Below, in pieces: positions 1-61,296 of a stretch of DNA of 61,296 bases (position 1 is the stretch's first letter; the number at the start of each line of letters is the position of its first letter). The notes under the pieces were generated by a model. That model saw only the letters and a list, made by a program, of their open reading frames with translations, was not told the DNA's origin and searched no databases. The translations under genes and the position numbers were made by a program. This stretch comes from Thermodesulfovibrionales bacterium. Its GTDB lineage: Bacteria; Nitrospirota; Thermodesulfovibrionia; Thermodesulfovibrionales; SM23-35. The stretch lies in NCBI GenBank assembly GCA_031082155.1, contig JAVHLL010000005.1, positions 46,114 to 107,409 on the forward strand. Direction: 5' to 3'.

Positions 1-154
1 GATAGTGCAGTGGATTGCGACGACACGGACTGCGCGAATGATCCGGCGTGCCAGCCTGTACCTGTAGAGAACTGCGGTGATCTGATTGACAACGATGGAG
101 ATAGTGCAGTGGATTGCGACGACACGGACTGCGCGAATGATCCGGCGTGCCAGC
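1..154 (+). repeat. In-gene tandem repeat, 99-bp period
   Basis: Bases 1-55 and 100-154 are identical over 55 bp, giving a period of 99 bp (33 codons) inside the Cys/Asp-rich repeat gene. The array probably extends left of the window. Near-perfect DNA identity indicates recent duplication or gene conversion of the module, whereas the final module (about 170-260) has diverged. Confidence 0.9.
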
Positions 155-267
155 TTAACCCGCCATTGTTTTCTGCAGAAGATTGTTCCGATGGAATTGA
201 TAATGATGGCGATGGGAAAATAGACTGCAAAGACAAGGATTGCAAGAAGGCATCTGCATGCAAATAA
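1..267 (+). CDS. C-terminal end of a Cys/Asp-rich repeat protein (5' partial)
   Basis: The reading frame is open from base 1, so the gene starts outside the window; only the last 88 residues are visible. They consist of modules of the form ENCGDLIDNDGD followed by DCDDTDCANDPAC, each about 33 residues, and end with a slightly diverged module (EDCSDGIDNDGDGKIDCKDKDC) and a basic tail. The DxDNDGD spacing resembles calcium-binding thrombospondin-type-3-like or DxDxDG loops, and the paired Cys suggest disulfides. An extracellular or surface protein is therefore likely, but the N-terminus with any signal peptide is not visible. A strong terminator lies 46 bases downstream. The function is unknown. 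Confidence 0.8.
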   Translation, partial: DSAVDCDDTDCANDPACQPVPVENCGDLIDNDGDSAVDCDDTDCANDPACQLNPPLFSAEDCSDGIDNDGDGKIDCKDKDCKKASACK

Positions 268-312
268 GAGAATAGTAAAAACAAAGAGAAGAATTGAGAA
301 GTCTTTCAATAC

Positions 313-346
313 AAGGCAGGGTTATTTCGAACCCTGCCTTATTTTT
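313..346 (+). terminator. Rho-independent terminator
   Basis: An 11-bp perfect stem (313-323 with 330-340, AAGGCAGGGTT paired with AACCCTGCCTT) has a 6-base loop and is followed by ATTTTT. It ends the transcript of the repeat protein. It lies 82 bases before the 3' end of the convergent gene. Confidence 0.9.
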
Positions 347-427
347 ACCCCTTTATCCTGATAGTTCCCTGTTCGCTTGCTGCACGATTATTCATTGCAA
401 GCAACAATTGTTGTCTCGAAAAAATCT

Positions 428-2545
428 CTATGATAACGCCGCAGTTCTGATTCGTACGCTTGCAACCATCAGGGATGAAAAAGCCTTGATCAGTGCTGCC
501 GAGAAGAGTGCCCACGAGACCCCAAATAAGGGGACTATTATGATTGCGGGGATGAACGCTCCGAGAAAGGAACCGAAAAGATCCAATGCATAAAGCTTCC
601 CCCCTGCTCCAGCTTCAGCAAGGGAGAGGCTGGCGGTATTAAACTGACCTCCTGTCAGGACCCCTGCTGTAAAGATAAGCATAGAGAACAGGACCTCTGA
701 TTTAAAGAGAAGCAGGGAGAAGACTGCAAGAAGAACGGTCAGCGTTTCAAGAATCAGGAGTGTGCTCAATGCGTTTTTTACCCGTTTGGTGAGGAAGGTT
801 CCCAGCCAGAGGCCGGCCATGAATGCTGCTGACAGAAGCCCTATCGTCTCGTAGATATAGCCGAAGAATGCCTGAAATGTCAGGATGATCGTTATGGTAA
901 ATGTCATCCCGGAGAAGCCGGTGGTAAACACTGAAAAATATATGACTCTGTTCTTCTTTCCGAATAGAAGCATGGCCATGATAGACAGTATGAGCGCTTC
1001 TGCCAAAAGCAGATATGACAGTCTAATCTTGAGAAGATATCTGAGCGTTTGGCCGCCATGAACTTCTGACCAGAGCATGAGGTTATAGAGATATGCAGAG
1101 GGGCGAAGATCGGTGTTCACAAAAGAGATCTCGCTGAGCCTCTGCCGGACGTAATCCAGGCCAAACGGCGAAAAGATATCACGGAAGAGGTATTCCCTGA
1201 AATACGTGGTGGGGACTCCCCGGTCTCTGAAGCGATTTTCAAGATTCCCTGCCCTTGTATCCAGTTCAGTCTCTGATGCAAAGAGATACCCGTATTCCTG
1301 TGCGGTTACGGCAACATGGGGAAATACGGATCTGAGAGAGTTATAGATAGCACCATTCGCTGTCTGCATGCTCCTGCCGATGTATCCGGAAGCAGAGGGT
1401 GTCTGGACAACAAGTATACCCTCTTTTTGTAACGCTCTCTTTGTATCGCCGAAAGATTCAACAGTGTAGAACCTGTTTATGCCTGCGGTTGAAGGAGGAG
1501 GGAGATTGAGCATGATAAGGTCGTATGAGAAGAGGCCGTTTCTTTTGATAAATCTTCGACCATCTTCGGCGATCAGGGAGACGTGCGGGTTTTGTATGGC
1601 TCTCCGGTCGTCCGCGTCGAGAAGACCCTGGGAGACCTGAATGATCTTCGGATCGGTTTCGACGAAATCAATATGCTCCACAGGATATTTGAGGAGTTCC
1701 CGTATTATTGCGAGAGAGCCGCCTATGACGAGTATCCGTGCAGGTGAAGGATGGAGAGACATGGCCAGATGTGTTTTCAGTTCAACGGTCTGCGTGTCCG
1801 GATAGGTGAAGAGGAGCTGCCCGTTGCGGTAAACACTGGACTGTGCTCCGATTTTTATCACCGCAATCTCTCCGAACTTCGACTCCGCTGTGTATGCAAG
1901 CTTGACACCCTGCCAGGGCAGGCTGTGTGCAGACTGGTAAGCTGCGGTATAGAAAAGAAGAGGGACGGCAATGACTATTATGAAATATTTATTTTTGGAG
2001 ATGAATGTTCCGATAATGACAGAGAGTATCGAGAGCGCCAGGCAAAGACTGAATGCATCTATCTTTGACGAGAGTATAAAGGTGAACAGTATCCCTCCGA
2101 GCAATGCCCCGGCTGCCTCAAGCCCGTAGATTTTTCCGGCAGTTTGTTGCTCTCCGGAAAATGAAACTGCGAGAGGAAACTGGAGGCCGAGAAAGAAACA
2201 GACCGGGAAAATGACCACTGCCGTAGAGGCAAGGAGAGAGGAGAAAGCTATGGTTTCACCGGGTTCGAGAGCGAGGACTGCCTTAATTGACTTTATTGCG
2301 AGAGCGGTCGGCAAAATAAGGACTGCTACTACGAGAAAGGAGAGTGCAAATGCCTGGCGGAGGCTTATTTTTGTTCCTGCATAGCTTCCGATACCGACAA
2401 AGACGAGCCAGAATGAGAGGGTTATCCCTATGTCAAGTTCATTGCCCGAAAAAGTCGAAAGGAGGAGCCTGAGTGCTGTTATCTGAAGGAGCAACGAAGT
2501 GAAGCCCATTGCGATGAAGGGTATCAACTGCGAACGATTCTGCAT
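428..2545 (-). CDS. Spermidine synthase-like membrane fusion protein
   Basis: This 705-residue protein has about six hydrophobic segments at each end and a soluble central domain of about 300 residues. The central domain resembles the Rossmann fold of polyamine aminopropyltransferases: a glycine-rich nucleotide-binding strand (ARILVIGGSLAIIRELLKYP), an acidic end of the next strand (VETDPKI), and then YTVESF and GILVVQTPS. At the usual catalytic-Asp loop the protein reads YDLIMLNLPPPS instead of a D-containing VDSxDP-like loop, so canonical putrescine aminopropylation is doubtful. Such membrane-fused SpeE-like proteins are widespread in Nitrospirota and Desulfobacterota and mostly uncharacterised. 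The gene is monocistronic and converges with the repeat protein. The start ATG at 2545 is the first in frame; no strong ribosome binding site is seen. Confidence 0.8.
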   Translation of the reverse strand: MQNRSQLIPFIAMGFTSLLLQITALRLLLSTFSGNELDIGITLSFWLVFVGIGSYAGTKISLRQAFALSFLVVAVLILPTALAIKSIKAVLALEPGETIAFSSLLASTAVVIFPVCFFLGLQFPLAVSFSGEQQTAGKIYGLEAAGALLGGILFTFILSSKIDAFSLCLALSILSVIIGTFISKNKYFIIVIAVPLLFYTAAYQSAHSLPWQGVKLAYTAESKFGEIAVIKIGAQSSVYRNGQLLFTYPDTQTVELKTHLAMSLHPSPARILVIGGSLAIIRELLKYPVEHIDFVETDPKIIQVSQGLLDADDRRAIQNPHVSLIAEDGRRFIKRNGLFSYDLIMLNLPPPSTAGINRFYTVESFGDTKRALQKEGILVVQTPSASGYIGRSMQTANGAIYNSLRSVFPHVAVTAQEYGYLFASETELDTRAGNLENRFRDRGVPTTYFREYLFRDIFSPFGLDYVRQRLSEISFVNTDLRPSAYLYNLMLWSEVHGGQTLRYLLKIRLSYLLLAEALILSIMAMLLFGKKNRVIYFSVFTTGFSGMTFTITIILTFQAFFGYIYETIGLLSAAFMAGLWLGTFLTKRVKNALSTLLILETLTVLLAVFSLLLFKSEVLFSMLIFTAGVLTGGQFNTASLSLAEAGAGGKLYALDLFGSFLGAFIPAIIIVPLFGVSWALFSAALIKAFSSLMVASVRIRTAALS

Positions 2546-2700
2546 GGTTCTTTTGATTATACTCGTTGCGTTTCAAAATGTTCAGGGGTAGTGATACAGC
2601 TCGATTTCTGAATCGAAATAAACTCCCTTTGTTTCTGCGCAAACCTTTCCTGGATTACAATGTTAGTGAAATATCGACCACTGAGCCCTTTGCTTCGTCT

Positions 2701-2727
2701 TCCCGAAAGGCTAAAGCCTATTCGGGA
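2701..2727. repeat. Hairpin downstream of hsp20 genes
   Basis: TCCCGAA (2701-2707) pairs with TTCGGGA (2721-2727), and AGGCT (2708-2712) pairs with AGCCT (2715-2719), with one bulged A and a 2-base loop. No T-run follows on either strand, so it is not a textbook terminator. Its core resembles the CCCGAAAGCCTTCGGG hairpin inside the MITE-like repeats at 8.6 and 51.7 kb, and it could be a fragment of that family. The remaining gap (2546-2805) shows no gene. Confidence 0.5.
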
Positions 2728-2805
2728 TTACCCGTGATTTTTATTCGAAAATCAAGCTATATCACTTAGCCCGGCTAATTCCTAAACCGATCATAATTAC
2801 ATCAG

Positions 2806-3297
2806 TTATTCAGCCTTGACCTGTATCTTCTTTGTTTCTTTAATTGCCTGAAGTGTTTTCGGGAGCGTCACAGTGAGGATGCCTTTCTTGAAATCGGCTT
2901 TGACCTTGTTCGTATCGATTTCCGTTGGAAGAGGGACAGAGCGGCTGAACGACCCGTAGGAGCGCTCCATACGATAGAAGCTCTTGCCTTTCTCCTCTTT
3001 CTCTTCTTTTTTTTCTCCCTTGATTGTGAGCATATCTTTTGTAAGGGAGACGTCGACGTCTTTGTCTTCCATACCGGGGAGTTCTACGGTAATCTTTATC
3101 TCCTTGTCAGTCTCGGCTATATCGACACGCGGACTGAATGCACCAAAGCGTGTTTCGAACGGCTCCATTTCAAAACCGCGCAAGAAGTTGTCAAAGAGCG
3201 AGTTCATTTCCTGACGGAGAAGGGAGAAAGGATGCAGCTCCTCACGTCTTGCAGGAATACTCTGCTTCTGGACCGGAACGATAGTCTTCTTTGCCAT
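2806..3297 (-). CDS. Hsp20/alpha-crystallin small heat-shock protein (third of three)
   Basis: A 163-residue small heat-shock protein, an ATP-independent holdase that binds unfolding proteins in the cytoplasm. The alpha-crystallin domain spans about residues 55-150: PRVDIAETDKEIKITVELPGM, then FYRMERSYGSFSRSVPLP, then KADFKKGILTVTLPK, with a C-terminal IQV tripeptide that would act as the IxI/V oligomerisation motif. It contains a Lys/Glu-rich insert (KGEKKEEKEEKGKS). The start at 3297 follows AAGGAGAG at good distance. It is the last gene of the CIRCE-controlled operon, 19 bases after its neighbour. Confidence 0.95.
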   Translation of the reverse strand: MAKKTIVPVQKQSIPARREELHPFSLLRQEMNSLFDNFLRGFEMEPFETRFGAFSPRVDIAETDKEIKITVELPGMEDKDVDVSLTKDMLTIKGEKKEEKEEKGKSFYRMERSYGSFSRSVPLPTEIDTNKVKADFKKGILTVTLPKTLQAIKETKKIQVKAE

Positions 3298-3316
3298 AGC
3301 ATTCTCTCCTTTTTTC

Positions 3317-3724
3317 TTATGCTTCGGCCTTTACGGTGATCTTCCGTGTTTTCAGGGCCTCGGCTTTCGGTAAAATTATTTTCAGGGTCCCGTTTTTCAC
3401 AGACGCCTGAATTTTCTCCTTATCGACTTCATCGGTAAGGGTAAAGACCCGCTGATAATCTCCAATCCCATACTCGTTTCCATACATGGTACGATTCTCA
3501 GGGATTGCAGTATCAACTGCACCGTTGAGGGTGAGGACGTTCTTTTCGATGGTTATATCAACGGACTTCTCATCGACACCGGGCATATCGGCGATGACGA
3601 TGATGTCGTTTTTCCTCTCTATAATGTCCACTGCAGGCATGTACACCCTCCGAGTCCTTGTGCGTTCACCCCTTTCGGGACTTTCCGCTTCTTTCTTCTG
3701 TATATCTTTTGCCATATCCGGCAT
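3317..3724 (-). CDS. Hsp20/alpha-crystallin small heat-shock protein (second of three)
   Basis: About 135 residues. The alpha-crystallin domain runs from PAVDIIERKNDIIVIADMPGVD to ASVKNGTLKIILPKAEA, ending in a KITVKAEA tail. The ATG at 3724 (MPDMAKDIQKK) is preferred over the upstream TTG because AAGGAGGTG lies nine bases before it. It is the most acidic and shortest of the three paralogues. It is transcribed with its neighbours from the promoter at 4275-4302, and the gap to the first gene is only about 20 bases. Confidence 0.93.
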   Translation of the reverse strand: MPDMAKDIQKKEAESPERGERTRTRRVYMPAVDIIERKNDIIVIADMPGVDEKSVDITIEKNVLTLNGAVDTAIPENRTMYGNEYGIGDYQRVFTLTDEVDKEKIQASVKNGTLKIILPKAEALKTRKITVKAEA

Positions 3725-3745
3725 ATGCAATCACCTCCTTCGCAC

Positions 3746-4177
3746 TTAGGCTGATTTGACAGCGATTTTCTTCGGTTTGTCGGCTTCTGCCCGGGGAAGT
3801 TTTACCTGGAGAATCCCTCTGCTGCAGGACGCCTCGACCTTACCGGCGTCAATAGCAAACGGGAGGTCAACTGTTTTTGCAAACTCACCCTGCCAGCGTT
3901 CTCTCCTGTGGTAAGCCTCTCCTTCCCTGAGGGCTTCCGGCTGACGCGAACCGCGAAGAGTCAGCGAATTGCCGATTACAGAAATATCGACGGAATCCGG
4001 ATCAACACCCGGTATCTCTGCGGTGACCAAAGCGTCATCGCCCGATACCCATATGTTGACTGCCGGGAATTCAATCGCTGACGGTGACGTTCCCCGTGAG
4101 AAAGCACGGCTCATGCGTTCGAATTCACGCCATGGATCGAGAATCCTTCCAAACCTCTCCATATCTGACCACAACAT
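3746..4177 (-). CDS. Hsp20/alpha-crystallin small heat-shock protein (first of three)
   Basis: A 143-residue Hsp20. The N-terminus (MLWSDMERFGRILDPWREFERMSRAF) is the typical amphipathic substrate-binding arm. The alpha-crystallin domain runs from about residue 40 to 135 (YHRRERWQGEFAKTVDLP and GILQVKLPRAEADKPKKI). AAGGAGGTG precedes the ATG. It is the promoter-proximal gene of the three-gene operon, directly downstream of the CIRCE operator, so HrcA-type heat induction is expected. The three paralogues differ strongly from each other, which suggests old duplications or separate acquisitions rather than a recent tandem copy. Confidence 0.95.
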   Translation of the reverse strand: MLWSDMERFGRILDPWREFERMSRAFSRGTSPSAIEFPAVNIWVSGDDALVTAEIPGVDPDSVDISVIGNSLTLRGSRQPEALREGEAYHRRERWQGEFAKTVDLPFAIDAGKVEASCSRGILQVKLPRAEADKPKKIAVKSA

Positions 4178-4239
4178 AATGGCTCACCTCCTTATCGAAA
4201 AAATGTGCTGAAACGAAATAAACACGTTGTTTCGCTGAA

Positions 4240-4266
4240 TTAGCACTCTAGTGTCTAGAGTGCTAA
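4240..4266. promoter_or_regulatory. CIRCE operator (HrcA binding site)
   Basis: TTAGCACTC, then nine bases, then GAGTGCTAA: a perfect match to the CIRCE consensus. It sits just downstream of the -10 box of the hsp20 operon. HrcA repressor bound here would block transcription until heat stress. hrcA itself is not in the window. Confidence 0.97.
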
Positions 4267-4274
4267 TTCATATA

Positions 4275-4302
4275 TTTATATCAAATTATCAGGAAATGTC
4301 AA
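4275..4302 (-). promoter_or_regulatory. Sigma-70 promoter of the hsp20 operon
   Basis: On the minus strand the -35 box is TTGACA (4297-4302), the spacer is 16 bases, and the -10 box is TATAAA (4275-4280). CIRCE lies just downstream, covering the transcription start region, which is the classic arrangement for HrcA control. Confidence 0.9.
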
Positions 4303-4442
4303 GGGTATTTTTCAGGTTTTTTAAGGCTGGTCCTTCTTCCGATTGCGGCATAGGTGTAATCATAAGGATTTTGTGCTAATTTCGAGTCCAGTACTATCTC
4401 ACTACAATACCACTTTCGAAAATACTTCAGGGGATAAATTAG

Positions 4443-4595
4443 AGTTACACGATGTATTTCAACAGGAAATACAAGACGGTGGGGCATTTATTTCATGGCA
4501 GGTACAAAGCGATACTCTGTGATAAGGATGCATATTTGCTTTCATTGATCAAAATGCTTCATATCGTTATGGTGGTCGAGTCTCCATCTTCTTGA
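4443..4595 (+). pseudogene. Remnant of REP-associated tyrosine (Y1) transposase
   Basis: The plus strand reads SYTMYFNRKYKTVGHLFHGR and then YKAILCDKDAYLLSLIK. These are the highly conserved core of IS200-type REP-associated transposases (RAYT; usually followed by YIHLNPVRA). Only about 40 residues of the family are left: an in-frame TAG lies directly upstream (4440-4442), and homology stops near 4566 where the DUF4126 gene begins on the other strand. The catalytic HUH motif and Tyr are absent, so it is a dead fragment. No other gene is seen between 4303 and 4566. Confidence 0.8.
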
Positions 4596-5145
4596 ATTTT
4601 ACAAGTTTCCGCAATCCTTTTCTTATAAAAATAAGAAGTGCCAAAATTACGAAGATACTCAGGAGCGGAAGTGCAATAGTGAGAATGCTTAAACCCGCGG
4701 CTATTCCCAGTTCGGCAGTCGCAACAGCGTGATTGCCGATTCCTCCGGTCAAGGTTGTTGACGTGCCTCTCGCGAGTACCGTAGAGCCGTGAAAAATTGC
4801 TGCAGTACCACCTCCGGCGATAATGGCGAGCGACCATTTTAGCAAAGGGTCCATATGGATAATGCTCGATGCGGCAACAAGGATGCCGGCAACAACTGCT
4901 GCTGGCCCGGCGATCGAGTCCATCAGATTGTCTAACAAGGGAATATAATATGCAGCAATTTCCAGGATCGAAGCAGTGGCAAAGACTACAAAGGCCGGAT
5001 AGGTCCCGATCCACTGGAAGCCGTAAGACAAGGTCAGGTGCCCCGAAAGAGAAGCAGCGCTCATAAAAAAAAGGGGGATGAACACTCTGAATCCGCAAGC
5101 GGCACTTAGCCCTATTCCGAGACAAACACTAAGGAGATTTTCCAT
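4567..5145 (-). CDS. DUF4126 membrane protein
   Basis: A 192-residue membrane protein with about five to six hydrophobic segments and glycine-rich loops (ARGTSTTLTGGIGNH), recognisable as the DUF4126 family. Its ACGFRVFIPLF and GGGTAAIFHGSTV segments are typical. The biochemical function of the family is unknown. The C-terminus carries a basic cytoplasmic tail (RKGLRKLVKFKKMETRPP). The gene lies 40 bases downstream of the ChaN-like gene and may be co-transcribed with it. Its 3' end abuts the transposase remnant. Confidence 0.85.
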   Translation of the reverse strand: MENLLSVCLGIGLSAACGFRVFIPLFFMSAASLSGHLTLSYGFQWIGTYPAFVVFATASILEIAAYYIPLLDNLMDSIAGPAAVVAGILVAASSIIHMDPLLKWSLAIIAGGGTAAIFHGSTVLARGTSTTLTGGIGNHAVATAELGIAAGLSILTIALPLLSIFVILALLIFIRKGLRKLVKFKKMETRPP

Positions 5146-5185
5146 TTCCTCTTCACTTCATCTACAGAAGTCTCTGCTTCCATAT

Positions 5186-5932
5186 CTACTCCTCGATCCA
5201 GATGAAATCAGCTATCCGGGAACGATTTTTCATAGGCACGCCCATTACAGATTCGGCACAAACCACTACGGCAACTTTGAGATCTGGGTGGGTCTTCCGG
5301 AGCTGATAGGGTATCCCGAGATGGTACTCGGAATGAAAACGGCCGCAGCAGAAGAAGATACGGTGATGAAGAAAAGGCTCAAGTGAGTAAGCCATCACAG
5401 CGTCCTTAAGAACCTGAGCCTTGTAAAGAGCCTCTGTATTCAATCCCTTCATTGGAGCTGTGTCAGGCATCTTTTTCATCATAGCAACAAAGCGTTCGTA
5501 ATATTCCTCTGAATCAAGGTGTAAATTTGGAGGGAGGTATATGCTGTCTTTTCCCGCGACATCAGACGAAATTTCATCAGCCATCGCAACCGCTGCAGCT
5601 GTCCTGCGTGGCACATTGGCCGCAATAACAGGGATTCCCCGAGCCTTTGCCAATTCAACAAGTGGCCGGTAATCCTTTCGGTAGTTCGGCCAGGGACGAG
5701 CCACTTTCAGGAAATTATCTTCAGGGATCGTTCCTTCGATATAGGCATTTAGAGCATCCTGTACATCACGCTCAAACATCTCAAGGGCAAGCACGATGCT
5801 CGAATCTCGCCCTTCAAACTCGGCAAGGAGGGTGAGTTCCCTTTCGTGGGCAACACGTGAATCGTGCTCCTCTCCAAAGAAGATAACATTATAACCCATG
5901 AGAGCTTCGAGAGCCTGCTCTAAATTCAGCAT
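5186..5932 (-). CDS. ChaN-family (DUF399) haem-binding/iron-regulated protein
   Basis: About 248 residues. The family signature is clear: NVIFFGEEHDSRVAHERELTLL near the N-terminus, then LALEMFERDVQDALNAYIEG, then IPVIAANVPRR, all hallmarks of ChaN/Tiki-superfamily proteins, some of which bind haem or act as metalloproteases. Known ChaN proteins are often lipoproteins, but no signal peptide or lipobox is present here, so a cytoplasmic form is suggested. The ATG at 5932 is chosen because AAGGGA lies just upstream; the frame could also begin at 5959. Confidence 0.82.
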   Translation of the reverse strand: MLNLEQALEALMGYNVIFFGEEHDSRVAHERELTLLAEFEGRDSSIVLALEMFERDVQDALNAYIEGTIPEDNFLKVARPWPNYRKDYRPLVELAKARGIPVIAANVPRRTAAAVAMADEISSDVAGKDSIYLPPNLHLDSEEYYERFVAMMKKMPDTAPMKGLNTEALYKAQVLKDAVMAYSLEPFLHHRIFFCCGRFHSEYHLGIPYQLRKTHPDLKVAVVVCAESVMGVPMKNRSRIADFIWIEE

Positions 5933-6028
5933 AATCCCTTTGGTTATCAGGTAATGCAATTAATAAACCTCCAAGATAAGAGATTGCGCCGACCTACCTC
6001 TGTTATGTGCGTAACGGGCGTGAATATT

Positions 6029-6244
6029 TCATTGAAAAAGTATTCCGCTAGATGTTTCTTCCTCTGACACTCCAACATTCTGCGAGATCTCCTGAACCTT
6101 ACCCGCACCCAGTGCCTGTTTGATCTGATCTGCTGAAACAGGCAAGTTCTTTCCTGTGCTTATCCATGATAATATGGCATCACACCCGTCTCTATCCGGT
6201 CTTATCTTTTGTAGCAGCCAAAAAATTACTACACACACTATCAC
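6029..6244 (-). pseudogene. Fragment of a YidB-like (DUF937) gene
   Basis: The minus strand encodes AILSWISTGKNLPVSADQIK and continues QALGAGKVQEISQNVGVSEE ETSSGI. This matches the central part of YidB/DUF937 proteins (LSWIGTGxNLPISxDQLQxALG, AxQxGLSxEExxxGL). The normal N-terminal part and the C-terminal LPxxVDxLTPxG end are missing and replaced by unrelated codons and a stop. It is therefore a truncated relic, probably without function. Confidence 0.72.
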
Positions 6245-6678
6245 ATCTTCTTCAAATTAAATAAACTATATCACATCCTAAAAATTTATATGAAACAACT
6301 GATAAATTACGACCTGCACGGCGTATAGGGAGAATTAAATTCTATTCTCTATTTTTGGAAACTATTTCTTTAGATGGGAAAGTCGCGCTCTGACATGATC
6401 TCCGGTTGTGAGGAGTTGATGAAGCAGTCCGCTGTGCGCGTTTCTATTGGAAGAAGCATGTGTAGAATAATTGTGAAGTGCCCGGAATGGAGACTAATCA
6501 GTGTCCAAATTCAAAACGAATCATGAATCCAATTTACACTGTCATTGCTATACGATAAGCCAGAGAACACGCATCAGGAGTTTTCTCCCAGCTGTGATAC
6601 ATATCTCTTCCGATAATTTCAAACAGACCTTCAAAATTCAGACATGCAACAAATTAGAAAAAATCCATAAAGTTGTAA
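6245..6678. other. Intergenic region without recognisable gene
   Basis: About 430 bases, A/T-rich. There is one 50-codon open frame on the plus strand (6374-6526, MGKSRSDMISGCEELMKQ...) with no ribosome binding site and no recognisable family, and a weak palindrome near 6331-6352 (GAGAATTAAATTCTATTCTC) followed by TATTTTT. Together with the YidB and transposase remnants it looks like decayed DNA. Confidence 0.5.
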
Positions 6679-7741
<1,063 letters not shown>

Positions 7742-7822
7742 GTAACCCTGAATGTCGGGAACATGTGGGGCGGACACGCCGAAAGACACCGGTATCTGCC
7801 TTGCCAACCGAATAAAAAGTGA

Positions 7823-8512
7823 ATGCCATTGCTGAGTAAATTCGCCCATGAAGGGTATCCCTTTATCCTGGGGTCTCTCTTCGTTACAGTCGCACTTGCT
7901 TTTCTCCTCTACTGGGTCTGGAGATCGGGGACGCATCAGTTCGTCTCCTCTCTCCTGGTGTTCATCACCTGCGCTTCTCTTCTCATCACGTTGTTCATGC
8001 CCTATTTTTTCAGAGACCCGGAGCGGGTGACGCCTGAGGGGGAAGGGCTGTTTGTCGCTCCTGCAGATGGAAAAGTCATCCTTATCAAGGACGTCTATGA
8101 GAAGGAGTATCTCGATTCTGATGGAAAAGAAATAAGCATCTTCATGTCTCCCCTGAACGTTCACGTAAACCGTGCGCCATGTGACGGACAGGTGATTGCA
8201 GTACACCATAAAGCAGGGAAATTCATTGCTGCATATAAAGATGATGCGTCAATGAAGAACGAACATATCGACATGGTTCTCGACGGCAAGCAGGGAAAGG
8301 TGCTGGTAAGGCAGGTTGCGGGGTTTATCGCGAGAAGGGCTGTCTGCAGGGTGAAACCCGGTGATACGGTAAAACGGGGCGAGCGCTATGGCATGATAAA
8401 ATTCAGTTCGCGTCTTGATGTCTATCTGCCGAAGGATGTAAAAATCATGGTGAAGCCAGGAGATAAGGTTAAGGCAGGAGAGACCGTGATTGCAAGAAAC
8501 AATGGTCAATAA
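7823..8512 (+). CDS. psd: Phosphatidylserine decarboxylase, short (PSD-A) form
   Basis: A 229-residue proenzyme with two N-terminal membrane segments (residues 13-32 and 40-58). It makes phosphatidylethanolamine from phosphatidylserine. Conserved blocks are FFRDPER, APADGKV, IFMSPLNVHVNRAP and GMIKFSSRLDVYLP. In relatives the last block normally reads FGSR, and self-cleavage between Gly and Ser creates the pyruvoyl group. Here the Gly is Ser (S195-S196), a change at the cleavage site. It works with pssA further down the same strand. There is no clear ribosome binding site, and GTGAATGCC precedes the frame. Confidence 0.93.
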   Translation: MPLLSKFAHEGYPFILGSLFVTVALAFLLYWVWRSGTHQFVSSLLVFITCASLLITLFMPYFFRDPERVTPEGEGLFVAPADGKVILIKDVYEKEYLDSDGKEISIFMSPLNVHVNRAPCDGQVIAVHHKAGKFIAAYKDDASMKNEHIDMVLDGKQGKVLVRQVAGFIARRAVCRVKPGDTVKRGERYGMIKFSSRLDVYLPKDVKIMVKPGDKVKAGETVIARNNGQ

Positions 8513-8554
8513 GCAATTATCAACTCTCAAGTATCATGAAAAATAGACAATAAA

Positions 8555-8718
8555 TAGTATCTGTGTATAAACTATCAAGAAAAGTAAAAAACTGTCATTT
8601 CCGCAATCCCGAAAGCCTTCGGGAGTCGGCAATTCTTCATGGAAGCCATTGGAAAGATTCCGGACAAGCCGGAATGACAAATAAACGTTCAATAATTTGA
8701 GGGTATACACAGACACTA
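8555..8718. repeat. MITE-like element, copy 1
   Basis: A 164-bp element bounded by inverted repeats TAGTATCTGTGTATA (8555-8569) and TATACACAGACACTA (8704-8718), with 14 of 15 bases matching. Inside is an 87-bp core (8593-8679) with its own ends TGTCATT...AATGACA and a CCCGAAAGCCTTCGGG hairpin. Core and flanks closely match 51717-51865, and the core ends match 48872-48966. It carries no coding capacity. It lies inside the ilvC-leuA cluster, between psd and the reductase-like gene. Confidence 0.85.
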
Positions 8719-8760
8719 AATACACCAGGCAACGGTAAGAACCCAGGGAGGAAAATTATC

Positions 8761-9423
8761 ATGGCTGAAGAACCGAGAGGGGCTATTTTACAGAGAGATA
8801 AAAAGACGTATGCGATAGTGCCGAGGATTCCGATGGGAGTATTGACTCCCGAAATCCTGGAAGCTCTCGCAAAAGTTTCACGGAAATATAAGGTCCGTAT
8901 CATCAAAATTACTTCTGGACAGCGTATTGCGCTCGTCGGGCTGAATCCGGAGGATGTTGAAAAAGCATGGAATGACCTCGCAATGGATGTCGGACCTGCA
9001 GAAGGCCTCTGTGTTCACTATGTACAGGCGTGCCCGGGGACTTTGACCTGCAAATTCGGCCAGGGCGATTCTATCGGTCTTGCCGCAAAAGTCGAACAGG
9101 GATACGTGGGCAAACAGGATGTTATTCCCGCCAAGACCAAGATCGGGGTCTCCGGCTGCAGGCTCTGCTGCGCGGAGAGTTACCTGAGGGATATCGGCGC
9201 TATCGCAGAGCCGGATGGCTGGAAAGTCATTGTGGGAGGAAATTCAGGGGGAAGGCCGCGTATAGGCGATCTGATTGCCGAAAAGCTCACTGACGACCAG
9301 GCACTTGCACTTATAAAAAAGTGTATTGACTACTATGCAAAGAATTCCAAACCGAGGGAACGTGTGCCACGGTTCGTAGAGCGTATCGGTATCGAGACTT
9401 TCAAAAAAGGGGTTCTTTCTTAA
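8761..9423 (+). CDS. Small nitrite/sulfite reductase-like siroheme and 4Fe-4S protein
   Basis: A 220-residue protein with the nitrite/sulfite reductase ferredoxin-like half domain (residues 1-75) followed by the siroheme/4Fe-4S domain. C91-x5-C97 and C133-x3-C137 (ACPGTLTC and GCRLCC) form the canonical CX5C...CX3C ligand set of sulfite reductases. It is about half the length of a full assimilatory enzyme and matches the short stand-alone form found in many anaerobes. The substrate is unknown; sulfite or nitrite reduction or a siroheme carrier role are possible. The position between psd and pssA, with a 1-base TAATG overlap to pssA, is unusual for a redox enzyme. Confidence 0.85.
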   Translation: MAEEPRGAILQRDKKTYAIVPRIPMGVLTPEILEALAKVSRKYKVRIIKITSGQRIALVGLNPEDVEKAWNDLAMDVGPAEGLCVHYVQACPGTLTCKFGQGDSIGLAAKVEQGYVGKQDVIPAKTKIGVSGCRLCCAESYLRDIGAIAEPDGWKVIVGGNSGGRPRIGDLIAEKLTDDQALALIKKCIDYYAKNSKPRERVPRFVERIGIETFKKGVLS

Positions 9424-10154
9424 TGCGCAAAGGCATCTATATATTACCGAATACACTGACGCTCTGCGGGATGTTCCTCGGCTTCTATTCAATACTCGCG
9501 TCGATTAAGGGCCTCTATCTCCATGCTGCATGGGCGATCCTGCTCGCGAATATTTTCGACGGCCTCGATGGCTGGGTTGCGAGGCTTACGAACAGTACCA
9601 CCAAGTTCGGCATAGAACTGGACTCCCTCTCGGACCTGGTGTCTTTCGGCGTCGCGCCCGCGGTCATGCTCTACACATGGGCGCTTGTCCCCTTCGGAAG
9701 GGTGGGCTGGGCAGCTGCGTTTCTCTTTGTTGCATGCGGCGCGTTGAGGCTTGCGAGATACAATGTTCAGATGGGATCGACAGAATCAAAGGCATTTACC
9801 GGTATGCCTATTCCGGGTGCCGCTTCTCTTTTAGCAACACTCGTGATCTTTTATACCGAGATGTGGACAAGGGTTCCTTCGAAGAACTATTTCATTCTCC
9901 TCTTTGTCTTTTCTCTCGCCGTACTGATGGTCAGCACCCTCAGATTCCATGGCGCAAAAGAACTCGATTTCCGCAGGAGGAAACCTTTCTGGATCCTCGT
10001 TCTGTTTGTGGTAGTCCTCGTCATCATCATAATGCATCCGGAGATTGCGCTGTTTGTATTTGCAATGCTCTACCTGGTAAGCGGTATAATTGAGAATCTC
10101 GTTCTCTTCGCGAATAAAAAGAGACGGGGACAGAAGGCAGGTAAAACGCAATGA
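9423..10154 (+). CDS. pssA: CDP-diacylglycerol-serine O-phosphatidyltransferase
   Basis: A 243-residue integral membrane enzyme that makes phosphatidylserine from CDP-diacylglycerol and serine, the substrate for Psd encoded upstream. The CDP-alcohol phosphatidyltransferase signature is complete: DGLDGWVARLTNSTTKFGxE LDSLSD (D-G-x2-D-G-x2-A-R-x8-G-x3-D-x3-D), near residues 45-70. Hydrophobic segments follow to the basic C-terminus (NKKRRGQKAGKTQ). The start codon overlaps the previous stop by one base, and the stop overlaps leuA by four bases, so translation is coupled in both directions. Confidence 0.95.
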   Translation: MRKGIYILPNTLTLCGMFLGFYSILASIKGLYLHAAWAILLANIFDGLDGWVARLTNSTTKFGIELDSLSDLVSFGVAPAVMLYTWALVPFGRVGWAAAFLFVACGALRLARYNVQMGSTESKAFTGMPIPGAASLLATLVIFYTEMWTRVPSKNYFILLFVFSLAVLMVSTLRFHGAKELDFRRRKPFWILVLFVVVLVIIIMHPEIALFVFAMLYLVSGIIENLVLFANKKRRGQKAGKTQ

Positions 10155-11662
10155 GACAGATAAAGATATTTGATACAACTCTCAGGGACGGTGAGCAGTC
10201 ACCCGGTGCGTCCATGAACGTCCAGGAAAAACTCGCGCTGGCCAGACAGCTTGCAAAGCTTGGAGTTGATGTGATCGAGGCGGGATTCGCCTACAGTTCG
10301 CCCGGAGACTTTGAAGCGGTAAAGACGGTTGGGAACGAGGTGGAAGGCCCCATAATCTGCAGCCTCGCCAGGGCAAAAGAGGAAGATATCAGAAGCGCAT
10401 GGGAGGCGCTCAAAGATGCCCCCAGGAGGCGGATTCATACTTTTCATTCGACTTCCGATATCCATCTGAAATACCAGTTCCGTGTGAGCAGGGAAGAAGC
10501 ACTGAAGCGTTCTGTGAATATGGTGAAACTTGCGAGGAGCTTTGTCGCCGACGTGGAATTTTCTCCGATGGATGCAACCCGTACCGATATCAATTACCTC
10601 TGCGAGGTGGTTGAGGCAGTCATCGACGCGGGCGCTACTACCGTGAATATTCCGGATACCGTCGGATACACCATCCCTTCAGAATTCGGGGCGATGATAA
10701 AGGCTCTCCATGAGAAGGTAAAGAACATCGACCGGGCGATCATCTCCGTCCATTGTCATAACGACCTGGGACTTGCCACGTCAAATTCGCTTGCAGCGGT
10801 CCTGAACGGTGCGGGACAGATCGAATGTACGATCAACGGCATCGGCGAACGCGCAGGGAACTGCTCCATGGAAGAGGTTGTTATGGCTTTGCGTACCCGG
10901 CGTGATCTCTTCAATGCCGATACAGGGGTCAATACCGAAGAGATCATGAGGAGCAGCAGACTTGTCACAAAAATAACAGGGATGTCTGTACAGCCGAACA
11001 AGGCGATTGTAGGCGCGAACGCCTTTGCCCACGAATCCGGTATCCATCAGGACGGACTTCTGAAGGAAAAATCGACCTATGAGATTATCAGACCGGAAAG
11101 CATCGGTCTTTATTCCGCCAAACTTGTTCTCGGGAAGCATTCCGGACGTCATGCCTTCAAAGCGAAGCTGAAGGACCTCGGATATGAACTCTCTGATGAA
11201 GAGGTGAACGAGACATTTGAACGTTTTAAACGGGTTGCCGATCAGAAAAAGGATATTTTCGATGAGGACATAGAGGCGCTGGTCACCGCCGGGGTGACTC
11301 AGGTCCCTGAAACATATACTCTCGTTGATCTCTCCATGATCTGCGGGATTAACCAGAAGCCCAGTGCCGCAGTGAAACTGAAAGTGGGCGGCGAGATTGT
11401 CCACAGGATGGAACAGGGTGACGGTCCTGTCGATGCTACCTACAGGGCTATTGCTGCGATAACAGAGACAAAGAGCAATCTTCTGAAATTTGAGATCAAG
11501 GCAATAACCGGTGGGACGGATGCGCTTGGAGAGGTGATGGTTTCTCTCGAAGAAGACGAGCGGTCAGTCCGCGGTCATGGTGCCGATACCGATATTATCG
11601 TTGCAGCTGCAAAGGCATATATTAATGCCCTGAACAAGCTCGCAGCGAGAAAGAAGCATTGA
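10151..11662 (+). CDS. leuA: 2-isopropylmalate synthase
   Basis: A 503-residue enzyme of the first committed step of leucine synthesis (acetyl-CoA plus 2-oxoisovalerate). The DRE-TIM barrel starts with DTTLRDGEQSPG and contains SVHCHNDLGLATSNS (metal ligands HxH) and GIGERAGNCSMEE. The C-terminal regulatory domain (about residues 390-495, with RGHGADTDIIVAAAKAYINAL) for leucine feedback is present. ATGA overlap with pssA. leuC is in the window 25 kb away, while leuB and leuD are not present. Confidence 0.96.
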   Translation: MRQIKIFDTTLRDGEQSPGASMNVQEKLALARQLAKLGVDVIEAGFAYSSPGDFEAVKTVGNEVEGPIICSLARAKEEDIRSAWEALKDAPRRRIHTFHSTSDIHLKYQFRVSREEALKRSVNMVKLARSFVADVEFSPMDATRTDINYLCEVVEAVIDAGATTVNIPDTVGYTIPSEFGAMIKALHEKVKNIDRAIISVHCHNDLGLATSNSLAAVLNGAGQIECTINGIGERAGNCSMEEVVMALRTRRDLFNADTGVNTEEIMRSSRLVTKITGMSVQPNKAIVGANAFAHESGIHQDGLLKEKSTYEIIRPESIGLYSAKLVLGKHSGRHAFKAKLKDLGYELSDEEVNETFERFKRVADQKKDIFDEDIEALVTAGVTQVPETYTLVDLSMICGINQKPSAAVKLKVGGEIVHRMEQGDGPVDATYRAIAAITETKSNLLKFEIKAITGGTDALGEVMVSLEEDERSVRGHGADTDIIVAAAKAYINALNKLAARKKH

Positions 11663-11714
11663 GAGGCTTCCTGTCCTGCCTCACTACCTCGCTAATTGCA
11701 CAGAAATGAGGGAG

Positions 11715-12257
11715 TTAGAAACCTGACACACCTCCGGACACGATGAAGGTCATAACCTTGCCGCTTTCGAGTTCCAGTGGAGTAACCTGTTCCTTGGGTA
11801 CAACTATCACATTGCCTGCAAAGTTGTAGGATTGGGGCAGATATACCGCCATCTTATCCGCCATGCCGATAGTTTCCAGACTTTCCCGCGTTACAAAGCC
11901 GAACGTCTGCACGGTGTTATCAGGCGAGAGGGTTACGAGTACCGGTTTGTCGAACCGTTTTTTTTCACCTACGAAGGCGCTCACGAGGTCTTTGATGGCA
12001 GAATAAATCATCTTTATGAATGGCATGCGGCTGAAGAGTTTGTCGATAAGCTTTGCAGCGCCCCTCGCAAGGAAAGTGGAGACAAAGAACCCTATAATAG
12101 TTACGAGCGGGATAGTAATCAGGATGCCAAGACCCGGGAACTTGACCCCGAAAATCTGATCTATCGCCGAGACTATAAAGTACAGGATGTAAAGGGTCAT
12201 AACAATAGGCGCGAGGAACAAAAGACCGTTAAAAAAATATTTGGAAAGTGTGTTCAT
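11715..12257 (-). CDS. DUF502 membrane protein
   Basis: A 180-residue protein with two N-terminal transmembrane helices (residues 9-31 and 44-66) and a soluble C-terminal domain containing SRMPFIKMIYSAIKDLVSAF and FGFVTRESLE, recognisable as DUF502. The function of the family is unknown; plant relatives act in trafficking or membrane maintenance. AAGGAGGTTTC precedes the ATG. It converges with leuA (52-base gap) and stands alone. Confidence 0.9.
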   Translation of the reverse strand: MNTLSKYFFNGLLFLAPIVMTLYILYFIVSAIDQIFGVKFPGLGILITIPLVTIIGFFVSTFLARGAAKLIDKLFSRMPFIKMIYSAIKDLVSAFVGEKKRFDKPVLVTLSPDNTVQTFGFVTRESLETIGMADKMAVYLPQSYNFAGNVIVVPKEQVTPLELESGKVMTFIVSGGVSGF

Positions 12258-12373
12258 GAAACCTCCTTATTTATTCAATTTAGAATGCAGACATATATGC
12301 AGCTTTCGGGGAACAGGGGGGAAGTACCGTACACTTGCGGAATATTCATTCATTCCCATGTGGTGTCTATCAA

Positions 12374-13333
12374 TTATTTGGAAGAAACGATGTTCTTAAC
12401 CTCTGCCGGAGCGCTTTCCAACAAAGGCCCGACGGCGGTCACGCGGTAATGTCTTTTTTTTGAGGGCTTTTCCTTATCGATGAACGAAGGGATTTGCGTC
12501 TCGCCGATCAGTACGAACCCTTTTTTCCTGTCTGTTTCCCTGTAAATTCTGTAGCTTTTTATCCAGGTATTGGGAGACTCTTTCCATAGGAGATACACAT
12601 TTTCCCCGGATGGAACGGCCTGCAGATTTGAGGGTGGGGACGGAACAAGCTTAGCCGGATCTATCCTGATCTCCCGGGACGCAGGCCCCTCATAGATGAT
12701 GCCACTCTCTCTCAGGCTCTTTACGGTGTACAGAACTGCCTTCTTCATGTCAAATACATCTCTGAATGAAGTCTCTTTCAGAGGTTCCGGATTAACCGGA
12801 TTTTGGGACTCTGTTCCTGCACTATGCCTGTAGATATTGTATGTTATCCCTTCTCCTGCACTCTTCCATGAAAGTACGAGAACGTCATATTGAATAGTAA
12901 AAGATAAAGCAGCCGGGGGAGCAGGGAGGTTTGCATCGGCTATCTTCAGGGTGACCGAATCTTTACTCATGACACCCCGCAGGTTTTCTGCAATGATCTT
13001 GTATGTACGCGATGAAATACCCTTAATGTCGGTATCGGTAAAAGAACGCTTTTTATTTGCGAGAAATGCTATCTCCTTAAAATCTCCGCCTGTTGACCTG
13101 AGCACATGAAATCCCTTGATTAAAGTGGTATCCTCTCCTGGAAAATCCCATGACAGCATGAATTCTGATTCTCTCTGCACCGCATGGAGATTTGAAGGAG
13201 CTTCAGGTTTTTCATACGATATCAGGGTGGGATCGCCCTTTCTCCCGCACGCGATTAGCAGGAAACAGAGCGCAAAAAGCACGGGGAACATAGCGGGAGG
13301 TTTGAAAAGTCTCCTGTCTCCGCAGCCGGTCAT
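12374..13333 (-). CDS. FN3-domain lipoprotein with LptM-like start
   Basis: A 319-residue exported lipoprotein. The signal peptide ends in the lipobox LLIAC, followed by GRKGDP, which resembles the CGxKGPL start of LptM/YifL-type small lipoproteins. Three fibronectin-type-III-like modules follow (about residues 45-130, 135-225 and 232-315), each with PSNLxA and YRIYR or YNIYR features. The ATG overlaps the argH stop (ATGA), so the two genes are translationally coupled. LptM-like genes sit next to argH or lysA in many bacteria; here the small lipoprotein appears extended by FN3 domains. An outer-membrane or periplasmic binding role is inferred. Confidence 0.8.
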   Translation of the reverse strand: MTGCGDRRLFKPPAMFPVLFALCFLLIACGRKGDPTLISYEKPEAPSNLHAVQRESEFMLSWDFPGEDTTLIKGFHVLRSTGGDFKEIAFLANKKRSFTDTDIKGISSRTYKIIAENLRGVMSKDSVTLKIADANLPAPPAALSFTIQYDVLVLSWKSAGEGITYNIYRHSAGTESQNPVNPEPLKETSFRDVFDMKKAVLYTVKSLRESGIIYEGPASREIRIDPAKLVPSPPSNLQAVPSGENVYLLWKESPNTWIKSYRIYRETDRKKGFVLIGETQIPSFIDKEKPSKKRHYRVTAVGPLLESAPAEVKNIVSSK

Positions 13334-14703
13334 TGGATGAGCTTTTTTAGTCTCTTTATCTGTTTTTTCACTTCAGAAGGAGAGGTGCCGCCGAGCGATT
13401 TCTTATTGCCGACTGAATCAGTCACAGAGAGACGGCGGTAAAGATCGTCCTGAATAACCGGGGAAAATTTCCTGAATTCGCTGAAAGAGATCTCTTCGAG
13501 TTTTTTATTCTGTCTGAGTGCAGAGAGAACGATCCTCCCGGTAAGTTCATGGGCCTGACGAAAGGGTACCCCTTTCTTTACGAGATATTCTGCAAGATCG
13601 GTTGCAGTAGAATACGCTGCGCCAGCGGTCTCCTGCATCCTCTCTGTCTGAAATTCAATCCCAGGAAGCATTGCAATAAGAACTGAAAGGCAGGATTTGA
13701 TGGTATCAGCCGAATCAAAGACAGGGAACTTGTCTTCCTGCATGTCCCTGTTATAGGCAAGCGGAAGCCCCTTCATCATGGTAAGGAGATTGAGCAGATT
13801 TCCGTAGATTCTTCCGGTTTTTCCCCTGATAAGCTCAGCTGCATCAGGATTCTTTTTCTGTGGCATGATGCTCGACCCTGTGGTGAAGGCGTCTGGCAAT
13901 TCGATAAATCTGAACTCCTCTGTAGACCATAGAACCAGTTCTTCTGCAAACCTGGAGAGGTGCATCATAAGGAGCGAGCAATTCGACAAAAACTCTATTG
14001 CGAAGTCTCTGTCAGCAACTGCATCGATGCTGTTCTGCGCCGTTTCCCCGAAACTAAGCAATTGTGCGACATAGGCTCTGTCAATAGGGAGTGTTGTTCC
14101 TGCCAGAGCGCAGGACCCGAGTGGGAGACGGTTTATTCTCTTCAGAGAATCGCTGAATCTTTCCCTGTCTCTCTGGAGCATTTCAACATATGCGAGAAGA
14201 TGGTGGGAGAGGAGGACTGGCTGCGCCCTCTGGAGATGAGTATATCCCGGCATATACAAACCGAAATATTGTCCGGCAAGATCGAGGAATATTCCCTGGA
14301 GCTTTTTAATCAGTCCGGTAATTTCGTCCGATTCCGCCCTGAGATATAACCTGAGGTCGAGTGCCACCTGGTCGTTTCTGGATCGGGCGGTATGGAGTTT
14401 CCTGCCTATGTCGCCTATTTTTTGGATGAGGGCTGCCTCGATATTCATATGGATGTCTTCGAGGTCTTCCCGGAAGGAAAATTTCCCCGATTCTATCTCC
14501 TGTGCGATCTGCCGGAGACCACCAGTTATTTTCTTTGCTTCATTCTGCGTTATGATACCCTGGCGTGCGAGCATCTGTGCATGCGCAATACTTCCCTCGA
14601 TATCGTACTTCCAGAGGCGGCAGTCAAACGATATGGACTCTGTAAACGATTCAACGATTCTCGATGTTTTTTCCGTGAATCTTCCCTGCCAGGGTTTCTT
14701 CAT
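13330..14703 (-). CDS. argH: Argininosuccinate lyase
   Basis: A 457-residue enzyme of the last arginine step, splitting argininosuccinate to arginine and fumarate. It has HTARSRNDQVALD, the superfamily signature GSSIMPQKKNPDAAE with the catalytic Ser loop, and a GYTHLQRAQPV active-site segment. The ATG at 14703 (MKKPWQGRFTEK) is chosen because AGAGGGAT precedes it and the longer frame adds 15 residues absent in the family. Four-base overlap with the lipoprotein gene. Confidence 0.96.
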   Translation of the reverse strand: MKKPWQGRFTEKTSRIVESFTESISFDCRLWKYDIEGSIAHAQMLARQGIITQNEAKKITGGLRQIAQEIESGKFSFREDLEDIHMNIEAALIQKIGDIGRKLHTARSRNDQVALDLRLYLRAESDEITGLIKKLQGIFLDLAGQYFGLYMPGYTHLQRAQPVLLSHHLLAYVEMLQRDRERFSDSLKRINRLPLGSCALAGTTLPIDRAYVAQLLSFGETAQNSIDAVADRDFAIEFLSNCSLLMMHLSRFAEELVLWSTEEFRFIELPDAFTTGSSIMPQKKNPDAAELIRGKTGRIYGNLLNLLTMMKGLPLAYNRDMQEDKFPVFDSADTIKSCLSVLIAMLPGIEFQTERMQETAGAAYSTATDLAEYLVKKGVPFRQAHELTGRIVLSALRQNKKLEEISFSEFRKFSPVIQDDLYRRLSVTDSVGNKKSLGGTSPSEVKKQIKRLKKLIQ

Positions 14704-14832
14704 ATCCCTCTTCTCTGCAAAATGTTTTGATCGTATCAATAATAACATAGGTCATAGATAGTAGTGTCAAGCAAAGCTGAGGATGACTGTGTTGTACTTG
14801 AGATAAACTTTCAAAATGGCTAAAGTAATTAT

Positions 14833-15756
14833 ATGGAACGCCAATCACTGAAACGCCTGCAGGAAAGTATCGAATCGGTAATAAAAGGAAAGAGTGATGC
14901 AGTAAAGATGGCGATTGTGACGCTGCTCGGGAAAGGGCATCTTCTTCTGGAGGATGTTCCAGGCATCGGGAAGACGACTCTTGCATTTACCCTTGCAAAA
15001 GCTACGAACTGTTCTTTTCAGCGGGTACAGTTCACAAGCGACCTGCTCCCGACGGACATTATCGGAGTGAACATTTATAACCCCGATACAAGGGAATTTG
15101 AATTCAGATCAGGCCCTCTTTTTGCGAATATCATCCTTGCGGATGAGATCAACAGGACAAATCCCAAAACGCAGTCGGCCCTGCTTGAAGCAATGAATGA
15201 ACGGAGGGTATCGGTTGACAGGAAAACATACAGACTGCCTGAGCCTTTTATGGTCATCGCAACCCAGAACCCACTGGAATATCATGGGACCTTTCCCCTC
15301 CCTGAGAGTCAGCTCGACCGGTTCATGATGCACCTAAAACTTGGATACCCTGCTGCAGAATATGAACGTCAGGTCTTATTTCAACAGGCGAGTTTCGATT
15401 CCATCGAGTCGATGGCGCCTGCTATTTCATCAGAGGAAATTATCAGGATGCAGCAGGAGGTTGATGCAGTGAAGATCGACGACAGCCTGGTCGACTATAT
15501 CATGTCCATCATCACGCATACCCGCAGGAGCGACAAGATACGTCTCGGCGTCAGCCCCAGGGGAGGGCAGTTTCTCCTCAAGGCGGTAAAGGCAACGGCA
15601 TATTACGAGGGCAGAGAATATGTAACGCCGGATGACATAAAAGGGACTGCACCCCTTGTTCTCGGACACCGCATCATTCTGAAGACACAGACGTATATTT
15701 CAGATGCAGAAAGGGTCATTGAAGAGATCTTGAGCGGAATACCGGTTCCGGTATGA
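14833..15756 (+). CDS. MoxR-family AAA+ ATPase
   Basis: A 307-residue MoxR ATPase. Walker A is DVPGIGKTTLAF, Walker B is IILADEINRTNPKTQSALLEAM, sensor 1 is ATQNPLEYHGTFPLPESQLDRF, and the lid domain has VSPRGGQFLLKA. MoxR proteins act as chaperone-like remodelers that load metal or partner subunits, often with VWA-domain proteins. It is the first gene of a three-gene operon with DUF58 and transglutaminase genes, joined to the next by an ATGA overlap. Confidence 0.95.
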   Translation: MERQSLKRLQESIESVIKGKSDAVKMAIVTLLGKGHLLLEDVPGIGKTTLAFTLAKATNCSFQRVQFTSDLLPTDIIGVNIYNPDTREFEFRSGPLFANIILADEINRTNPKTQSALLEAMNERRVSVDRKTYRLPEPFMVIATQNPLEYHGTFPLPESQLDRFMMHLKLGYPAAEYERQVLFQQASFDSIESMAPAISSEEIIRMQQEVDAVKIDDSLVDYIMSIITHTRRSDKIRLGVSPRGGQFLLKAVKATAYYEGREYVTPDDIKGTAPLVLGHRIILKTQTYISDAERVIEEILSGIPVPV

Positions 15757-16760
15757 AGCTGACCAGAGAGGGCAAACGGTTTCTTCTCGCAACAATTCTC
15801 ATTGGTTTTGCGGCTTTCAACACAGGGAACAATCTCATCTTCCTCATACTTTCCATGATGCTCTCCTTTCTTGTGCTATCCCTCGCGGTCCTTACGCTGA
15901 ATATGCATAGGTTGACACTCAGAATTTCGCAGGATCAGCCAGTGTATGCACAGAGAACCTCCCGAATTGCCATAACCCTGACAAACCGGAAGCAATCGTT
16001 TGCTGCGTATTCAATCAGGGTCCTTGCACCTGGAGAAGAAAACAACGGAGTATTATTCCCGAAGGTTCCGGGTGCTTCGGAAACATCGAGCGCCTTTCCT
16101 GTCCGCTTCAGGAAAAGAGGGCGGTATCAGTTTGGAAGTTTTTCGATCGAATCAACATTTCCCTTCATCCTGATTTCCCGGAAAACAGACTGTCCTGTAG
16201 AAGGAGGAATCCTCGTGTATCCTGAACTGCGCGATATTGAGCGGATGGTACCTGATCCTGCCGGTAAAACCCATGAAGTTTCATATATCAGCAGCCGGAG
16301 CAGCGATGAGTTTTCGCGGATACGTGAGTTTAGATACGGAGATGACTGGCGGAAGATTCACTGGAAAACGTCTGCGAAGACCGGGGAATTTATGGTTATG
16401 GAATATGCAGAGGAGGAATCGAAAAGGATGACGATTGTGTTCGATAATCTGCAGCCCCGTGATGCGGATGCGTTCGAAAAATCTGTTTCTTTTGCAGCTT
16501 CGATAGTCGAGAGGTTGATCGCTGAAGGATATTTCGTAAGGCTTATGACCTGCAGGAAACTGATACCCTTTGGCACGGGCAGGGAGCATCTTTTCAAGAT
16601 ACTCGATGTGTTTGCGCTTATTGAGGGACAGGATTCATGGGAATGTCCGGCTTCTTCCAGGCCTGAAGGATTCACGATACTCATACTGAATTCGGAAGAA
16701 TCACCTCTCAGGAAATATCATGCCCTCAGCGACAGGGTGTTCTATGCCTCAGATCTATAA
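15753..16760 (+). CDS. DUF58 domain protein
   Basis: A 335-residue protein with two hydrophobic segments near the N-terminus (about residues 12-50) and the DUF58 core RIREFRYGDDWRKIHWKTSAKTG at about residues 185-210, followed by a VWA-like fold (MTIVFDNLQP). DUF58 proteins always accompany MoxR and transglutaminase-like proteins. The role of the trio is unknown but is suspected in envelope-associated protein processing. The 3' end overlaps the next gene by 17 bases. Confidence 0.92.
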   Translation: MKLTREGKRFLLATILIGFAAFNTGNNLIFLILSMMLSFLVLSLAVLTLNMHRLTLRISQDQPVYAQRTSRIAITLTNRKQSFAAYSIRVLAPGEENNGVLFPKVPGASETSSAFPVRFRKRGRYQFGSFSIESTFPFILISRKTDCPVEGGILVYPELRDIERMVPDPAGKTHEVSYISSRSSDEFSRIREFRYGDDWRKIHWKTSAKTGEFMVMEYAEEESKRMTIVFDNLQPRDADAFEKSVSFAASIVERLIAEGYFVRLMTCRKLIPFGTGREHLFKILDVFALIEGQDSWECPASSRPEGFTILILNSEESPLRKYHALSDRVFYASDL

Positions 16761-18648
16761 ATTCTTAACCGCTCTTCTTGCCTTTACCGGATGTATAAGC
16801 CTGGTCATCACAGGAGAAATGAACCCCTTTATGATGATCACCGGAATTGGACTTTTTCCCGGGTATTACCGGTTTCTCAAGGGTATGGAGCCTGCTCCGA
16901 AATGGGCGGTGAGCAGCTTTTCTTTTTTGACGCTGATTGTTTTTTTCTTCGACTCGTTCGTGATTTCGAACGATTCTTTCCTCGGGGTTGCGCATCTTAC
17001 CATAACCTTTCAGGTAATCAAAAGTTTTGATCTGAAGGAGCCATGGGATCACCTGCAGGTATATTTTATGGCTCTTCTCCAGTTGATCGTTGCATCGGAA
17101 CTTACCAATTCGATAGCCTTCGGAATTATCTTCCTGCTTTTCCTTGTTGCATTTGTATCCGCAATGGTGCTTTCCCACTTCGTCAAGGAGGGTACGACGG
17201 AAACAGTTCGCTTCAGTACACCGGTATTTGCTATTTCTTTGCTTGCCCTTTTTTTTACCTTTCTCTTTTTTGTTTCCCTGCCCAGGGTGTCAGGGCAAAT
17301 ATGGGGGAAAAGCCATATAAAAAGCATAAGAACAGTGGGATTTTCTGAACGGGTTGATTTTGGGTCATTCGGTGATATCAAAGCAGACCCAACTGTTATC
17401 ATGAGGGTTGAATTGTCCGATGCGGTGGAAAGGCCGTATTACTGGCGGGGGATGACGCTCAATTATTTTGACAGGACTTCCTGGGCCAACACTCTTGAAA
17501 AGGATCGTATTTACAAAGACGGAGAACTCTTTGTGATACGCTCATTCAGGAGGGAAGACGCGATCGGCCAGAAGATTTATCTCGAACCGATGGATAACGA
17601 TGTTCTGTTCGGCATGAGCGATATTGTCGCGATTGAATCGGCTGGATATTCAATGATAACGGATTCTGCCCGCTCACTGTTCCTCCCATATAAAAAAGGG
17701 AAGCGGTTCAATTATCTTGCATACAGTACCAGTGATGCAAACTCTGTTACCGAAAATAATATGCAGAGGTATCTGCAACTTCCTCCGGGAATGGAGGGTA
17801 TATCGCGGCTTGCGAAAGATATCAATGATCTCGGTGATTCAACCGATCAGAAGGCACGGAAAATAGAGCAGTATCTCATGCGTAATTATTCTTATTCACT
17901 CTCGGTACCGCAGCCTCCTGAGGGCATGAGTCCGATAGATGATTTCCTGTTCAATACGAGAAAGGGTTATTGTGAACACTATGCTACCGCCATGGTATTA
18001 ATGCTGAGAATATCGGGAATTCCCGCCCGCATCGTGACCGGTTTCTTTGGAGGAGAAACAAATGACTATGGCCAGTACATTATTGTCAGACAGAGTAATG
18101 CCCATTCATGGGTAGAAGCGGATATTGACGGGATATGGAAGAGATTCGATCCCACGCCGCCGGTATCAGAGGGTGTGACTTCGGGTATTTCACTTTTTCT
18201 CGATATGATAAGGATGAAATGGGGAAGATATATTGTTGCATTCAGTCTGTTTGACCAGAGAGAAATTGCCCGTTTCATATCGTTTCCTTTCCAAATACCT
18301 TCGATGCCAGAGATGAAAAGCCTGAGGGGGATGGTCCTTGTCATTGTGTTTGCCCTGCCGGCAGGACTGATTCTCGTCTGGGTGATAATGAAATCTCTCC
18401 GATGGACGCGGTATGGATTGGTTACAGGGTATTATCTCAGGGTGCGGGATCTAGTCAGGAAAAGAGGCGGCAAGATAACATCCTTCTCTACACCGGCTGA
18501 GGTGAAAAGTGAAGCTGCAAAAACCGGCATGAGGGGAAGGGTATCTGAATTCATAAATATATATGAGGAACACAGATTTGGCGGAAAGAGCATGACAGAA
18601 GAGGCGAGAGCGAATTATAAGGAATTATTCAGAGAGATTAATCACTAA
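16744..18648 (+). CDS. TgpA-like membrane transglutaminase
   Basis: A 634-residue protein with about six to seven N-terminal membrane helices, a periplasmic transglutaminase core and one C-terminal helix (about residues 550-570). The catalytic triad is visible: GYCEHYATAM (Cys), SNAHSWVEA (His) and RFDPTPP (Asp). A DUF4129-like cytoplasmic tail follows (FSTPAEVKSEAAK). The ATG at 16744 is chosen over 16720 because AGGG precedes it. It is the third member of the MoxR/DUF58 operon and overlaps the convergent pcm gene by 11 bases at its end. Confidence 0.93.
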   Translation: MPQIYKFLTALLAFTGCISLVITGEMNPFMMITGIGLFPGYYRFLKGMEPAPKWAVSSFSFLTLIVFFFDSFVISNDSFLGVAHLTITFQVIKSFDLKEPWDHLQVYFMALLQLIVASELTNSIAFGIIFLLFLVAFVSAMVLSHFVKEGTTETVRFSTPVFAISLLALFFTFLFFVSLPRVSGQIWGKSHIKSIRTVGFSERVDFGSFGDIKADPTVIMRVELSDAVERPYYWRGMTLNYFDRTSWANTLEKDRIYKDGELFVIRSFRREDAIGQKIYLEPMDNDVLFGMSDIVAIESAGYSMITDSARSLFLPYKKGKRFNYLAYSTSDANSVTENNMQRYLQLPPGMEGISRLAKDINDLGDSTDQKARKIEQYLMRNYSYSLSVPQPPEGMSPIDDFLFNTRKGYCEHYATAMVLMLRISGIPARIVTGFFGGETNDYGQYIIVRQSNAHSWVEADIDGIWKRFDPTPPVSEGVTSGISLFLDMIRMKWGRYIVAFSLFDQREIARFISFPFQIPSMPEMKSLRGMVLVIVFALPAGLILVWVIMKSLRWTRYGLVTGYYLRVRDLVRKRGGKITSFSTPAEVKSEAAKTGMRGRVSEFINIYEEHRFGGKSMTEEARANYKELFREINH

Positions 18649-19309
18649 ACTGCGGGTTGTCGCTGTCATCGCTACCCCAGCCGTGCCTGCCGATGAGCGG
18701 TACAAATACGCATGGGGTATGATATTCCTCTGAAAATATGCCCTTTGATTTTTTCAACCGTAACAGTTGCTGAGAGAAACGGTCCCCGACCGGTATGATA
18801 AGAATTCCCTCATCAGCGAGTTGTTCCCGCAACGGTTCAGGAATTCTCGGAGAACCGGCAGTGATGAGGATTCTGTCAAAAGGAGCCTGCTCCGGCCATC
18901 CCAACGTGCCGTCACCTGTTTTGATGTGAAGATGCGTATATCCAAGCGACTGAAATTGTTCTTCTGCACGTTGTGCGAGGAGTTCAATCCTTTCGATTGT
19001 GTAGACTTCCTTGACAAGTTCGGCAAGCACCGCTGCCTGATATCCTGAGCCTGTTCCGACTTCCAGAACTTTCTCGTCACCCCGGAGTTCGAGAAGTTCC
19101 GTCATGACTGCCACCATATACGGCTGAGAAATAGTCTGTCCCTCGCCAATTGAAAGTGCGGAATCATCATATGCAGAATTCCGGACAGGCTCAGGGATAA
19201 AGAGATGACGCGGGACTTTTTTCATGGCCCGGAGGACACGCTCGTCCCTGATACCTCTGGGGATGAGCTGGTTTCTCACCATGAATTCCCTTAAGGCATC
19301 GAAATTCAT
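18638..19309 (-). CDS. pcm: Protein-L-isoaspartate O-methyltransferase
   Basis: A 223-residue SAM-dependent enzyme that repairs isoaspartyl residues in aged proteins. Motif I is VLEVGTGSGYQAAVLAEL; the substrate region has DDSALSIGEGQTISQPYMVA; later comes FDRILITAGSPRIPEPL. It is the last gene of a surE/FAD protein/pcm operon. surE and pcm are neighbours in many proteobacteria too, both linked to stationary-phase survival. The 4-base overlap with the FAD gene suggests coupling. Confidence 0.95.
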   Translation of the reverse strand: MNFDALREFMVRNQLIPRGIRDERVLRAMKKVPRHLFIPEPVRNSAYDDSALSIGEGQTISQPYMVAVMTELLELRGDEKVLEVGTGSGYQAAVLAELVKEVYTIERIELLAQRAEEQFQSLGYTHLHIKTGDGTLGWPEQAPFDRILITAGSPRIPEPLREQLADEGILIIPVGDRFSQQLLRLKKSKGIFSEEYHTPCVFVPLIGRHGWGSDDSDNPQFSD

Positions 19310-20691
19310 GCGCGCATCCTTCTCGCTATTTCCCGTGCAGCAACAATACCTGAGGCAGAAGCCTGGATTAGTCCCCTGCTCACTCCTGCCCCGTCACCGA
19401 TTGCAAAGAGGTTCCGTATATCTGTTTCGAGAGAACCGGAAAGTTTCGGGAGAATTGAATAGAATTTGACCTCGGCGCCGTAGAGAAGCGTGTCGGCGGA
19501 ATTTACCCCCGGAGCGATCCCGTCGAGCGCTTCGAGCATTTCAAGAATATCTGTGATATGACGATAGGGCATGACAAAACTCAGATCACCCGGTGTAGAG
19601 TCCTTTAATGTGGGGACTACGCTTCCCTGCGAAATCCTGTGGTGGGTAGAGCGCCTCCCCATACGAAGGTCGCCGAGACGCTGGAGGATTACCCCTTTGC
19701 CGAGGAGATTCGCAAGCCCTGCAATATAGCTTCCGTACAAAATCGGATCGTCAAAAGGCTCCGTAAAGAAGGTGCTTACCAGGAGAGCAAAGTTTGTATT
19801 CCGCGAACTCCCATTTGCATAGCTGTGACCGTTTACCGTCCATATCCCTTTAAGGTACTCTTTTACCACTTCACCGTTCGGGTTTACACAGAAAGTCCGT
19901 ACTTTATCCTGAAAGGTTTTTGAGTGATAAATAAGTTTGGGTTCGTAGGTGATACGGGAAAGATGTTCAAAGACTGAAGCAGGCACTTCCACTCTCACAC
20001 CGATATCTACCGGGTTTTTCAGGAGCTGAAGTCGCAGCCGTTTCATTTCTGATTCGAGCCATCTTGAACCTTCACGTCCGGGCGCAAGCACTACAAAATC
20101 AGAATGATATTTCGTCCCGTCTTTCAAGCTTATGCCGGCAACTTTTCCCCTCCGGGTTATTATCTTCCCAGCTTCTGATCCGAACCGGACATCGGTTTTT
20201 CCCGAGAGGGCATCCTTCATATTCTTTAATACCGTTATGCAGCGGTCGGTTCCGATATGGCGTATTCTGGAAGGTATCAGTTCAAGGTTCTGTTCCGCGG
20301 CGCGCGCTGCCAGGCGCTCTATCTCTGCTGCGTCTCCGCCGTAGAGTTCGCCGGGCGCACCATACTGTACATAGAGTGCATCAACGTAAGAAAGGAGAGA
20401 GACGAGGTTTTCATTTGTCACATAACGGGAAAGGAATCCTCCGATTTTGGGTGAGAGCGTAAGTTTCCCGTCGCTGTATGCTCCGGCGCCGCCCCATCCG
20501 CTCAGAAGCGCGCATTCTCTGCATGCCTTGCAGGAGACGTCCCTTGTCTTCATGGGACATACCCTGTGTTCTATGTCCCTGCCTTTCTCCACGATGAGGA
20601 TTTTTGGCGTCCCGATTTCTTTCAGCAGTTCAAAGGCTGAAAATATTCCCGCGGGACCCGAACCTATAATTATGACATCGTATTTTTCCAT
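19306..20691 (-). CDS. FAD-dependent dehydrogenase (COG2509 type)
   Basis: A 461-residue flavoprotein. The N-terminal dinucleotide-binding motif is IIGSGPAGIFSAFELL. A Cys-rich segment follows (CPMKTRDVSCKACRECALLSGWGGAGAYSDGK) and a C-terminal FAD motif reads NLFAIGDGAGVSRGLIQASASG. This is the architecture of uncharacterised COG2509-type dehydrogenases. The C-x6-C-x2-C-x2-C group near residues 46-58 may bind metal or be redox-active. The substrate is unknown. It lies between surE and pcm, 1 base after surE. Confidence 0.88.
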   Translation of the reverse strand: MEKYDVIIIGSGPAGIFSAFELLKEIGTPKILIVEKGRDIEHRVCPMKTRDVSCKACRECALLSGWGGAGAYSDGKLTLSPKIGGFLSRYVTNENLVSLLSYVDALYVQYGAPGELYGGDAAEIERLAARAAEQNLELIPSRIRHIGTDRCITVLKNMKDALSGKTDVRFGSEAGKIITRRGKVAGISLKDGTKYHSDFVVLAPGREGSRWLESEMKRLRLQLLKNPVDIGVRVEVPASVFEHLSRITYEPKLIYHSKTFQDKVRTFCVNPNGEVVKEYLKGIWTVNGHSYANGSSRNTNFALLVSTFFTEPFDDPILYGSYIAGLANLLGKGVILQRLGDLRMGRRSTHHRISQGSVVPTLKDSTPGDLSFVMPYRHITDILEMLEALDGIAPGVNSADTLLYGAEVKFYSILPKLSGSLETDIRNLFAIGDGAGVSRGLIQASASGIVAAREIARRMRA

Positions 20692-20692
20692 G

Positions 20693-21454
20693 TTATGCCA
20701 TGAACTTCAGGCGATCCTTGAGGAAACTGAGCGCCTTATAATTGGTGAGGTCGAGATGAAGAGGCGTAACCGAGACGCAGTTGTCCTGAATAGCCTTGAT
20801 ATCGGTATCTTCACCGTGTTCCCAGAATGGCTGTCCTCCCCCGATCCAGAAATGTTTCTCGCCATGGGGGCTGAAGGTCTCCTGAACCGAGTTGTCGTAA
20901 ACCCGCTTTCCCTGCCTCGTAAATCTGATACCCATGATGTCCTGCAGGGAGAGGTTCGGAACATTCACATTCAATAAGGTGTCATAGGGGAGGGAATGAT
21001 CAAGGATATACTGACCGATTTCAAGGGCAATCTTTGCGGCGCTCTCGAAGTGAAAGGTCGAATGGTCTTTCTCTAAAAAAAGAGAGACTGCGAATGCAGG
21101 GATGCCCATGATCGTGCTCTCTATGGCAGCAGACACAGTCCCTGAATAGGTGATATCATCGCCCAGATTTGCTCCTTTATTTATCCCTGATACGATAAAC
21201 GTGGGACGTTCAGGGAGTATTTTGTTTATCCCTATTGCCACACAATCCGTCGGGGTGCCGTTCAGACTGAAGACGCGCTCCCTGAGTTTCTCGGCACGCA
21301 GGGGACGGTGCATCGTGAGCGCATGGCTCACCGCGCTTCTTTCCCTGTCAGGTGCTACGATATACGCGGTGCCGATTTCCCGTATCGCGTCGAAGAGAGT
21401 AAGCAGTCCGGGAGAATGAACTCCGTCATCATTGGTAACAAGAATCAGGGCCAT
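20693..21454 (-). CDS. surE: 5'/3'-nucleotidase SurE
   Basis: A 253-residue metal-dependent nucleotidase/exopolyphosphatase. The N-terminal motif ILVTNDDGVHSPG carries the metal-binding DD pair, and SGINKGANLGDDITYSGTVSAAIE carries the conserved NxG segment. It is the first gene of the operon with the FAD protein and pcm. No ribosome binding site precedes the ATG, but a good promoter ends only eight bases before it, so the mRNA may be almost leaderless. Confidence 0.96.
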   Translation of the reverse strand: MALILVTNDDGVHSPGLLTLFDAIREIGTAYIVAPDRERSAVSHALTMHRPLRAEKLRERVFSLNGTPTDCVAIGINKILPERPTFIVSGINKGANLGDDITYSGTVSAAIESTIMGIPAFAVSLFLEKDHSTFHFESAAKIALEIGQYILDHSLPYDTLLNVNVPNLSLQDIMGIRFTRQGKRVYDNSVQETFSPHGEKHFWIGGGQPFWEHGEDTDIKAIQDNCVSVTPLHLDLTNYKALSFLKDRLKFMA

Positions 21455-21462
21455 ATTTTATT

Positions 21463-21491
21463 CTATCAAATTAAAGTTTATTCAGTGTCAA
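21463..21491 (-). promoter_or_regulatory. Promoter of surE, near-leaderless
   Basis: On the minus strand TTGACA (21486-21491) and TGATAG (21463-21468) are separated by 17 bases. The surE ATG begins eight bases after the -10 box, so the 5' untranslated region would be at most a few bases. Confidence 0.65.
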
Positions 21492-21672
21492 TGGTTTCTG
21501 GAAAAGAACTGGATTATCTGGTCAAGGTGGATATAGGAAGAATGAATGCGGGTATCTGGAATGCGAGTCTGCAAAAAACGAGGGCGTTTCTTTCCCTGGA
21601 AAAAACCGGGTATGAGCGAGACTGCTGTTACACCCGTGAGTGTTTTTAAATCTGTGAGCACCACGGGTTAAG

Positions 21673-21695
21673 ATGCCCTGAGTCTCTCAGGGCAT
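21673..21695. terminator. Strong hairpin downstream of the H1-like gene
   Basis: A 10-bp perfect stem ATGCCCTGAG (21673-21682) with CTCAGGGCAT (21686-21695) and a 3-base loop, 22 bases after the stop of the small basic protein. There is no proper T-run (CTTAACC follows on the minus strand), so it may stabilise the 3' end or be an imperfect terminator. The surrounding gap 21455-21716 shows no other supported gene. Confidence 0.5.
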
Positions 21696-21716
21696 GGTTC
21701 ATTCGGTACGTGAAAT

Positions 21717-21866
21717 CTATATTTTCTTTTTTATCTTTTTCGCCGTCTTGGTGACTGTCTTTTTAACCGCCTTTACCTTTTTGGCAACCGTCTTCTTTAA
21801 GGTTTTGGCTTCTTTGTTTACTTTCTTTTTGACCGCTTTTACTGCCTTCGCAATTTTTGTAGCCAT
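21717..21866 (-). CDS. Small Lys/Ala-rich histone H1-like protein
   Basis: A 49-residue protein, MATKIAKAVKAVKKKVNKEA and onward, with repeated (K)KxVKAVKK and (A)KKTVTKTAKK units and a C-terminal KKIKKKI. It is made almost only of Lys, Ala, Val and Thr, as in bacterial histone-H1-like C-terminal domains. A perfect AAAGGAGG lies seven bases before the ATG, which strongly supports translation. It probably binds DNA or RNA non-specifically as a nucleoid protein; that is inference from composition. It lies upstream of the surE operon on the same strand, with a hairpin behind it. Confidence 0.82.
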   Translation of the reverse strand: MATKIAKAVKAVKKKVNKEAKTLKKTVAKKVKAVKKTVTKTAKKIKKKI

Positions 21867-21992
21867 TATATCCTCCTTTTATGCATAAGAATGCTTAAAT
21901 ATTATACTGATGAATTGGAGGAATTGCATTGAAAAAAGAACGAACTGCGAAATAAGGACAGATTTGAAAATTCTGCACAAGCAGATTCGGAA

Positions 21993-23582
21993 TCATCGCT
22001 TCTTTCTGTCCATCTTTTTCGCAAGCTGGATCTTTACTTTTCTCCCTTTCATCATGCGGTTATTGATCGAAGCAATGACTCTGTCCGCGAGGTTTGCCGC
22101 GACTTCCACGAAGCTGAAAGTATCGAACAGGACGATGTTGCCTATCTTCCCTGAGGGTATGCCTGCTTCAGAGGATATCGACCTTACAATGTCGCCGACA
22201 TTGAGGTTGTCTTTTCTCCCGACTGTCATAAAGAGCCTTACGTAATCCCTTTTTGTATCAGGATGAGCCATACTTATCTCTCTTATGTCCTCAACCTCGG
22301 TCTTGCCGAAGAGCAGGCTTAATGCCGCTGCAATGACATCCTCGGGGGAATGTTCTTCCAGGAGCCTGCCGACAAGAGGATAGTAATCCGTATGTTCTCT
22401 GCCTTTCATCGTCTCTTCCAGTGTACCCGCAATTACGTTTTCCCTTGCTTTTTTGACCTGTTCCTTTGTCGGGAGCTTCGCCTTTTGAATAACCGTCCTG
22501 GCAGCTTTTTCGATAAGCCGCAGATGGCGATATTCCCGGGGCGTAACAAAAGTGATGGCGATTCCCGACTTACCCGCTCTTCCGGTTCTGCCGATCCGGT
22601 GGATATAGCCTTCGGGGTCCTGAGGGATGCTATAATTGATGACGTGAGACACATCGGGAATGTCGAGGCCGCGTGCGGCAACATCTGTCGCCACGAGGGT
22701 ATCGATTTCGCCTTTCTTGAACTTGCGCATCATTTCATCCCTGTGCGACTGGGTGAAGTCCCCGTGGATTGCGCCCGCCAGGTATCCCATCTGCATGAGC
22801 TGACCCGAGACGTCATCCACTTCTTTTTTTGTACGGCAGAAGATAAGCGTCAGTGAAGGGCCCTCGACATCCATAAGGCGGGTAAGCGCCTTAATTTTGT
22901 CCTCTTCCCTCACTTCGTAAAAGGCCTGTTTTATTGCAGTTACAACCATCGCCGATGCATCGACGCGGATATGCTTCGGCTTGTTCATATAGTGCCTGGA
23001 AATATTGAGGACCTCTGTCGGCATAGTAGCGGAAAAAAGCATGGTCTGCCGTTCTCCGGGGACTTCCCGGAGGATAGTCTCGATATCTTCGATGAAGCCC
23101 ATATTGAGCATTTCGTCTGCCTCGTCGAGGACGACTATTCTGATATCTTTCAGGACGAGAGATTTGCGCCGGATGTGGTCTATTACGCGGCCCGGCGTAC
23201 CGACGATGATATCAACGCCCTTGCGCAGATTTTTGAGCTGGACCTCTATGGCCTGGCCGCCGTAAACCGGCAGGGCAAAGACCCCTTTTGCAGCGCCGAT
23301 CCTGTTGATTTCCTGTGACACCTGTACTGCAAGCTCCCTTGTAGGGCACAGGATGATGGCATAGGGAAATTTGCCGCCTTCCCTCGGCTTGAGCTCGATT
23401 ATCGGGATACCGAACGCGGCTGTTTTCCCGGTACCTGTCTGAGCCTGTCCGATGAGGTCTTTTCCCTTGAGGGCAGGGGGGATGGCGATCTTCTGTATAG
23501 GGGTCGGTTCCTCAAAACCCATGTTGGAAAGAGCGGTTACGATCTGATCTGAAATACCAAATTCTGAAAAGTTAGTGTGCAT
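21993..23582 (-). CDS. DEAD-box ATP-dependent RNA helicase with DbpA-type RNA-binding tail
   Basis: A 529-residue helicase of the DeaD/CsdA group. It has a Q motif (FSEFGISDQIV...EPTPIQ), Walker A AQTGTGKT, VLDEADEML, SAT, and HRIGRTGRAGKSG in the second RecA domain (about residues 210-365). The C-terminal 75 residues form the DbpA RNA-binding RRM-like domain (RLFMTVGRKDNLNVGDIV), followed by a basic KKMDRKKR. Its expected role is ribosome assembly or mRNA unwinding in the cold. AAGGAGG lies 12 bases before the ATG, which is rather far. It is 46 bases behind glnA and may be read through from it. Confidence 0.95.
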   Translation of the reverse strand: MHTNFSEFGISDQIVTALSNMGFEEPTPIQKIAIPPALKGKDLIGQAQTGTGKTAAFGIPIIELKPREGGKFPYAIILCPTRELAVQVSQEINRIGAAKGVFALPVYGGQAIEVQLKNLRKGVDIIVGTPGRVIDHIRRKSLVLKDIRIVVLDEADEMLNMGFIEDIETILREVPGERQTMLFSATMPTEVLNISRHYMNKPKHIRVDASAMVVTAIKQAFYEVREEDKIKALTRLMDVEGPSLTLIFCRTKKEVDDVSGQLMQMGYLAGAIHGDFTQSHRDEMMRKFKKGEIDTLVATDVAARGLDIPDVSHVINYSIPQDPEGYIHRIGRTGRAGKSGIAITFVTPREYRHLRLIEKAARTVIQKAKLPTKEQVKKARENVIAGTLEETMKGREHTDYYPLVGRLLEEHSPEDVIAAALSLLFGKTEVEDIREISMAHPDTKRDYVRLFMTVGRKDNLNVGDIVRSISSEAGIPSGKIGNIVLFDTFSFVEVAANLADRVIASINNRMMKGRKVKIQLAKKMDRKKR

Positions 23583-23628
23583 CGTGCGAAATAACCTCCT
23601 TTGCGTGCTCGTTCATTTTTCCCAAATC

Positions 23629-24984
23629 TTACAGAACCGGCAGATACTTTTTAATTTCGAAGGAGTGGATCTGTATCCGGTAATCGTCCCACTCGACCTT
23701 CTTGCTCGCGATGAACTGTTCAAAGATATGGTCCCCGAGGGTCTCTCTCAGGAGGTCGCTTTCCTCTGCACATTCGATAGCCCTGTTCAGGCTTCCGGGG
23801 AGACAGTCGATATTCATATTTTTTCTTTCCTCGGGAGAAAGGTGATAGACATCGGTTTCAATAGGCTCCGGCAGGGTATATCCCCTTTCGACGCCTTTCA
23901 GTCCGGCATTCAGCATACAGGAGAAGGCAAGATACGGATTGCATGCAGGGTCGGGGGAACGAAGTTCGAGTCTGGTAGCTGTTTCCTTGCCGGGTTTGTA
24001 AAGAGGCACCCTGACAAGGGTTGATCTGTTACGTCGTGCCCAGCATATGTATACTGGTGCTTCATAGCCCGGCACAAGGCGTTTATAGGAATTTACCCAC
24101 TGGTTCAGAATGAGCGTGAATTCCTTCACATGGGTAAGGAGTCCGGCGATGTATTTTTTCGCGGTATCGGAGAGGAAATACGGGTCTTTCGGGTCGAAGA
24201 ATGCATTCCGGTTTCCCTTGAACAGAGACTGATGAACATGCATGCCGCTCCCGTTTTGACCGAATATGGGTTTCGGCATGAAGGTCGCATAGACATTATA
24301 CTGTTTCGCTATCTCTTTGACGATTATCCGGTAGGTCATCACAATATCAGCCATGGTGAGCGCATCTTCATACCGCAGATCTATCTCATGCTGCGAATGG
24401 GCGACTTCGTGATGTGAATATTCAACCTTTATCCCCATGGATTCAAGGGCGAGTATTGTGTCGCGGCGCAGGTCTTCGGCAGCATCCAAAGGGTAATCGA
24501 AATACCCTCCTTCATCGAGTGTTTCCGTAGCCTTGTCCGTTTTAAAATAGAAGTACTCGAGTTCCGGTCCGATGTAAAAGGTATACCCCTTCTTTTTTGC
24601 CTTTTCGAGGTTCAGTTTCAGAATATATCGCGGATCTCCCTTATAGGGTGAACCGTCCGGTTCATAAATATCACAGAACATTCTGCCGACGGCGCTTTCC
24701 TTGGGTCTCCAGGGGAGTATAACAAACGTGGAGGGATCAGGCCGGGCGATCATGTCACTTTCATCAATCCGGGCAAAGCCCTTGATTGACGACCCGTCAA
24801 AGCCCATTCCTTCATCAAAGGCAAATCCCAGTTCCTCGACAGGTACCGCAAAACTCTTTAACTGTCCATGGATGTCTGAAAACCAGAGCCTGATGAATTT
24901 TACATTATGTTTCCTGACTAATTCCATGACATCCTTTTTGTCCCTTGGTTTCTTTGTGGCCTTCTGCATTTTAACCCTTTCCAT
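23629..24984 (-). CDS. glnA: Glutamine synthetase, type I (alpha-like)
   Basis: A 451-residue enzyme assimilating ammonia into glutamine. It has MGFDGSSIKGFARIDESD, a metal-ligand helix GPELEYFYF, and NGSGMHVHQS for ATP and glutamate. The length and the region around Tyr380 (DVYHLSPEE instead of NLYDLPPEE) match the GSI-alpha subgroup, which usually lacks adenylylation control, although glnE lies just upstream. AAAGGGGGTAACT precedes the ATG at 24984; a second in-frame ATG at 24969 also has a site. It is cotranscribed with the amidotransferase gene (63-base gap). Confidence 0.95.
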   Translation of the reverse strand: MERVKMQKATKKPRDKKDVMELVRKHNVKFIRLWFSDIHGQLKSFAVPVEELGFAFDEGMGFDGSSIKGFARIDESDMIARPDPSTFVILPWRPKESAVGRMFCDIYEPDGSPYKGDPRYILKLNLEKAKKKGYTFYIGPELEYFYFKTDKATETLDEGGYFDYPLDAAEDLRRDTILALESMGIKVEYSHHEVAHSQHEIDLRYEDALTMADIVMTYRIIVKEIAKQYNVYATFMPKPIFGQNGSGMHVHQSLFKGNRNAFFDPKDPYFLSDTAKKYIAGLLTHVKEFTLILNQWVNSYKRLVPGYEAPVYICWARRNRSTLVRVPLYKPGKETATRLELRSPDPACNPYLAFSCMLNAGLKGVERGYTLPEPIETDVYHLSPEERKNMNIDCLPGSLNRAIECAEESDLLRETLGDHIFEQFIASKKVEWDDYRIQIHSFEIKKYLPVL

Positions 24985-25047
24985 AGTTACCCCCTTTTCT
25001 GCATTTCCAGAGAAAAATCCTGCGACAAGGCAGATGATACCCTTCTT

Positions 25048-25740
25048 TCATTTACTGAAGAATTCCTTATAGAAGTTCATAGCCCTTCCATGATACTCGT
25101 CAAAAATGCTTTCAGTCTCTCTGATGATTTTGTCATATTCAGGTATGTCCCTGAACCAGTCGGCAATCATTTCTTGCGAAACTTCGATATGGAACTGGAA
25201 TCCGTAAACCTTGTCCCCGTATCGGAATGCCTGATTCCTGTACATTGAAGAACTTGCGAGAAGCACTGCTCCCGGGGGGAGATCGAAAGTGTCTCCGTGC
25301 CAGTGCAGTACCTTGAATTTTCTCCAGAAATCCCCCACGTGCGGATGCATGGCGAGCTTCCGCATACATTGATCTTTCAGCCCTTCACCGGTAAGTTCAA
25401 CCGGAAGCCAGCCGATTTCTTTTCCAGTACCCGGGTATACCTCAGCGCCGAGGCAGTATGCGATCATCTGTGAGCCGAGACAGATGCCGAGCACTTTCAT
25501 ATTCCTGTTGATCGCTTCCCGTATGAGGCGTGAACAGGATACAAGGTGTGGATACTGTTCCATTTCGTAAACGCCCATGGGACCGCCGAGGATTATGAGC
25601 GCACTGTATTTATCAAGAGAAGGGGGTGTCTCTCCGGATTCAAGTTCAACAAGAGTGAACGGGATTTTCTTATGCTTGAAAAACCCGGCAAGGGTCCCCG
25701 GACCTTCCGATGCTATATTCTTAATGACGAGGACCGGCAT
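25048..25740 (-). CDS. Class I glutamine amidotransferase (GMP-synthase-like)
   Basis: About 230 residues with a complete catalytic triad: Cys in GICLGSQMIAY (nucleophile elbow), and His and Glu in GFQFHIEVS. This stand-alone domain is related to GuaA glutaminase and to glutathione/gamma-glutamyl hydrolase-like proteins (COG0518). The substrate is unknown; the position between glnE and glnA points to nitrogen metabolism. The frame extends to 25755, but the ATG at 25740 (MPVLVIKNIASEG) gives the family start. It overlaps the glnE 3' end by 20 bases. Confidence 0.88.
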   Translation of the reverse strand: MPVLVIKNIASEGPGTLAGFFKHKKIPFTLVELESGETPPSLDKYSALIILGGPMGVYEMEQYPHLVSCSRLIREAINRNMKVLGICLGSQMIAYCLGAEVYPGTGKEIGWLPVELTGEGLKDQCMRKLAMHPHVGDFWRKFKVLHWHGDTFDLPPGAVLLASSSMYRNQAFRYGDKVYGFQFHIEVSQEMIADWFRDIPEYDKIIRETESIFDEYHGRAMNFYKEFFSK

Positions 25741-28528
25741 AGTACTTTTCTGCAATTGCGGATACCTCCTGTCTTATACATGCTACCTCCGGGAATATCG
25801 CGTCTTTTTCCGGGAGATTCAGGTAAGTACTTATTATCGAAATAAATTCGGAGTCAGCCTTCAGGGCCTCTTCCTCATTCAGCCGGAGTATCGTATCGAT
25901 TGACTTCAGGAATCCGTATTTTTGCGAGAGAAATTCTCCGGTATTCTTCTCAAGGATACCATACCGAATGAGACTTTTCATAGCAGACGCCGTGTTGGGC
26001 ATGAGTATGTTCGGATGCCGGGCGGCATTGTGGAGCTGGAGATATTGTACGAGAAATTCTATCTCTTTTATTCCCCCGGGACCATTTTTCAGGTCGTATC
26101 CTGACGATTCCTTTGCGACTTCCTGCAGAATCCTTTTCCTCATTCCCAGGATGTCAGAGGCGCTGACTTCGCTCCCCCGCTTTAAGAGCACCTCTTTCCT
26201 CATTCTCCGGAATGCATTCAGAAGATGCGTATCACCGCAGACCGGACGTGCCTTCAGCAGGGACTGTATCTCCCAGGTATGTGCTGAGTGCAGATAATAG
26301 GCCTTGAATCCGCCCATATCGTTGAGCAGAATGCCTTTTGAACCGTCAGGCCGTAGCCGGGTATCAATTCTGTAGGTAACCCCCTGTTTGGTGTACCCGG
26401 AAATGAAGTGTATGAAGTCCTCAGGGAATTTTATTTGTCCAATGCCTGAATCGATAAACACAAGGTCGAGGTCCGAGTTGATATTTAATTCCTGCGCGCC
26501 GAGTGCTCCCAGCCCTATCACTGCCATTCCAGTGTCGAGCTGGAGATGTGTCCCTGCCGAACGGAGGATTATATCGGCAAGCGTGCTGAGCGCATGCGAA
26601 AAAGAAGAGAAATCAGCAATCCTCATGAGAAAGAGTATCCCCAATTTCAGCTCTTCGACCATTTTAAACTCCCGCACCACGCGGGAAGGTTCGTGAGAGC
26701 GTTCAAGTGCGGTGGTGAGCCGTACCCCGAGGGTGTCGTAGTCGATTCTGATATCGGGATATTCGAATATGCTTTCAAAATTATCGAGACTGAGCAGCGT
26801 GCGTGACAGGTATGAACTCATACTGAAAACGGTGACGATAAGGTCGCGGGTGTCTTTTCTCTGCAGGAGGAGATCGAGGTGTGATGCATGACCACCGATC
26901 TTCTCCATAAACGATACAAATACGTTGAATGCCCGGTCCTTGTTTGCAGACCTGATAATCTGATCAAAAAGAAGCGGCGCCGTTTTCCTGAGAAGCGTTC
27001 TTTCCCCCAGAGTTTTCCCAACCGATATCTGTTCATTCAGTTTCTTTATGCCCGCGAGTGCATCTGACGGCTGAGAAAAACCCTGTGAAGAGAGATATGA
27101 GATGGCTGCATCATCCGGCAGAGCTTCCTGAAGGAGAATACCTCCCTCAGGCCTCTGCTCAGGCTGACCAAGGAGAGAATTATACATGTCTCTGACTATG
27201 AGCCGCTTTGATCTGAGATCGGCAGTAAAATCATCCATGGAGGGGTACTTCAGCTTTCTCGCAAGAATCCTGAGTTCCTCAGTATCCGGAGGAAGCGTAT
27301 GAGTCTGAAGGTCGTCTTTCATCTGAAGCACGTGTTCAATCTTTCTCAGCAGAACGTATGCTTCCAGGAGAGAATTCCCTTCCCCGGTGGAAAGGAATCC
27401 TTCTTCCGATAATTCTCCTATCGCTTCAGAGAGCACTCTTTTGCGAATGGAATGTCTCTCGCCTCCGTACAGAAGCTGGAAAGTCTGAACGAAAAACTCG
27501 ATCTCTCTGATTCCCCCATACCCGCGCTTGATATCGTCCACATCGAAAACCGTGTCTATCTTTTTTTTCATCTCCCTGATCTCTTCAACGTCGTTGTAGT
27601 CGATCGACTTTTTCCAGACGAATGGTTCGATGCCTGATATAAACGAGTTGCCGAGCAGAATGTCTCCGGAGACAGGACGCGCGCGGACTAATACCATTCG
27701 TTCCCACGTCTTGCCCCATGATTCATAGTACGCATTGTATGCATTCAGCGATAACGAGAGCGCTCCTTTTTGGCCGTTGGGTCTCAGGCGAAGGTCAACT
27801 CTGTATGCAATACCGTCTTCTGTCGGCATGGTGAGCAGTCCGGTCACCGTCTCGGTCATCCTGCAGAAATACTCATGTGCGGTGATTTTATTCATCCAGA
27901 CGCCTGCAGCCGAAAGTGTTCCGGAAGAATTCGGTTCTTCTGAACGATAGAGAGAGAGAAGATCCACATCGGAGCTGTAATTCAATTCTCCGGCACCGAG
28001 TTTTCCGAGCCCGATAAGGGAGAATGAATCTTCCCTCAGCTCTCCGAAGCGGACTCTTATGAGGTGCCGGGAAAAATCGAGCGCCAGTTCAAGAACAGCC
28101 TCGGCAAGACTGCTCAGTTCAGCCATTACCTCAAGCTGACCGGCGACTCCTGAAATGTCGCGGAGAGTGATGCGGAGGAGATGATTTTTCTTTACGTTCC
28201 TGAGGAGTTTCATCATTTCCATCCTCGCTGAAGAAGGATAATCTTGATGCACTGTCCCCAGTGTCTCACGGGCCTGAATGATGATCCGGCGCTTCATGGT
28301 CTGGCTCCTGAGATTTTCTATCCCTGAAGAGAGGGCATCCGGATTTTTTATGCTGTAATCAGCGAGAAATTGGCTGTATGAAAACAAAAGGGCAATAAGA
28401 AGGATGTGTTTTTCATGCTTTTCAACAAGGGCAGGAGCTTCGCGGAAAAGTCTTTCGAGGTTTTTGTACGATCTCCCGGGGTCAGGAGTTGCAAAAGACG
28501 CCTGTCTGAGTTTCTTTTCACTATCCAT
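25721..28528 (-). CDS. glnE: Glutamine synthetase adenylyltransferase/deadenylylase
   Basis: A 935-residue bifunctional enzyme, close to the usual length of about 946. Two nucleotidyltransferase domains are visible: the N-terminal (deadenylylase) one with LNYSSDVDLLSLY and RVDLRLRPNGQKGALSLS, and the C-terminal (adenylylase) one with LNINSDLDLVFID and RIDTRLRPDGSKG. Each is followed by a GGIREIEFFVQ or GGIKEIEFLVQ helix. In enterobacteria it modifies Tyr397 of beta-type glutamine synthetase under PII control. Here the neighbouring synthetase is alpha-like and the neighbouring PII lacks Tyr51, so its control is probably non-canonical. Divergent from glnB. Confidence 0.95.
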   Translation of the reverse strand: MDSEKKLRQASFATPDPGRSYKNLERLFREAPALVEKHEKHILLIALLFSYSQFLADYSIKNPDALSSGIENLRSQTMKRRIIIQARETLGTVHQDYPSSARMEMMKLLRNVKKNHLLRITLRDISGVAGQLEVMAELSSLAEAVLELALDFSRHLIRVRFGELREDSFSLIGLGKLGAGELNYSSDVDLLSLYRSEEPNSSGTLSAAGVWMNKITAHEYFCRMTETVTGLLTMPTEDGIAYRVDLRLRPNGQKGALSLSLNAYNAYYESWGKTWERMVLVRARPVSGDILLGNSFISGIEPFVWKKSIDYNDVEEIREMKKKIDTVFDVDDIKRGYGGIREIEFFVQTFQLLYGGERHSIRKRVLSEAIGELSEEGFLSTGEGNSLLEAYVLLRKIEHVLQMKDDLQTHTLPPDTEELRILARKLKYPSMDDFTADLRSKRLIVRDMYNSLLGQPEQRPEGGILLQEALPDDAAISYLSSQGFSQPSDALAGIKKLNEQISVGKTLGERTLLRKTAPLLFDQIIRSANKDRAFNVFVSFMEKIGGHASHLDLLLQRKDTRDLIVTVFSMSSYLSRTLLSLDNFESIFEYPDIRIDYDTLGVRLTTALERSHEPSRVVREFKMVEELKLGILFLMRIADFSSFSHALSTLADIILRSAGTHLQLDTGMAVIGLGALGAQELNINSDLDLVFIDSGIGQIKFPEDFIHFISGYTKQGVTYRIDTRLRPDGSKGILLNDMGGFKAYYLHSAHTWEIQSLLKARPVCGDTHLLNAFRRMRKEVLLKRGSEVSASDILGMRKRILQEVAKESSGYDLKNGPGGIKEIEFLVQYLQLHNAARHPNILMPNTASAMKSLIRYGILEKNTGEFLSQKYGFLKSIDTILRLNEEEALKADSEFISIISTYLNLPEKDAIFPEVACIRQEVSAIAEKYYAGPRH

Positions 28529-28547
28529 GGCTGTTTTGATATTATAA

Positions 28548-28982
<435 letters not shown>

Positions 28983-29117
28983 AAATCCCCCGACTTGCAG
29001 GATCGAACGCTTGCAAACTCACCCGGCAGTCAACAGCAGAAAACTGACAGACAAGAAATTTAAAGCTGTAGCATTGCTAAAGCAGATCCTGCGCTTACTG
29101 CAGGTGAATGGAGGCTA

Positions 29118-30092
29118 TTATTTTTTCGCAGACGAAACATCCAGGTCAAGGATTTTCCGTTTCAGGATAACGAGTTCAAAGGCGAGTGTTGCCATCTGTG
29201 AAAGCTGGCCGAGATAGCCGACGCTTGCATCCAGCACGGCACTATTTCCATTATCCACATAGAGGAGCGCGATGACCTTCTCTCTGAGAGCAATGGGGAG
29301 AACAAGTGCGTCCTGGGGTGTGCCGGAAAGGAGGCTGATCAGGGTTTCGTTGCCCTGTATTTTCATGACAGGACCCCGGTAGTTCGCCTTGCTCCTGATC
29401 ACTTCTGCAAAGACCGGTGATTCTGTTGCCGGGAGCGCAAACTGCTCTGTATCGAGACCCCTTGATTTCCATCCGCTAATTTTATTGCCTTTCACAGTAA
29501 AAAGAGCCACCCGCTTGGTGAGTTTGAATATCTCATTCAGAAGAATTCCGGCGATCTCTTCAGTGTCTTTCACCTCGGTAAATGTCCGTTTGACCTTTTG
29601 GACAGAGCTTTCTTCGACTTTTGTTTCCGGATTGAACCGGTCGGTAAGACTGATATACCGGAGGTCACGTTTGATTCCGTAGTATTTTTCGAAGGCATAA
29701 AGTAGTCTCGATTCCGTGATCACATAGGGAATAATATCGAATCCGGTCCTGAACCGGAGTTCATCGATCTCCATGATATCCTTTGGATTGAGCATCGCGG
29801 TATGAAGCTTGCTTCGGTCTTTCTTGAACGGAAGGATCTGGTATTTCTCTACGATGTCCGTGCTTATCAGTGAAAGCACTTCCTCGGGAATATTATTTAT
29901 CACTTTGGAGTCGGCTGAAGGAATCCGGAAAAATTTACTGAGGAACTTTGACAAGTCTTCTTCCGCAATGAACCGGAGCTCGATGAGATTGGTTCCTATC
30001 CTGCCGCCGAACTGTACCTGTCTTTCAAGCGCCTGATGTAGCTGATCCTTTGTGATCAGGGCTTCCTTAACTAATGCTTCTCCGAGTCTCAT
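29118..30092 (-). CDS. MshEN-domain protein with GAF-like C-terminus
   Basis: A 324-residue protein. Residues 1-150 match the GspE/PilB/MshE N-terminal domain (MRLGEALVKEALITKDQLHQALERQ, then LSKFLSKFFRIPSADSKV, then LNPKDIMEIDELRFRTGFDI), which in MshE binds cyclic di-GMP. There is no ATPase domain. Residues about 170-310 look like a GAF-type fold (ALVLPIALREKVIALLYVDN). It could link cyclic-di-GMP or another signal to pilus or secretion control. It is monocistronic. Confidence 0.75.
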   Translation of the reverse strand: MRLGEALVKEALITKDQLHQALERQVQFGGRIGTNLIELRFIAEEDLSKFLSKFFRIPSADSKVINNIPEEVLSLISTDIVEKYQILPFKKDRSKLHTAMLNPKDIMEIDELRFRTGFDIIPYVITESRLLYAFEKYYGIKRDLRYISLTDRFNPETKVEESSVQKVKRTFTEVKDTEEIAGILLNEIFKLTKRVALFTVKGNKISGWKSRGLDTEQFALPATESPVFAEVIRSKANYRGPVMKIQGNETLISLLSGTPQDALVLPIALREKVIALLYVDNGNSAVLDASVGYLGQLSQMATLAFELVILKRKILDLDVSSAKK

Positions 30093-30171
30093 GGGTTATT
30101 CCTCTGTATAGTTCTCTGGATCATTAGGATTTAAATAAAATGAATACCAATATTCTATGACTGAATATATA

Positions 30172-31053
30172 TCATAATGAACGATTTTTTTCCAATATAT
30201 CCGTAATTACCCCCTGCATGGGTCTTTTCTTATAGTAGTTCTTCTTCCTGACGGCGGAAAGATTATGAACCAGCTCTGCGCCGACAAGAAAGATACAGGA
30301 TGAATAGAACATCCAGAGTAGAAAAATGACGAATGCCGAGAGGGGGCCGTATATTGTACCGAATTTGATGACTGTCCCGACGTACCAGGTAAAAATATGC
30401 TTCGCGATTTCGAGGAACGCAGTGGTAAAAAGTGCGCCCGTAAGGGCATGGGGGATTTTTACCTTCGTTTTTGGGAAAAAGATATACATGACGGTTACCG
30501 TAAAAAGGACCATAAGAAACGGCACAATATATTGTAGTAAAAATCCTGTTATCAGTCCGATCCGCAATTGGGGGAAGACCTGGCGCAGTGCTTTCAGGAG
30601 AGGAATGAGTGAAGTCGCTGCAAAAGAGATTGTGAGCATAATGATAATAAAGGTGACCATGAGAAATGAGATGACGACGGACCAGAGGACGTGCCGCCTC
30701 TTCTCTATCTTGAATATGACATGGAGCGCATTCTCGATTGAAGCGAAGACCTGGAGCGAGAGAAAACCGTAGAGCAGTATGCTGAGGGCCCCTATGCCCT
30801 TAAAGCGTATCAGTTTGCTGAGTTCGTTCGTAATCTCCGAGGTAATAGCGGGAAAGAAGCCGCTGAGCTTTGTCGCGAAAAAATCGTAAAAATTATAGTA
30901 TTGTCCGAGGATATAACCGAAAATGGTGATTAGAAAGAGACAGAACGGCACGAGAGCCATCATCGTAAAGTAGGACAGGGACCCGGCGAGCATGAGACCG
31001 CTGTCTCTGAAAAAATCAAGAAAACTTTTCCCGATAATTTTCATATAATTCAT
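30172..31053 (-). CDS. YihY/virulence factor BrkB family membrane protein
   Basis: A 293-residue protein with six hydrophobic segments, GSLSYFTMMALVPFCLFL near the N-terminus and YGPLSAFVIFLLWMFYSSCIFLVGAEL near the C-terminus, which are the hallmarks of the YihY/BrkB (formerly RNase BN) family. The function is uncertain; a transporter or envelope role is proposed for relatives. The stop is 3' of der, with a 4-base overlap of the two reading frames (ATGA type), so it is translationally coupled to der. Confidence 0.88.
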   Translation of the reverse strand: MNYMKIIGKSFLDFFRDSGLMLAGSLSYFTMMALVPFCLFLITIFGYILGQYYNFYDFFATKLSGFFPAITSEITNELSKLIRFKGIGALSILLYGFLSLQVFASIENALHVIFKIEKRRHVLWSVVISFLMVTFIIIMLTISFAATSLIPLLKALRQVFPQLRIGLITGFLLQYIVPFLMVLFTVTVMYIFFPKTKVKIPHALTGALFTTAFLEIAKHIFTWYVGTVIKFGTIYGPLSAFVIFLLWMFYSSCIFLVGAELVHNLSAVRKKNYYKKRPMQGVITDILEKNRSL

Positions 31054-32387
31054 TTTTTCTTTTCTTTATCCCTGTCGCGGATGTATATCCTGATTGGTGT
31101 CCCGGTAAAGGAAAAATTATTCCGGAGGACTTTTTCGATATGGCGCACATGAGAGTCCCTGAAAAGCGCAGGGTAATTTGTGAACACAACAAAGGCAGGC
31201 GGCTCTGTCCTGACCTGAGTGATATAATAGATTTTGCCGGACTTTCCTCTGTGGGAGGGGAGGTTCATGGATGACAGGACCTCCCGGAGGACTTTGTTTA
31301 AATCTGCTGTTGGTATTCTCTTCTTCCGCTCTTTGATCACGTCATCGATGACCGGGAAAAACTTGGTGATACGTTTTTTCTGGAGTGCTGATATCGTGAA
31401 AAACGGCGCGTAAGGCATGGCCCATATCTTGCTCCTGAAATCCTTTTCCCATCGCTTGTAGGCTTCTTCAGGCTTTTCCATAAGATCCCATTTGTTCAGG
31501 ACGAATAAGGCGCCCTTGCCGAGGCTCTCGATAATCCCTGCAATCTTCTGGTCCTGCTCGACTATCCCTTCACTCACATCAAGCACCATGATCGCTACGT
31601 CGCATCGTTCAACACTTCTCACTGCCCTGACCATTGCAAACCGTTCTATCGAATAACCGTAGGCGTCTTTTCTCCTGATGCCGGCAGTGTCGATGAAGAG
31701 ATATTTCCTCCCGTAGTAAGTGCATATGCTATCGATGGAATCGCGTGTTGTGCCGGGGACTGGACTTACAATCATCCTTTTTTTGCTGAGGAGGGCATTC
31801 ATAAGGGTGGACTTTCCTACATTCGGTCTGCCGACAACCGCTACCTTCGGGTAATCGGTCTTCTCCTCCTCATACACCGGGAGGATTGAAGTCAGCGCAT
31901 CCATAAAATCTTCATAGAGGTGACCGGTGGCTGCTGAAACAGGCCATAATTCATCAGCGCCAAGGGGATAGAAATCATAAAGGCGTTCTTCGCGGGTCGG
32001 CGCGTCAATTTTATTGATGACCCAAAGGACTTTTTTCCCTGAAGTCCGGAGTAAACGTGATATTTCCATGTCTGACGGCGTGAGTCCATCTTTTCCGTCG
32101 AGCAGGTGGATGATCAGGTCGCCTTCCCCGATCGCAAAAAGCGCCTGTTCTTTAACCTGGAGAAAGATGTCGTCAGACGCTTCGGGATAAAACCCGCCGG
32201 TGTCCACCACGATGAAAGACTTGCCTTCCCATTCAGCATCGAGATAATGGCGGTCACGGGTGACTCCGGGGGTATCTTCGACGATTGCCGCATGCGATCT
32301 GGTCATACGGTTAAAGAGGGTTGATTTGCCGACATTCGGTCTTCCAATAATAACAACGATTGGTTTAGGCATAGTATACTTTACCAT
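31050..32387 (-). CDS. der: GTPase Der (EngA)
   Basis: A 445-residue protein with two tandem GTPase domains: GRPNVGKSTLFNR and VDTGGF in the first, GRPNVGKSTLMNA, FIDTAGIRRK and NKWD in the second, and a C-terminal KH-like domain. It is essential for 50S ribosome assembly. The start may be 32387 (MVKYTMPKP) or the ATG at 32372 (MPKPIVVIIGR), which fits the family better; neither has a clear ribosome binding site. yihY overlaps the 3' end. Confidence 0.96.
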   Translation of the reverse strand: MVKYTMPKPIVVIIGRPNVGKSTLFNRMTRSHAAIVEDTPGVTRDRHYLDAEWEGKSFIVVDTGGFYPEASDDIFLQVKEQALFAIGEGDLIIHLLDGKDGLTPSDMEISRLLRTSGKKVLWVINKIDAPTREERLYDFYPLGADELWPVSAATGHLYEDFMDALTSILPVYEEEKTDYPKVAVVGRPNVGKSTLMNALLSKKRMIVSPVPGTTRDSIDSICTYYGRKYLFIDTAGIRRKDAYGYSIERFAMVRAVRSVERCDVAIMVLDVSEGIVEQDQKIAGIIESLGKGALFVLNKWDLMEKPEEAYKRWEKDFRSKIWAMPYAPFFTISALQKKRITKFFPVIDDVIKERKKRIPTADLNKVLREVLSSMNLPSHRGKSGKIYYITQVRTEPPAFVVFTNYPALFRDSHVRHIEKVLRNNFSFTGTPIRIYIRDRDKEKKK

Positions 32388-32417
32388 GAAAAGCGCGAAG
32401 GGAAAACGGTTCCGGCG

Positions 32418-32963
32418 TCAGCCGGCGAGAAGGATTCCCGCGTTCCTGAACTCACTTGCCATTTTCATCCAGAGTTCAGCCATGCGTCCGAGGGCTTCAT
32501 CGAACGTCTGATACCCGGAACGTGTCTCCATGGAATCAAAGAGGGAATCGCAGAAGTACCAGTTGCAGCCCGAAGGGCGGACTGAGCGGTCCATGATACA
32601 GCCTCTTGGAGAGAGGAAATTACAAGGGTCGGTTTCTTTCTTCATGAAATCCGGAGCAGGAGGTTTAAGGCCGAGAGCATATATATAGATGAGGTCTTCG
32701 AAATTGTAAAAACCATGCTTGTTGATGCAGCAGATATCGTTACAGGATGGACAGACCTCACTGGTGATAGACTCAATAAACGGACTGACTTCCCTGAATC
32801 CACGATACACTTCCTGTGCAAACTGTTTTACTCTCTGCATTGCGTGTGCATGGGATTGAAATATTTTGCAGAATGTTTTTTCAGCGTATGTGTACGTATT
32901 GCTATCCCATGTGGTTTGATTGCTTATCAGAAAAAAACTGCTTTGGTACGGTAAATTTGTCAT
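32418..32963 (-). CDS. YkgJ-like Cys-cluster protein
   Basis: A protein of 181 residues or fewer. It has CPSCNDICC near residue 70, CNFLSPRGCIMD, and RPSGCNWYFCD, matching the Cys-cluster (zinc/iron-chelating, YkgJ/UPF0153-like) family. The metal bound and the role are unknown. The first 40 residues (MTNLPYQSSFFLISN...) look unlike the family, so the ATG at 32840 (MQRVKQFAQEV) may be the true start; neither start has a good ribosome binding site. It lies upstream of der, 30 bases away. Confidence 0.7.
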   Translation of the reverse strand: MTNLPYQSSFFLISNQTTWDSNTYTYAEKTFCKIFQSHAHAMQRVKQFAQEVYRGFREVSPFIESITSEVCPSCNDICCINKHGFYNFEDLIYIYALGLKPPAPDFMKKETDPCNFLSPRGCIMDRSVRPSGCNWYFCDSLFDSMETRSGYQTFDEALGRMAELWMKMASEFRNAGILLAG

Positions 32964-33241
32964 AATTGTGCTCTGTCCATAAAAAAAAACACTCTTCGGC
33001 CGTCAATGACCTTCACAAGAAGAGGCGGGTATCTCTTTTCCGAATACCGCTTCGATTTTTACTGCATATACGAAAACTGTAGCATGGAGCACGTTTGAAT
33101 ACAAGCGCCTTATGAGCAACAAGCTGATTTACAGGCAATTTATTCAGGAACCAGCGCCATGAAGAATAAAAATCTGGATTTCTCAACAATACAAAGATAA
33201 AATATAAGAAGTACTAAATATTTTTTCTTGTCCTTAGTACA

Positions 33242-35536
33242 ATGAATGACATGAAGAAGACAAAAAAACAGTTGGTACAGGAATTGCTTGAATTGCGTCT
33301 GCAGGTTTCACAAACAAACCCAGTCAAAGTATCGGGAGAAACATCCAGTTTTTCCGAACACCTGCCAGAAGATTTCTATAGGGATTTCCTCGAAGATACG
33401 GATGATCTTATTCAAACTATAACTCCTGACGGGAGGTTCCTCTATGTGAATAACTCCTGGCTGAATACCCTGGGTTATAACCGTCCGGACATAAAGAACC
33501 TCTTGTTGACCGATATTATCCATCCTGACAGCAGCGCTCATTGCAACAAGTTTCTGGATCTCCTGAAAATGGGTATTCCACTGGATATATTTCAGGTCGA
33601 ACTCATCACCCGACAGAAAAGGAAGGTGGTTGTGGAAGCAAGTGTACATGCGCACTATTCAGAAGATAACCTCGTATATGTCCAGTGTATTTTGCGGGAT
33701 ATTACCGAGCGCAGGGAAGCAGAAGAGTCCCTGAGGAAACTGGAGGCGCTTGAATCTTCCCTGCTCGCTGCCATACCCCATGCGGTAGTCGGATTGAGAG
33801 AACGCACGATAGTATTTGCCAACCAGGCAGTTGAGGCGGTTTTCGGATGGAAGCCCGATGAATTGCTCAATAGAACTACGAGGATATTCTATAGGAGTGA
33901 TGAAGAATATGAGGAAATCGGCAAGCATTTTTATACGGTCCTCGAAAAACAGAGAACGCACAATAAAGATTTCCTCTGCAGGCATAAGGACGGCAGGGAT
34001 ATACTCTGCAGGCTCAGCGCTTCGGTAGTCGGCCAGAAACTTGAACACAAAGAGATAGTCGTCATCTATGAAGATATAACAGAGCATGTGCGATTCGAAA
34101 AAGCTTTACTAGAGAGCGAACGAAAATATGCAGATTTCTATCAGAATTCGCCTGACGGGTATCATTCCCTCGGCCCTGATGGAATGATCCTCGAAGTGAA
34201 CGATACGTGGCTCAGAATGTTCGGTTATTCCAGAGATGAGATTGTCGGTAAAGTAACGTTAACTGAACTTCTTGATGGAGAAGGAATGCGTATCTTCCGG
34301 GAGACTTTCAAACAATTGAAAGAAAAGGGTTCTATCGAGAATATTCAGTATCTGCTCAGGAGAAAGGATGGTTCTCAGGTTCCCGTACTGATCAGCGCCT
34401 CTGCCGTTTATGATGCACAGGGGAACTTCCTGAAAACAAGAACTATTGTGAGAGATATCAGTGCAAGGATTAGCTATCGAAACATGCTGGAGCAGGCCCT
34501 TGAGGAGTGGAGAGTCACCTTCGATTCGATGCCCTGCGGTATACTGCTTCTTGATCTGGAATTCACAATTATCAGGGCAAACAAATACATTGCTTCACTC
34601 TACGACCTTTCTTTCAAAGAATTGAAGGAACGGAGATGTTTTGAACTGATCAGGAGCAAACAATTGGAAGAACACTATTATGGGATCCGGTCACAGTCCA
34701 GGATAAGCATCAGACCTTTCGAGTATTTCGAAGAGGCTATGAACAGGTATTTTATGCTCTCATTAACGCTGATCCCCGATGTATCGGGAATAACCAAAGC
34801 TTTTGTGCTTACCGTGGTTGACATTTCAGATCTCAAGGACAAACACAAAAAACTTGCAGAGAGCAAAGAGGCGTTCTTCAATATGCTCAAAGAACTCGAT
34901 TTTTCATATCGGGAACTGCGGGAACTGCACGACGGTCTTATCCATTCTTTTGTAAACGCGATAGACGCAAAAAGTCCATGGACGAAAGGACATTCGGAAC
35001 GGGTCACTGAATATGCCCTTGCAATCGCCACTGCAATGGGGTTTGAAGGTGAAGAAATAAATATCCTCAGAAATGCTTCGCTTCTTCACGACATCGGCAA
35101 GATCGGCACGTACGATATTATCCTCGATAATCCGAAAAAGCTGTCCCCGGAAGAACATGATATGATCAATCTTCATCCGGTGAAAGGTGAGGCGATCCTG
35201 CATCCCATAAAACAACTTGAGGCCGTACTCCCTATTATCCGACACCACCATGAACAGATGGACGGCACCGGATACCCTGACGGGCTGAAGGGTGAGGAAA
35301 TCCCTCTTTTTGCGCGAGTCCTCTGTGTAGCGGATGCTTTTGATTCGATGACCTCGGACAGGCCGTACAGGCCTGCGCGTAATAAAGAGTACGCAATATC
35401 TGAGCTGAAAATCTGCAGCGGCACCCAGTTTGACCCTGTTGTGGTGAAGGCATTTCTGGAAATCCTTGATGCTATGGAGATCTCGGACAGAACGCTGAAG
35501 AGAACCGATGTTATTCCTCTGAAACCTCGAAGATAA
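33242..35536 (+). CDS. Four-PAS HD-GYP cyclic-di-GMP phosphodiesterase
   Basis: A 764-residue signalling protein with four PAS domains (about residues 45-155, 165-285, 290-410 and 415-535), joined by short coiled coils with typical RDITERREAEESL-type linkers, then an HD-GYP domain (about 560-750). The latter has LLHDIGKIGTYD (HD) and HHHEQMDGTGYPDGLKGEEIPLFARVLCVADAFD (GYP), so it is expected to hydrolyse cyclic di-GMP. No membrane segments are present, so it should sense cytoplasmic signals. No ribosome binding site is seen before 33242. The 3' end overlaps ridA by 26 bases, convergently. Confidence 0.92.
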   Translation: MNDMKKTKKQLVQELLELRLQVSQTNPVKVSGETSSFSEHLPEDFYRDFLEDTDDLIQTITPDGRFLYVNNSWLNTLGYNRPDIKNLLLTDIIHPDSSAHCNKFLDLLKMGIPLDIFQVELITRQKRKVVVEASVHAHYSEDNLVYVQCILRDITERREAEESLRKLEALESSLLAAIPHAVVGLRERTIVFANQAVEAVFGWKPDELLNRTTRIFYRSDEEYEEIGKHFYTVLEKQRTHNKDFLCRHKDGRDILCRLSASVVGQKLEHKEIVVIYEDITEHVRFEKALLESERKYADFYQNSPDGYHSLGPDGMILEVNDTWLRMFGYSRDEIVGKVTLTELLDGEGMRIFRETFKQLKEKGSIENIQYLLRRKDGSQVPVLISASAVYDAQGNFLKTRTIVRDISARISYRNMLEQALEEWRVTFDSMPCGILLLDLEFTIIRANKYIASLYDLSFKELKERRCFELIRSKQLEEHYYGIRSQSRISIRPFEYFEEAMNRYFMLSLTLIPDVSGITKAFVLTVVDISDLKDKHKKLAESKEAFFNMLKELDFSYRELRELHDGLIHSFVNAIDAKSPWTKGHSERVTEYALAIATAMGFEGEEINILRNASLLHDIGKIGTYDIILDNPKKLSPEEHDMINLHPVKGEAILHPIKQLEAVLPIIRHHHEQMDGTGYPDGLKGEEIPLFARVLCVADAFDSMTSDRPYRPARNKEYAISELKICSGTQFDPVVVKAFLEILDAMEISDRTLKRTDVIPLKPRR

Positions 35537-35975
35537 ATTCGATTTCCACCGAAGCATTCAGCGGAAGTACGTTCACTCCAACTGCAACGCGGACATGCCT
35601 GCCTGCTTCGCCGAATATCTCGAAGAGGAGATCCGAAGCGGCGTTCAGGACCATCGGTTGTTCTGTAAAGCCGGGAGAAGAGGCTACATATCCGGTTATC
35701 TTGATACACCGGGTAATTTTATTGAGGCTTCCTGCATATGTTTTAAGGACTGAAAGGGCGTTGATTGCCGCGGTCTTTGCATCGTCTCTCGCCTCGTCCA
35801 GGGTTATATTTTCTCCAACCCTTCCGGTTCTTGTGAGCAGGCCGTCGCTGAAAGGAAGAATGCCGCTGAGGAATAAGAGGTTGCCTGCCCGGGTGCAGGG
35901 GATGTAGGAACCCAAGGGCGCTGGTGTTACAGGAAGCTTAATGCCGAGGTCTCTTATTTTTTCTTCTGGCGACAT
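35511..35975 (-). CDS. RidA-family (YjgF/YER057c/UK114) protein
   Basis: A 154-residue protein of the RidA superfamily, enamine/imine deaminases that protect against 2-aminoacrylate from PLP enzymes. Conserved parts are LFLSGILPF, TAAINALSVLKTYAGSLNKI and VGVNVLPLNASVEIEFIFEV. It is about 25 residues longer at the N-terminus than classical RidA, and the catalytic Arg region reads RHVRVAVGV instead of PxRxxVxV, so it is closer to the YjgH/RutC-like subgroups. The substrate is uncertain. Confidence 0.88.
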   Translation of the reverse strand: MSPEEKIRDLGIKLPVTPAPLGSYIPCTRAGNLLFLSGILPFSDGLLTRTGRVGENITLDEARDDAKTAAINALSVLKTYAGSLNKITRCIKITGYVASSPGFTEQPMVLNAASDLLFEIFGEAGRHVRVAVGVNVLPLNASVEIEFIFEVSEE

Positions 35976-36045
35976 GCTGTTTAATCAGTCATTCAAAAGT
36001 TTATAAAGGAGAAATTTACCTGAACGTTGCATATAGTATAGTTAC

Positions 36046-36084
36046 AAATTGTCCCTATCCGGTTAAGCCGGATAAGGACAATTT
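36046..36084. terminator. Long hairpin terminator behind leuC
   Basis: AAATTGTCC (36046-36054) pairs with GGACAATTT (36076-36084), and TATCCGG (36056-36062) pairs with CCGGATA (36068-36074), with one mismatch and a 5-base loop: 16 base pairs. On the minus strand it ends the leuC transcript; on the plus strand it is followed by TTTTT, so it may also block read-through from the right-hand convergent direction. Confidence 0.75.
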
Positions 36085-36113
36085 TTCCGCATTTTGCAAA
36101 TTGCATTGGTTGT

Positions 36114-37373
36114 TTACAGCCCAAGCTCTTCCGGGGTTCCGATCCTGCCAAGGACAGCGGAAGCCGCCGCAACTGCCGGATTCGACAGGTAGACTTCACT
36201 CCCGGGGTGGCCCATTCTTCCTACAAAATTTCTGTTTGTCGTTGCGATAGCTCGTTCTCCCTCTGCGAGGATTCCCATATATCCGCCGAGGCAGGGACCG
36301 CAGGTAGGTGTTGAGACCACAGCCTCAGCTGCAACGAATATTTCGAGCAACCCCTTCTTCATCGCCTGCCGGTATATTTCCTGCGTCGCAGGGATAACGA
36401 TCATGCGCACATTGGAATTCACCTTTCTCCCTTTTATGACCATTGCTGCCTCGATCAGATCTTCGAGCCGTCCATTGGTACATGATCCAACTACCACCTG
36501 ATCTATTGCGACTTCAAAGAGTTCTTCTGCCGGTCTCGTGTTCGACGGGAGATGCGGACAGGCAACCGTAGGAAGGATTTTTGCACAGTCATATTCATGC
36601 ACTGACGCGTACCGGGCTTTCTGGTCGGATTTGTAAAAAGTATATGGTCTTTTTGCCCTGTTTTTCATGTAGCGCCTTGTAATCTTGTCAGGCACGATGA
36701 TTCCGCTTTTCCCTCCGGCTTCAATGGCCATATTGCACATTGTGAGCCTTCCATGCATTGGCAGGTTTCTGATCGTCTCGCCCTCAAATTCCATAGCCAT
36801 ATAGAGTGCGCCGTCGACTCCTATATCTCCGATCGTATGGAGAATCAGATCTTTGCCGCCGACCCATTTATTCAGTTTCCCGTAATAGATGAATTTCATG
36901 GAATCAGGGACTTTAAACCAGCACTCCCCCGTAGCCATGGCAGCAGCTACATCGGTTGAGCCGACACCCGTTGAGAATGCGCCAAGGGCACCGTACGTGC
37001 AGGTATGGCTGTCTGCTCCGATTACGACATCGCCGGGCCCGACAAGACCCTGCTCGGGAAGCAGTGCATGTTCTATTCCCATTCTTCCCACTTCGAAGTA
37101 GAGATCGAGGTTGTATTCTCTCGAAAAATCCCTGAGCATCCTGCACTGCTCGGCCGCCTTGATATCTTTTTGGGGTGCGAAATGGTCAGGGATCAAAGCA
37201 ATCCTGCTTCTGTCAAACACATCCTTCGCACCGAGCTTTTTGAATTCCGATATTGCGATCGGTGCAGTAATATCGTTGGCGAGGACCAGGTCTGCCTTTG
37301 CATTGATGAGTTCACCCGGAACGAGTTTCTTCCTGCCACAATGGGCGGCAAGTATTTTCTCAGTGATTGTCAT
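36114..37373 (-). CDS. leuC: 3-isopropylmalate dehydratase large subunit
   Basis: A 419-residue aconitase-family enzyme of leucine synthesis (isopropylmalate isomerase; homoaconitase as the alternative, since the subfamily is shared). The 4Fe-4S ligands are Cys in VVGSCTNGRLED and the pair in TPTCGPCLGG, and the substrate loop is GADSHTCTYGALGAFSTGVGSTD. The small subunit leuD, which must partner it, is not adjacent. The ATG at 37373 is chosen because GGAGG lies nine bases upstream. Divergent from the carboxylase operon. Confidence 0.93.
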   Translation of the reverse strand: MTITEKILAAHCGRKKLVPGELINAKADLVLANDITAPIAISEFKKLGAKDVFDRSRIALIPDHFAPQKDIKAAEQCRMLRDFSREYNLDLYFEVGRMGIEHALLPEQGLVGPGDVVIGADSHTCTYGALGAFSTGVGSTDVAAAMATGECWFKVPDSMKFIYYGKLNKWVGGKDLILHTIGDIGVDGALYMAMEFEGETIRNLPMHGRLTMCNMAIEAGGKSGIIVPDKITRRYMKNRAKRPYTFYKSDQKARYASVHEYDCAKILPTVACPHLPSNTRPAEELFEVAIDQVVVGSCTNGRLEDLIEAAMVIKGRKVNSNVRMIVIPATQEIYRQAMKKGLLEIFVAAEAVVSTPTCGPCLGGYMGILAEGERAIATTNRNFVGRMGHPGSEVYLSNPAVAAASAVLGRIGTPEELGL

Positions 37374-37514
37374 ATGCACCCTCCAGTTGCAAATGTGTTT
37401 ATTATACCCGATGACATTCTTCTCAGGCTATACCGGGCAATGGATGATATTATTATGTATCACACAGATTCTTATGGTAAAATAAAACTCACGGTTCAAT
37501 AAAGAAAGAATGGC

Positions 37515-38972
37515 ATGAAAAGAAAAATAAACAAGATATTGATCGCAAACAGGGGGGTCACTGCCGTGAGGATTATCCATACATGCAGGGACAGGAAGAT
37601 TCCTACTACGGCGGTGTACAGCACCCCTGACCGGCTCGCACATCATGTATTTATGGCAGATTCTGCGATCCATATCGGAGAAGCGCCTCCTGCGGAGTCG
37701 TATCTTAACATGGAAAAAATGATCGCAGCGGCAATTCAGACTAATTCTGATGCGATTCATCCGGGTTGGGGGTTCCTTGCAGAAAACGGCAGGTTTGCCC
37801 GTATGGTGCAGGACGCAGGCCTTGTATGGATCGGTCCGTCGCCGGAAGTCATTCAGTCGCTTGGCGACAAGATCCAGGCGAAACACCTGGCACAGAAGGC
37901 GAATGTGCCGACAATACCCGGGATCATTAATGTGGCCAGCGCTGACCAGATAAAAAAGTGGATGAAAGACCAAAAGGTAGAATTTCCGGTCATGATAAAA
38001 GCGGTTGCAGGTGGCGGGGGTAAGGGAATGGTCAAGGTGAACAGCAAGAGTGAGTTGACGCAGGCCTTTGCCCAGGCACAGTCTGAAGCCCTGAAAGCAT
38101 TTGGTGATGAACGGGTTCTTGTCGAGAAATACATAGAAAGAGGCCGTCACATCGAGGTACAGGTTGTTGCCGACGAATACGGGAACGTTATCCACCTCTA
38201 CGAAAGGGAGTGTACGATCCAGCGGCGGAACCAGAAGATTATCGAAGAAGCGCCATCGCCTTCTATTGATGACGACCTTCGGAATGAAATCTGTTTCACG
38301 GCGACGCGCCTCATGCGCGAAATCGGATACACAACTGCAGGGACTGTAGAGTTTCTCTTTGATTCGGCGACACAGAAATATTATTTTCTGGAGGTAAATA
38401 CCAGGCTGCAGGTTGAGCACGGTATCACAGAGCTTATTACCGGTGTAGATATAGTAGGAATCATGATCGATGTGGCAATGGGCAGGAAATTGCCGTTCAA
38501 ACAGAATGATATCCATCCGAACAGATGGGCACTCGAGGTAAGGCTGAACGCTGAAGATCCGAAGACATTCAGCCCGTCGTTCGGTACCATAACCCGGCTC
38601 CAGGTGCCGCAGGGTCCGGGGGTAAGGCTCGCATCCGGAGTCTACGAGGGGGCTGACATCCCGCCGTATTACGATTCTCTCTTTTTGCTCCTCATTTCGG
38701 CAGGTGCGGACAGGGCGGACGCAATCCGGGTGATGGACAGAGCGCTCAGCAGAAATCTCCGTATTGAAGGAGTAAAGACACTCGCCCCGTTACTCCTGAG
38801 CATTATCAGGCACCCCCAGTTTATTGCAGGAGAATTCTCAACACGGTTTCTCGAAGAGCACATGGATGAACTGGTGTCCATGTTCAGGGAAAAGAACAGC
38901 GAGGACGAGATCCTCAAAATAACGCGATACGTTGCAGAGATATCAGCGCTTGGGCCTCAATCATGGATGTAA
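37515..38972 (+). CDS. Biotin carboxylase subunit of a two-subunit carboxylase
   Basis: A 485-residue biotin carboxylase (AccC/PycA/CfiB type) that carboxylates the biotin of its partner using ATP and bicarbonate. It has the ATP-grasp loop GGGGKGMVKV, ECTIQRRNQKIIEEAPSP, and LEVNTRLQVEHGITEL. The usual N-terminal ANRGEIAxR reads ANRGVTAVRI and HPGYGFLSEN reads HPGWGFLAEN, so it is a divergent member. It overlaps the carboxyltransferase gene by 10 bases, forming an operon. The acceptor is not known. Confidence 0.93.
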   Translation: MKRKINKILIANRGVTAVRIIHTCRDRKIPTTAVYSTPDRLAHHVFMADSAIHIGEAPPAESYLNMEKMIAAAIQTNSDAIHPGWGFLAENGRFARMVQDAGLVWIGPSPEVIQSLGDKIQAKHLAQKANVPTIPGIINVASADQIKKWMKDQKVEFPVMIKAVAGGGGKGMVKVNSKSELTQAFAQAQSEALKAFGDERVLVEKYIERGRHIEVQVVADEYGNVIHLYERECTIQRRNQKIIEEAPSPSIDDDLRNEICFTATRLMREIGYTTAGTVEFLFDSATQKYYFLEVNTRLQVEHGITELITGVDIVGIMIDVAMGRKLPFKQNDIHPNRWALEVRLNAEDPKTFSPSFGTITRLQVPQGPGVRLASGVYEGADIPPYYDSLFLLLISAGADRADAIRVMDRALSRNLRIEGVKTLAPLLLSIIRHPQFIAGEFSTRFLEEHMDELVSMFREKNSEDEILKITRYVAEISALGPQSWM

Positions 38973-41020
38973 GAAGAGGGAAGAAGATACCCAGGGACAG
39001 TAATTATCTATTCGTGAAACCAGGGATGACTCCGATGAGGATTGTAAAGGCGGTCCGCTCTCTGAAGGGAGTATGTTTCACCTCTGTGGGCATGCGTGAC
39101 GCAGGACAATCTGACTTCAAGAACCGGCATCGTATTTACGATTTGAAAACACTCGCGCCGTTTTATAACGCGATGGGATTATTCAGCGCCGAATGCCACG
39201 GCGGCGCACGCTGGCACGTGGGAGTAATGAACAGAAGAGAAAGTCCCTTCGAGGAAATCGATATCCTGAGACAGCTTATGCCAGATGTCCTTCTCCAGAC
39301 GCTCATCCGTGAGACGAACATGTGGGGATACCGGCCTTACCCGAAAAATGTCATCGAACATGTTGTCTCGGTCGTCGACATTGACGTCTGGAGGTGTTTC
39401 TCATTCCTCAACGACGTGAGAAACATGAGGACTGTTGCGGAAGTTGTGATGAAACGAGGCAAGCTTTTTGAGCCGTCGATTTCCTTTACCATGGCTGACT
39501 GGGCAACAAACCAATACTACCTTTGTGTCGTGAAAGATATTGTTGACCTTTGCGGGGGCACGGATGAAATGATCTTCTGTGTAAAAGACATGGCAGGGGT
39601 TGGAAGTATCACAAGGGTGAAGGACCTCATAGACGCAATAAAGCAGAAATATCCGGAACTGGTCATTCATTATCACAGGCATATCACCGATGGTCTCGCC
39701 ATGCCTGCAATGCTTGCTGCCGCACAGGCAGGAGCGAAGATATTCGACGTTGAAGAAGATTCTCTCGCGCGTTTCTACGGACATTCTCCGATACTCGGGG
39801 TAGAGGCGTATTTCAAGGAAGCCGGGGTCCAGGTAAATCTGAACCGGGAAGAAGCAGAAAAAGCGGTCTTGAAGGTCAGGGAGTGGATCAACTTCTACGA
39901 CTGGGCAGAATCTCCTTTCAAAGGATTTGATCACAACGTCATTTTTCACAAGATGCCCGGCGGCGCGTTCCCGAGCTCTTTCGAGCAGGCGGACAAGGGA
40001 GGGTTCCTCAACCTTATGCCCGCTGTACTCAAAGTGATGTCAATGTACAATAAGATTATCCATTATTTTGATGTCACCCCTGGTTCACAGATAACCTGGG
40101 TAACCTGCAGCGGTATTGTGAACAAATATGCAAAGGCAAAGGGAGAAGCGGGAGTCAGGCACCTCATCGAATTGCTCTCCAGATTTATCGATGAGAAAGC
40201 ACTCGACTTTCAGGCCATGAACAGTGACGAGCAGGAAGAACTTCTTGCTCTCTTCAGCAATGCGCCGGGTGATTTCAGGAATCTTATCCTCGGCCATTAT
40301 GGAAAACTACCCATGGGGTGGCCGCCGGAATGGGTTTACCGGAGCACCTTTGGCGAAGAATGGAAAAAGAAGATCAAAGAGCGCATCGAACTTTCACCCC
40401 TTGATTCCATGTCTGACGACGACCTTGAGAAAATGCGGCAGGAATTAGCAGAGGCAATCGGAAGGAAGCCTACGGAGGAAGAATTTATTCTTTACCTTAT
40501 GCATCCGAAAGACGCTATTGCAATGATCGAGTTCAGGGAGAAATACGGGGATGCACCGCTTGTACTGCCGACCGATGTCTGGAGGCAGGGTCTGCAAAAA
40601 CACGGAGACAAAGTGGATTTTGAGCTATGGGGAAAACCATACAGCATCGAACTCGTCTCTGTCGGAGCAGAGCACGAAGGGGTTATTCATGTCGTCATGC
40701 GGGTGAACAACAAAACGCGGGTTTATACTGTTGAAACCCCGCGGGCCAAAAAAACTGAAATACGAATGGCAAAAGGCGCGCATGAGGTCGGCGCTCCGAT
40801 CAATGGGAATATCTGGAGAATAGGGAACCTTCAGCGAGGGACGCTCAAGGTTGGCGACATTATTCACAAGGGAGAAGAAATCGCAAACCTTGAAGCCATG
40901 AAGATGGAGAATGCGATTATTGCTCCCTTTGACGGACAGATCAATGAGGTCTGTGTGAAACTGAACAGCTTTGTCGTTGAAGGTCAGCTGCTTTTTGTAT
41001 TAGAAAAAGCGAAACTGTAA
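38963..41020 (+). CDS. Divergent carboxyltransferase with C-terminal biotin domain
   Basis: A 685-residue protein. Residues about 25-330 form the DRE-TIM-type carboxyltransferase barrel, 330-590 the conserved PYC/OADA linker domain, and 615-685 a biotinyl domain with EAMKMEN (biotin at Lys). In place of the usual DTTxRDAHQS it has TSVGMRDAGQS, and HTHDT is HYHRHIT. The metal-ligand positions Asp, Lys (CVKDMAGVG) and the HxH pair are still present. It is related to pyruvate carboxylase subunit B, oxaloacetate decarboxylase alpha and 2-oxoglutarate carboxylase, but the substrate may differ. It may serve anaplerosis or reductive carbon fixation. Confidence 0.9.
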   Translation: MDVRRGKKIPRDSNYLFVKPGMTPMRIVKAVRSLKGVCFTSVGMRDAGQSDFKNRHRIYDLKTLAPFYNAMGLFSAECHGGARWHVGVMNRRESPFEEIDILRQLMPDVLLQTLIRETNMWGYRPYPKNVIEHVVSVVDIDVWRCFSFLNDVRNMRTVAEVVMKRGKLFEPSISFTMADWATNQYYLCVVKDIVDLCGGTDEMIFCVKDMAGVGSITRVKDLIDAIKQKYPELVIHYHRHITDGLAMPAMLAAAQAGAKIFDVEEDSLARFYGHSPILGVEAYFKEAGVQVNLNREEAEKAVLKVREWINFYDWAESPFKGFDHNVIFHKMPGGAFPSSFEQADKGGFLNLMPAVLKVMSMYNKIIHYFDVTPGSQITWVTCSGIVNKYAKAKGEAGVRHLIELLSRFIDEKALDFQAMNSDEQEELLALFSNAPGDFRNLILGHYGKLPMGWPPEWVYRSTFGEEWKKKIKERIELSPLDSMSDDDLEKMRQELAEAIGRKPTEEEFILYLMHPKDAIAMIEFREKYGDAPLVLPTDVWRQGLQKHGDKVDFELWGKPYSIELVSVGAEHEGVIHVVMRVNNKTRVYTVETPRAKKTEIRMAKGAHEVGAPINGNIWRIGNLQRGTLKVGDIIHKGEEIANLEAMKMENAIIAPFDGQINEVCVKLNSFVVEGQLLFVLEKAKL

Positions 41021-41041
41021 GTTTTTCCACGGAAACACTTG

Positions 41042-41764
41042 TTATCGTATAATCCCTGACCGCATAGCATACCGGACGAGATCTGCAATAGTCTGAATTT
41101 CAAGTTTGTCCATAATCTGCCGTCTGTGAGCTTCGACTGTTTTTACGCTCAGATTTAAATGCCGGGCGATTTTTTTTACGGAAAAACCTTCCACGATCAT
41201 CTGGAGAACCTCTCTATGCCTCGGTGAAAAACTGTCAAGGGAACTTTTTTCCGGCGCTGGCGTCTCTGCAGCGCTGCTTTCCCCGGAGAGCATATCTGTG
41301 AAAGATGGACGCGATACCGAGGTGCCAAGGTATATACCGCCCCTTATTGCAGAAAGTATGGCTAAACACAGTTCATCTCCATCAACGTCACTCAGAATGT
41401 ATGCAGAGGCGCCGGCATGGAGTGCCTTGCATACATAGTGTGAACTGCCGTCCAGGGAGAGGATGATAATCCGTACCTCGGGGAAATCATTCTTAATTTG
41501 TGCTGACAGGTCCGGTCCTTTCGGTCCGGATAACGCATTGTCAATCAGGACGATGTCCGGACGCTTTGCCGCGATTAACTGCAGCACTTCCTGCCCTTCG
41601 TCCGTTTCTCCGACAATCTGGATTCCTACGATGTCCTGAAGCAGAGAACGCACGCCTGCACGGGTAAGGGACTGTCTATGGGCGAGAATTATGGTAACAG
41701 GGTTCAGCAGGTCAGATGATATCTGCCAAACCGGACTTTTCTCTTCCCTATTTTTCAATAGCAT
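41042..41764 (-). CDS. NarL/LuxR-type response regulator with degenerate receiver
   Basis: A 240-residue protein: receiver (about residues 21-140) plus a LuxR helix-turn-helix (SPRHREVLQMIVEGFSVKKIARHLNLSVKTVEAHRRQIMDKL). The phospho-acceptor Asp75 is kept (VLIDNALSG), but the acidic pair normally following the first strand is Ala28-His29 (IILAHRQSL) and the conserved Lys is Ser125 (YILSDVDG). Such receivers usually do not follow normal phosphorylation. There is no sensor kinase beside it. The start ATG has no ribosome binding site and sits six bases after a TATAAT box, so a leaderless mRNA is likely. Confidence 0.9.
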   Translation of the reverse strand: MLLKNREEKSPVWQISSDLLNPVTIILAHRQSLTRAGVRSLLQDIVGIQIVGETDEGQEVLQLIAAKRPDIVLIDNALSGPKGPDLSAQIKNDFPEVRIIILSLDGSSHYVCKALHAGASAYILSDVDGDELCLAILSAIRGGIYLGTSVSRPSFTDMLSGESSAAETPAPEKSSLDSFSPRHREVLQMIVEGFSVKKIARHLNLSVKTVEAHRRQIMDKLEIQTIADLVRYAMRSGIIR

Positions 41765-41770
41765 ACTTAA

Positions 41771-41799
41771 ATTATAATATTAAGCATATGCATAATTAA
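41771..41799 (-). promoter_or_regulatory. Promoter giving a leaderless mRNA for the LuxR-type regulator
   Basis: On the minus strand -10 TATAAT (41771-41776) and a weak -35 TTAATT (41794-41799) are separated by 17 bases. Exactly six bases lie between the -10 box and the ATG, so transcription would start at or next to the start codon. The spacer contains the palindrome GCATATGC. Confidence 0.6.
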
Positions 41800-41905
41800 A
41801 GCGCTTTTTCCCCTATGAGTGAAGAGAGTTATCAAATCAGCGGATGATTGTATCAGGAGGATGGGAATTGTTCATTCACCCTGCAGTGTAAATTCTTGAA
41901 TATTT

Positions 41906-41952
41906 CCATGAGAACAGAGGGAAAGAAAATGACTCCCCCTCTGTTCTCATGG
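41906..41952. repeat. 16-bp perfect inverted repeat upstream of the P-type ATPase
   Basis: CCATGAGAACAGAGGG (41906-41921) and its exact complement (41937-41952) flank 15 bases. No T-run follows, and the site lies between divergent genes, 135 bases upstream of the ATPase start. It may be an operator, an RNA switch-like leader hairpin or the relic of a mobile element. Otherwise the gap 41800-42086 contains no gene. Confidence 0.8.
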
Positions 41953-42086
41953 TACAATTTCCCGAGATGGTTCAATGTATTATGCATGGGCAAATTATTA
42001 AACCGGCAATAAGATCCCTGAAACTATGGGTATCAGCGAGGTGTTAAAAATGATGAGAACTCCTTTGCAGACTAAGGGAAAAGTTT

Positions 42087-44795
42087 ATGCACTGGCATAA
42101 GAAGGACATCGATACGGTTTTCCGGGAATTACATTCATCACTTCAGGGAATATCAGAGGCTGAAGCAGGGAAAAGACTTGAGCAGTATGGCAGGAATCTC
42201 CTGCAAGAAGGAAAAAAGAAGTCGATGCTGGCCATGTTCCTTGATCAGTTCAGAGATTTCATGATACTGGTGCTCATAGCAGCAGCAGTGATTTCCGGTA
42301 TTGTCGGCGAATTCTCGGATACCATTGCCATCATCGTTATTGTAGTCCTGAATGCAGTTGTCGGATTTATTCAGGAATACAGGGCGGAAAGGGCGATGGC
42401 GGCCCTGAAAAAGATGGCGGCTCCTTCGGCAACGGTAATACGCGAAGGAAAGCATGTACAAATACCGGCCGCTGACCTGGTACCGGGTGATATTGTCGTC
42501 CTTGAGGCAGGGGAAATCGTGCCTGCAGACCTTCGTCTGGTGGGGACGGCCCAGCTGAAGATAGAGGAAGCCGCGCTCACCGGGGAATCCGTCCCTGTTG
42601 AGAAACTGGAATCCCTGCTGGATGATGAGGCGCTTCCCCTTGGCGACAGGAAGAACATGGCGTATAAAGGTACGATTGTATCGTATGGAAGAGGGAACGG
42701 AATCGTTGTGGGGACAGGGATGCAGACGGAGCTCGGCAGGATTGCGACAATGCTGCAGGAAGAAGAGGAGGCAAAAACACCTCTCCAGAAAAGGCTTGCA
42801 GTATTCGGCCGTAAGCTTGCCATTGCCGTGCTCGCACTCTGCGCGGTGATATTTGTTGTAGGCATCCTCCGCGGAGAACAGACACTCCGGATGTTCCTTA
42901 CTGCAATATCACTCGCAGTTGCTGCAATACCCGAGGCATTGCCTGCTGTTGTCACGATTTCCCTCGCCATCGGGGCGAAAAAGATGGTGAAACAGCATGC
43001 GCTGATCAGAAAACTGCCCGCGGTAGAAACGCTCGGTTCGGTAACCTATATATGTTCGGATAAGACCGGAACGCTCACCATGAATAAAATGACGGTCGAA
43101 CAATATTATGCCGATGGGACGGTTTTAGGGGAGAAGAAGACGGGCAACGATGAAGATGAGCAAACGGTTGATTCTGAGCCGGACACAGGTTCCCGGCTTC
43201 ACAGTTTCTCGGCGTCTCATTTACTGATGACTGCGATGGCGCTCAGCAACGACGCTGCTCTGGATAAGGATGGAAACGTAATCGGCGACCCGACAGAGAC
43301 AGCGCTCTACGTTGCAGCGAAAGACGCAGGATTCGTAAAAGAAGCGATGAGAGAGGATTTTCCCCGGGTGGCTGAACTACCCTTTGATTCCGAAAGGAAA
43401 TGTATGACGACCATACATACAATCCCCGATAATTTCCCTCCTTTGCCGGAAGGAGGATTGGGGAAGGTGACTGTTCCCCGGTATATTTCTTTCACCAAAG
43501 GGGCCATAGATGTTCTCATGGAAAAAGCGGATCTGGTTCTTGTCTCGGGAAAAATCAGGCCTATCGACAGACAGGAAATCAACGGGGTGAATGAGAGGAT
43601 GGGAAATAACGGATACAGGGTCCTCGGTGTGGCAGTGAGAATATGGGAAAATCTGCCTCAAGAGATAGCACATTCAACCATGGAGACAGGACTTCTCTTT
43701 ATAGGGCTTGTCGGTATTATGGACCCCCCCAGAGAGGAAGCGGTAGAGGCTGTGGCCGCCTGTATTACGGCGGGAATAAAGCCCGTCATGATAACGGGAG
43801 ACCATCCTGTTACGGCAACCGCAATAGCACGGAGAATAGGGATCATAGGCTCTGATGGGAAAGCTGTTATTACGGGAAAGCTGCTGGAAAAGCTGTCTTT
43901 GGAAGAGTTCGAGGAACGGGTTGAGAATATAAGGGTTTACGCAAGAGTTGCGCCCGAGCAGAAGCTGAAGATCATCCGGGCGCTACAGGACAGGGGACAG
44001 TTTGTTGCCATGACAGGCGACGGCGTGAACGATGCCCCTGCATTAAAAAGGGCGGATATCGGTGTAGCAATGGGAATTACGGGGACGGACGTCGCAAAAG
44101 AAGCATCTCATATGATACTGCTCGACGACAACTTTGCGACCATCGTCAGGTCTGTAAAAGAGGGCAGGAAGATATTTGACAACATCCGGAAGTTCATCAG
44201 ATATACCATGACCAGCAATTCAGGAGAGATATGGACTATATTCCTGGCGCCTTTTCTCGGATTGCCAATCCCTCTTCTGCCGATACACATCCTGTGGGTC
44301 AATCTCGTAACAGACGGCCTGCCAGGTCTCGCGCTTGCTGCCGAACCGGCTGAAAAAGATATCATGAAAAGGCCGCCGCGGCATCCGCAGGAGAGTATAT
44401 TCACAGGGATGTGGCTGGAGATAATCTGGGTAGGCCTTCTCATGGGTGCAGTGTCGATATTCACACAGGCATGGGCGATCAGAACAGGCATTGGACACTG
44501 GCAGACAATGGTGTTCACAGTGCTGTGTCTCAGCCAGATGGGAAATGTCCTTGCCCTGAGGTCCGAGAAGGAATCCCTGTTTTCTCAGGGGCTATTTACG
44601 AACAAGCCGCTTGTTGGAGCCTTTCTATTGACCATATTACTCCAGATGGCAACGATTTATGTGCCGTTCCTGAACCCGATTTTCAAGACGCAGCCGTTAA
44701 GTGCATCTGAACTGTCAATAACGCTTGGATTATCGACAATCGTATTTTTTGCGGTGGAGGTTCAGAAGTGGGTGAAGAGGAAGAAGGGAGGGTGA
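42087..44795 (+). CDS. Calcium-type P-type ATPase (P2 family)
   Basis: A 902-residue P-type cation pump related to SERCA/PMR1 Ca2+ ATPases. The actuator motif is EAALTGESVPVEKLE. The transmembrane ion-site helix has AIPEALPAVV, the phosphorylation motif is ICSDKTGTLTMNKM, the nucleotide domain has FTKGAIDVL, and the hinge is MTGDGVNDAPALKRADIGVAMG. About ten membrane helices, with NLVTDGLPGLALAAEP in the C-terminal half. The N-terminal cation ATPase domain (HWHKKDIDTVFREL) is present. Ca2+ export is inferred from the family. It is a single gene. Confidence 0.94.
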   Translation: MHWHKKDIDTVFRELHSSLQGISEAEAGKRLEQYGRNLLQEGKKKSMLAMFLDQFRDFMILVLIAAAVISGIVGEFSDTIAIIVIVVLNAVVGFIQEYRAERAMAALKKMAAPSATVIREGKHVQIPAADLVPGDIVVLEAGEIVPADLRLVGTAQLKIEEAALTGESVPVEKLESLLDDEALPLGDRKNMAYKGTIVSYGRGNGIVVGTGMQTELGRIATMLQEEEEAKTPLQKRLAVFGRKLAIAVLALCAVIFVVGILRGEQTLRMFLTAISLAVAAIPEALPAVVTISLAIGAKKMVKQHALIRKLPAVETLGSVTYICSDKTGTLTMNKMTVEQYYADGTVLGEKKTGNDEDEQTVDSEPDTGSRLHSFSASHLLMTAMALSNDAALDKDGNVIGDPTETALYVAAKDAGFVKEAMREDFPRVAELPFDSERKCMTTIHTIPDNFPPLPEGGLGKVTVPRYISFTKGAIDVLMEKADLVLVSGKIRPIDRQEINGVNERMGNNGYRVLGVAVRIWENLPQEIAHSTMETGLLFIGLVGIMDPPREEAVEAVAACITAGIKPVMITGDHPVTATAIARRIGIIGSDGKAVITGKLLEKLSLEEFEERVENIRVYARVAPEQKLKIIRALQDRGQFVAMTGDGVNDAPALKRADIGVAMGITGTDVAKEASHMILLDDNFATIVRSVKEGRKIFDNIRKFIRYTMTSNSGEIWTIFLAPFLGLPIPLLPIHILWVNLVTDGLPGLALAAEPAEKDIMKRPPRHPQESIFTGMWLEIIWVGLLMGAVSIFTQAWAIRTGIGHWQTMVFTVLCLSQMGNVLALRSEKESLFSQGLFTNKPLVGAFLLTILLQMATIYVPFLNPIFKTQPLSASELSITLGLSTIVFFAVEVQKWVKRKKGG

Positions 44796-44806
44796 TAGAG
44801 AAGGCA

Positions 44807-44847
44807 GATACCCGACCATTGATAAGTGCTATCTCCGGCCGGGTATC
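44807..44847. terminator. Hairpin between convergent ATPase and exported-protein genes
   Basis: GATACCCG (44807-44814) pairs with CGGGTATC (44840-44847), with a long loop of 25 bases. It sits in the 66-base gap between convergent genes and could act as a weak bidirectional terminator; the T-run is poor. Confidence 0.35.
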
Positions 44848-44861
44848 AGTGAGTATTTCTG

Positions 44862-45758
44862 TTAATAAACGGGACCGTACACTGTTACATTATTTTTTTC
44901 GTCAGTTTCACCAATATTCTCAAAAATATCCAGCACTGCAATGAGATATTTGCCGGATATGCTTCCGGTAAGCGTATGCCTGAAGTTGATAGTCTTGCTT
45001 TTCCCTGCCTTGATCTTGCCGAATGGCGACTCTTTGAGAACCGCATCAGCCTGATCGAGCACAGCGTCATCTGACAAATAATATCTTATCACGGACTTCT
45101 TTGCTTTCATGCTTCCGAGGTTGGTAACAGTCAGGCTACCCTTTAACTTACAGAGTGTTTCACTGTTGTTATTGATAGAACAGTACTGCTCTGCATGCAA
45201 CCATTCACCTGTAAGGTCGGGACCTACAATTTCTTTTACCGCAAAATCAGCTTTGACCTGTCTGATTCCATCACCAATAGTCAGAGAGCAGGTCATGCCT
45301 GTTACGATATCGCAGCCTTCCCAGTGAAGGAAGTTGAAATGGTCATAGTCCGGGGTAACAGTAAGGGTAACCGGGGTGCCGGGCTCATATAACTCAGTGC
45401 AGTCTCCGGGGCAGTTTATTCCCGGACCCGTTACCACGCCGCCTCCATGGGGAATGATGTATACTCTGAGGTTGAAATTTTCAACAATCAGACTCTGGGC
45501 GACTGCATTCCAGAAACCGGGATAATTCACAAAGTTTGCGCTTGAAGTATTGCCCAACGGCGGAGCCTGACCGATAGTTGAAAAAAGGTCATAACCGGCT
45601 GACCAGGAATCCCCTCCGCCACCGGAGATAACGTCCTGCTCTATGGCAAAGTTTGCGCTCGAAGAGGCTGCATGGAGGATCCCGGCAAATGCCAGCAACA
45701 TCGTTGCTGAAATGAGGAAGCATAGGCAGTGCCTATACTTTTTTCTATATTTCATCAT
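44862..45758 (-). CDS. Exported protein with InlB-like B-repeat and CARDB-like domains
   Basis: A 298-residue secreted protein. The signal peptide is about residues 1-31 (hydrophobic core FLISATMLLAFAGILHA). Residues about 100-175 (GGGVVTGPGINCPGDCTELY...VTLTVTPDYDHFNFLHWEGC) match the bacterial repeat of divergent InlB-B type, with paired Cys. Residues about 180-298 (LTGEWLHAEQYCSINNNSETLC... LTVTNLGSMKAKKS... LIAVLDIFENIGETDEKNNV) match CARDB-type adhesion modules. There is no anchor signal. It lies 69 bases behind the tail-fibre-like gene and is probably cotranscribed; a surface or matrix role is inferred. Confidence 0.82.
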   Translation of the reverse strand: MMKYRKKYRHCLCFLISATMLLAFAGILHAASSSANFAIEQDVISGGGGDSWSAGYDLFSTIGQAPPLGNTSSANFVNYPGFWNAVAQSLIVENFNLRVYIIPHGGGVVTGPGINCPGDCTELYEPGTPVTLTVTPDYDHFNFLHWEGCDIVTGMTCSLTIGDGIRQVKADFAVKEIVGPDLTGEWLHAEQYCSINNNSETLCKLKGSLTVTNLGSMKAKKSVIRYYLSDDAVLDQADAVLKESPFGKIKAGKSKTINFRHTLTGSISGKYLIAVLDIFENIGETDEKNNVTVYGPVY

Positions 45759-45826
45759 TTTATCACCTGCCTGTTTTTTCCTGTAGCAGGATCACAGATC
45801 CCGCACTGTTCATAGAATTCCTCCTT

Positions 45827-47143
45827 TTACCAGAGAGTTCTCCATGCATAAGCATCCCCTGCATCTTTGGCACAGACTTCAAGGGTATCTGCTGTTGCTC
45901 CAGCACCAGTAATACCATTAGTAAACCATAACATGCCTCTGATATTAGGCCCATTTGCAGCATCACAGAGAGGTTTTGAAATTACATCGCGAACTCTGAC
46001 ACCATTTCCAGTAACAGTACCTATAGCATCGACATTGCCGCTTTCATCAATTGTGAGTACTGGATTATCGGTACCATTATAGATTTGAAAAACGTTAGTG
46101 CCATTATTGTCGTTATCAAGATCAATATAAACATCACCGTTGCTGTAAAGGTCCAGAGAAGTTCCTGTTGTCAAAATCTCCCCGATATTACCACCGAGAG
46201 ATATGTCCGCAATGGCATCAACCCAACTATCTACCGAAGCAGTCGCATTGAGGCCATTGCCAGCACCGGCAACTATACCGAGGGTACCGGTCATGGAATC
46301 GCCGGTCACATTCACATAAGTAGCATCGTGGTTGTGTGCTGCTGCAAGATTAGCGTCGGTCTGGTTACAATCTAAAGCTGTACCACCTGCATTTGCTCTA
46401 CACCACAGGTTTGCAGTTGTTGCACCAACCTGCGGGTCGCTTTCCGCACCGGGAGTTGCATTGCAGTTGATGACCGAACCATCGCTGACACACCATCCGC
46501 CTGCTGCAAGGGTGTTTACCTGGGGATCGGCTTCGATGAGCACCGGAGGTGTCTGGGCACAATTTACTGCAGTTCCGTCACTGGTACACCAGGATCCTGC
46601 TGCGAGTGTTCCCACCTGAGGGTCAGTTTCTGTGATGCCTGTGGGAGCTGAGCAGGTCCATGCGGTTCCGCTCCACATCATGAACTGATTGGCAGTACAG
46701 CCATTCTGCCCGATGTCCGAGAAGTTGACACAGCCGGGGCAAACAAGGTCCATTGCCATATCCGAAGTAAATGCGTAACCAACGCTGGTAAGCTGAACCC
46801 TTGGCGTCATCTCCGCATCCGACCCCACTCTGACTCCGAGCCAGTAAGGAACGTCAAAGGCCAGAGGAGTGAGCGTACTCAACGATCCGAGAATTACACT
46901 GTAGATTCCCCCACTGACATCAACATTCTGTGTCTCTGTCCATATTGCTGTTCCGCCTGCAACTGTGGTATAGAAAGTAAATGTCATAGATACAGTCCCG
47001 TCGACCGGTGATCCCGTTGCATTGGTCAGATACCCCTGATAGTTGATGGTGTAAGGGATTGCCGCATTTGCTTGAGAGAAGCCAAGAGCGAACAGGAATA
47101 CCATTGTGAAGATGCCGGATAATATCATTGCCTTAGTTTTCAT
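45827..47143 (-). CDS. Exported tail-fibre-like repeat protein
   Basis: A 438-residue secreted protein. The signal peptide is residues 1-28 (ending ANAA). Residues 30-130 resemble the N-terminal domain of exported Nitrospirota and Geobacter repeat proteins (IPYTINYQGYLTNATGSPVDG...YAFTSDMAMD). Three degenerate modules follow at about 171-203, 203-233 and 234-262 (TETDPQVGTLAAGSWCTSDG type, with Cys pairs). A phage-tail-fibre motif follows (HNHDATYVNVTGDSMTGTL), then a Gly/Asp-rich region and a C-terminal VISKPLCDAANGPNIRG...WRTLW head. AAAGGAGG precedes the ATG. It is likely a surface fibre or adhesin. Confidence 0.82.
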   Translation of the reverse strand: MKTKAMILSGIFTMVFLFALGFSQANAAIPYTINYQGYLTNATGSPVDGTVSMTFTFYTTVAGGTAIWTETQNVDVSGGIYSVILGSLSTLTPLAFDVPYWLGVRVGSDAEMTPRVQLTSVGYAFTSDMAMDLVCPGCVNFSDIGQNGCTANQFMMWSGTAWTCSAPTGITETDPQVGTLAAGSWCTSDGTAVNCAQTPPVLIEADPQVNTLAAGGWCVSDGSVINCNATPGAESDPQVGATTANLWCRANAGGTALDCNQTDANLAAAHNHDATYVNVTGDSMTGTLGIVAGAGNGLNATASVDSWVDAIADISLGGNIGEILTTGTSLDLYSNGDVYIDLDNDNNGTNVFQIYNGTDNPVLTIDESGNVDAIGTVTGNGVRVRDVISKPLCDAANGPNIRGMLWFTNGITGAGATADTLEVCAKDAGDAYAWRTLW

Positions 47144-47703
47144 TTTTGCCTCCTTTGATGCTTTAATAGAAAGTTCCTTTTGAAATAATTACCCCTTCAG
47201 GTGCCTGCTGCAAAACACCTCCTTTCATCTCAAGTAATCAACCCACACCGCATGATTTCTAAATTTAAAGTATTGCTTTTAAAATAAATTCTAATATATT
47301 GTTAGATAATAATTTATCATAGAAATAACAAAATATTACCCTTCTGTCAAGTTTTTGTAAATTTGCAGGGTCCATAAAAGACCATAAGAGAGTATCAGAA
47401 CAGATGATGTCTTCACAAAACCCGCAAAAATGGAGAGGTTTTAGTTATTATCAGAACGAACTGATCCCATGCTTTTCTTGACAGGTGCATCCGATGAGTG
47501 TGGCAGGTGTGACATGAATGTTTCACCATGCAAGAAATGGAGTATGTCTTAATTATAACGGCGGTTTTATCTTTACCATTGGCTGATTATTATGATATTC
47601 TTCATTATGTCAACGCTATATTGTTCTCGCTTGAGAGTCTTACAATTACTGCAACTATTGTTTGCACTGTCTCTGGGGTCCCTGCTTGCATAATTTCTAT
47701 ACG
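47144..47703. other. Intergenic region, AT-rich
   Basis: About 560 bases between divergent genes. The part near 47265-47345 is very A/T-rich and contains GATAATAATTTATC, a likely promoter zone for the tail-fibre-like gene. A second AAAGGAGG with a 21-codon frame (minus strand, about 47230-47165, MKGGVLQQAPEGVI) lies ahead of the fibre gene and might be a leader peptide, but nothing else supports it. The plus-strand open frame 47528-47752 has no family match and overlaps the next gene, so it was not accepted. Confidence 0.5.
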
Positions 47704-48804
47704 ATGCTACCGTCACTTATTATTAAGGGTAAGAAGATTCGTGTTCCGATAATCCAGGGCGGTATGGGGGTTGGTGTTTCCCTCTCTCCGCTCGCACGTG
47801 CAGTTGCTCAGGAGGGTGGGGCAGGGATTGTTTCGAGTGCATGCATCGACAGGATCGTTTCAAAAAGAACCGGCAGGAAAGTCAACTCCTACGAAGCTGC
47901 ATATGAGGAGATATCGCTCTCGAAAGCATCCGGAGGATTTGCCGGAATCAATATCATGGTCGCACTTATCCGCGACTTTGAGGACTCGGTGCGCGGCTCA
48001 ATCGACGCAGGCGCCGATTTTATCATTTCCGGCGCAGGACTTCCCTTGAGCCTCCCTGCGATACAACCGCCAAAGGATACGGCTCTTATTCCGATTGTAT
48101 CATCTGTCCGAGCGTTAGAAATTATCTGCAAAAAATGGGGTAAACTCGGTTACCGCCCTGATGCGGTAGTACTTGAAGGACCTCTTGCCGGCGGGCATCT
48201 CGGGTTCAAGCCGGAACAAATCGATTTAGAATCCAACACACTCGAAAATCTGCTTCCCCCAGTGAAGGATGCGGCGAAAAAATACGGTGATTTTCCGATT
48301 ATCGTTGCAGGCGGAATTTACACCTATGAGGACATTCATCGCTTCATTGCTATGGGAGCGGACGGGGTTCAGATGGGGACCCGGTTCCTTGCAACCGAAG
48401 AGAGCAGCGCATCAGAAGTTTACAAGCAGGCGGTCATTGATGTCAGTCAGGAGGATATTGTGGTCGCAATAGACCCTGGTTCTCCCTGCGGTCTCCCCTT
48501 CAGGGTCATCAGACAGTCCCCCATGTACCAGTCTGCCATAAAGAAACTGAGGAAACCGAAATGTGACAAGGGATATGTTCTCCTCAAGGACGCTGAAGGA
48601 AAGTTCAACCGCTGTCCTGCCAAAGAGAGCAATGAGCACCATTTCTGCATCTGCAACGGCCTCCTGAGTTCTGCAGGCTATAACCCCGACAAAGAAGAAT
48701 CGCTCTACACAGTCGGCACGAACGCCTACCGCGTCGACAAAATTGTTTCGGTAAAAGACCTGATGGATGAACTGCAGGGCAAGGTTGTTACACCGACCTC
48801 ATAG
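47704..48804 (+). CDS. Nitronate monooxygenase family FMN enzyme (FabK/NPD-like)
   Basis: About 366 residues. It is a TIM-barrel FMN enzyme of the 2-nitropropane dioxygenase/FabK group: VPIIQGGMGVGVSLSPLARAVAQEGGAG at the N-terminus, EGPLAGGHLGFK, VAGGIYTYEDIHRFIAMGADGVQMGTRFLATEES. It has a Cys-rich C-terminal extension (KCDKGYVLLKDAEGKFNRCPAKESNEHHFCICNGLLSSAGY) found in anaerobe relatives, perhaps binding metal. It oxidises nitronates or works in fatty-acid synthesis; which cannot be told. The ATG at 47704 is the family start; the longer frame adds unrelated residues. Confidence 0.88.
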   Translation: MLPSLIIKGKKIRVPIIQGGMGVGVSLSPLARAVAQEGGAGIVSSACIDRIVSKRTGRKVNSYEAAYEEISLSKASGGFAGINIMVALIRDFEDSVRGSIDAGADFIISGAGLPLSLPAIQPPKDTALIPIVSSVRALEIICKKWGKLGYRPDAVVLEGPLAGGHLGFKPEQIDLESNTLENLLPPVKDAAKKYGDFPIIVAGGIYTYEDIHRFIAMGADGVQMGTRFLATEESSASEVYKQAVIDVSQEDIVVAIDPGSPCGLPFRVIRQSPMYQSAIKKLRKPKCDKGYVLLKDAEGKFNRCPAKESNEHHFCICNGLLSSAGYNPDKEESLYTVGTNAYRVDKIVSVKDLMDELQGKVVTPTS

Positions 48805-48871
48805 CTAACCAATTTTAATCAAAGAATTCCTCGAAGTTCAGCTTCGGCTGTTACGAATGTTCTCATTATTC

Positions 48872-48966
48872 TGTCATTCCCGCTTGTCGGGAATCCTTCC
48901 GGAGCATAGGTTCTATAACGACAATACAGGAATGGAAGGAAAGATTCCGGACAAGCCGGAATGACA
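48872..48966. repeat. MITE-like element, copy 3 (short form)
   Basis: A 95-bp element with inverted ends TGTCATTCCCGCTTGTC (48872-48888) and GACAAGCCGGAATGACA (48950-48966), with one mismatch in 17. The right half (AAAGATTCCGGACAAGCCGGAATGACA) is nearly identical to the right half of copies at 8593-8679 and 51747-51833, and the left half differs. It sits between the monooxygenase gene and the response regulator, with no coding capacity. Confidence 0.8.
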
Positions 48967-49057
48967 AGAAGCGGCGTTGCCTCGCGAGTTCACTCGCAAT
49001 AAAAACTGGTTATCGCCGGATTGCGGTAATAACAGATCGACTATGGTATATTTAAAT

Positions 49058-49759
49058 ATGCTGAATCAAATACTCATTATTGAAGACGACAGGAAAATTG
49101 CGAAGATTGTAAAGGTCTATCTCGAAAACGAAGGGTTCAGGGTTGTCACTGCCGAAAAGGGAAAAGATGCCCTGGAACTTGCATATAAAGAAGTCCCTTC
49201 ACTTGTTGTGCTCGACCTGATGCTCCCCGATATGAGCGGGGAGGAACTCTCTCAGGATTTAAGGGAGATCGGAGACTTTCCTATCATCATGCTTACTGCA
49301 AAATCTTCGGAGGAGGAGAGGGTTGCAGGGTTTTCGCTCGGCGCAGACGATTATGTGGTCAAACCCTTCAGCCCAAGAGAACTTGTTGCCCGGGTGAAAG
49401 CAGTAATGAAAAGGTCTCGGACAAAAGACGTATCTCAGGCAAAGACGCTGAGCTTCAATGAAGGATTGCTTACCATAGACAGCAGGAACTATGAAGTGAA
49501 GAAGCAGGGCCTGCCGGTGATGGTGACACCGACTGAATTCAAAATCCTCTTTGTGCTTGCAAACGCCAGAGGAAGGGTATACACGAGGAGCGAACTGGTC
49601 GAAAACGCTCTTGGATATCAGTTCGAGGGGTATGAACGAAGCATCGATGCCCATATTAAAAATATCAGGCATAAAATAGAGGACGATACGAGGAATCCTC
49701 TCTTTATTCAAACAATCTACGGTGTGGGGTATAAGTTTACCGGCAACACAGATGATTAA
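49058..49759 (+). CDS. OmpR-family response regulator
   Basis: About 233 residues. Receiver: ILIIEDDRKIAKIVKVYLENEGF, with acidic pair E-D-D; phospho-Asp in VVLDLMLPDMSG; Lys in DDYVVKPFSPREL. The winged-helix OmpR/PhoB DNA-binding domain has LFVLANARGRVYTRSELVENALG and RSIDAHIKNIRHKIEDD. It pairs with the sensor kinase that follows with an 8-base overlap. The start is uncertain: 49058 or 49043 (ATGGTATAT); neither has a ribosome binding site. Confidence 0.93.
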   Translation: MLNQILIIEDDRKIAKIVKVYLENEGFRVVTAEKGKDALELAYKEVPSLVVLDLMLPDMSGEELSQDLREIGDFPIIMLTAKSSEEERVAGFSLGADDYVVKPFSPRELVARVKAVMKRSRTKDVSQAKTLSFNEGLLTIDSRNYEVKKQGLPVMVTPTEFKILFVLANARGRVYTRSELVENALGYQFEGYERSIDAHIKNIRHKIEDDTRNPLFIQTIYGVGYKFTGNTDD

Positions 49760-51134
49760 AAGCCTCTGGGTAAAGTTCCTTCTGCTCCTCCTTGCTGTCT
49801 CGATTATCTCTCTTTCATCCGCCATGATTTTACGGGAACTCATCACCAGTGATTTCACAGAATATCTCGAAGGGGAAAGGGAAGACAGAGTTTATCGTAT
49901 TATGGCGGCGGTGGAAGGCGCGTACGAGGAAAATTCAGGATGGAATGAGCATGCGCTGAAGAAAAATACTGTATGGGCTTTGCTGCTCGGTTATGAAATA
50001 AAGATCAAGGGTCTCGATGAAAAGGTGCTTATGAATACACACACCGCGGTTGAATCTCTTGCTCCACTCATGAAAAGGAGAATTCTTGCGATAACGGATT
50101 TTTCTCCGGAAGCGGTTGTGACAAGGGAAGACCCATTTATGAATTATCCCCTCTTCCTCGGCGGCTTGAATATCGGGAGTATTGATGTAAGGCTGGTGAC
50201 CTACCAGAGTGGACAGAGAAAAGAGACAATATTTATGGGAAGGTCGAACAAATTTCTTATCCTCGCGGTTTTTGCCCTTGGAGGATTTTCACTCCTCCTG
50301 AGTTTTTTCTTCTCAAAGAGGCTTACGGATCCGATTAAGAAACTTACTGTTGCTGCGCAGTCTATCAGGGAGGGTAAAATGCACAGCAGGGTCTTGGTTT
50401 CGGGAAATGACGAGATAAGCGACTTGGGAAAGGCCTTTAACACCATGGCAGCGCATCTGGAGATACAGGAATCGTTGCGCAGGAAATTAACCGCCAACAT
50501 CGCCCATGAACTGAGAACGCCTCTCACTGTGATCCAGGGAGAGATCGAAGGCATGGTGGATGGTCTTATAAGGGCAGACCGGGAAAAGCTCCTCTCTCTT
50601 CATGAGGAAACCACGAGGCTCAAGAAGATCATTGAGGGGATCGAAGAACTGTCGCGGGCTGAAGCAAGCGCCCTCGTACTGAGAAAAGAGAAGATAGCCC
50701 TTCAGGGATATCTCCATGCAATACAAGAACGGTACACGAAAATTTATAGAGATAAAGGAGTATCCCTTGCGATTGACTGTAGGGAATCCGCAACTCTTTA
50801 TGCAGACCCTGATAAATTGAGTCAGGTTCTCATAAATCTTCTGACCAATGCACTGAGGGCCACCGGTCACGGCGGAAGGGTCGTAATCACTGCCGGAACA
50901 AAAGACTCGGAGAAATTTCTCTCGGTTGCCGACACAGGGACCGGTATCAAAAAAGAGGACATCCCGTTCATATTCGAAAGATTCTACCATGATTATGAAG
51001 GCGGTCTGGGCATCGGGCTTGCGATTACCAAGGAGATTGTCGAGGCGCACGACGGAAGGATAGAAGTAGAAACTGAGGAAGGTAAAGGGTCCGCTTTTAC
51101 CGTCTATTTCCCGGAATTCACAAGTTCTTCATAA
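49752..51134 (+). CDS. Membrane sensor histidine kinase
   Basis: About 460 residues. Two membrane segments (residues about 6-28 and 170-190) enclose a periplasmic sensor of about 140 residues. HAMP follows (KRLTDPIKKLTVAAQSIREGKMHSRV), then the dimerisation helix with the phospho-His (NIAHELRTPLTVIQGEIE), then an HATPase domain with DPDKLSQVLINLLTNALRA, DTGTGIKKEDIPFIFERF and GLGIGLAITKEIVEAH. Forms a two-component system with the regulator; the stimulus is unknown. The ATG at 49752 overlaps the regulator stop. Confidence 0.94.
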   Translation: MIKSLWVKFLLLLLAVSIISLSSAMILRELITSDFTEYLEGEREDRVYRIMAAVEGAYEENSGWNEHALKKNTVWALLLGYEIKIKGLDEKVLMNTHTAVESLAPLMKRRILAITDFSPEAVVTREDPFMNYPLFLGGLNIGSIDVRLVTYQSGQRKETIFMGRSNKFLILAVFALGGFSLLLSFFFSKRLTDPIKKLTVAAQSIREGKMHSRVLVSGNDEISDLGKAFNTMAAHLEIQESLRRKLTANIAHELRTPLTVIQGEIEGMVDGLIRADREKLLSLHEETTRLKKIIEGIEELSRAEASALVLRKEKIALQGYLHAIQERYTKIYRDKGVSLAIDCRESATLYADPDKLSQVLINLLTNALRATGHGGRVVITAGTKDSEKFLSVADTGTGIKKEDIPFIFERFYHDYEGGLGIGLAITKEIVEAHDGRIEVETEEGKGSAFTVYFPEFTSSS

Positions 51135-51213
51135 TTGCTTCGACGCCTCTTCATAAAAGTCTGGTACGATCACAGTAAAGAACCATAAAGAACTATGAAC
51201 GGAGGTAAAATGG

Positions 51214-51294
51214 ATGCGAAAGTGGCTAACAGGGAGCCTCGCTTTACGCATATTCCTTGTCCTGATTTCTGCCGGTTCTTCCGGGCATGGATGA
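51214..51294 (+). other. Possible truncated signal-peptide ORF
   Basis: A frame of 26 codons, MRKWLTGSLALRIFLVLISA and GSSGHG, looks like a complete signal peptide and then stops with TGA. GGAGG lies ten bases upstream. It may be the relic of an exported protein or a very small membrane peptide. An alternative frame from 51210 (MDAKVANREPRF) uses the same ribosome binding site. Not assigned as a gene. Confidence 0.3.
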
Positions 51295-51305
51295 AATGAG
51301 TTGTG

Positions 51306-51319
51306 ATACAATATTGTAT
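51306..51319. promoter_or_regulatory. Perfect 14-bp palindrome ATACAATATTGTAT
   Basis: The 14-bp symmetric sequence lies 18 bases before the ATG of the small exported protein gene (51337). It could be a repressor operator or contain a -10-like TACAAT box. No -35 box is visible at normal distance. Confidence 0.35.
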
Positions 51320-51336
51320 ATGAGAATGATACCGCT

Positions 51337-51708
51337 ATGAAGAAGAGAAACATATATCTTTGCATTCCTGGATTTTTTCTGTCTCTGTATATAATCTTCT
51401 TTGCGTATGAATACTCATATGCCCAACAGGCGCAGAAGAATCAGACTCAGACGGAATGCCAGCCAACCTATGGAGATTATAAACGCGGGGACAAATGGGG
51501 ATGGTACGGTGCGAAGAAGGTGGTGAAGAATCCTGTTGAAGCACAACAAGTACTCGAAAGATTCTTTATCCATCACAGAACTCTTAAAGTCGGCATAATA
51601 AAGGAGCGTATCCATTTTTATGAAGCGCATATTATTAACGTGAATGGTACGCTTGTCGATATCATCATCATTGACAAGAGGAACGGCAGAATACGCTCAG
51701 CATACTAA
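51337..51708 (+). CDS. Small exported protein of unknown function (GWYGxKK motif)
   Basis: A 123-residue protein with an N-terminal signal segment (KKRNIYLCIPGFFLSLYIIFFAYEYSYA) and a basic mature part beginning at Gln. The middle has KRGDKWGWYGAKKVVKNPVEA and the end DIIIIDKRNGRIRSAY. The pattern GWYGA(K/R)K...VEA...EAHI...DKRxGRIRS looks conserved-like, resembling small PepSY-like periplasmic proteins of anaerobes, but I do not recognise a named family. The frame ends at 51708 and the MITE-like element starts nine bases later. Confidence 0.72.
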   Translation: MKKRNIYLCIPGFFLSLYIIFFAYEYSYAQQAQKNQTQTECQPTYGDYKRGDKWGWYGAKKVVKNPVEAQQVLERFFIHHRTLKVGIIKERIHFYEAHIINVNGTLVDIIIIDKRNGRIRSAY

Positions 51709-51716
51709 CTATCGTC

Positions 51717-51865
51717 TGTTTATAAACTATAAAAAAATCAAAAGACTGTCATTCCCGCAATCCCGAAAGCTTTCGGGAGTCGGGAATTCTTCCTGGAAGC
51801 CATCGGAAAGATTCCGGACAAGCCGAAATGACAAATGAACGTTCAAAAATCCGCATTTATAAACA
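51717..51865. repeat. MITE-like element, copy 2
   Basis: A 149-bp element bounded by TGTTTATAAA (51717-51726) and TTTATAAACA (51856-51865). The core at 51747-51833 (87 bp) is about 90 percent like the copy at 8593-8679 by eye and includes the perfect palindrome CCCGAAAGCTTTCGGG. Flanks also align (ATAAACTAT..AAAA and ACAAATGAACGTTCAA). No coding capacity. It separates the small exported gene from convergent dapB. Confidence 0.85.
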
Positions 51866-51891
51866 CGAACTATCCTCTTCAAGTACTAGAG

Positions 51892-52695
51892 TTATTTCAA
51901 CCCCAGGACATCCTGCATGTCGTATAACCCCGCAGGTTTTTTATGGACCCACATGGCAGCACGGAGCGCTCCCCGCGCAAAGGTGTCACGGCTGGATGCC
52001 TTGTGGACGATCTCAATCCGCTCTCCGAGTCCTCCGAAAATTACGGTATGTTCTCCGACTATGTCTCCCGCGCGTACGGTCTGAATGCCTATTTCTTTTG
52101 TCTTCCTCTCGCCGATGATTCCTTTTCTTGCGTAGACTGCGACATCGTCAAAATTTCTGTTTAAAGAAGATGCAATGACCTGGGCCATTTTGAGTGCGGT
52201 CCCGCTCGGTGCATCCTTCTTCATACGGTGATGCGCTTCGATGATCTCGATATCGTATGCATCTCCGAGTACCTTCGCAACGTCCTGCAGTACCTTCAGG
52301 AGTAAGTTAACCCCCGTGCTCATATTCGATGCCATAACGCAGGGTATTTTCTTTGTAAGTTTTGAGACAGTACTGAGATCGTCTTTGGTGAAACCGGTGG
52401 TGCCTATCACTATGGCTTTACCCTTCGAAGCCGCTATTTTCAGGTGTTCGAGAGAAGCTTCGACCGTAGTGAACGAGATCACGACATCTGCCCCGCTGAT
52501 GATCGATGAGAGATTCTCGGCAAGTGAAATGCCTGTCTCTCCAATACCGACAATGGGTCCGATATCCCTGCCGATATCTTTATGTCCTTTGCGTTCGAAT
52601 GCTCCTGCAAGTTTCAGGTCTTTATAGTCTTTTGCAAGAGCAGTAATCCTGCTCCCCATCCTTCCTGTTGCTCCTGCTACTGCTATCTTAACCAT
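51892..52695 (-). CDS. dapB: 4-hydroxy-tetrahydrodipicolinate reductase
   Basis: A 267-residue enzyme of lysine and diaminopimelate synthesis, NAD(P)H-dependent. The nucleotide-binding start is KIAVAGATGRMGSRI, the loop is IGTTGFTKDD, and the substrate/catalytic motif is EIIEAHHRMKKDAPSGTALKMA. Full length. It has GGAGA-like bases before the ATG and is followed by the yacG cluster upstream on the same strand, possibly in one transcript. Confidence 0.96.
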   Translation of the reverse strand: MVKIAVAGATGRMGSRITALAKDYKDLKLAGAFERKGHKDIGRDIGPIVGIGETGISLAENLSSIISGADVVISFTTVEASLEHLKIAASKGKAIVIGTTGFTKDDLSTVSKLTKKIPCVMASNMSTGVNLLLKVLQDVAKVLGDAYDIEIIEAHHRMKKDAPSGTALKMAQVIASSLNRNFDDVAVYARKGIIGERKTKEIGIQTVRAGDIVGEHTVIFGGLGERIEIVHKASSRDTFARGALRAAMWVHKKPAGLYDMQDVLGLK

Positions 52696-52740
52696 ATAGG
52701 TCTCCTTTCACAGCCGATAAGAAACGCTGCACTTTTCTCT

Positions 52741-52914
52741 TCAATCAATCTCTGTTTTTTCTTCTTCTGTTTCTGATGTGGTGCCTGCTATTCTGTATTC
52801 ATCAAGGACCCATTTCCCGAGATCGATGAGCTTGCACCGCTCGGAACAGAACGGCTTCCAGGGATTTTCTTCCCAGGTAGTTTTCATTTTGCAAATTGGA
52901 CAGGTGACTCGCAT
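52741..52914 (-). CDS. yacG: DNA gyrase inhibitor YacG (zinc protein)
   Basis: A 57-residue protein with [42 protein letters not shown], a clear YacG: a CPxC...FCSxRC zinc site and the family LIDLGxW(x)xEEYRI segment. The ATG at 52914 is the family start; the longer frame to 52959 ([15 protein letters not shown]) is not conserved. The Ser/Thr/Glu-rich tail is typical. In E. coli it inhibits gyrase. Confidence 0.9.
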
Positions 52915-52971
52915 AGTGAACCAGTTATCAATAGTACCGGATGGGAATAATTCTGTCACGGAAAGAATATA

Positions 52972-53499
52972 TCATGTGTCAACATTCTGTATCTTTTCCC
53001 CTGATTTTTTCAAGTTATTTATGATGAGTTCCGATACGATCCCATTTATTGTACCTGTGAGCGTACCGAGAAGAACGATCAGGGGCGTGATGAGGAGAAC
53101 GGCCTCAATCCGCTGGATAAAGAGAACATAGGCAAGCAGTAATTGGGCGCCGTTGTGGAACAGGGCGCCAATGAGACTCAAGCCGGTTGCACTGAAAATA
53201 CGGGGAGTCAGGGATGCAAAAAATCCCATGGAAAGGGTGCTCAGAATGCCTCCCCCAAGGCTGAGGAGAAAAGCAGGACCGAGAAACGTCCCGTTCAAAA
53301 TTGAGGCAAGAACTACCCGGATAAGAGTGACGGTTACTGCTGCACGCAGGCCATAGAAGAGCAGTGTTATGAGGGTGACAATATTCGCGAGACCGAGACG
53401 CAACCAGGGGACGGGTGACGGGAACATACTCTCGAACCCGTGAAGAGCAAGGGCGTATGCGGAGAGCAGCGCTATATGGTATCTATTCGGTGACTGCAT
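52972..53499 (-). CDS. Gx transporter family membrane protein (COG4769-like)
   Basis: About 175 residues and five to six membrane helices, starting MQSPNRYHIALLSAYALALHGFESMFPSPVPW and containing RLGLANIVTLITLLFYGLRAAVTVTLIRVVLASILNGTFLGPAF. This is the family misnamed heptaprenyl diphosphate synthase component I (Gx transporter). Its partner genes here are NusG-II and apbE, as in many Rnf/flavin contexts. The start at 53499 overlaps the NusG-II gene by 17 bases; the longer frame adds a non-conserved N-terminus. The transported substrate is unknown. Confidence 0.85.
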   Translation of the reverse strand: MQSPNRYHIALLSAYALALHGFESMFPSPVPWLRLGLANIVTLITLLFYGLRAAVTVTLIRVVLASILNGTFLGPAFLLSLGGGILSTLSMGFFASLTPRIFSATGLSLIGALFHNGAQLLLAYVLFIQRIEAVLLITPLIVLLGTLTGTINGIVSELIINNLKKSGEKIQNVDT

Positions 53500-53872
53500 C
53501 AGGCTCGGAACCCATTTTTCTGTTCTTACCGACAGTGAGGAGAACCTTGTTCGGAAGGCATGTGATAACGCCGTGTTCAACCCAACCCTGCTGTATGCAT
53601 AGCCTATTCTGACAGGGAGATTCAACTACCCGCACCCGGTGGTTTCTTATTTCAATAAGCGTTGTCCCCTGAGGTCCCTGGACTGAGACAGTCTTCTCTT
53701 CATCCAAAGGCAATACATATTCAAGGTTGCCGTCGACATCTATTTCCACAGAGTTGCCCCCAGGAATCAGTGATCTGACAAAAATCAAACCGAGCAGGGA
53801 AAGAAGAATCAGGATGGAGAAGAGAACCCTGTCAGCGACCGTGGTGAATTTAAGGATTTCTCTGAAATTCAA
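53483..53872 (-). CDS. NusG domain II membrane-anchored protein
   Basis: A 129-residue protein. One membrane helix (residues 14-35) is followed by a NusG-II-type beta domain with a conserved Cys pair (VVESPCQNRLCIQQGWVEHG VITCLPNKVLLTV). These proteins always accompany Gx and ApbE genes and probably act outside the membrane in flavin or redox assembly. It overlaps apbE by 23 bases upstream and the Gx gene downstream, so all three form one operon. Confidence 0.88.
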   Translation of the reverse strand: MNFREILKFTTVADRVLFSILILLSLLGLIFVRSLIPGGNSVEIDVDGNLEYVLPLDEEKTVSVQGPQGTTLIEIRNHRVRVVESPCQNRLCIQQGWVEHGVITCLPNKVLLTVGKNRKMGSEPDAVTE

Positions 53873-54869
53873 TTTTTCCTCTCAAGTCAGGAGTGATGTG
53901 CACTTTCCCCTGATTGTCAACAATGACGCCTCCGTATCCGAACGTTTTCAGGATACGAAGACCCTTCTCGGGACCAAGAATAAAGATTCCGGTTGAGAAA
54001 GAGTCGGCAAGAAATCCCTCCGGAGCTATTACCGTAACACTACGGCACATGCTGGCAGGGCGTCCGGTCATCGGGGACAGAATATGATGATACCGTATGC
54101 CATCACTGATGAAAAACCGTTCATAGTCTCCGGAAGTGGATACGGCTGCATCGGTAAGCTCTATAGTAGCCATAATATCGTCCTCAGTACCCGTTGCCCT
54201 GGAATTCCGTATCCCGATCTTCCACGGTCTCCCGTCAGGTTTCAGGCCAAATACCCTTATATCACCTGCGATTGCGACTATCCCTGACGATATGCCTTGC
54301 TGTTTCAGCTCATCAGTTGCTCTGTCAGCAGCATATCCTTTTGAGATGCCGCCCGGGTCTATCATCATGCCCGGTTTCCGCAGATATACCGTGGAGGCAT
54401 TTTTATTTATGACGACATTTCGATAGTTCACAAGGGGGAGTGTTTTCGTCAGGGCGCCATTTTCAGGTTTTTGCTTCGTATGAAAATTATAGAGCAGTGT
54501 CAAAGGCCCTGTGGTTATATCAAAAGCTCCCTCAGTTTTTTCAGAGACAAACAGCGCCTGACTGATTAAAGATAATATGCCAGGAGAGACCTTCAGATCG
54601 GAGACGCCGGCTGATTTGTTTATTGAGGTTATCTCGCTCTCAGGAGAATAGAAATCAGCCTGCTTCTCAATTTCACCGATTGTATGGAACGCATCTTCTA
54701 TTGCATTCTCGGCTGCACGCTCTGAGCTGGTAACAACTGTTATCGTGACGATAGTGTTCATCAGCATTCTGCTTTTGTGGTAAATGCGGTCCTTTTTCGA
54801 AGAGCAGGCGGGAACTGTGCACAGGAGACAGGACAGTGCAAAGGACACAAGGAAGCATGCAATTTTCAT
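53850..54869 (-). CDS. apbE: FAD:protein FMN transferase (ApbE), lipoprotein
   Basis: A 339-residue protein; the start at 54869 gives MKIACFLVSFALSCLLCTVPAC, a signal peptide with lipobox, so it is a periplasmic lipoprotein. Conserved parts are RMLMNTIVTITV, DIGGISKGYAADRATDEL-like (DPGGISKGYAADRA), IAGDIRVFG and RYHHILSPMTGRPA. It links FMN to Ser/Thr of Rnf, Nqr or other redox proteins in the periplasm. The frame extends to 54908, but that start would lack a proper signal. Located 91 bases after uvrA. Confidence 0.93.
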   Translation of the reverse strand: MKIACFLVSFALSCLLCTVPACSSKKDRIYHKSRMLMNTIVTITVVTSSERAAENAIEDAFHTIGEIEKQADFYSPESEITSINKSAGVSDLKVSPGILSLISQALFVSEKTEGAFDITTGPLTLLYNFHTKQKPENGALTKTLPLVNYRNVVINKNASTVYLRKPGMMIDPGGISKGYAADRATDELKQQGISSGIVAIAGDIRVFGLKPDGRPWKIGIRNSRATGTEDDIMATIELTDAAVSTSGDYERFFISDGIRYHHILSPMTGRPASMCRSVTVIAPEGFLADSFSTGIFILGPEKGLRILKTFGYGGVIVDNQGKVHITPDLRGKIEFQRNP

Positions 54870-54960
54870 GTTATGTTTACTGGTATCGGGTGTTGATGGA
54901 TGAGCCATGATTTCCCTCAGTTACTTTCCTCCTTGGGGGAAGGGCTGCAGAATAAAATCT

Positions 54961-57498
54961 CTATGCTTCCGCCACTTTTATCGGTTCTGTCTGCAATAAT
55001 TTCTTTCTTAAAAATATACCGGTGTAAGAAGCAGGATTTGCACAGATTTCCTCAGGGGTGCCGCTTGCTACGACGATACCGCCGTCTTCCCCGCCTTCCG
55101 GACCGAGGTCGATGATATAATCAGCTGACTTTATTACCTCCAGATTATGTTCGATAATAAGAACGGTATTCCCTGCATCGATAAGACAATTGAGAACGTT
55201 CAGCAGCCTCTGTATATCGGAAAAATGAAGCCCTGTTGTGGGCTCGTCAAGGAGATAGAGTGTGTGGCCTTTTGAACTTTTACCCAATTCCCGCGATAGC
55301 CTTACCCTCTGTGCTTCTCCACCCGAAAGTGTTGATGCGGGCTGGCCAAGCTGCAGATAGCCAAGTCCGACATCTTCGAGTATTTCGAGCTTCCGGTGTA
55401 CAGGCGGGATTGACGAAAAAAATTGTAATGCTTCGGATACGGTCATCTCAAGGATTTCTGCAATATTCTTCCCCTTATACTGTATTTCAAGCGTCTCTTT
55501 ATTGTACCGTTTACCTTTACAGGTGTCACAGGGGATGTATACATCGGGCAGAAAATGCATCTCTACCTTGATCAGACCGTCCCCCCTGCATGCTTCACAC
55601 CTGCCCCCGGAAAGGTTGAAACTGAAGCGCGAGGATGTATATCCTCTGACCTTGGAGTCAGGCACTTGTGCAAAAAGGTCCCTGACGAAAGAGAAAACGC
55701 CGGTATAGGTTACCGGGTTCGATCTCGGAGTTTTACCGAGCGGTGCCTGATCGACACTGATCACGCGTTCTATCTTCTCGATACCAGTAATTTCTCTGTG
55801 TCTGCCTGGTATCACTTTGCTCCTGTAAATGGTCCTGCAGAGGGACTTGTAGAGTATTTCGAACACAAGGGTGCTTTTTCCCGAACCGGAAATGCCGGTC
55901 ACACAGGCGAGGATACCGAGAGGGACTGTAACGTCAATATTCCGGAGGTTGAATTCAGAAGCGCCGAGAATCCGGATACAGTCCTGCGGGCGTCTCCTCA
56001 CCGTGGGAACATCTATGGAGAGAAGACCACTCAGATAACGGCCCGTTAATGAATGGCCATTCCTTCCGATTTCTTCAGGCGACCCGGAGGCAACGACCCA
56101 ACCGCCCCTGTGTCCTGCTCCCGGTCCCATATCGATTACATAGTCAGCCCACCGTATCGTCTCTTCATCGTGCTCTACCACCACCACCGTGTTCCCGGCA
56201 TCCCTGATAGCCGAAAGACTTTCCAGGAGTTTTCCGCAGTCTCTCGGATGCATGCCGATGCTCGGTTCATCGAGTATATAGAGTACCCCCGTAAGAGATG
56301 AACCCATCTGTGTCGCAAGTCTGATCCTCTGAGATTCTCCACCGGAGAGCGTGAGCGAAGAACGGTTCAGGTTCAGATATCCGAGGCCAACCCTTTTGAG
56401 AAAAGAGAGGCGGTCTTTCACCTCTTTCAGAACCCGTAACGCAATAATCTGTTCACGATCGCTCAGTTTCAGGTCACGGATAAAGACTTCCGCTTCTTTG
56501 ACAGACATCTGTGCAAATTCTCCAATGTTTATTCCCTGTATCCTGATGCCCAGGGCTTCCTTCCGGAGCCGAAGACCGTTGCAGAGTTTGCAATAACGGT
56601 ACTCTTCCAGTTCGGAAGTGTCTTCTTCAATATTCTCATATCCGAGCCCCCTGCACCTCGAACAGGCGCCCTGACTGCTGTTAAAAGAAAAGAACATAGG
56701 GGTTATTTCCGGATAGCTGATCCCGCACTGCAGACACACGGCAGATTTTGAAAAAAGAATGTCGTTGTCTCCCTCCAGAAGATTTATGAGAACTACGTCT
56801 GAGTAACTGAGCGCTGTTTCGATTGCCTCATTTATTTGCCGTTCGATTCCGTGTTTTATAATCAGCCTGTCGATTACAATCTCTATCGTGTGGCGCTTAT
56901 GTCTCTGTAGACTGATATCCTGTGTAAGGTCTGTCATCTCCCCGTCAATCCGCGCACGGATAAACCCTTCACGGCGCATTTTCTGGAGTTCTTTCTTGTA
57001 TTCGCCTTTTCTTTCCCGGACGACAGGAGCAAGAACCTGGATTCTGCTTCCTTCGGGAAGGGACATTACGGATTGCAGAATGTCCTGCGATCCCTGTTTT
57101 GTTATACCGGCGCCGCAGTGATAGCAGAACTGTTTCCCTATCCGCGTGTACAGCACGCGCATATAATCATAAATCTCAGTTATGGTACCGACTGTAGAGC
57201 GGGGGCTTTTACTGACAGTTTTCTGGTCTATCGAAATGGAGGGAGAAAGCCCCTCGATATAGTCAACATCAGGCTTGCGAAGCTGTTCTATGAACTGTCT
57301 CGCATAGGTGGAAAGACTCTCGACGTACCGCCTCTGACCTTCTGCAAAAATAGTATCAATGGCAAGGGAAGACTTCCCGGAACCTGACGGACCGGTAATT
57401 ACGGTTATCGCCTCCCGCGGTATCGAAACGTCAATATTTTTGAGATTATGCTCCCGTGCTCCCTTTATAAAGAGGAAATCCTGCATTGGTCTAACCAT
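54961..57498 (-). CDS. uvrA: UvrA excinuclease subunit A, short form lacking the insertion domain
   Basis: An 845-residue DNA-damage sensor with both ATPase modules (Walker [10 protein letters not shown] and [17 protein letters not shown] and [15 protein letters not shown] and LDEPTTG). It has the UvrB-binding region (about residues 105-250) and two zinc modules (CLQCGI...CSRCRGLG and CEACRGDG...CDTCKGKRY). Between CSRCRGLG (about residue 286) and [10 protein letters not shown] (about 303) only about 16 residues remain, where E. coli has about 118. The missing stretch corresponds to the insertion domain. Otherwise intact. Confidence 0.95.
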
Positions 57499-57579
57499 TT
57501 AGTATACCACACAGAAAAACTGCGGCGGGAGGAGATATATCTGATGTATTTTTAAAGAGAAGTGTTGTAATATAATCAA

Positions 57580-57954
57580 ATGAAAAGGATTCTTATCCTC
57601 ATGATCTTATGCCTGATCCCATCTTCTGTATGGGCTCAGCCGGCGATAACGATTGATGAACAGACTTATGATTTTGGGACGATAAAGCCAACCGCTTCAA
57701 TTGCGTACGATTTCGAATTTTCCAATAACGGCACAGAAGACCTTGTGATCGAAAAGCTTGTCCCATCCTGAGGGTGCGAAGCAGCGGTGGCCAGTTCGAG
57801 CCGCCTGAAACCCGGCGAAAAAGGATCTATTTCTGTAAAAATAGATCTCCGGGGAAAGATGGGGCAATTGACGAAAACCGTGCAGGTTTTCTCAAACGAC
57901 CCGTATAAAAAGATTCTCACACTTGTGATCAAAGCACTCATACAACCGCAATAA
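57580..57954 (+). CDS. DUF1573 exported protein, candidate selenoprotein (in-frame TGA)
   Basis: Read through one TGA (57769-57771), this gives 124 residues: a signal peptide (MKRILILMILCLIPSSVWA), then a complete DUF1573 domain: TYDFGTIKPTASIAYDFEFSNNG, EDLVIEKLVPS, TGA, GCEAAV, LKPGEKGSISVKIDLRG, VQVFSNDPYKKILTLVIKALI. In DUF1573 proteins this spot reads SCGC, so the TGA falls exactly on the first conserved Cys, giving S-U-G-C. A bacterial SECIS-like hairpin follows. If TGA is a stop, the product is a 63-residue fragment and the gene is broken. DUF1573 proteins are periplasmic beta-sandwich proteins of unknown function. No close ribosome binding site is seen. Confidence 0.72.
57769..57813 (+). 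promoter_or_regulatory. Candidate bacterial SECIS element
   Basis: Directly after the TGA, GGGT (57772-57775) can pair with ACCC (57810-57813) as a lower stem. The upper stem is GGTGGC (57786-57791) with GCCGCC (57800-57805), six pairs with one G-U, capped by an 8-base loop CAGTTCGA carrying G and U. The loop G lies 22 bases after the TGA, within the range expected for SelB-binding bacterial SECIS. selB, selA, selC and selD are not in the window. Confidence 0.6.
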
Positions 57955-58074
57955 CTCAGTCTTCACTTCTCTTCCAGACTGCACCTGCGAACAATTTTAT
58001 GGGTAGTACAGAATAAAATAAAGTATGTGTCCCCTGATAAGAACGATCATAGTGTTTCTTTTCATGAGAACAGG

Positions 58075-58080
58075 TACAAT
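58075..58080 (+). promoter_or_regulatory. Candidate -10 box giving a leaderless mRNA
   Basis: TACAAT (58075-58080), then six bases (ATTTAT), then the ATG of the small Cys-rich gene. There is no ribosome binding site before that ATG, so transcription may start at the start codon. The -35 region is weak. Confidence 0.45.
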
Positions 58081-58086
58081 ATTTAT

Positions 58087-58338
58087 ATGGCGCTGAAAGA
58101 TCAATGTCCTGGAAGCAGAGAAATACGGGTTCCTTATCCTGAAGAAATTGCCTGTCTCTGGTGCGGCACAGTATCGGAGATATGGTCTGATGAGGTTGAA
58201 ATCTTCTGTAAAGGGTGTGGGAAGAGTATATCGAGGGAAATGAAGTCAACCTGCATCGAGTGGTGTCCCGTCGCCAGAGAATGTATCGGTCAGGAAAAAT
58301 ATGAGAGACTCATGAAAGGCCTGAAAAAGAAAACCTGA
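58087..58338 (+). CDS. Small Cys-rich (zinc-finger-like) protein
   Basis: An 83-residue protein with one CxxC pair (CLWCGTVSEIWSDE, then FCKGCGKSI) and later Cys (CIEWCPVARECIG). The pattern CPGS...RVPYPEExACxWCG...EIWSDEVE...CKGCG...CIEWCPxAxECIG is familiar from small proteins of anaerobic bacteria and archaea, without a name I can give. Probably binds one or two metal ions. The frame extends upstream to 58027, but the ATG at 58087 (MALKDQCPGSREIRV) matches the conserved beginning. Confidence 0.8.
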   Translation: MALKDQCPGSREIRVPYPEEIACLWCGTVSEIWSDEVEIFCKGCGKSISREMKSTCIEWCPVARECIGQEKYERLMKGLKKKT

Positions 58339-58479
58339 TTTTAAGCACATCTTTTTAACAGGATAGCCTATAGAGAATCATTCTTCCAAAATGAGGTATA
58401 GTTTAATTAGTTAGCTTCTGCTTGAACGTAATCCCTTAACTCCTTGACAATAATGGATAAATACTTATAACATCTCCAA

Positions 58480-59211
58480 ATGTTAGGGAAAATGATTCTT
58501 TTTTTACTTATCTCTCTAGGCATTTTTTCTGCCGGAGCATTTATTTCGGGTGCTTCATCAGCGCAGACACTCTCCTGTTCAAAATGCCATACTGATATCG
58601 AAAAAGGCCATAAGTATAAGCATCCTGCGATAAATCTGGGGTGTTCCTCATGCCATATGCCAGGGGATGGGAGGAACCATCCAAAAGACAAGGAGAGCAT
58701 GAAGCTAAGATTCAACATACCGCAGCTTTGCTTCCAGTGTCATAAGGAAAAGAAATTCACAGGCAAGTATGTCCATCTGCCGACAGAACGGGCTATGTGT
58801 ATGATGTGTCATGATCCGCATCATTCGGATGTTGAGGACTTGCTCAGAAACGAGCCACAGGAACTCTGCTACCGATGTCATGCGAAGGAAAAATTCACCA
58901 AGAAATATGTCCATAAGGTGGCATTGGGCGGGTGTGGATTACGGTGTCATAGCCATCACGCCAGTGATTACTCGCATCTCCTTTCTTCTGACATCGGCGA
59001 TTTATGCATCGGATGTCACAGGATTCAGGAGTCCGGTTCCCATATAGTCTCACTGCCGGGAGGGAAAGTTCATCCCGTATTCTCGGAAAAAGACCCCAGG
59101 AACCGCAAACAAAAAATGACTTGTACAAGCTGTCATAACCCGCATTGCTCGCAATACCATAAATTGTTTACTTACAAGCGTATTTGTGGCAGGTGCCATA
59201 AAAGTTATTAA
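58480..59211 (+). CDS. Multihaem c-type cytochrome (eight CXXCH plus one CX3CH)
   Basis: A 243-residue periplasmic cytochrome with a signal peptide (about 1-28, core ILFLLISLGIFSAGAFISG). Haem motifs: CSKCH 33, CSSCH 55, CFQCH 84, CMMCH 107, CYRCH 130, CIGCH 176, CTSCH 215 and CGRCH 236, plus CGLRCH at 152-157, a CX3CH form. The modules around CHDPHHSD and CHNPHCS resemble doubled-CXXCH (NrfH/Omc-like) repeats, suggesting electron transfer. The start may be 58480 or 58492 (AGGG before). There is no partner gene beside it. Confidence 0.93.
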   Translation: MLGKMILFLLISLGIFSAGAFISGASSAQTLSCSKCHTDIEKGHKYKHPAINLGCSSCHMPGDGRNHPKDKESMKLRFNIPQLCFQCHKEKKFTGKYVHLPTERAMCMMCHDPHHSDVEDLLRNEPQELCYRCHAKEKFTKKYVHKVALGGCGLRCHSHHASDYSHLLSSDIGDLCIGCHRIQESGSHIVSLPGGKVHPVFSEKDPRNRKQKMTCTSCHNPHCSQYHKLFTYKRICGRCHKSY

Positions 59212-59252
59212 CTATTCTGCAGAGAATACCCAGGCCAGATGCTGGAAGGAAG

Positions 59253-60071
59253 TTATTTATTGATGATGACTTCAGATTTTACAGTCTTGGTATACTCACC
59301 ATCGGAAATCATCGTATAGAGAGTACAGTAACCGGTTGGCATGTCTTCAGAGACGGTGAATTTTACCGTGGAACTGTATGTCCCCTGTTCACGTGACCGT
59401 TCTCTTTTATCGAGTTCAAAACTCTTGCTTCTATTGGTAAGTATTCTTGTTTCAGTAATCGCAAATGACTTCAAAGTCTCAGGACCCAGTAATGTATAGT
59501 TTACACTGGCTTCAACCTTTGCCCCTGTTTCAGTGATCTGAGGAGTAATGGTTGAATCATTGATAATAAGCGAAGCTCTTTTATCGAAATCTCTTGTTTC
59601 TTCAGCTTTTTTATCCTGTTTCCTCTGCTCTTCGGCCTTCTTTTCGAGTTCCCTTATCTTATCTTCAACCTTCCGGTCAATTTCTTTCTTTTTCTCTGCT
59701 TTCTTGTCTTCCTTCTGTAATTCTTCGGCCTTTTTTAGTTTATCCTGCTTTTCTTCAGCTTTTTTCTTCTCTTCCGGTTTTGTCTCTTCAGCCTGTTTAA
59801 TATTATATTTCAATCGCCTCGCAGCCTCGTCACCATTTTCCAGTTGTCTGTCTACATACTGGATTTTTGCTGTTTTTACCACATCTAAAATAAAAGATCC
59901 TACGATAAAGCCTCCGACATTACCGGCGACGACTTGCCCCAAAGCGCCGCCGGTGAGCACTTGGAGCATGTGGTTCCTTTCAGATTTATTATTGAGAGAT
60001 GTAGAAGAACAGCCCCAAAAAAACAGGACGATAAAGAGAAAAGAAAAAAGTGTAAGACCGCGGATATTCAC
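59253..60071 (-). CDS. Lipoprotein with glycine zipper and Lys/Glu coiled coil
   Basis: A 272-residue exported lipoprotein: signal peptide with lipobox FFWGC (Cys21). A glycine-rich hydrophobic stretch (LTGGALGQVVAGNVGGFIVGSFI, about 40-62) could be a glycine zipper. Residues about 85-165 form a long charged coil with KKAEEKQDKLKKAEELQKED-like heptads. A beta-type C-terminal domain follows (SASLIINDSTITPQITETGAK... YCTLYTMISDGEYTKTVKSEV). I do not recognise the family; it could bridge envelope layers or be a surface protein. It converges with the cytochrome gene. Confidence 0.75.
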   Translation of the reverse strand: MNIRGLTLFSFLFIVLFFWGCSSTSLNNKSERNHMLQVLTGGALGQVVAGNVGGFIVGSFILDVVKTAKIQYVDRQLENGDEAARRLKYNIKQAEETKPEEKKKAEEKQDKLKKAEELQKEDKKAEKKKEIDRKVEDKIRELEKKAEEQRKQDKKAEETRDFDKRASLIINDSTITPQITETGAKVEASVNYTLLGPETLKSFAITETRILTNRSKSFELDKRERSREQGTYSSTVKFTVSEDMPTGYCTLYTMISDGEYTKTVKSEVIINK

Positions 60072-60245
60072 CTTAAATATTCCTTAGTTATGCTAATTTA
60101 CTATCTTTTTTCAATGATTGTCAAATAAGAACCTGTATTCTTCAGGACAGAAAAAACATGAAGAGGAATATTTTATCCTTTTATGGCAGGCATAAAGAAT
60201 AGAATGGGACCGGTTAACGGGGACTCATGACCATTTGCCGGAAAT

Positions 60246-61220
60246 CTATGACGATTGCTGCAATTCAGCCACTGCCTTCTTTAACACAGATGCAGAATGT
60301 GAGAGCGCTTTTTGCTCATCCGGCAGGAGTGAGGCTTCCAAAACCTTTTCCACTCCGTTCTGCGTGAGAAGAGCCGGAACTCCCATACATACGTTTTCTA
60401 TGCCGTATTCGCCCTGCAAAAGTGTCGAAACCGTCAAGACACTTCTCCTGTTATGGAGAATCGATTCGATAATCTTTACCAGCGCCAAGCCGATAGCATA
60501 ATATGTTGCGCCCTTGTAATCGATGATGTGATATGCTGAATTCCTTACCTCTTCGATTATTTTCCTGCGCTCTTCAGTATGGTTCCTGCAATTTCCACAC
60601 ATGCTGCAATAAGAATTAAAAGGAATGCCGGCGATGTTCGTGAGGGACCACGCGGCAAATTCGCTGTCGCCGTGCTCCCCGAGTATGTATGCGTGGACAT
60701 TGTGAACATCCACATTGCAGTGCAGGCCGAGCAAATAGCGGAAGCGCGCGCTGTCCAGAACAGTACCCGATCCTATTACCCTGCCGCGCGGGAGTCCTGA
60801 TTTTATGAGCGTAGCATAGGTGAGTACGTCAACAGGATTGCTGACCACCACAATAACCGCTTGCGAATCGTGTTTCACGATTTCTTCAACTATTCCTTCG
60901 ATTATCCCGGCGTTTCTCTGGAGAAGGCTGAGGCGTGATTCTCCCGGCTTTTGATTTGCACCGGCTGTGAGAACGATTACCTGCGCATCTGCGTAATCAG
61001 AAATGCACCCGGTCCGGATATGCACCGCAGGAAGAAAGGGAAGGCCGTGTGCAAGATCAAGAACCTGCCCCTCCATCAACTCCCGGCTCTTGTCAATAAG
61101 GACAATCTCATCGGACAGGCCTCCCTTGGCAAGAGCATACGCAAAAGTTGACCCCACAGCTCCTGCACCGACTATCACCACTTTCCGACTTTTCCATTGT
61201 CCCTTTTTTGCAGTTGTCAT
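60246..61220 (-). CDS. ldh: L-lactate dehydrogenase
   Basis: A 324-residue NAD-dependent dehydrogenase. The Rossmann motif is VVIVGAGAVGSTFAYAL. The substrate-specificity loop is AGANQKPGESRLSLLQRN: Gln90 at the position that separates lactate (Gln) from malate (Arg) dehydrogenases, and Arg96 for catalysis. GSGTVLDSARFR and GEHGDSE (catalytic His183) follow. A YCSMCGNC segment (C205, C208, C211) is unusual for LDH. Upstream 61221-61296 may contain its promoter; nothing clear is seen. Confidence 0.92.
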   Translation of the reverse strand: MTTAKKGQWKSRKVVIVGAGAVGSTFAYALAKGGLSDEIVLIDKSRELMEGQVLDLAHGLPFLPAVHIRTGCISDYADAQVIVLTAGANQKPGESRLSLLQRNAGIIEGIVEEIVKHDSQAVIVVVSNPVDVLTYATLIKSGLPRGRVIGSGTVLDSARFRYLLGLHCNVDVHNVHAYILGEHGDSEFAAWSLTNIAGIPFNSYCSMCGNCRNHTEERRKIIEEVRNSAYHIIDYKGATYYAIGLALVKIIESILHNRRSVLTVSTLLQGEYGIENVCMGVPALLTQNGVEKVLEASLLPDEQKALSHSASVLKKAVAELQQSS

Positions 61221-61296
61221 GTAGTTACCATTATACCGTATTGACCTTCTCCCAATAAACTGTGCAACTGAAAATTGGAGAATTCTGGCAAAATAA

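Follow-up and report, generated by a model that had tools for sequence, protein, structure and literature searches.

The predicted selenocysteine gene and its product

The gene analyzed here lies in a window of 61,296 nucleotides (the whole stretch of DNA that was analyzed) and consists of 63 codons, one in-frame TGA, 60 further codons and a TAA stop at 57952–57954 (Table 1). When translated through the TGA, the product matched the DUF1573 profile PF07610 over positions 1–96 of 98 (E = 3.5e-23), scoring 81.9 bits against a Pfam gathering cut-off of 26.1. Translation and the profile match thereby bear out the original prediction of a DUF1573 reading frame with a single TGA and a 60-codon continuation at these coordinates. 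The product also aligned with the NCBIfam model NF041425 (OS_HP2_seleno) over positions 2–97 of 98 (E = 6.3e-21), a full-length homology whose score of 74.6 bits lies below the curated cut-off of 100 bits. With Sec64-Gly65-Cys66, where Sec is selenocysteine, the predicted protein has within its pfam07610 domain the motif published for OS_HP2, UxC (UGC). A scan for promoters and terminators at the gene found none.

Export is predicted from a hydrophobic N-terminus that ends in a VWA/Q junction, where the signal peptide would probably be cleaved; the same ..A-QP layout is common to the homologues. In an AlphaFold2 model of the protein (pLDDT 92), the N-terminal region forms a helix at residues 2–17 and the domain adopts an Ig/PapD-like fold, in which the Sec-Gly-Cys motif is located at the turn between strands 55–62 and 66–71. 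The closest solved folds were 2qsv, HYDIN and OCRL-type PapD/ASH domains. Fold searches with the model returned generic Ig, PapD-like and HYDIN domains only and gave no functional lead. Downstream of the gene come a small Cys-rich ORF without a Pfam or NCBIfam match and then a multihaem CXXCH gene.

Table 1 Features of the Sec-DUF1573 locus and of the second tRNA-selB pair in the host genome (G000; contig C35). Positions without a contig name are those of the window.
Feature	Position	Strand	Details
Sec-DUF1573 (OS_HP2-type) gene	57580–57954	+	124 residues, Sec at residue 64; single-domain, exported (predicted)
Predicted signal peptide region	57580–57636	+	MKRILILMILCLIPSSVWA, then QP
In-frame TGA, predicted Sec	57769–57771	+	Sec-Gly-Cys motif at residues 64–66
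Lower stem of the original prediction	57772–57813	+	GGGU 57772–57775 / ACCC 57810–57813; forms here, not conserved
SECIS-like upper stem-loop	57786–57805	+	GGUGGC - CAGUUCGA - GCCGCC; arms 57786–57791 and 57800–57805, loop 57792–57799 (folding); loop starts 21 nt after UGA
Small Cys-rich ORF	58027–58338	+	CxxC...CxxC; between the DUF1573 and multihaem CXXCH genes
Multihaem CXXCH protein gene	58480–59211		about 500 bases downstream of the DUF1573 gene
tRNA-Sec-like gene, Cys anticodon GCA	G000:C35:118549–118639	−	T before CCA (U73-type discriminator)
Second full-length selB	C35:116653–118506	−	tRNA-Sec-like (GCA) gene directly upstream

Conservation of the TGA and of the downstream frame

A total of 346 genomes of the phylum were searched, and a DUF1573 homologue was found in 97. 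In 75 of these genomes a homologue contains TGA within the match, and TGA is the only type of stop found inside these matches. Once the sequences were extracted and aligned, the TGAs fell into one column, which is occupied by a Cys codon in the remaining homologues; in the alignment the TGA thus coincides with the leading Cys of the SCGC motif of the family, as had been proposed. A scan of GTDB contigs matched Cys forms only, because its query pattern had been back-translated with Cys codons. One homologue, L032 (G330:C31:5357–5719), has two in-frame TGAs; the additional one precedes the Sec TGA, occupies a column where other homologues have Gly, and may be a sequencing error, a nonsense mutation or something else.

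The orthologue in a genome of the same genus is 90% identical and keeps the TGA, and its downstream frame is intact, free of the random stops and frameshifts whose presence in close relatives would, by the original prediction, have refuted a selenoprotein. Pooled over nine pairs, pN/pS was 0.21 after the TGA and 0.27 before it. Purifying selection thus acts on the part of the gene behind the TGA no less strongly than on the part in front of it.

A conserved hairpin directly downstream of the UGA

The original prediction had described a two-part, SECIS-like hairpin downstream of the TGA. Both parts form in this sequence, and the upper stem and loop are conserved among TGA-containing relatives, whereas the lower stem has all four pairs in just 8 of the 65 Sec homologues and was rejected as part of a SECIS element on this ground. 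Folding of the single sequence over 48–54 nt was no better than that of shuffles (z about −0.1) and was rejected as SECIS evidence. The 20-nt upper hairpin alone stands out with z = −2.7, for a region chosen after the fact. What makes the hairpin convincing is its conservation across species, which is seen in the upper stem and loop but not in the lower stem.

Across 65 distinct UG-type Sec homologues, the six upper pairs were formed in 87.9% of cells, compared to 79.3 ± 1.3% under a synonymous-codon null (0 of 1,000 as high), figures that, like the other hairpin statistics, give strength rather than formal p-values because related sequences are non-independent. In this null, codons were redrawn from the same alignment column for the same amino acid. 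All slid registers of the upper stem scored far lower (0.20–0.47), and compensatory changes, on both sides, were found at five of the six upper pairs among the Sec homologues. The loop G is invariant (65/65) and is followed by U in 61 of the 65. At least five of the six upper pairs were present in 55 of 65 Sec sequences versus 2 of 16 Cys sequences, and a synonymous-recoding fold test pointed in the same direction as the pairing test, with a mean z of −1.0 for Sec forms and +0.2 for Cys forms. In homologues with a UxxC motif this hairpin is shifted downstream by one codon; the codon-redraw test on these ten sequences was not significant (82 of 1,000).

The element resembles described bacterial SECIS elements (PMC1088965) in being a coding-region stem-loop directly 3′ of the UGA with a small apical loop and a conserved G, while its loop consensus, (A/G)GUUC, is peculiar to the Sec-DUF1573 family.

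Selenocysteine machinery of the host genome

The host genome (2.65 Mb in 56 contigs, 100% complete, 2.1% contamination) was searched for selA, selB, selC and selD, as the original prediction had advised, and all four were present: a tRNA-Sec with anticodon UCA, selA, two full-length selB genes and two selD genes. Both selD genes themselves contain an in-frame TGA close to the N-terminus with a hairpin after it, and two formate-dehydrogenase-alpha-like (FdhA) matches contain one in-frame TGA each. The machinery and these other TGA-containing genes together indicate that decoding of UGA as Sec is general in the organism. Across the phylum, selA was detected in 67 of the 75 genomes with TGA-DUF1573 versus 6 of the 22 Cys-only genomes (Fisher p = 3.8e-8). 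Among the eight TGA-DUF1573 genomes without detected selA, selB was found in three, and tRNA-Sec(UCA) in two of the others (G142 and G246). One selB of the host is less than 6 kb away from selA, so that one assembly gap could lose both.

The second selB of the host lies next to a tRNA-Sec-like gene with the Cys anticodon GCA, and the pair resembles the described selC* tRNA-Cys (tRNA-ReC) with selB*. The longest ORF of this selB extends into the tRNA gene, and a 2-hydroxyacyl-CoA-dehydratase-like gene and a Sec-containing selD are found nearby (L012). Several genomes of the family have the GCA gene, and several others have the UCA tRNA alone. Recoding of UGA with Cys is reportedly the subject of a 2018 study by Vargas-Rodriguez.

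Decoding of the UGA and alternative explanations

The UGA is very probably decoded as Sec at this locus, whose product would be a periplasmic DUF1573 protein with an Ig-like (ASH/PapD-like) domain and the motif Sec-Gly-Cys. The computed basis for this assignment is the position and conservation of the UGA, the purifying selection downstream of it, the hairpin with its invariant loop G and the full set of Sec machinery. A nonsense mutation of TGC to TGA, leaving a truncated DUF1573 pseudogene, takes a single-base change and looks identical in the codon alone, but the TGA is common to 75 genomes, almost all without a further stop, purifying selection continues past it and the hairpin is specific to the TGA forms. 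We rejected the pseudogene on the shared TGA and the downstream selection, and consider its probability negligible. A variant genetic code with TGA as a standard sense codon for Trp or Gly would likewise account for read-through of the gene. However, a neighboring ORF terminates at TGA (58336–58338), the column in homologues holds Cys, which is neither Trp nor Gly, and dedicated Sec machinery is present, and this explanation was rejected on the same three points as having practically no chance of being correct.

A further alternative accepts that the UGA is recoded and differs in the residue, which would be partly or mainly Cys, delivered by the tRNA-Sec-like GCA tRNA (tRNA-ReC or selC* tRNA-Cys type) together with the second SelB. 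It draws on the GCA gene of the host, which has a U73-type discriminator and immediately precedes the second selB, and such tRNA genes have been described in Nitrospirae and elsewhere (review), but five relatives with TGA-DUF1573 (G128, G246, G306, G221 and G330) have a single tRNA-Sec match, with anticodon UCA (E ≤ 1e-9), which shows that the trait does not depend on the Cys tRNA. The co-occurrence of selA with TGA-DUF1573 also points to Sec, and we regard insertion of mainly or partly Cys as very improbable. Dual decoding of the same UGA, as Sec via SelB and tRNA-Sec(UCA) and as Cys via the second SelB and the tRNA-ReC-type tRNA(GCA), is unlikely; if true, selenium supply could determine whether DUF1573 carries Sec-Gly-Cys or Cys-Gly-Cys. 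Given the GCA gene and the second selB in the host, residue 64 may be Cys in a small fraction of the protein, which would not change the conclusion that the UGA is recoded.

With the UGA read as Sec, synthesis would follow the known bacterial mechanism: SelD would supply selenophosphate, SelA would form Sec-tRNA(UCA), and SelB would bind the hairpin and bring this tRNA to the UGA. The chain would then be exported by the Sec route and fold into the Ig-like domain, where the Sec-Gly-Cys pair could serve as a selenenylsulfide redox couple or as a soft-metal (Cu/Hg-like) ligand. Its partners in electron exchange may be periplasmic proteins, for example c-type cytochromes.

Motif variants and domain fusions among relatives

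UGC-type relatives include proteins with a C-terminal cytochrome c domain; L026, L028, L038, L043, L046, L066 and others, from sister families, have this arrangement, with two CxxCH motifs. A UxxC variant of the motif (URRC, UKRC, URAC or UKAC) occurs in L074, L076, L083, L087, L088, L104, L105, L106 and L108; the motif named for Sec-DUF1573 in the reviews considered here is UGC alone, without UxxC. UxxC-type relatives are either fused to SCO1/SenC or placed C-terminal to a carboxypeptidase-regulatory-like domain. Their loci have NosD, an ABC transporter and a redoxin in common, and most include a cytochrome bd-type subunit. These fusions and loci suggest a copper or respiratory function for the UxxC type. 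The TGA is kept and the second Cys is missing in L072, L107 and L108 (UGADA, UGSRA and UKRAT), so that Sec would act there without its usual partner; L108 has two DUF1573 domains in tandem, with a TGA in each. Based on the motif and on the fusions to cytochrome c or SCO1 among relatives, we infer that Sec-Gly-Cys may take part in electron transport in the periplasm, as a redox site or a soft-metal site.

Relation to the OS_HP2 family

The original prediction was not aware of DUF1573 as an established selenoprotein family; it is one, OS_HP2, described in 2007–2008 and represented by NCBIfam NF041425; a study of the ocean selenoproteome from 2008 (PMC2398784) lists it with pfam07610 and the motif UxC. 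Reviews of 2022 and 2026 (PMC9312934, PMC13188914) list it as 'DUF1573 domain-containing protein, UGC'. The protein analyzed here shares with OS_HP2 the domain, the Sec-Gly-Cys motif and the column in which Sec is placed, and all 34 aligned homologues matched NF041425; its own score below the cut-off of that model marks it as a divergent lineage. While the reviews give one example sequence, the present set covers 75 genomes of one phylum. Cys-form DUF1573 proteins (SCGC) agree with the Sec form in fold, motif position and signal peptide, but have a Cys codon for the TGA, lack the conserved hairpin and are found mostly in genomes without selA. The Sec-DUF1573 protein is thus a new, divergent and well-supported member of the known OS_HP2 family, and represents neither a new family nor a new mechanism.

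Automatic annotation cuts the Sec-DUF1573 gene at the UGA, so that in the annotation of many genomes of the phylum this conserved selenoprotein is likely shortened or absent. Taken together, the Sec forms, the Cys forms and the fusions to cytochrome c and SCO1 offer a handle on the role of the DUF1573 CGC motif, which may lie in periplasmic redox or copper handling.
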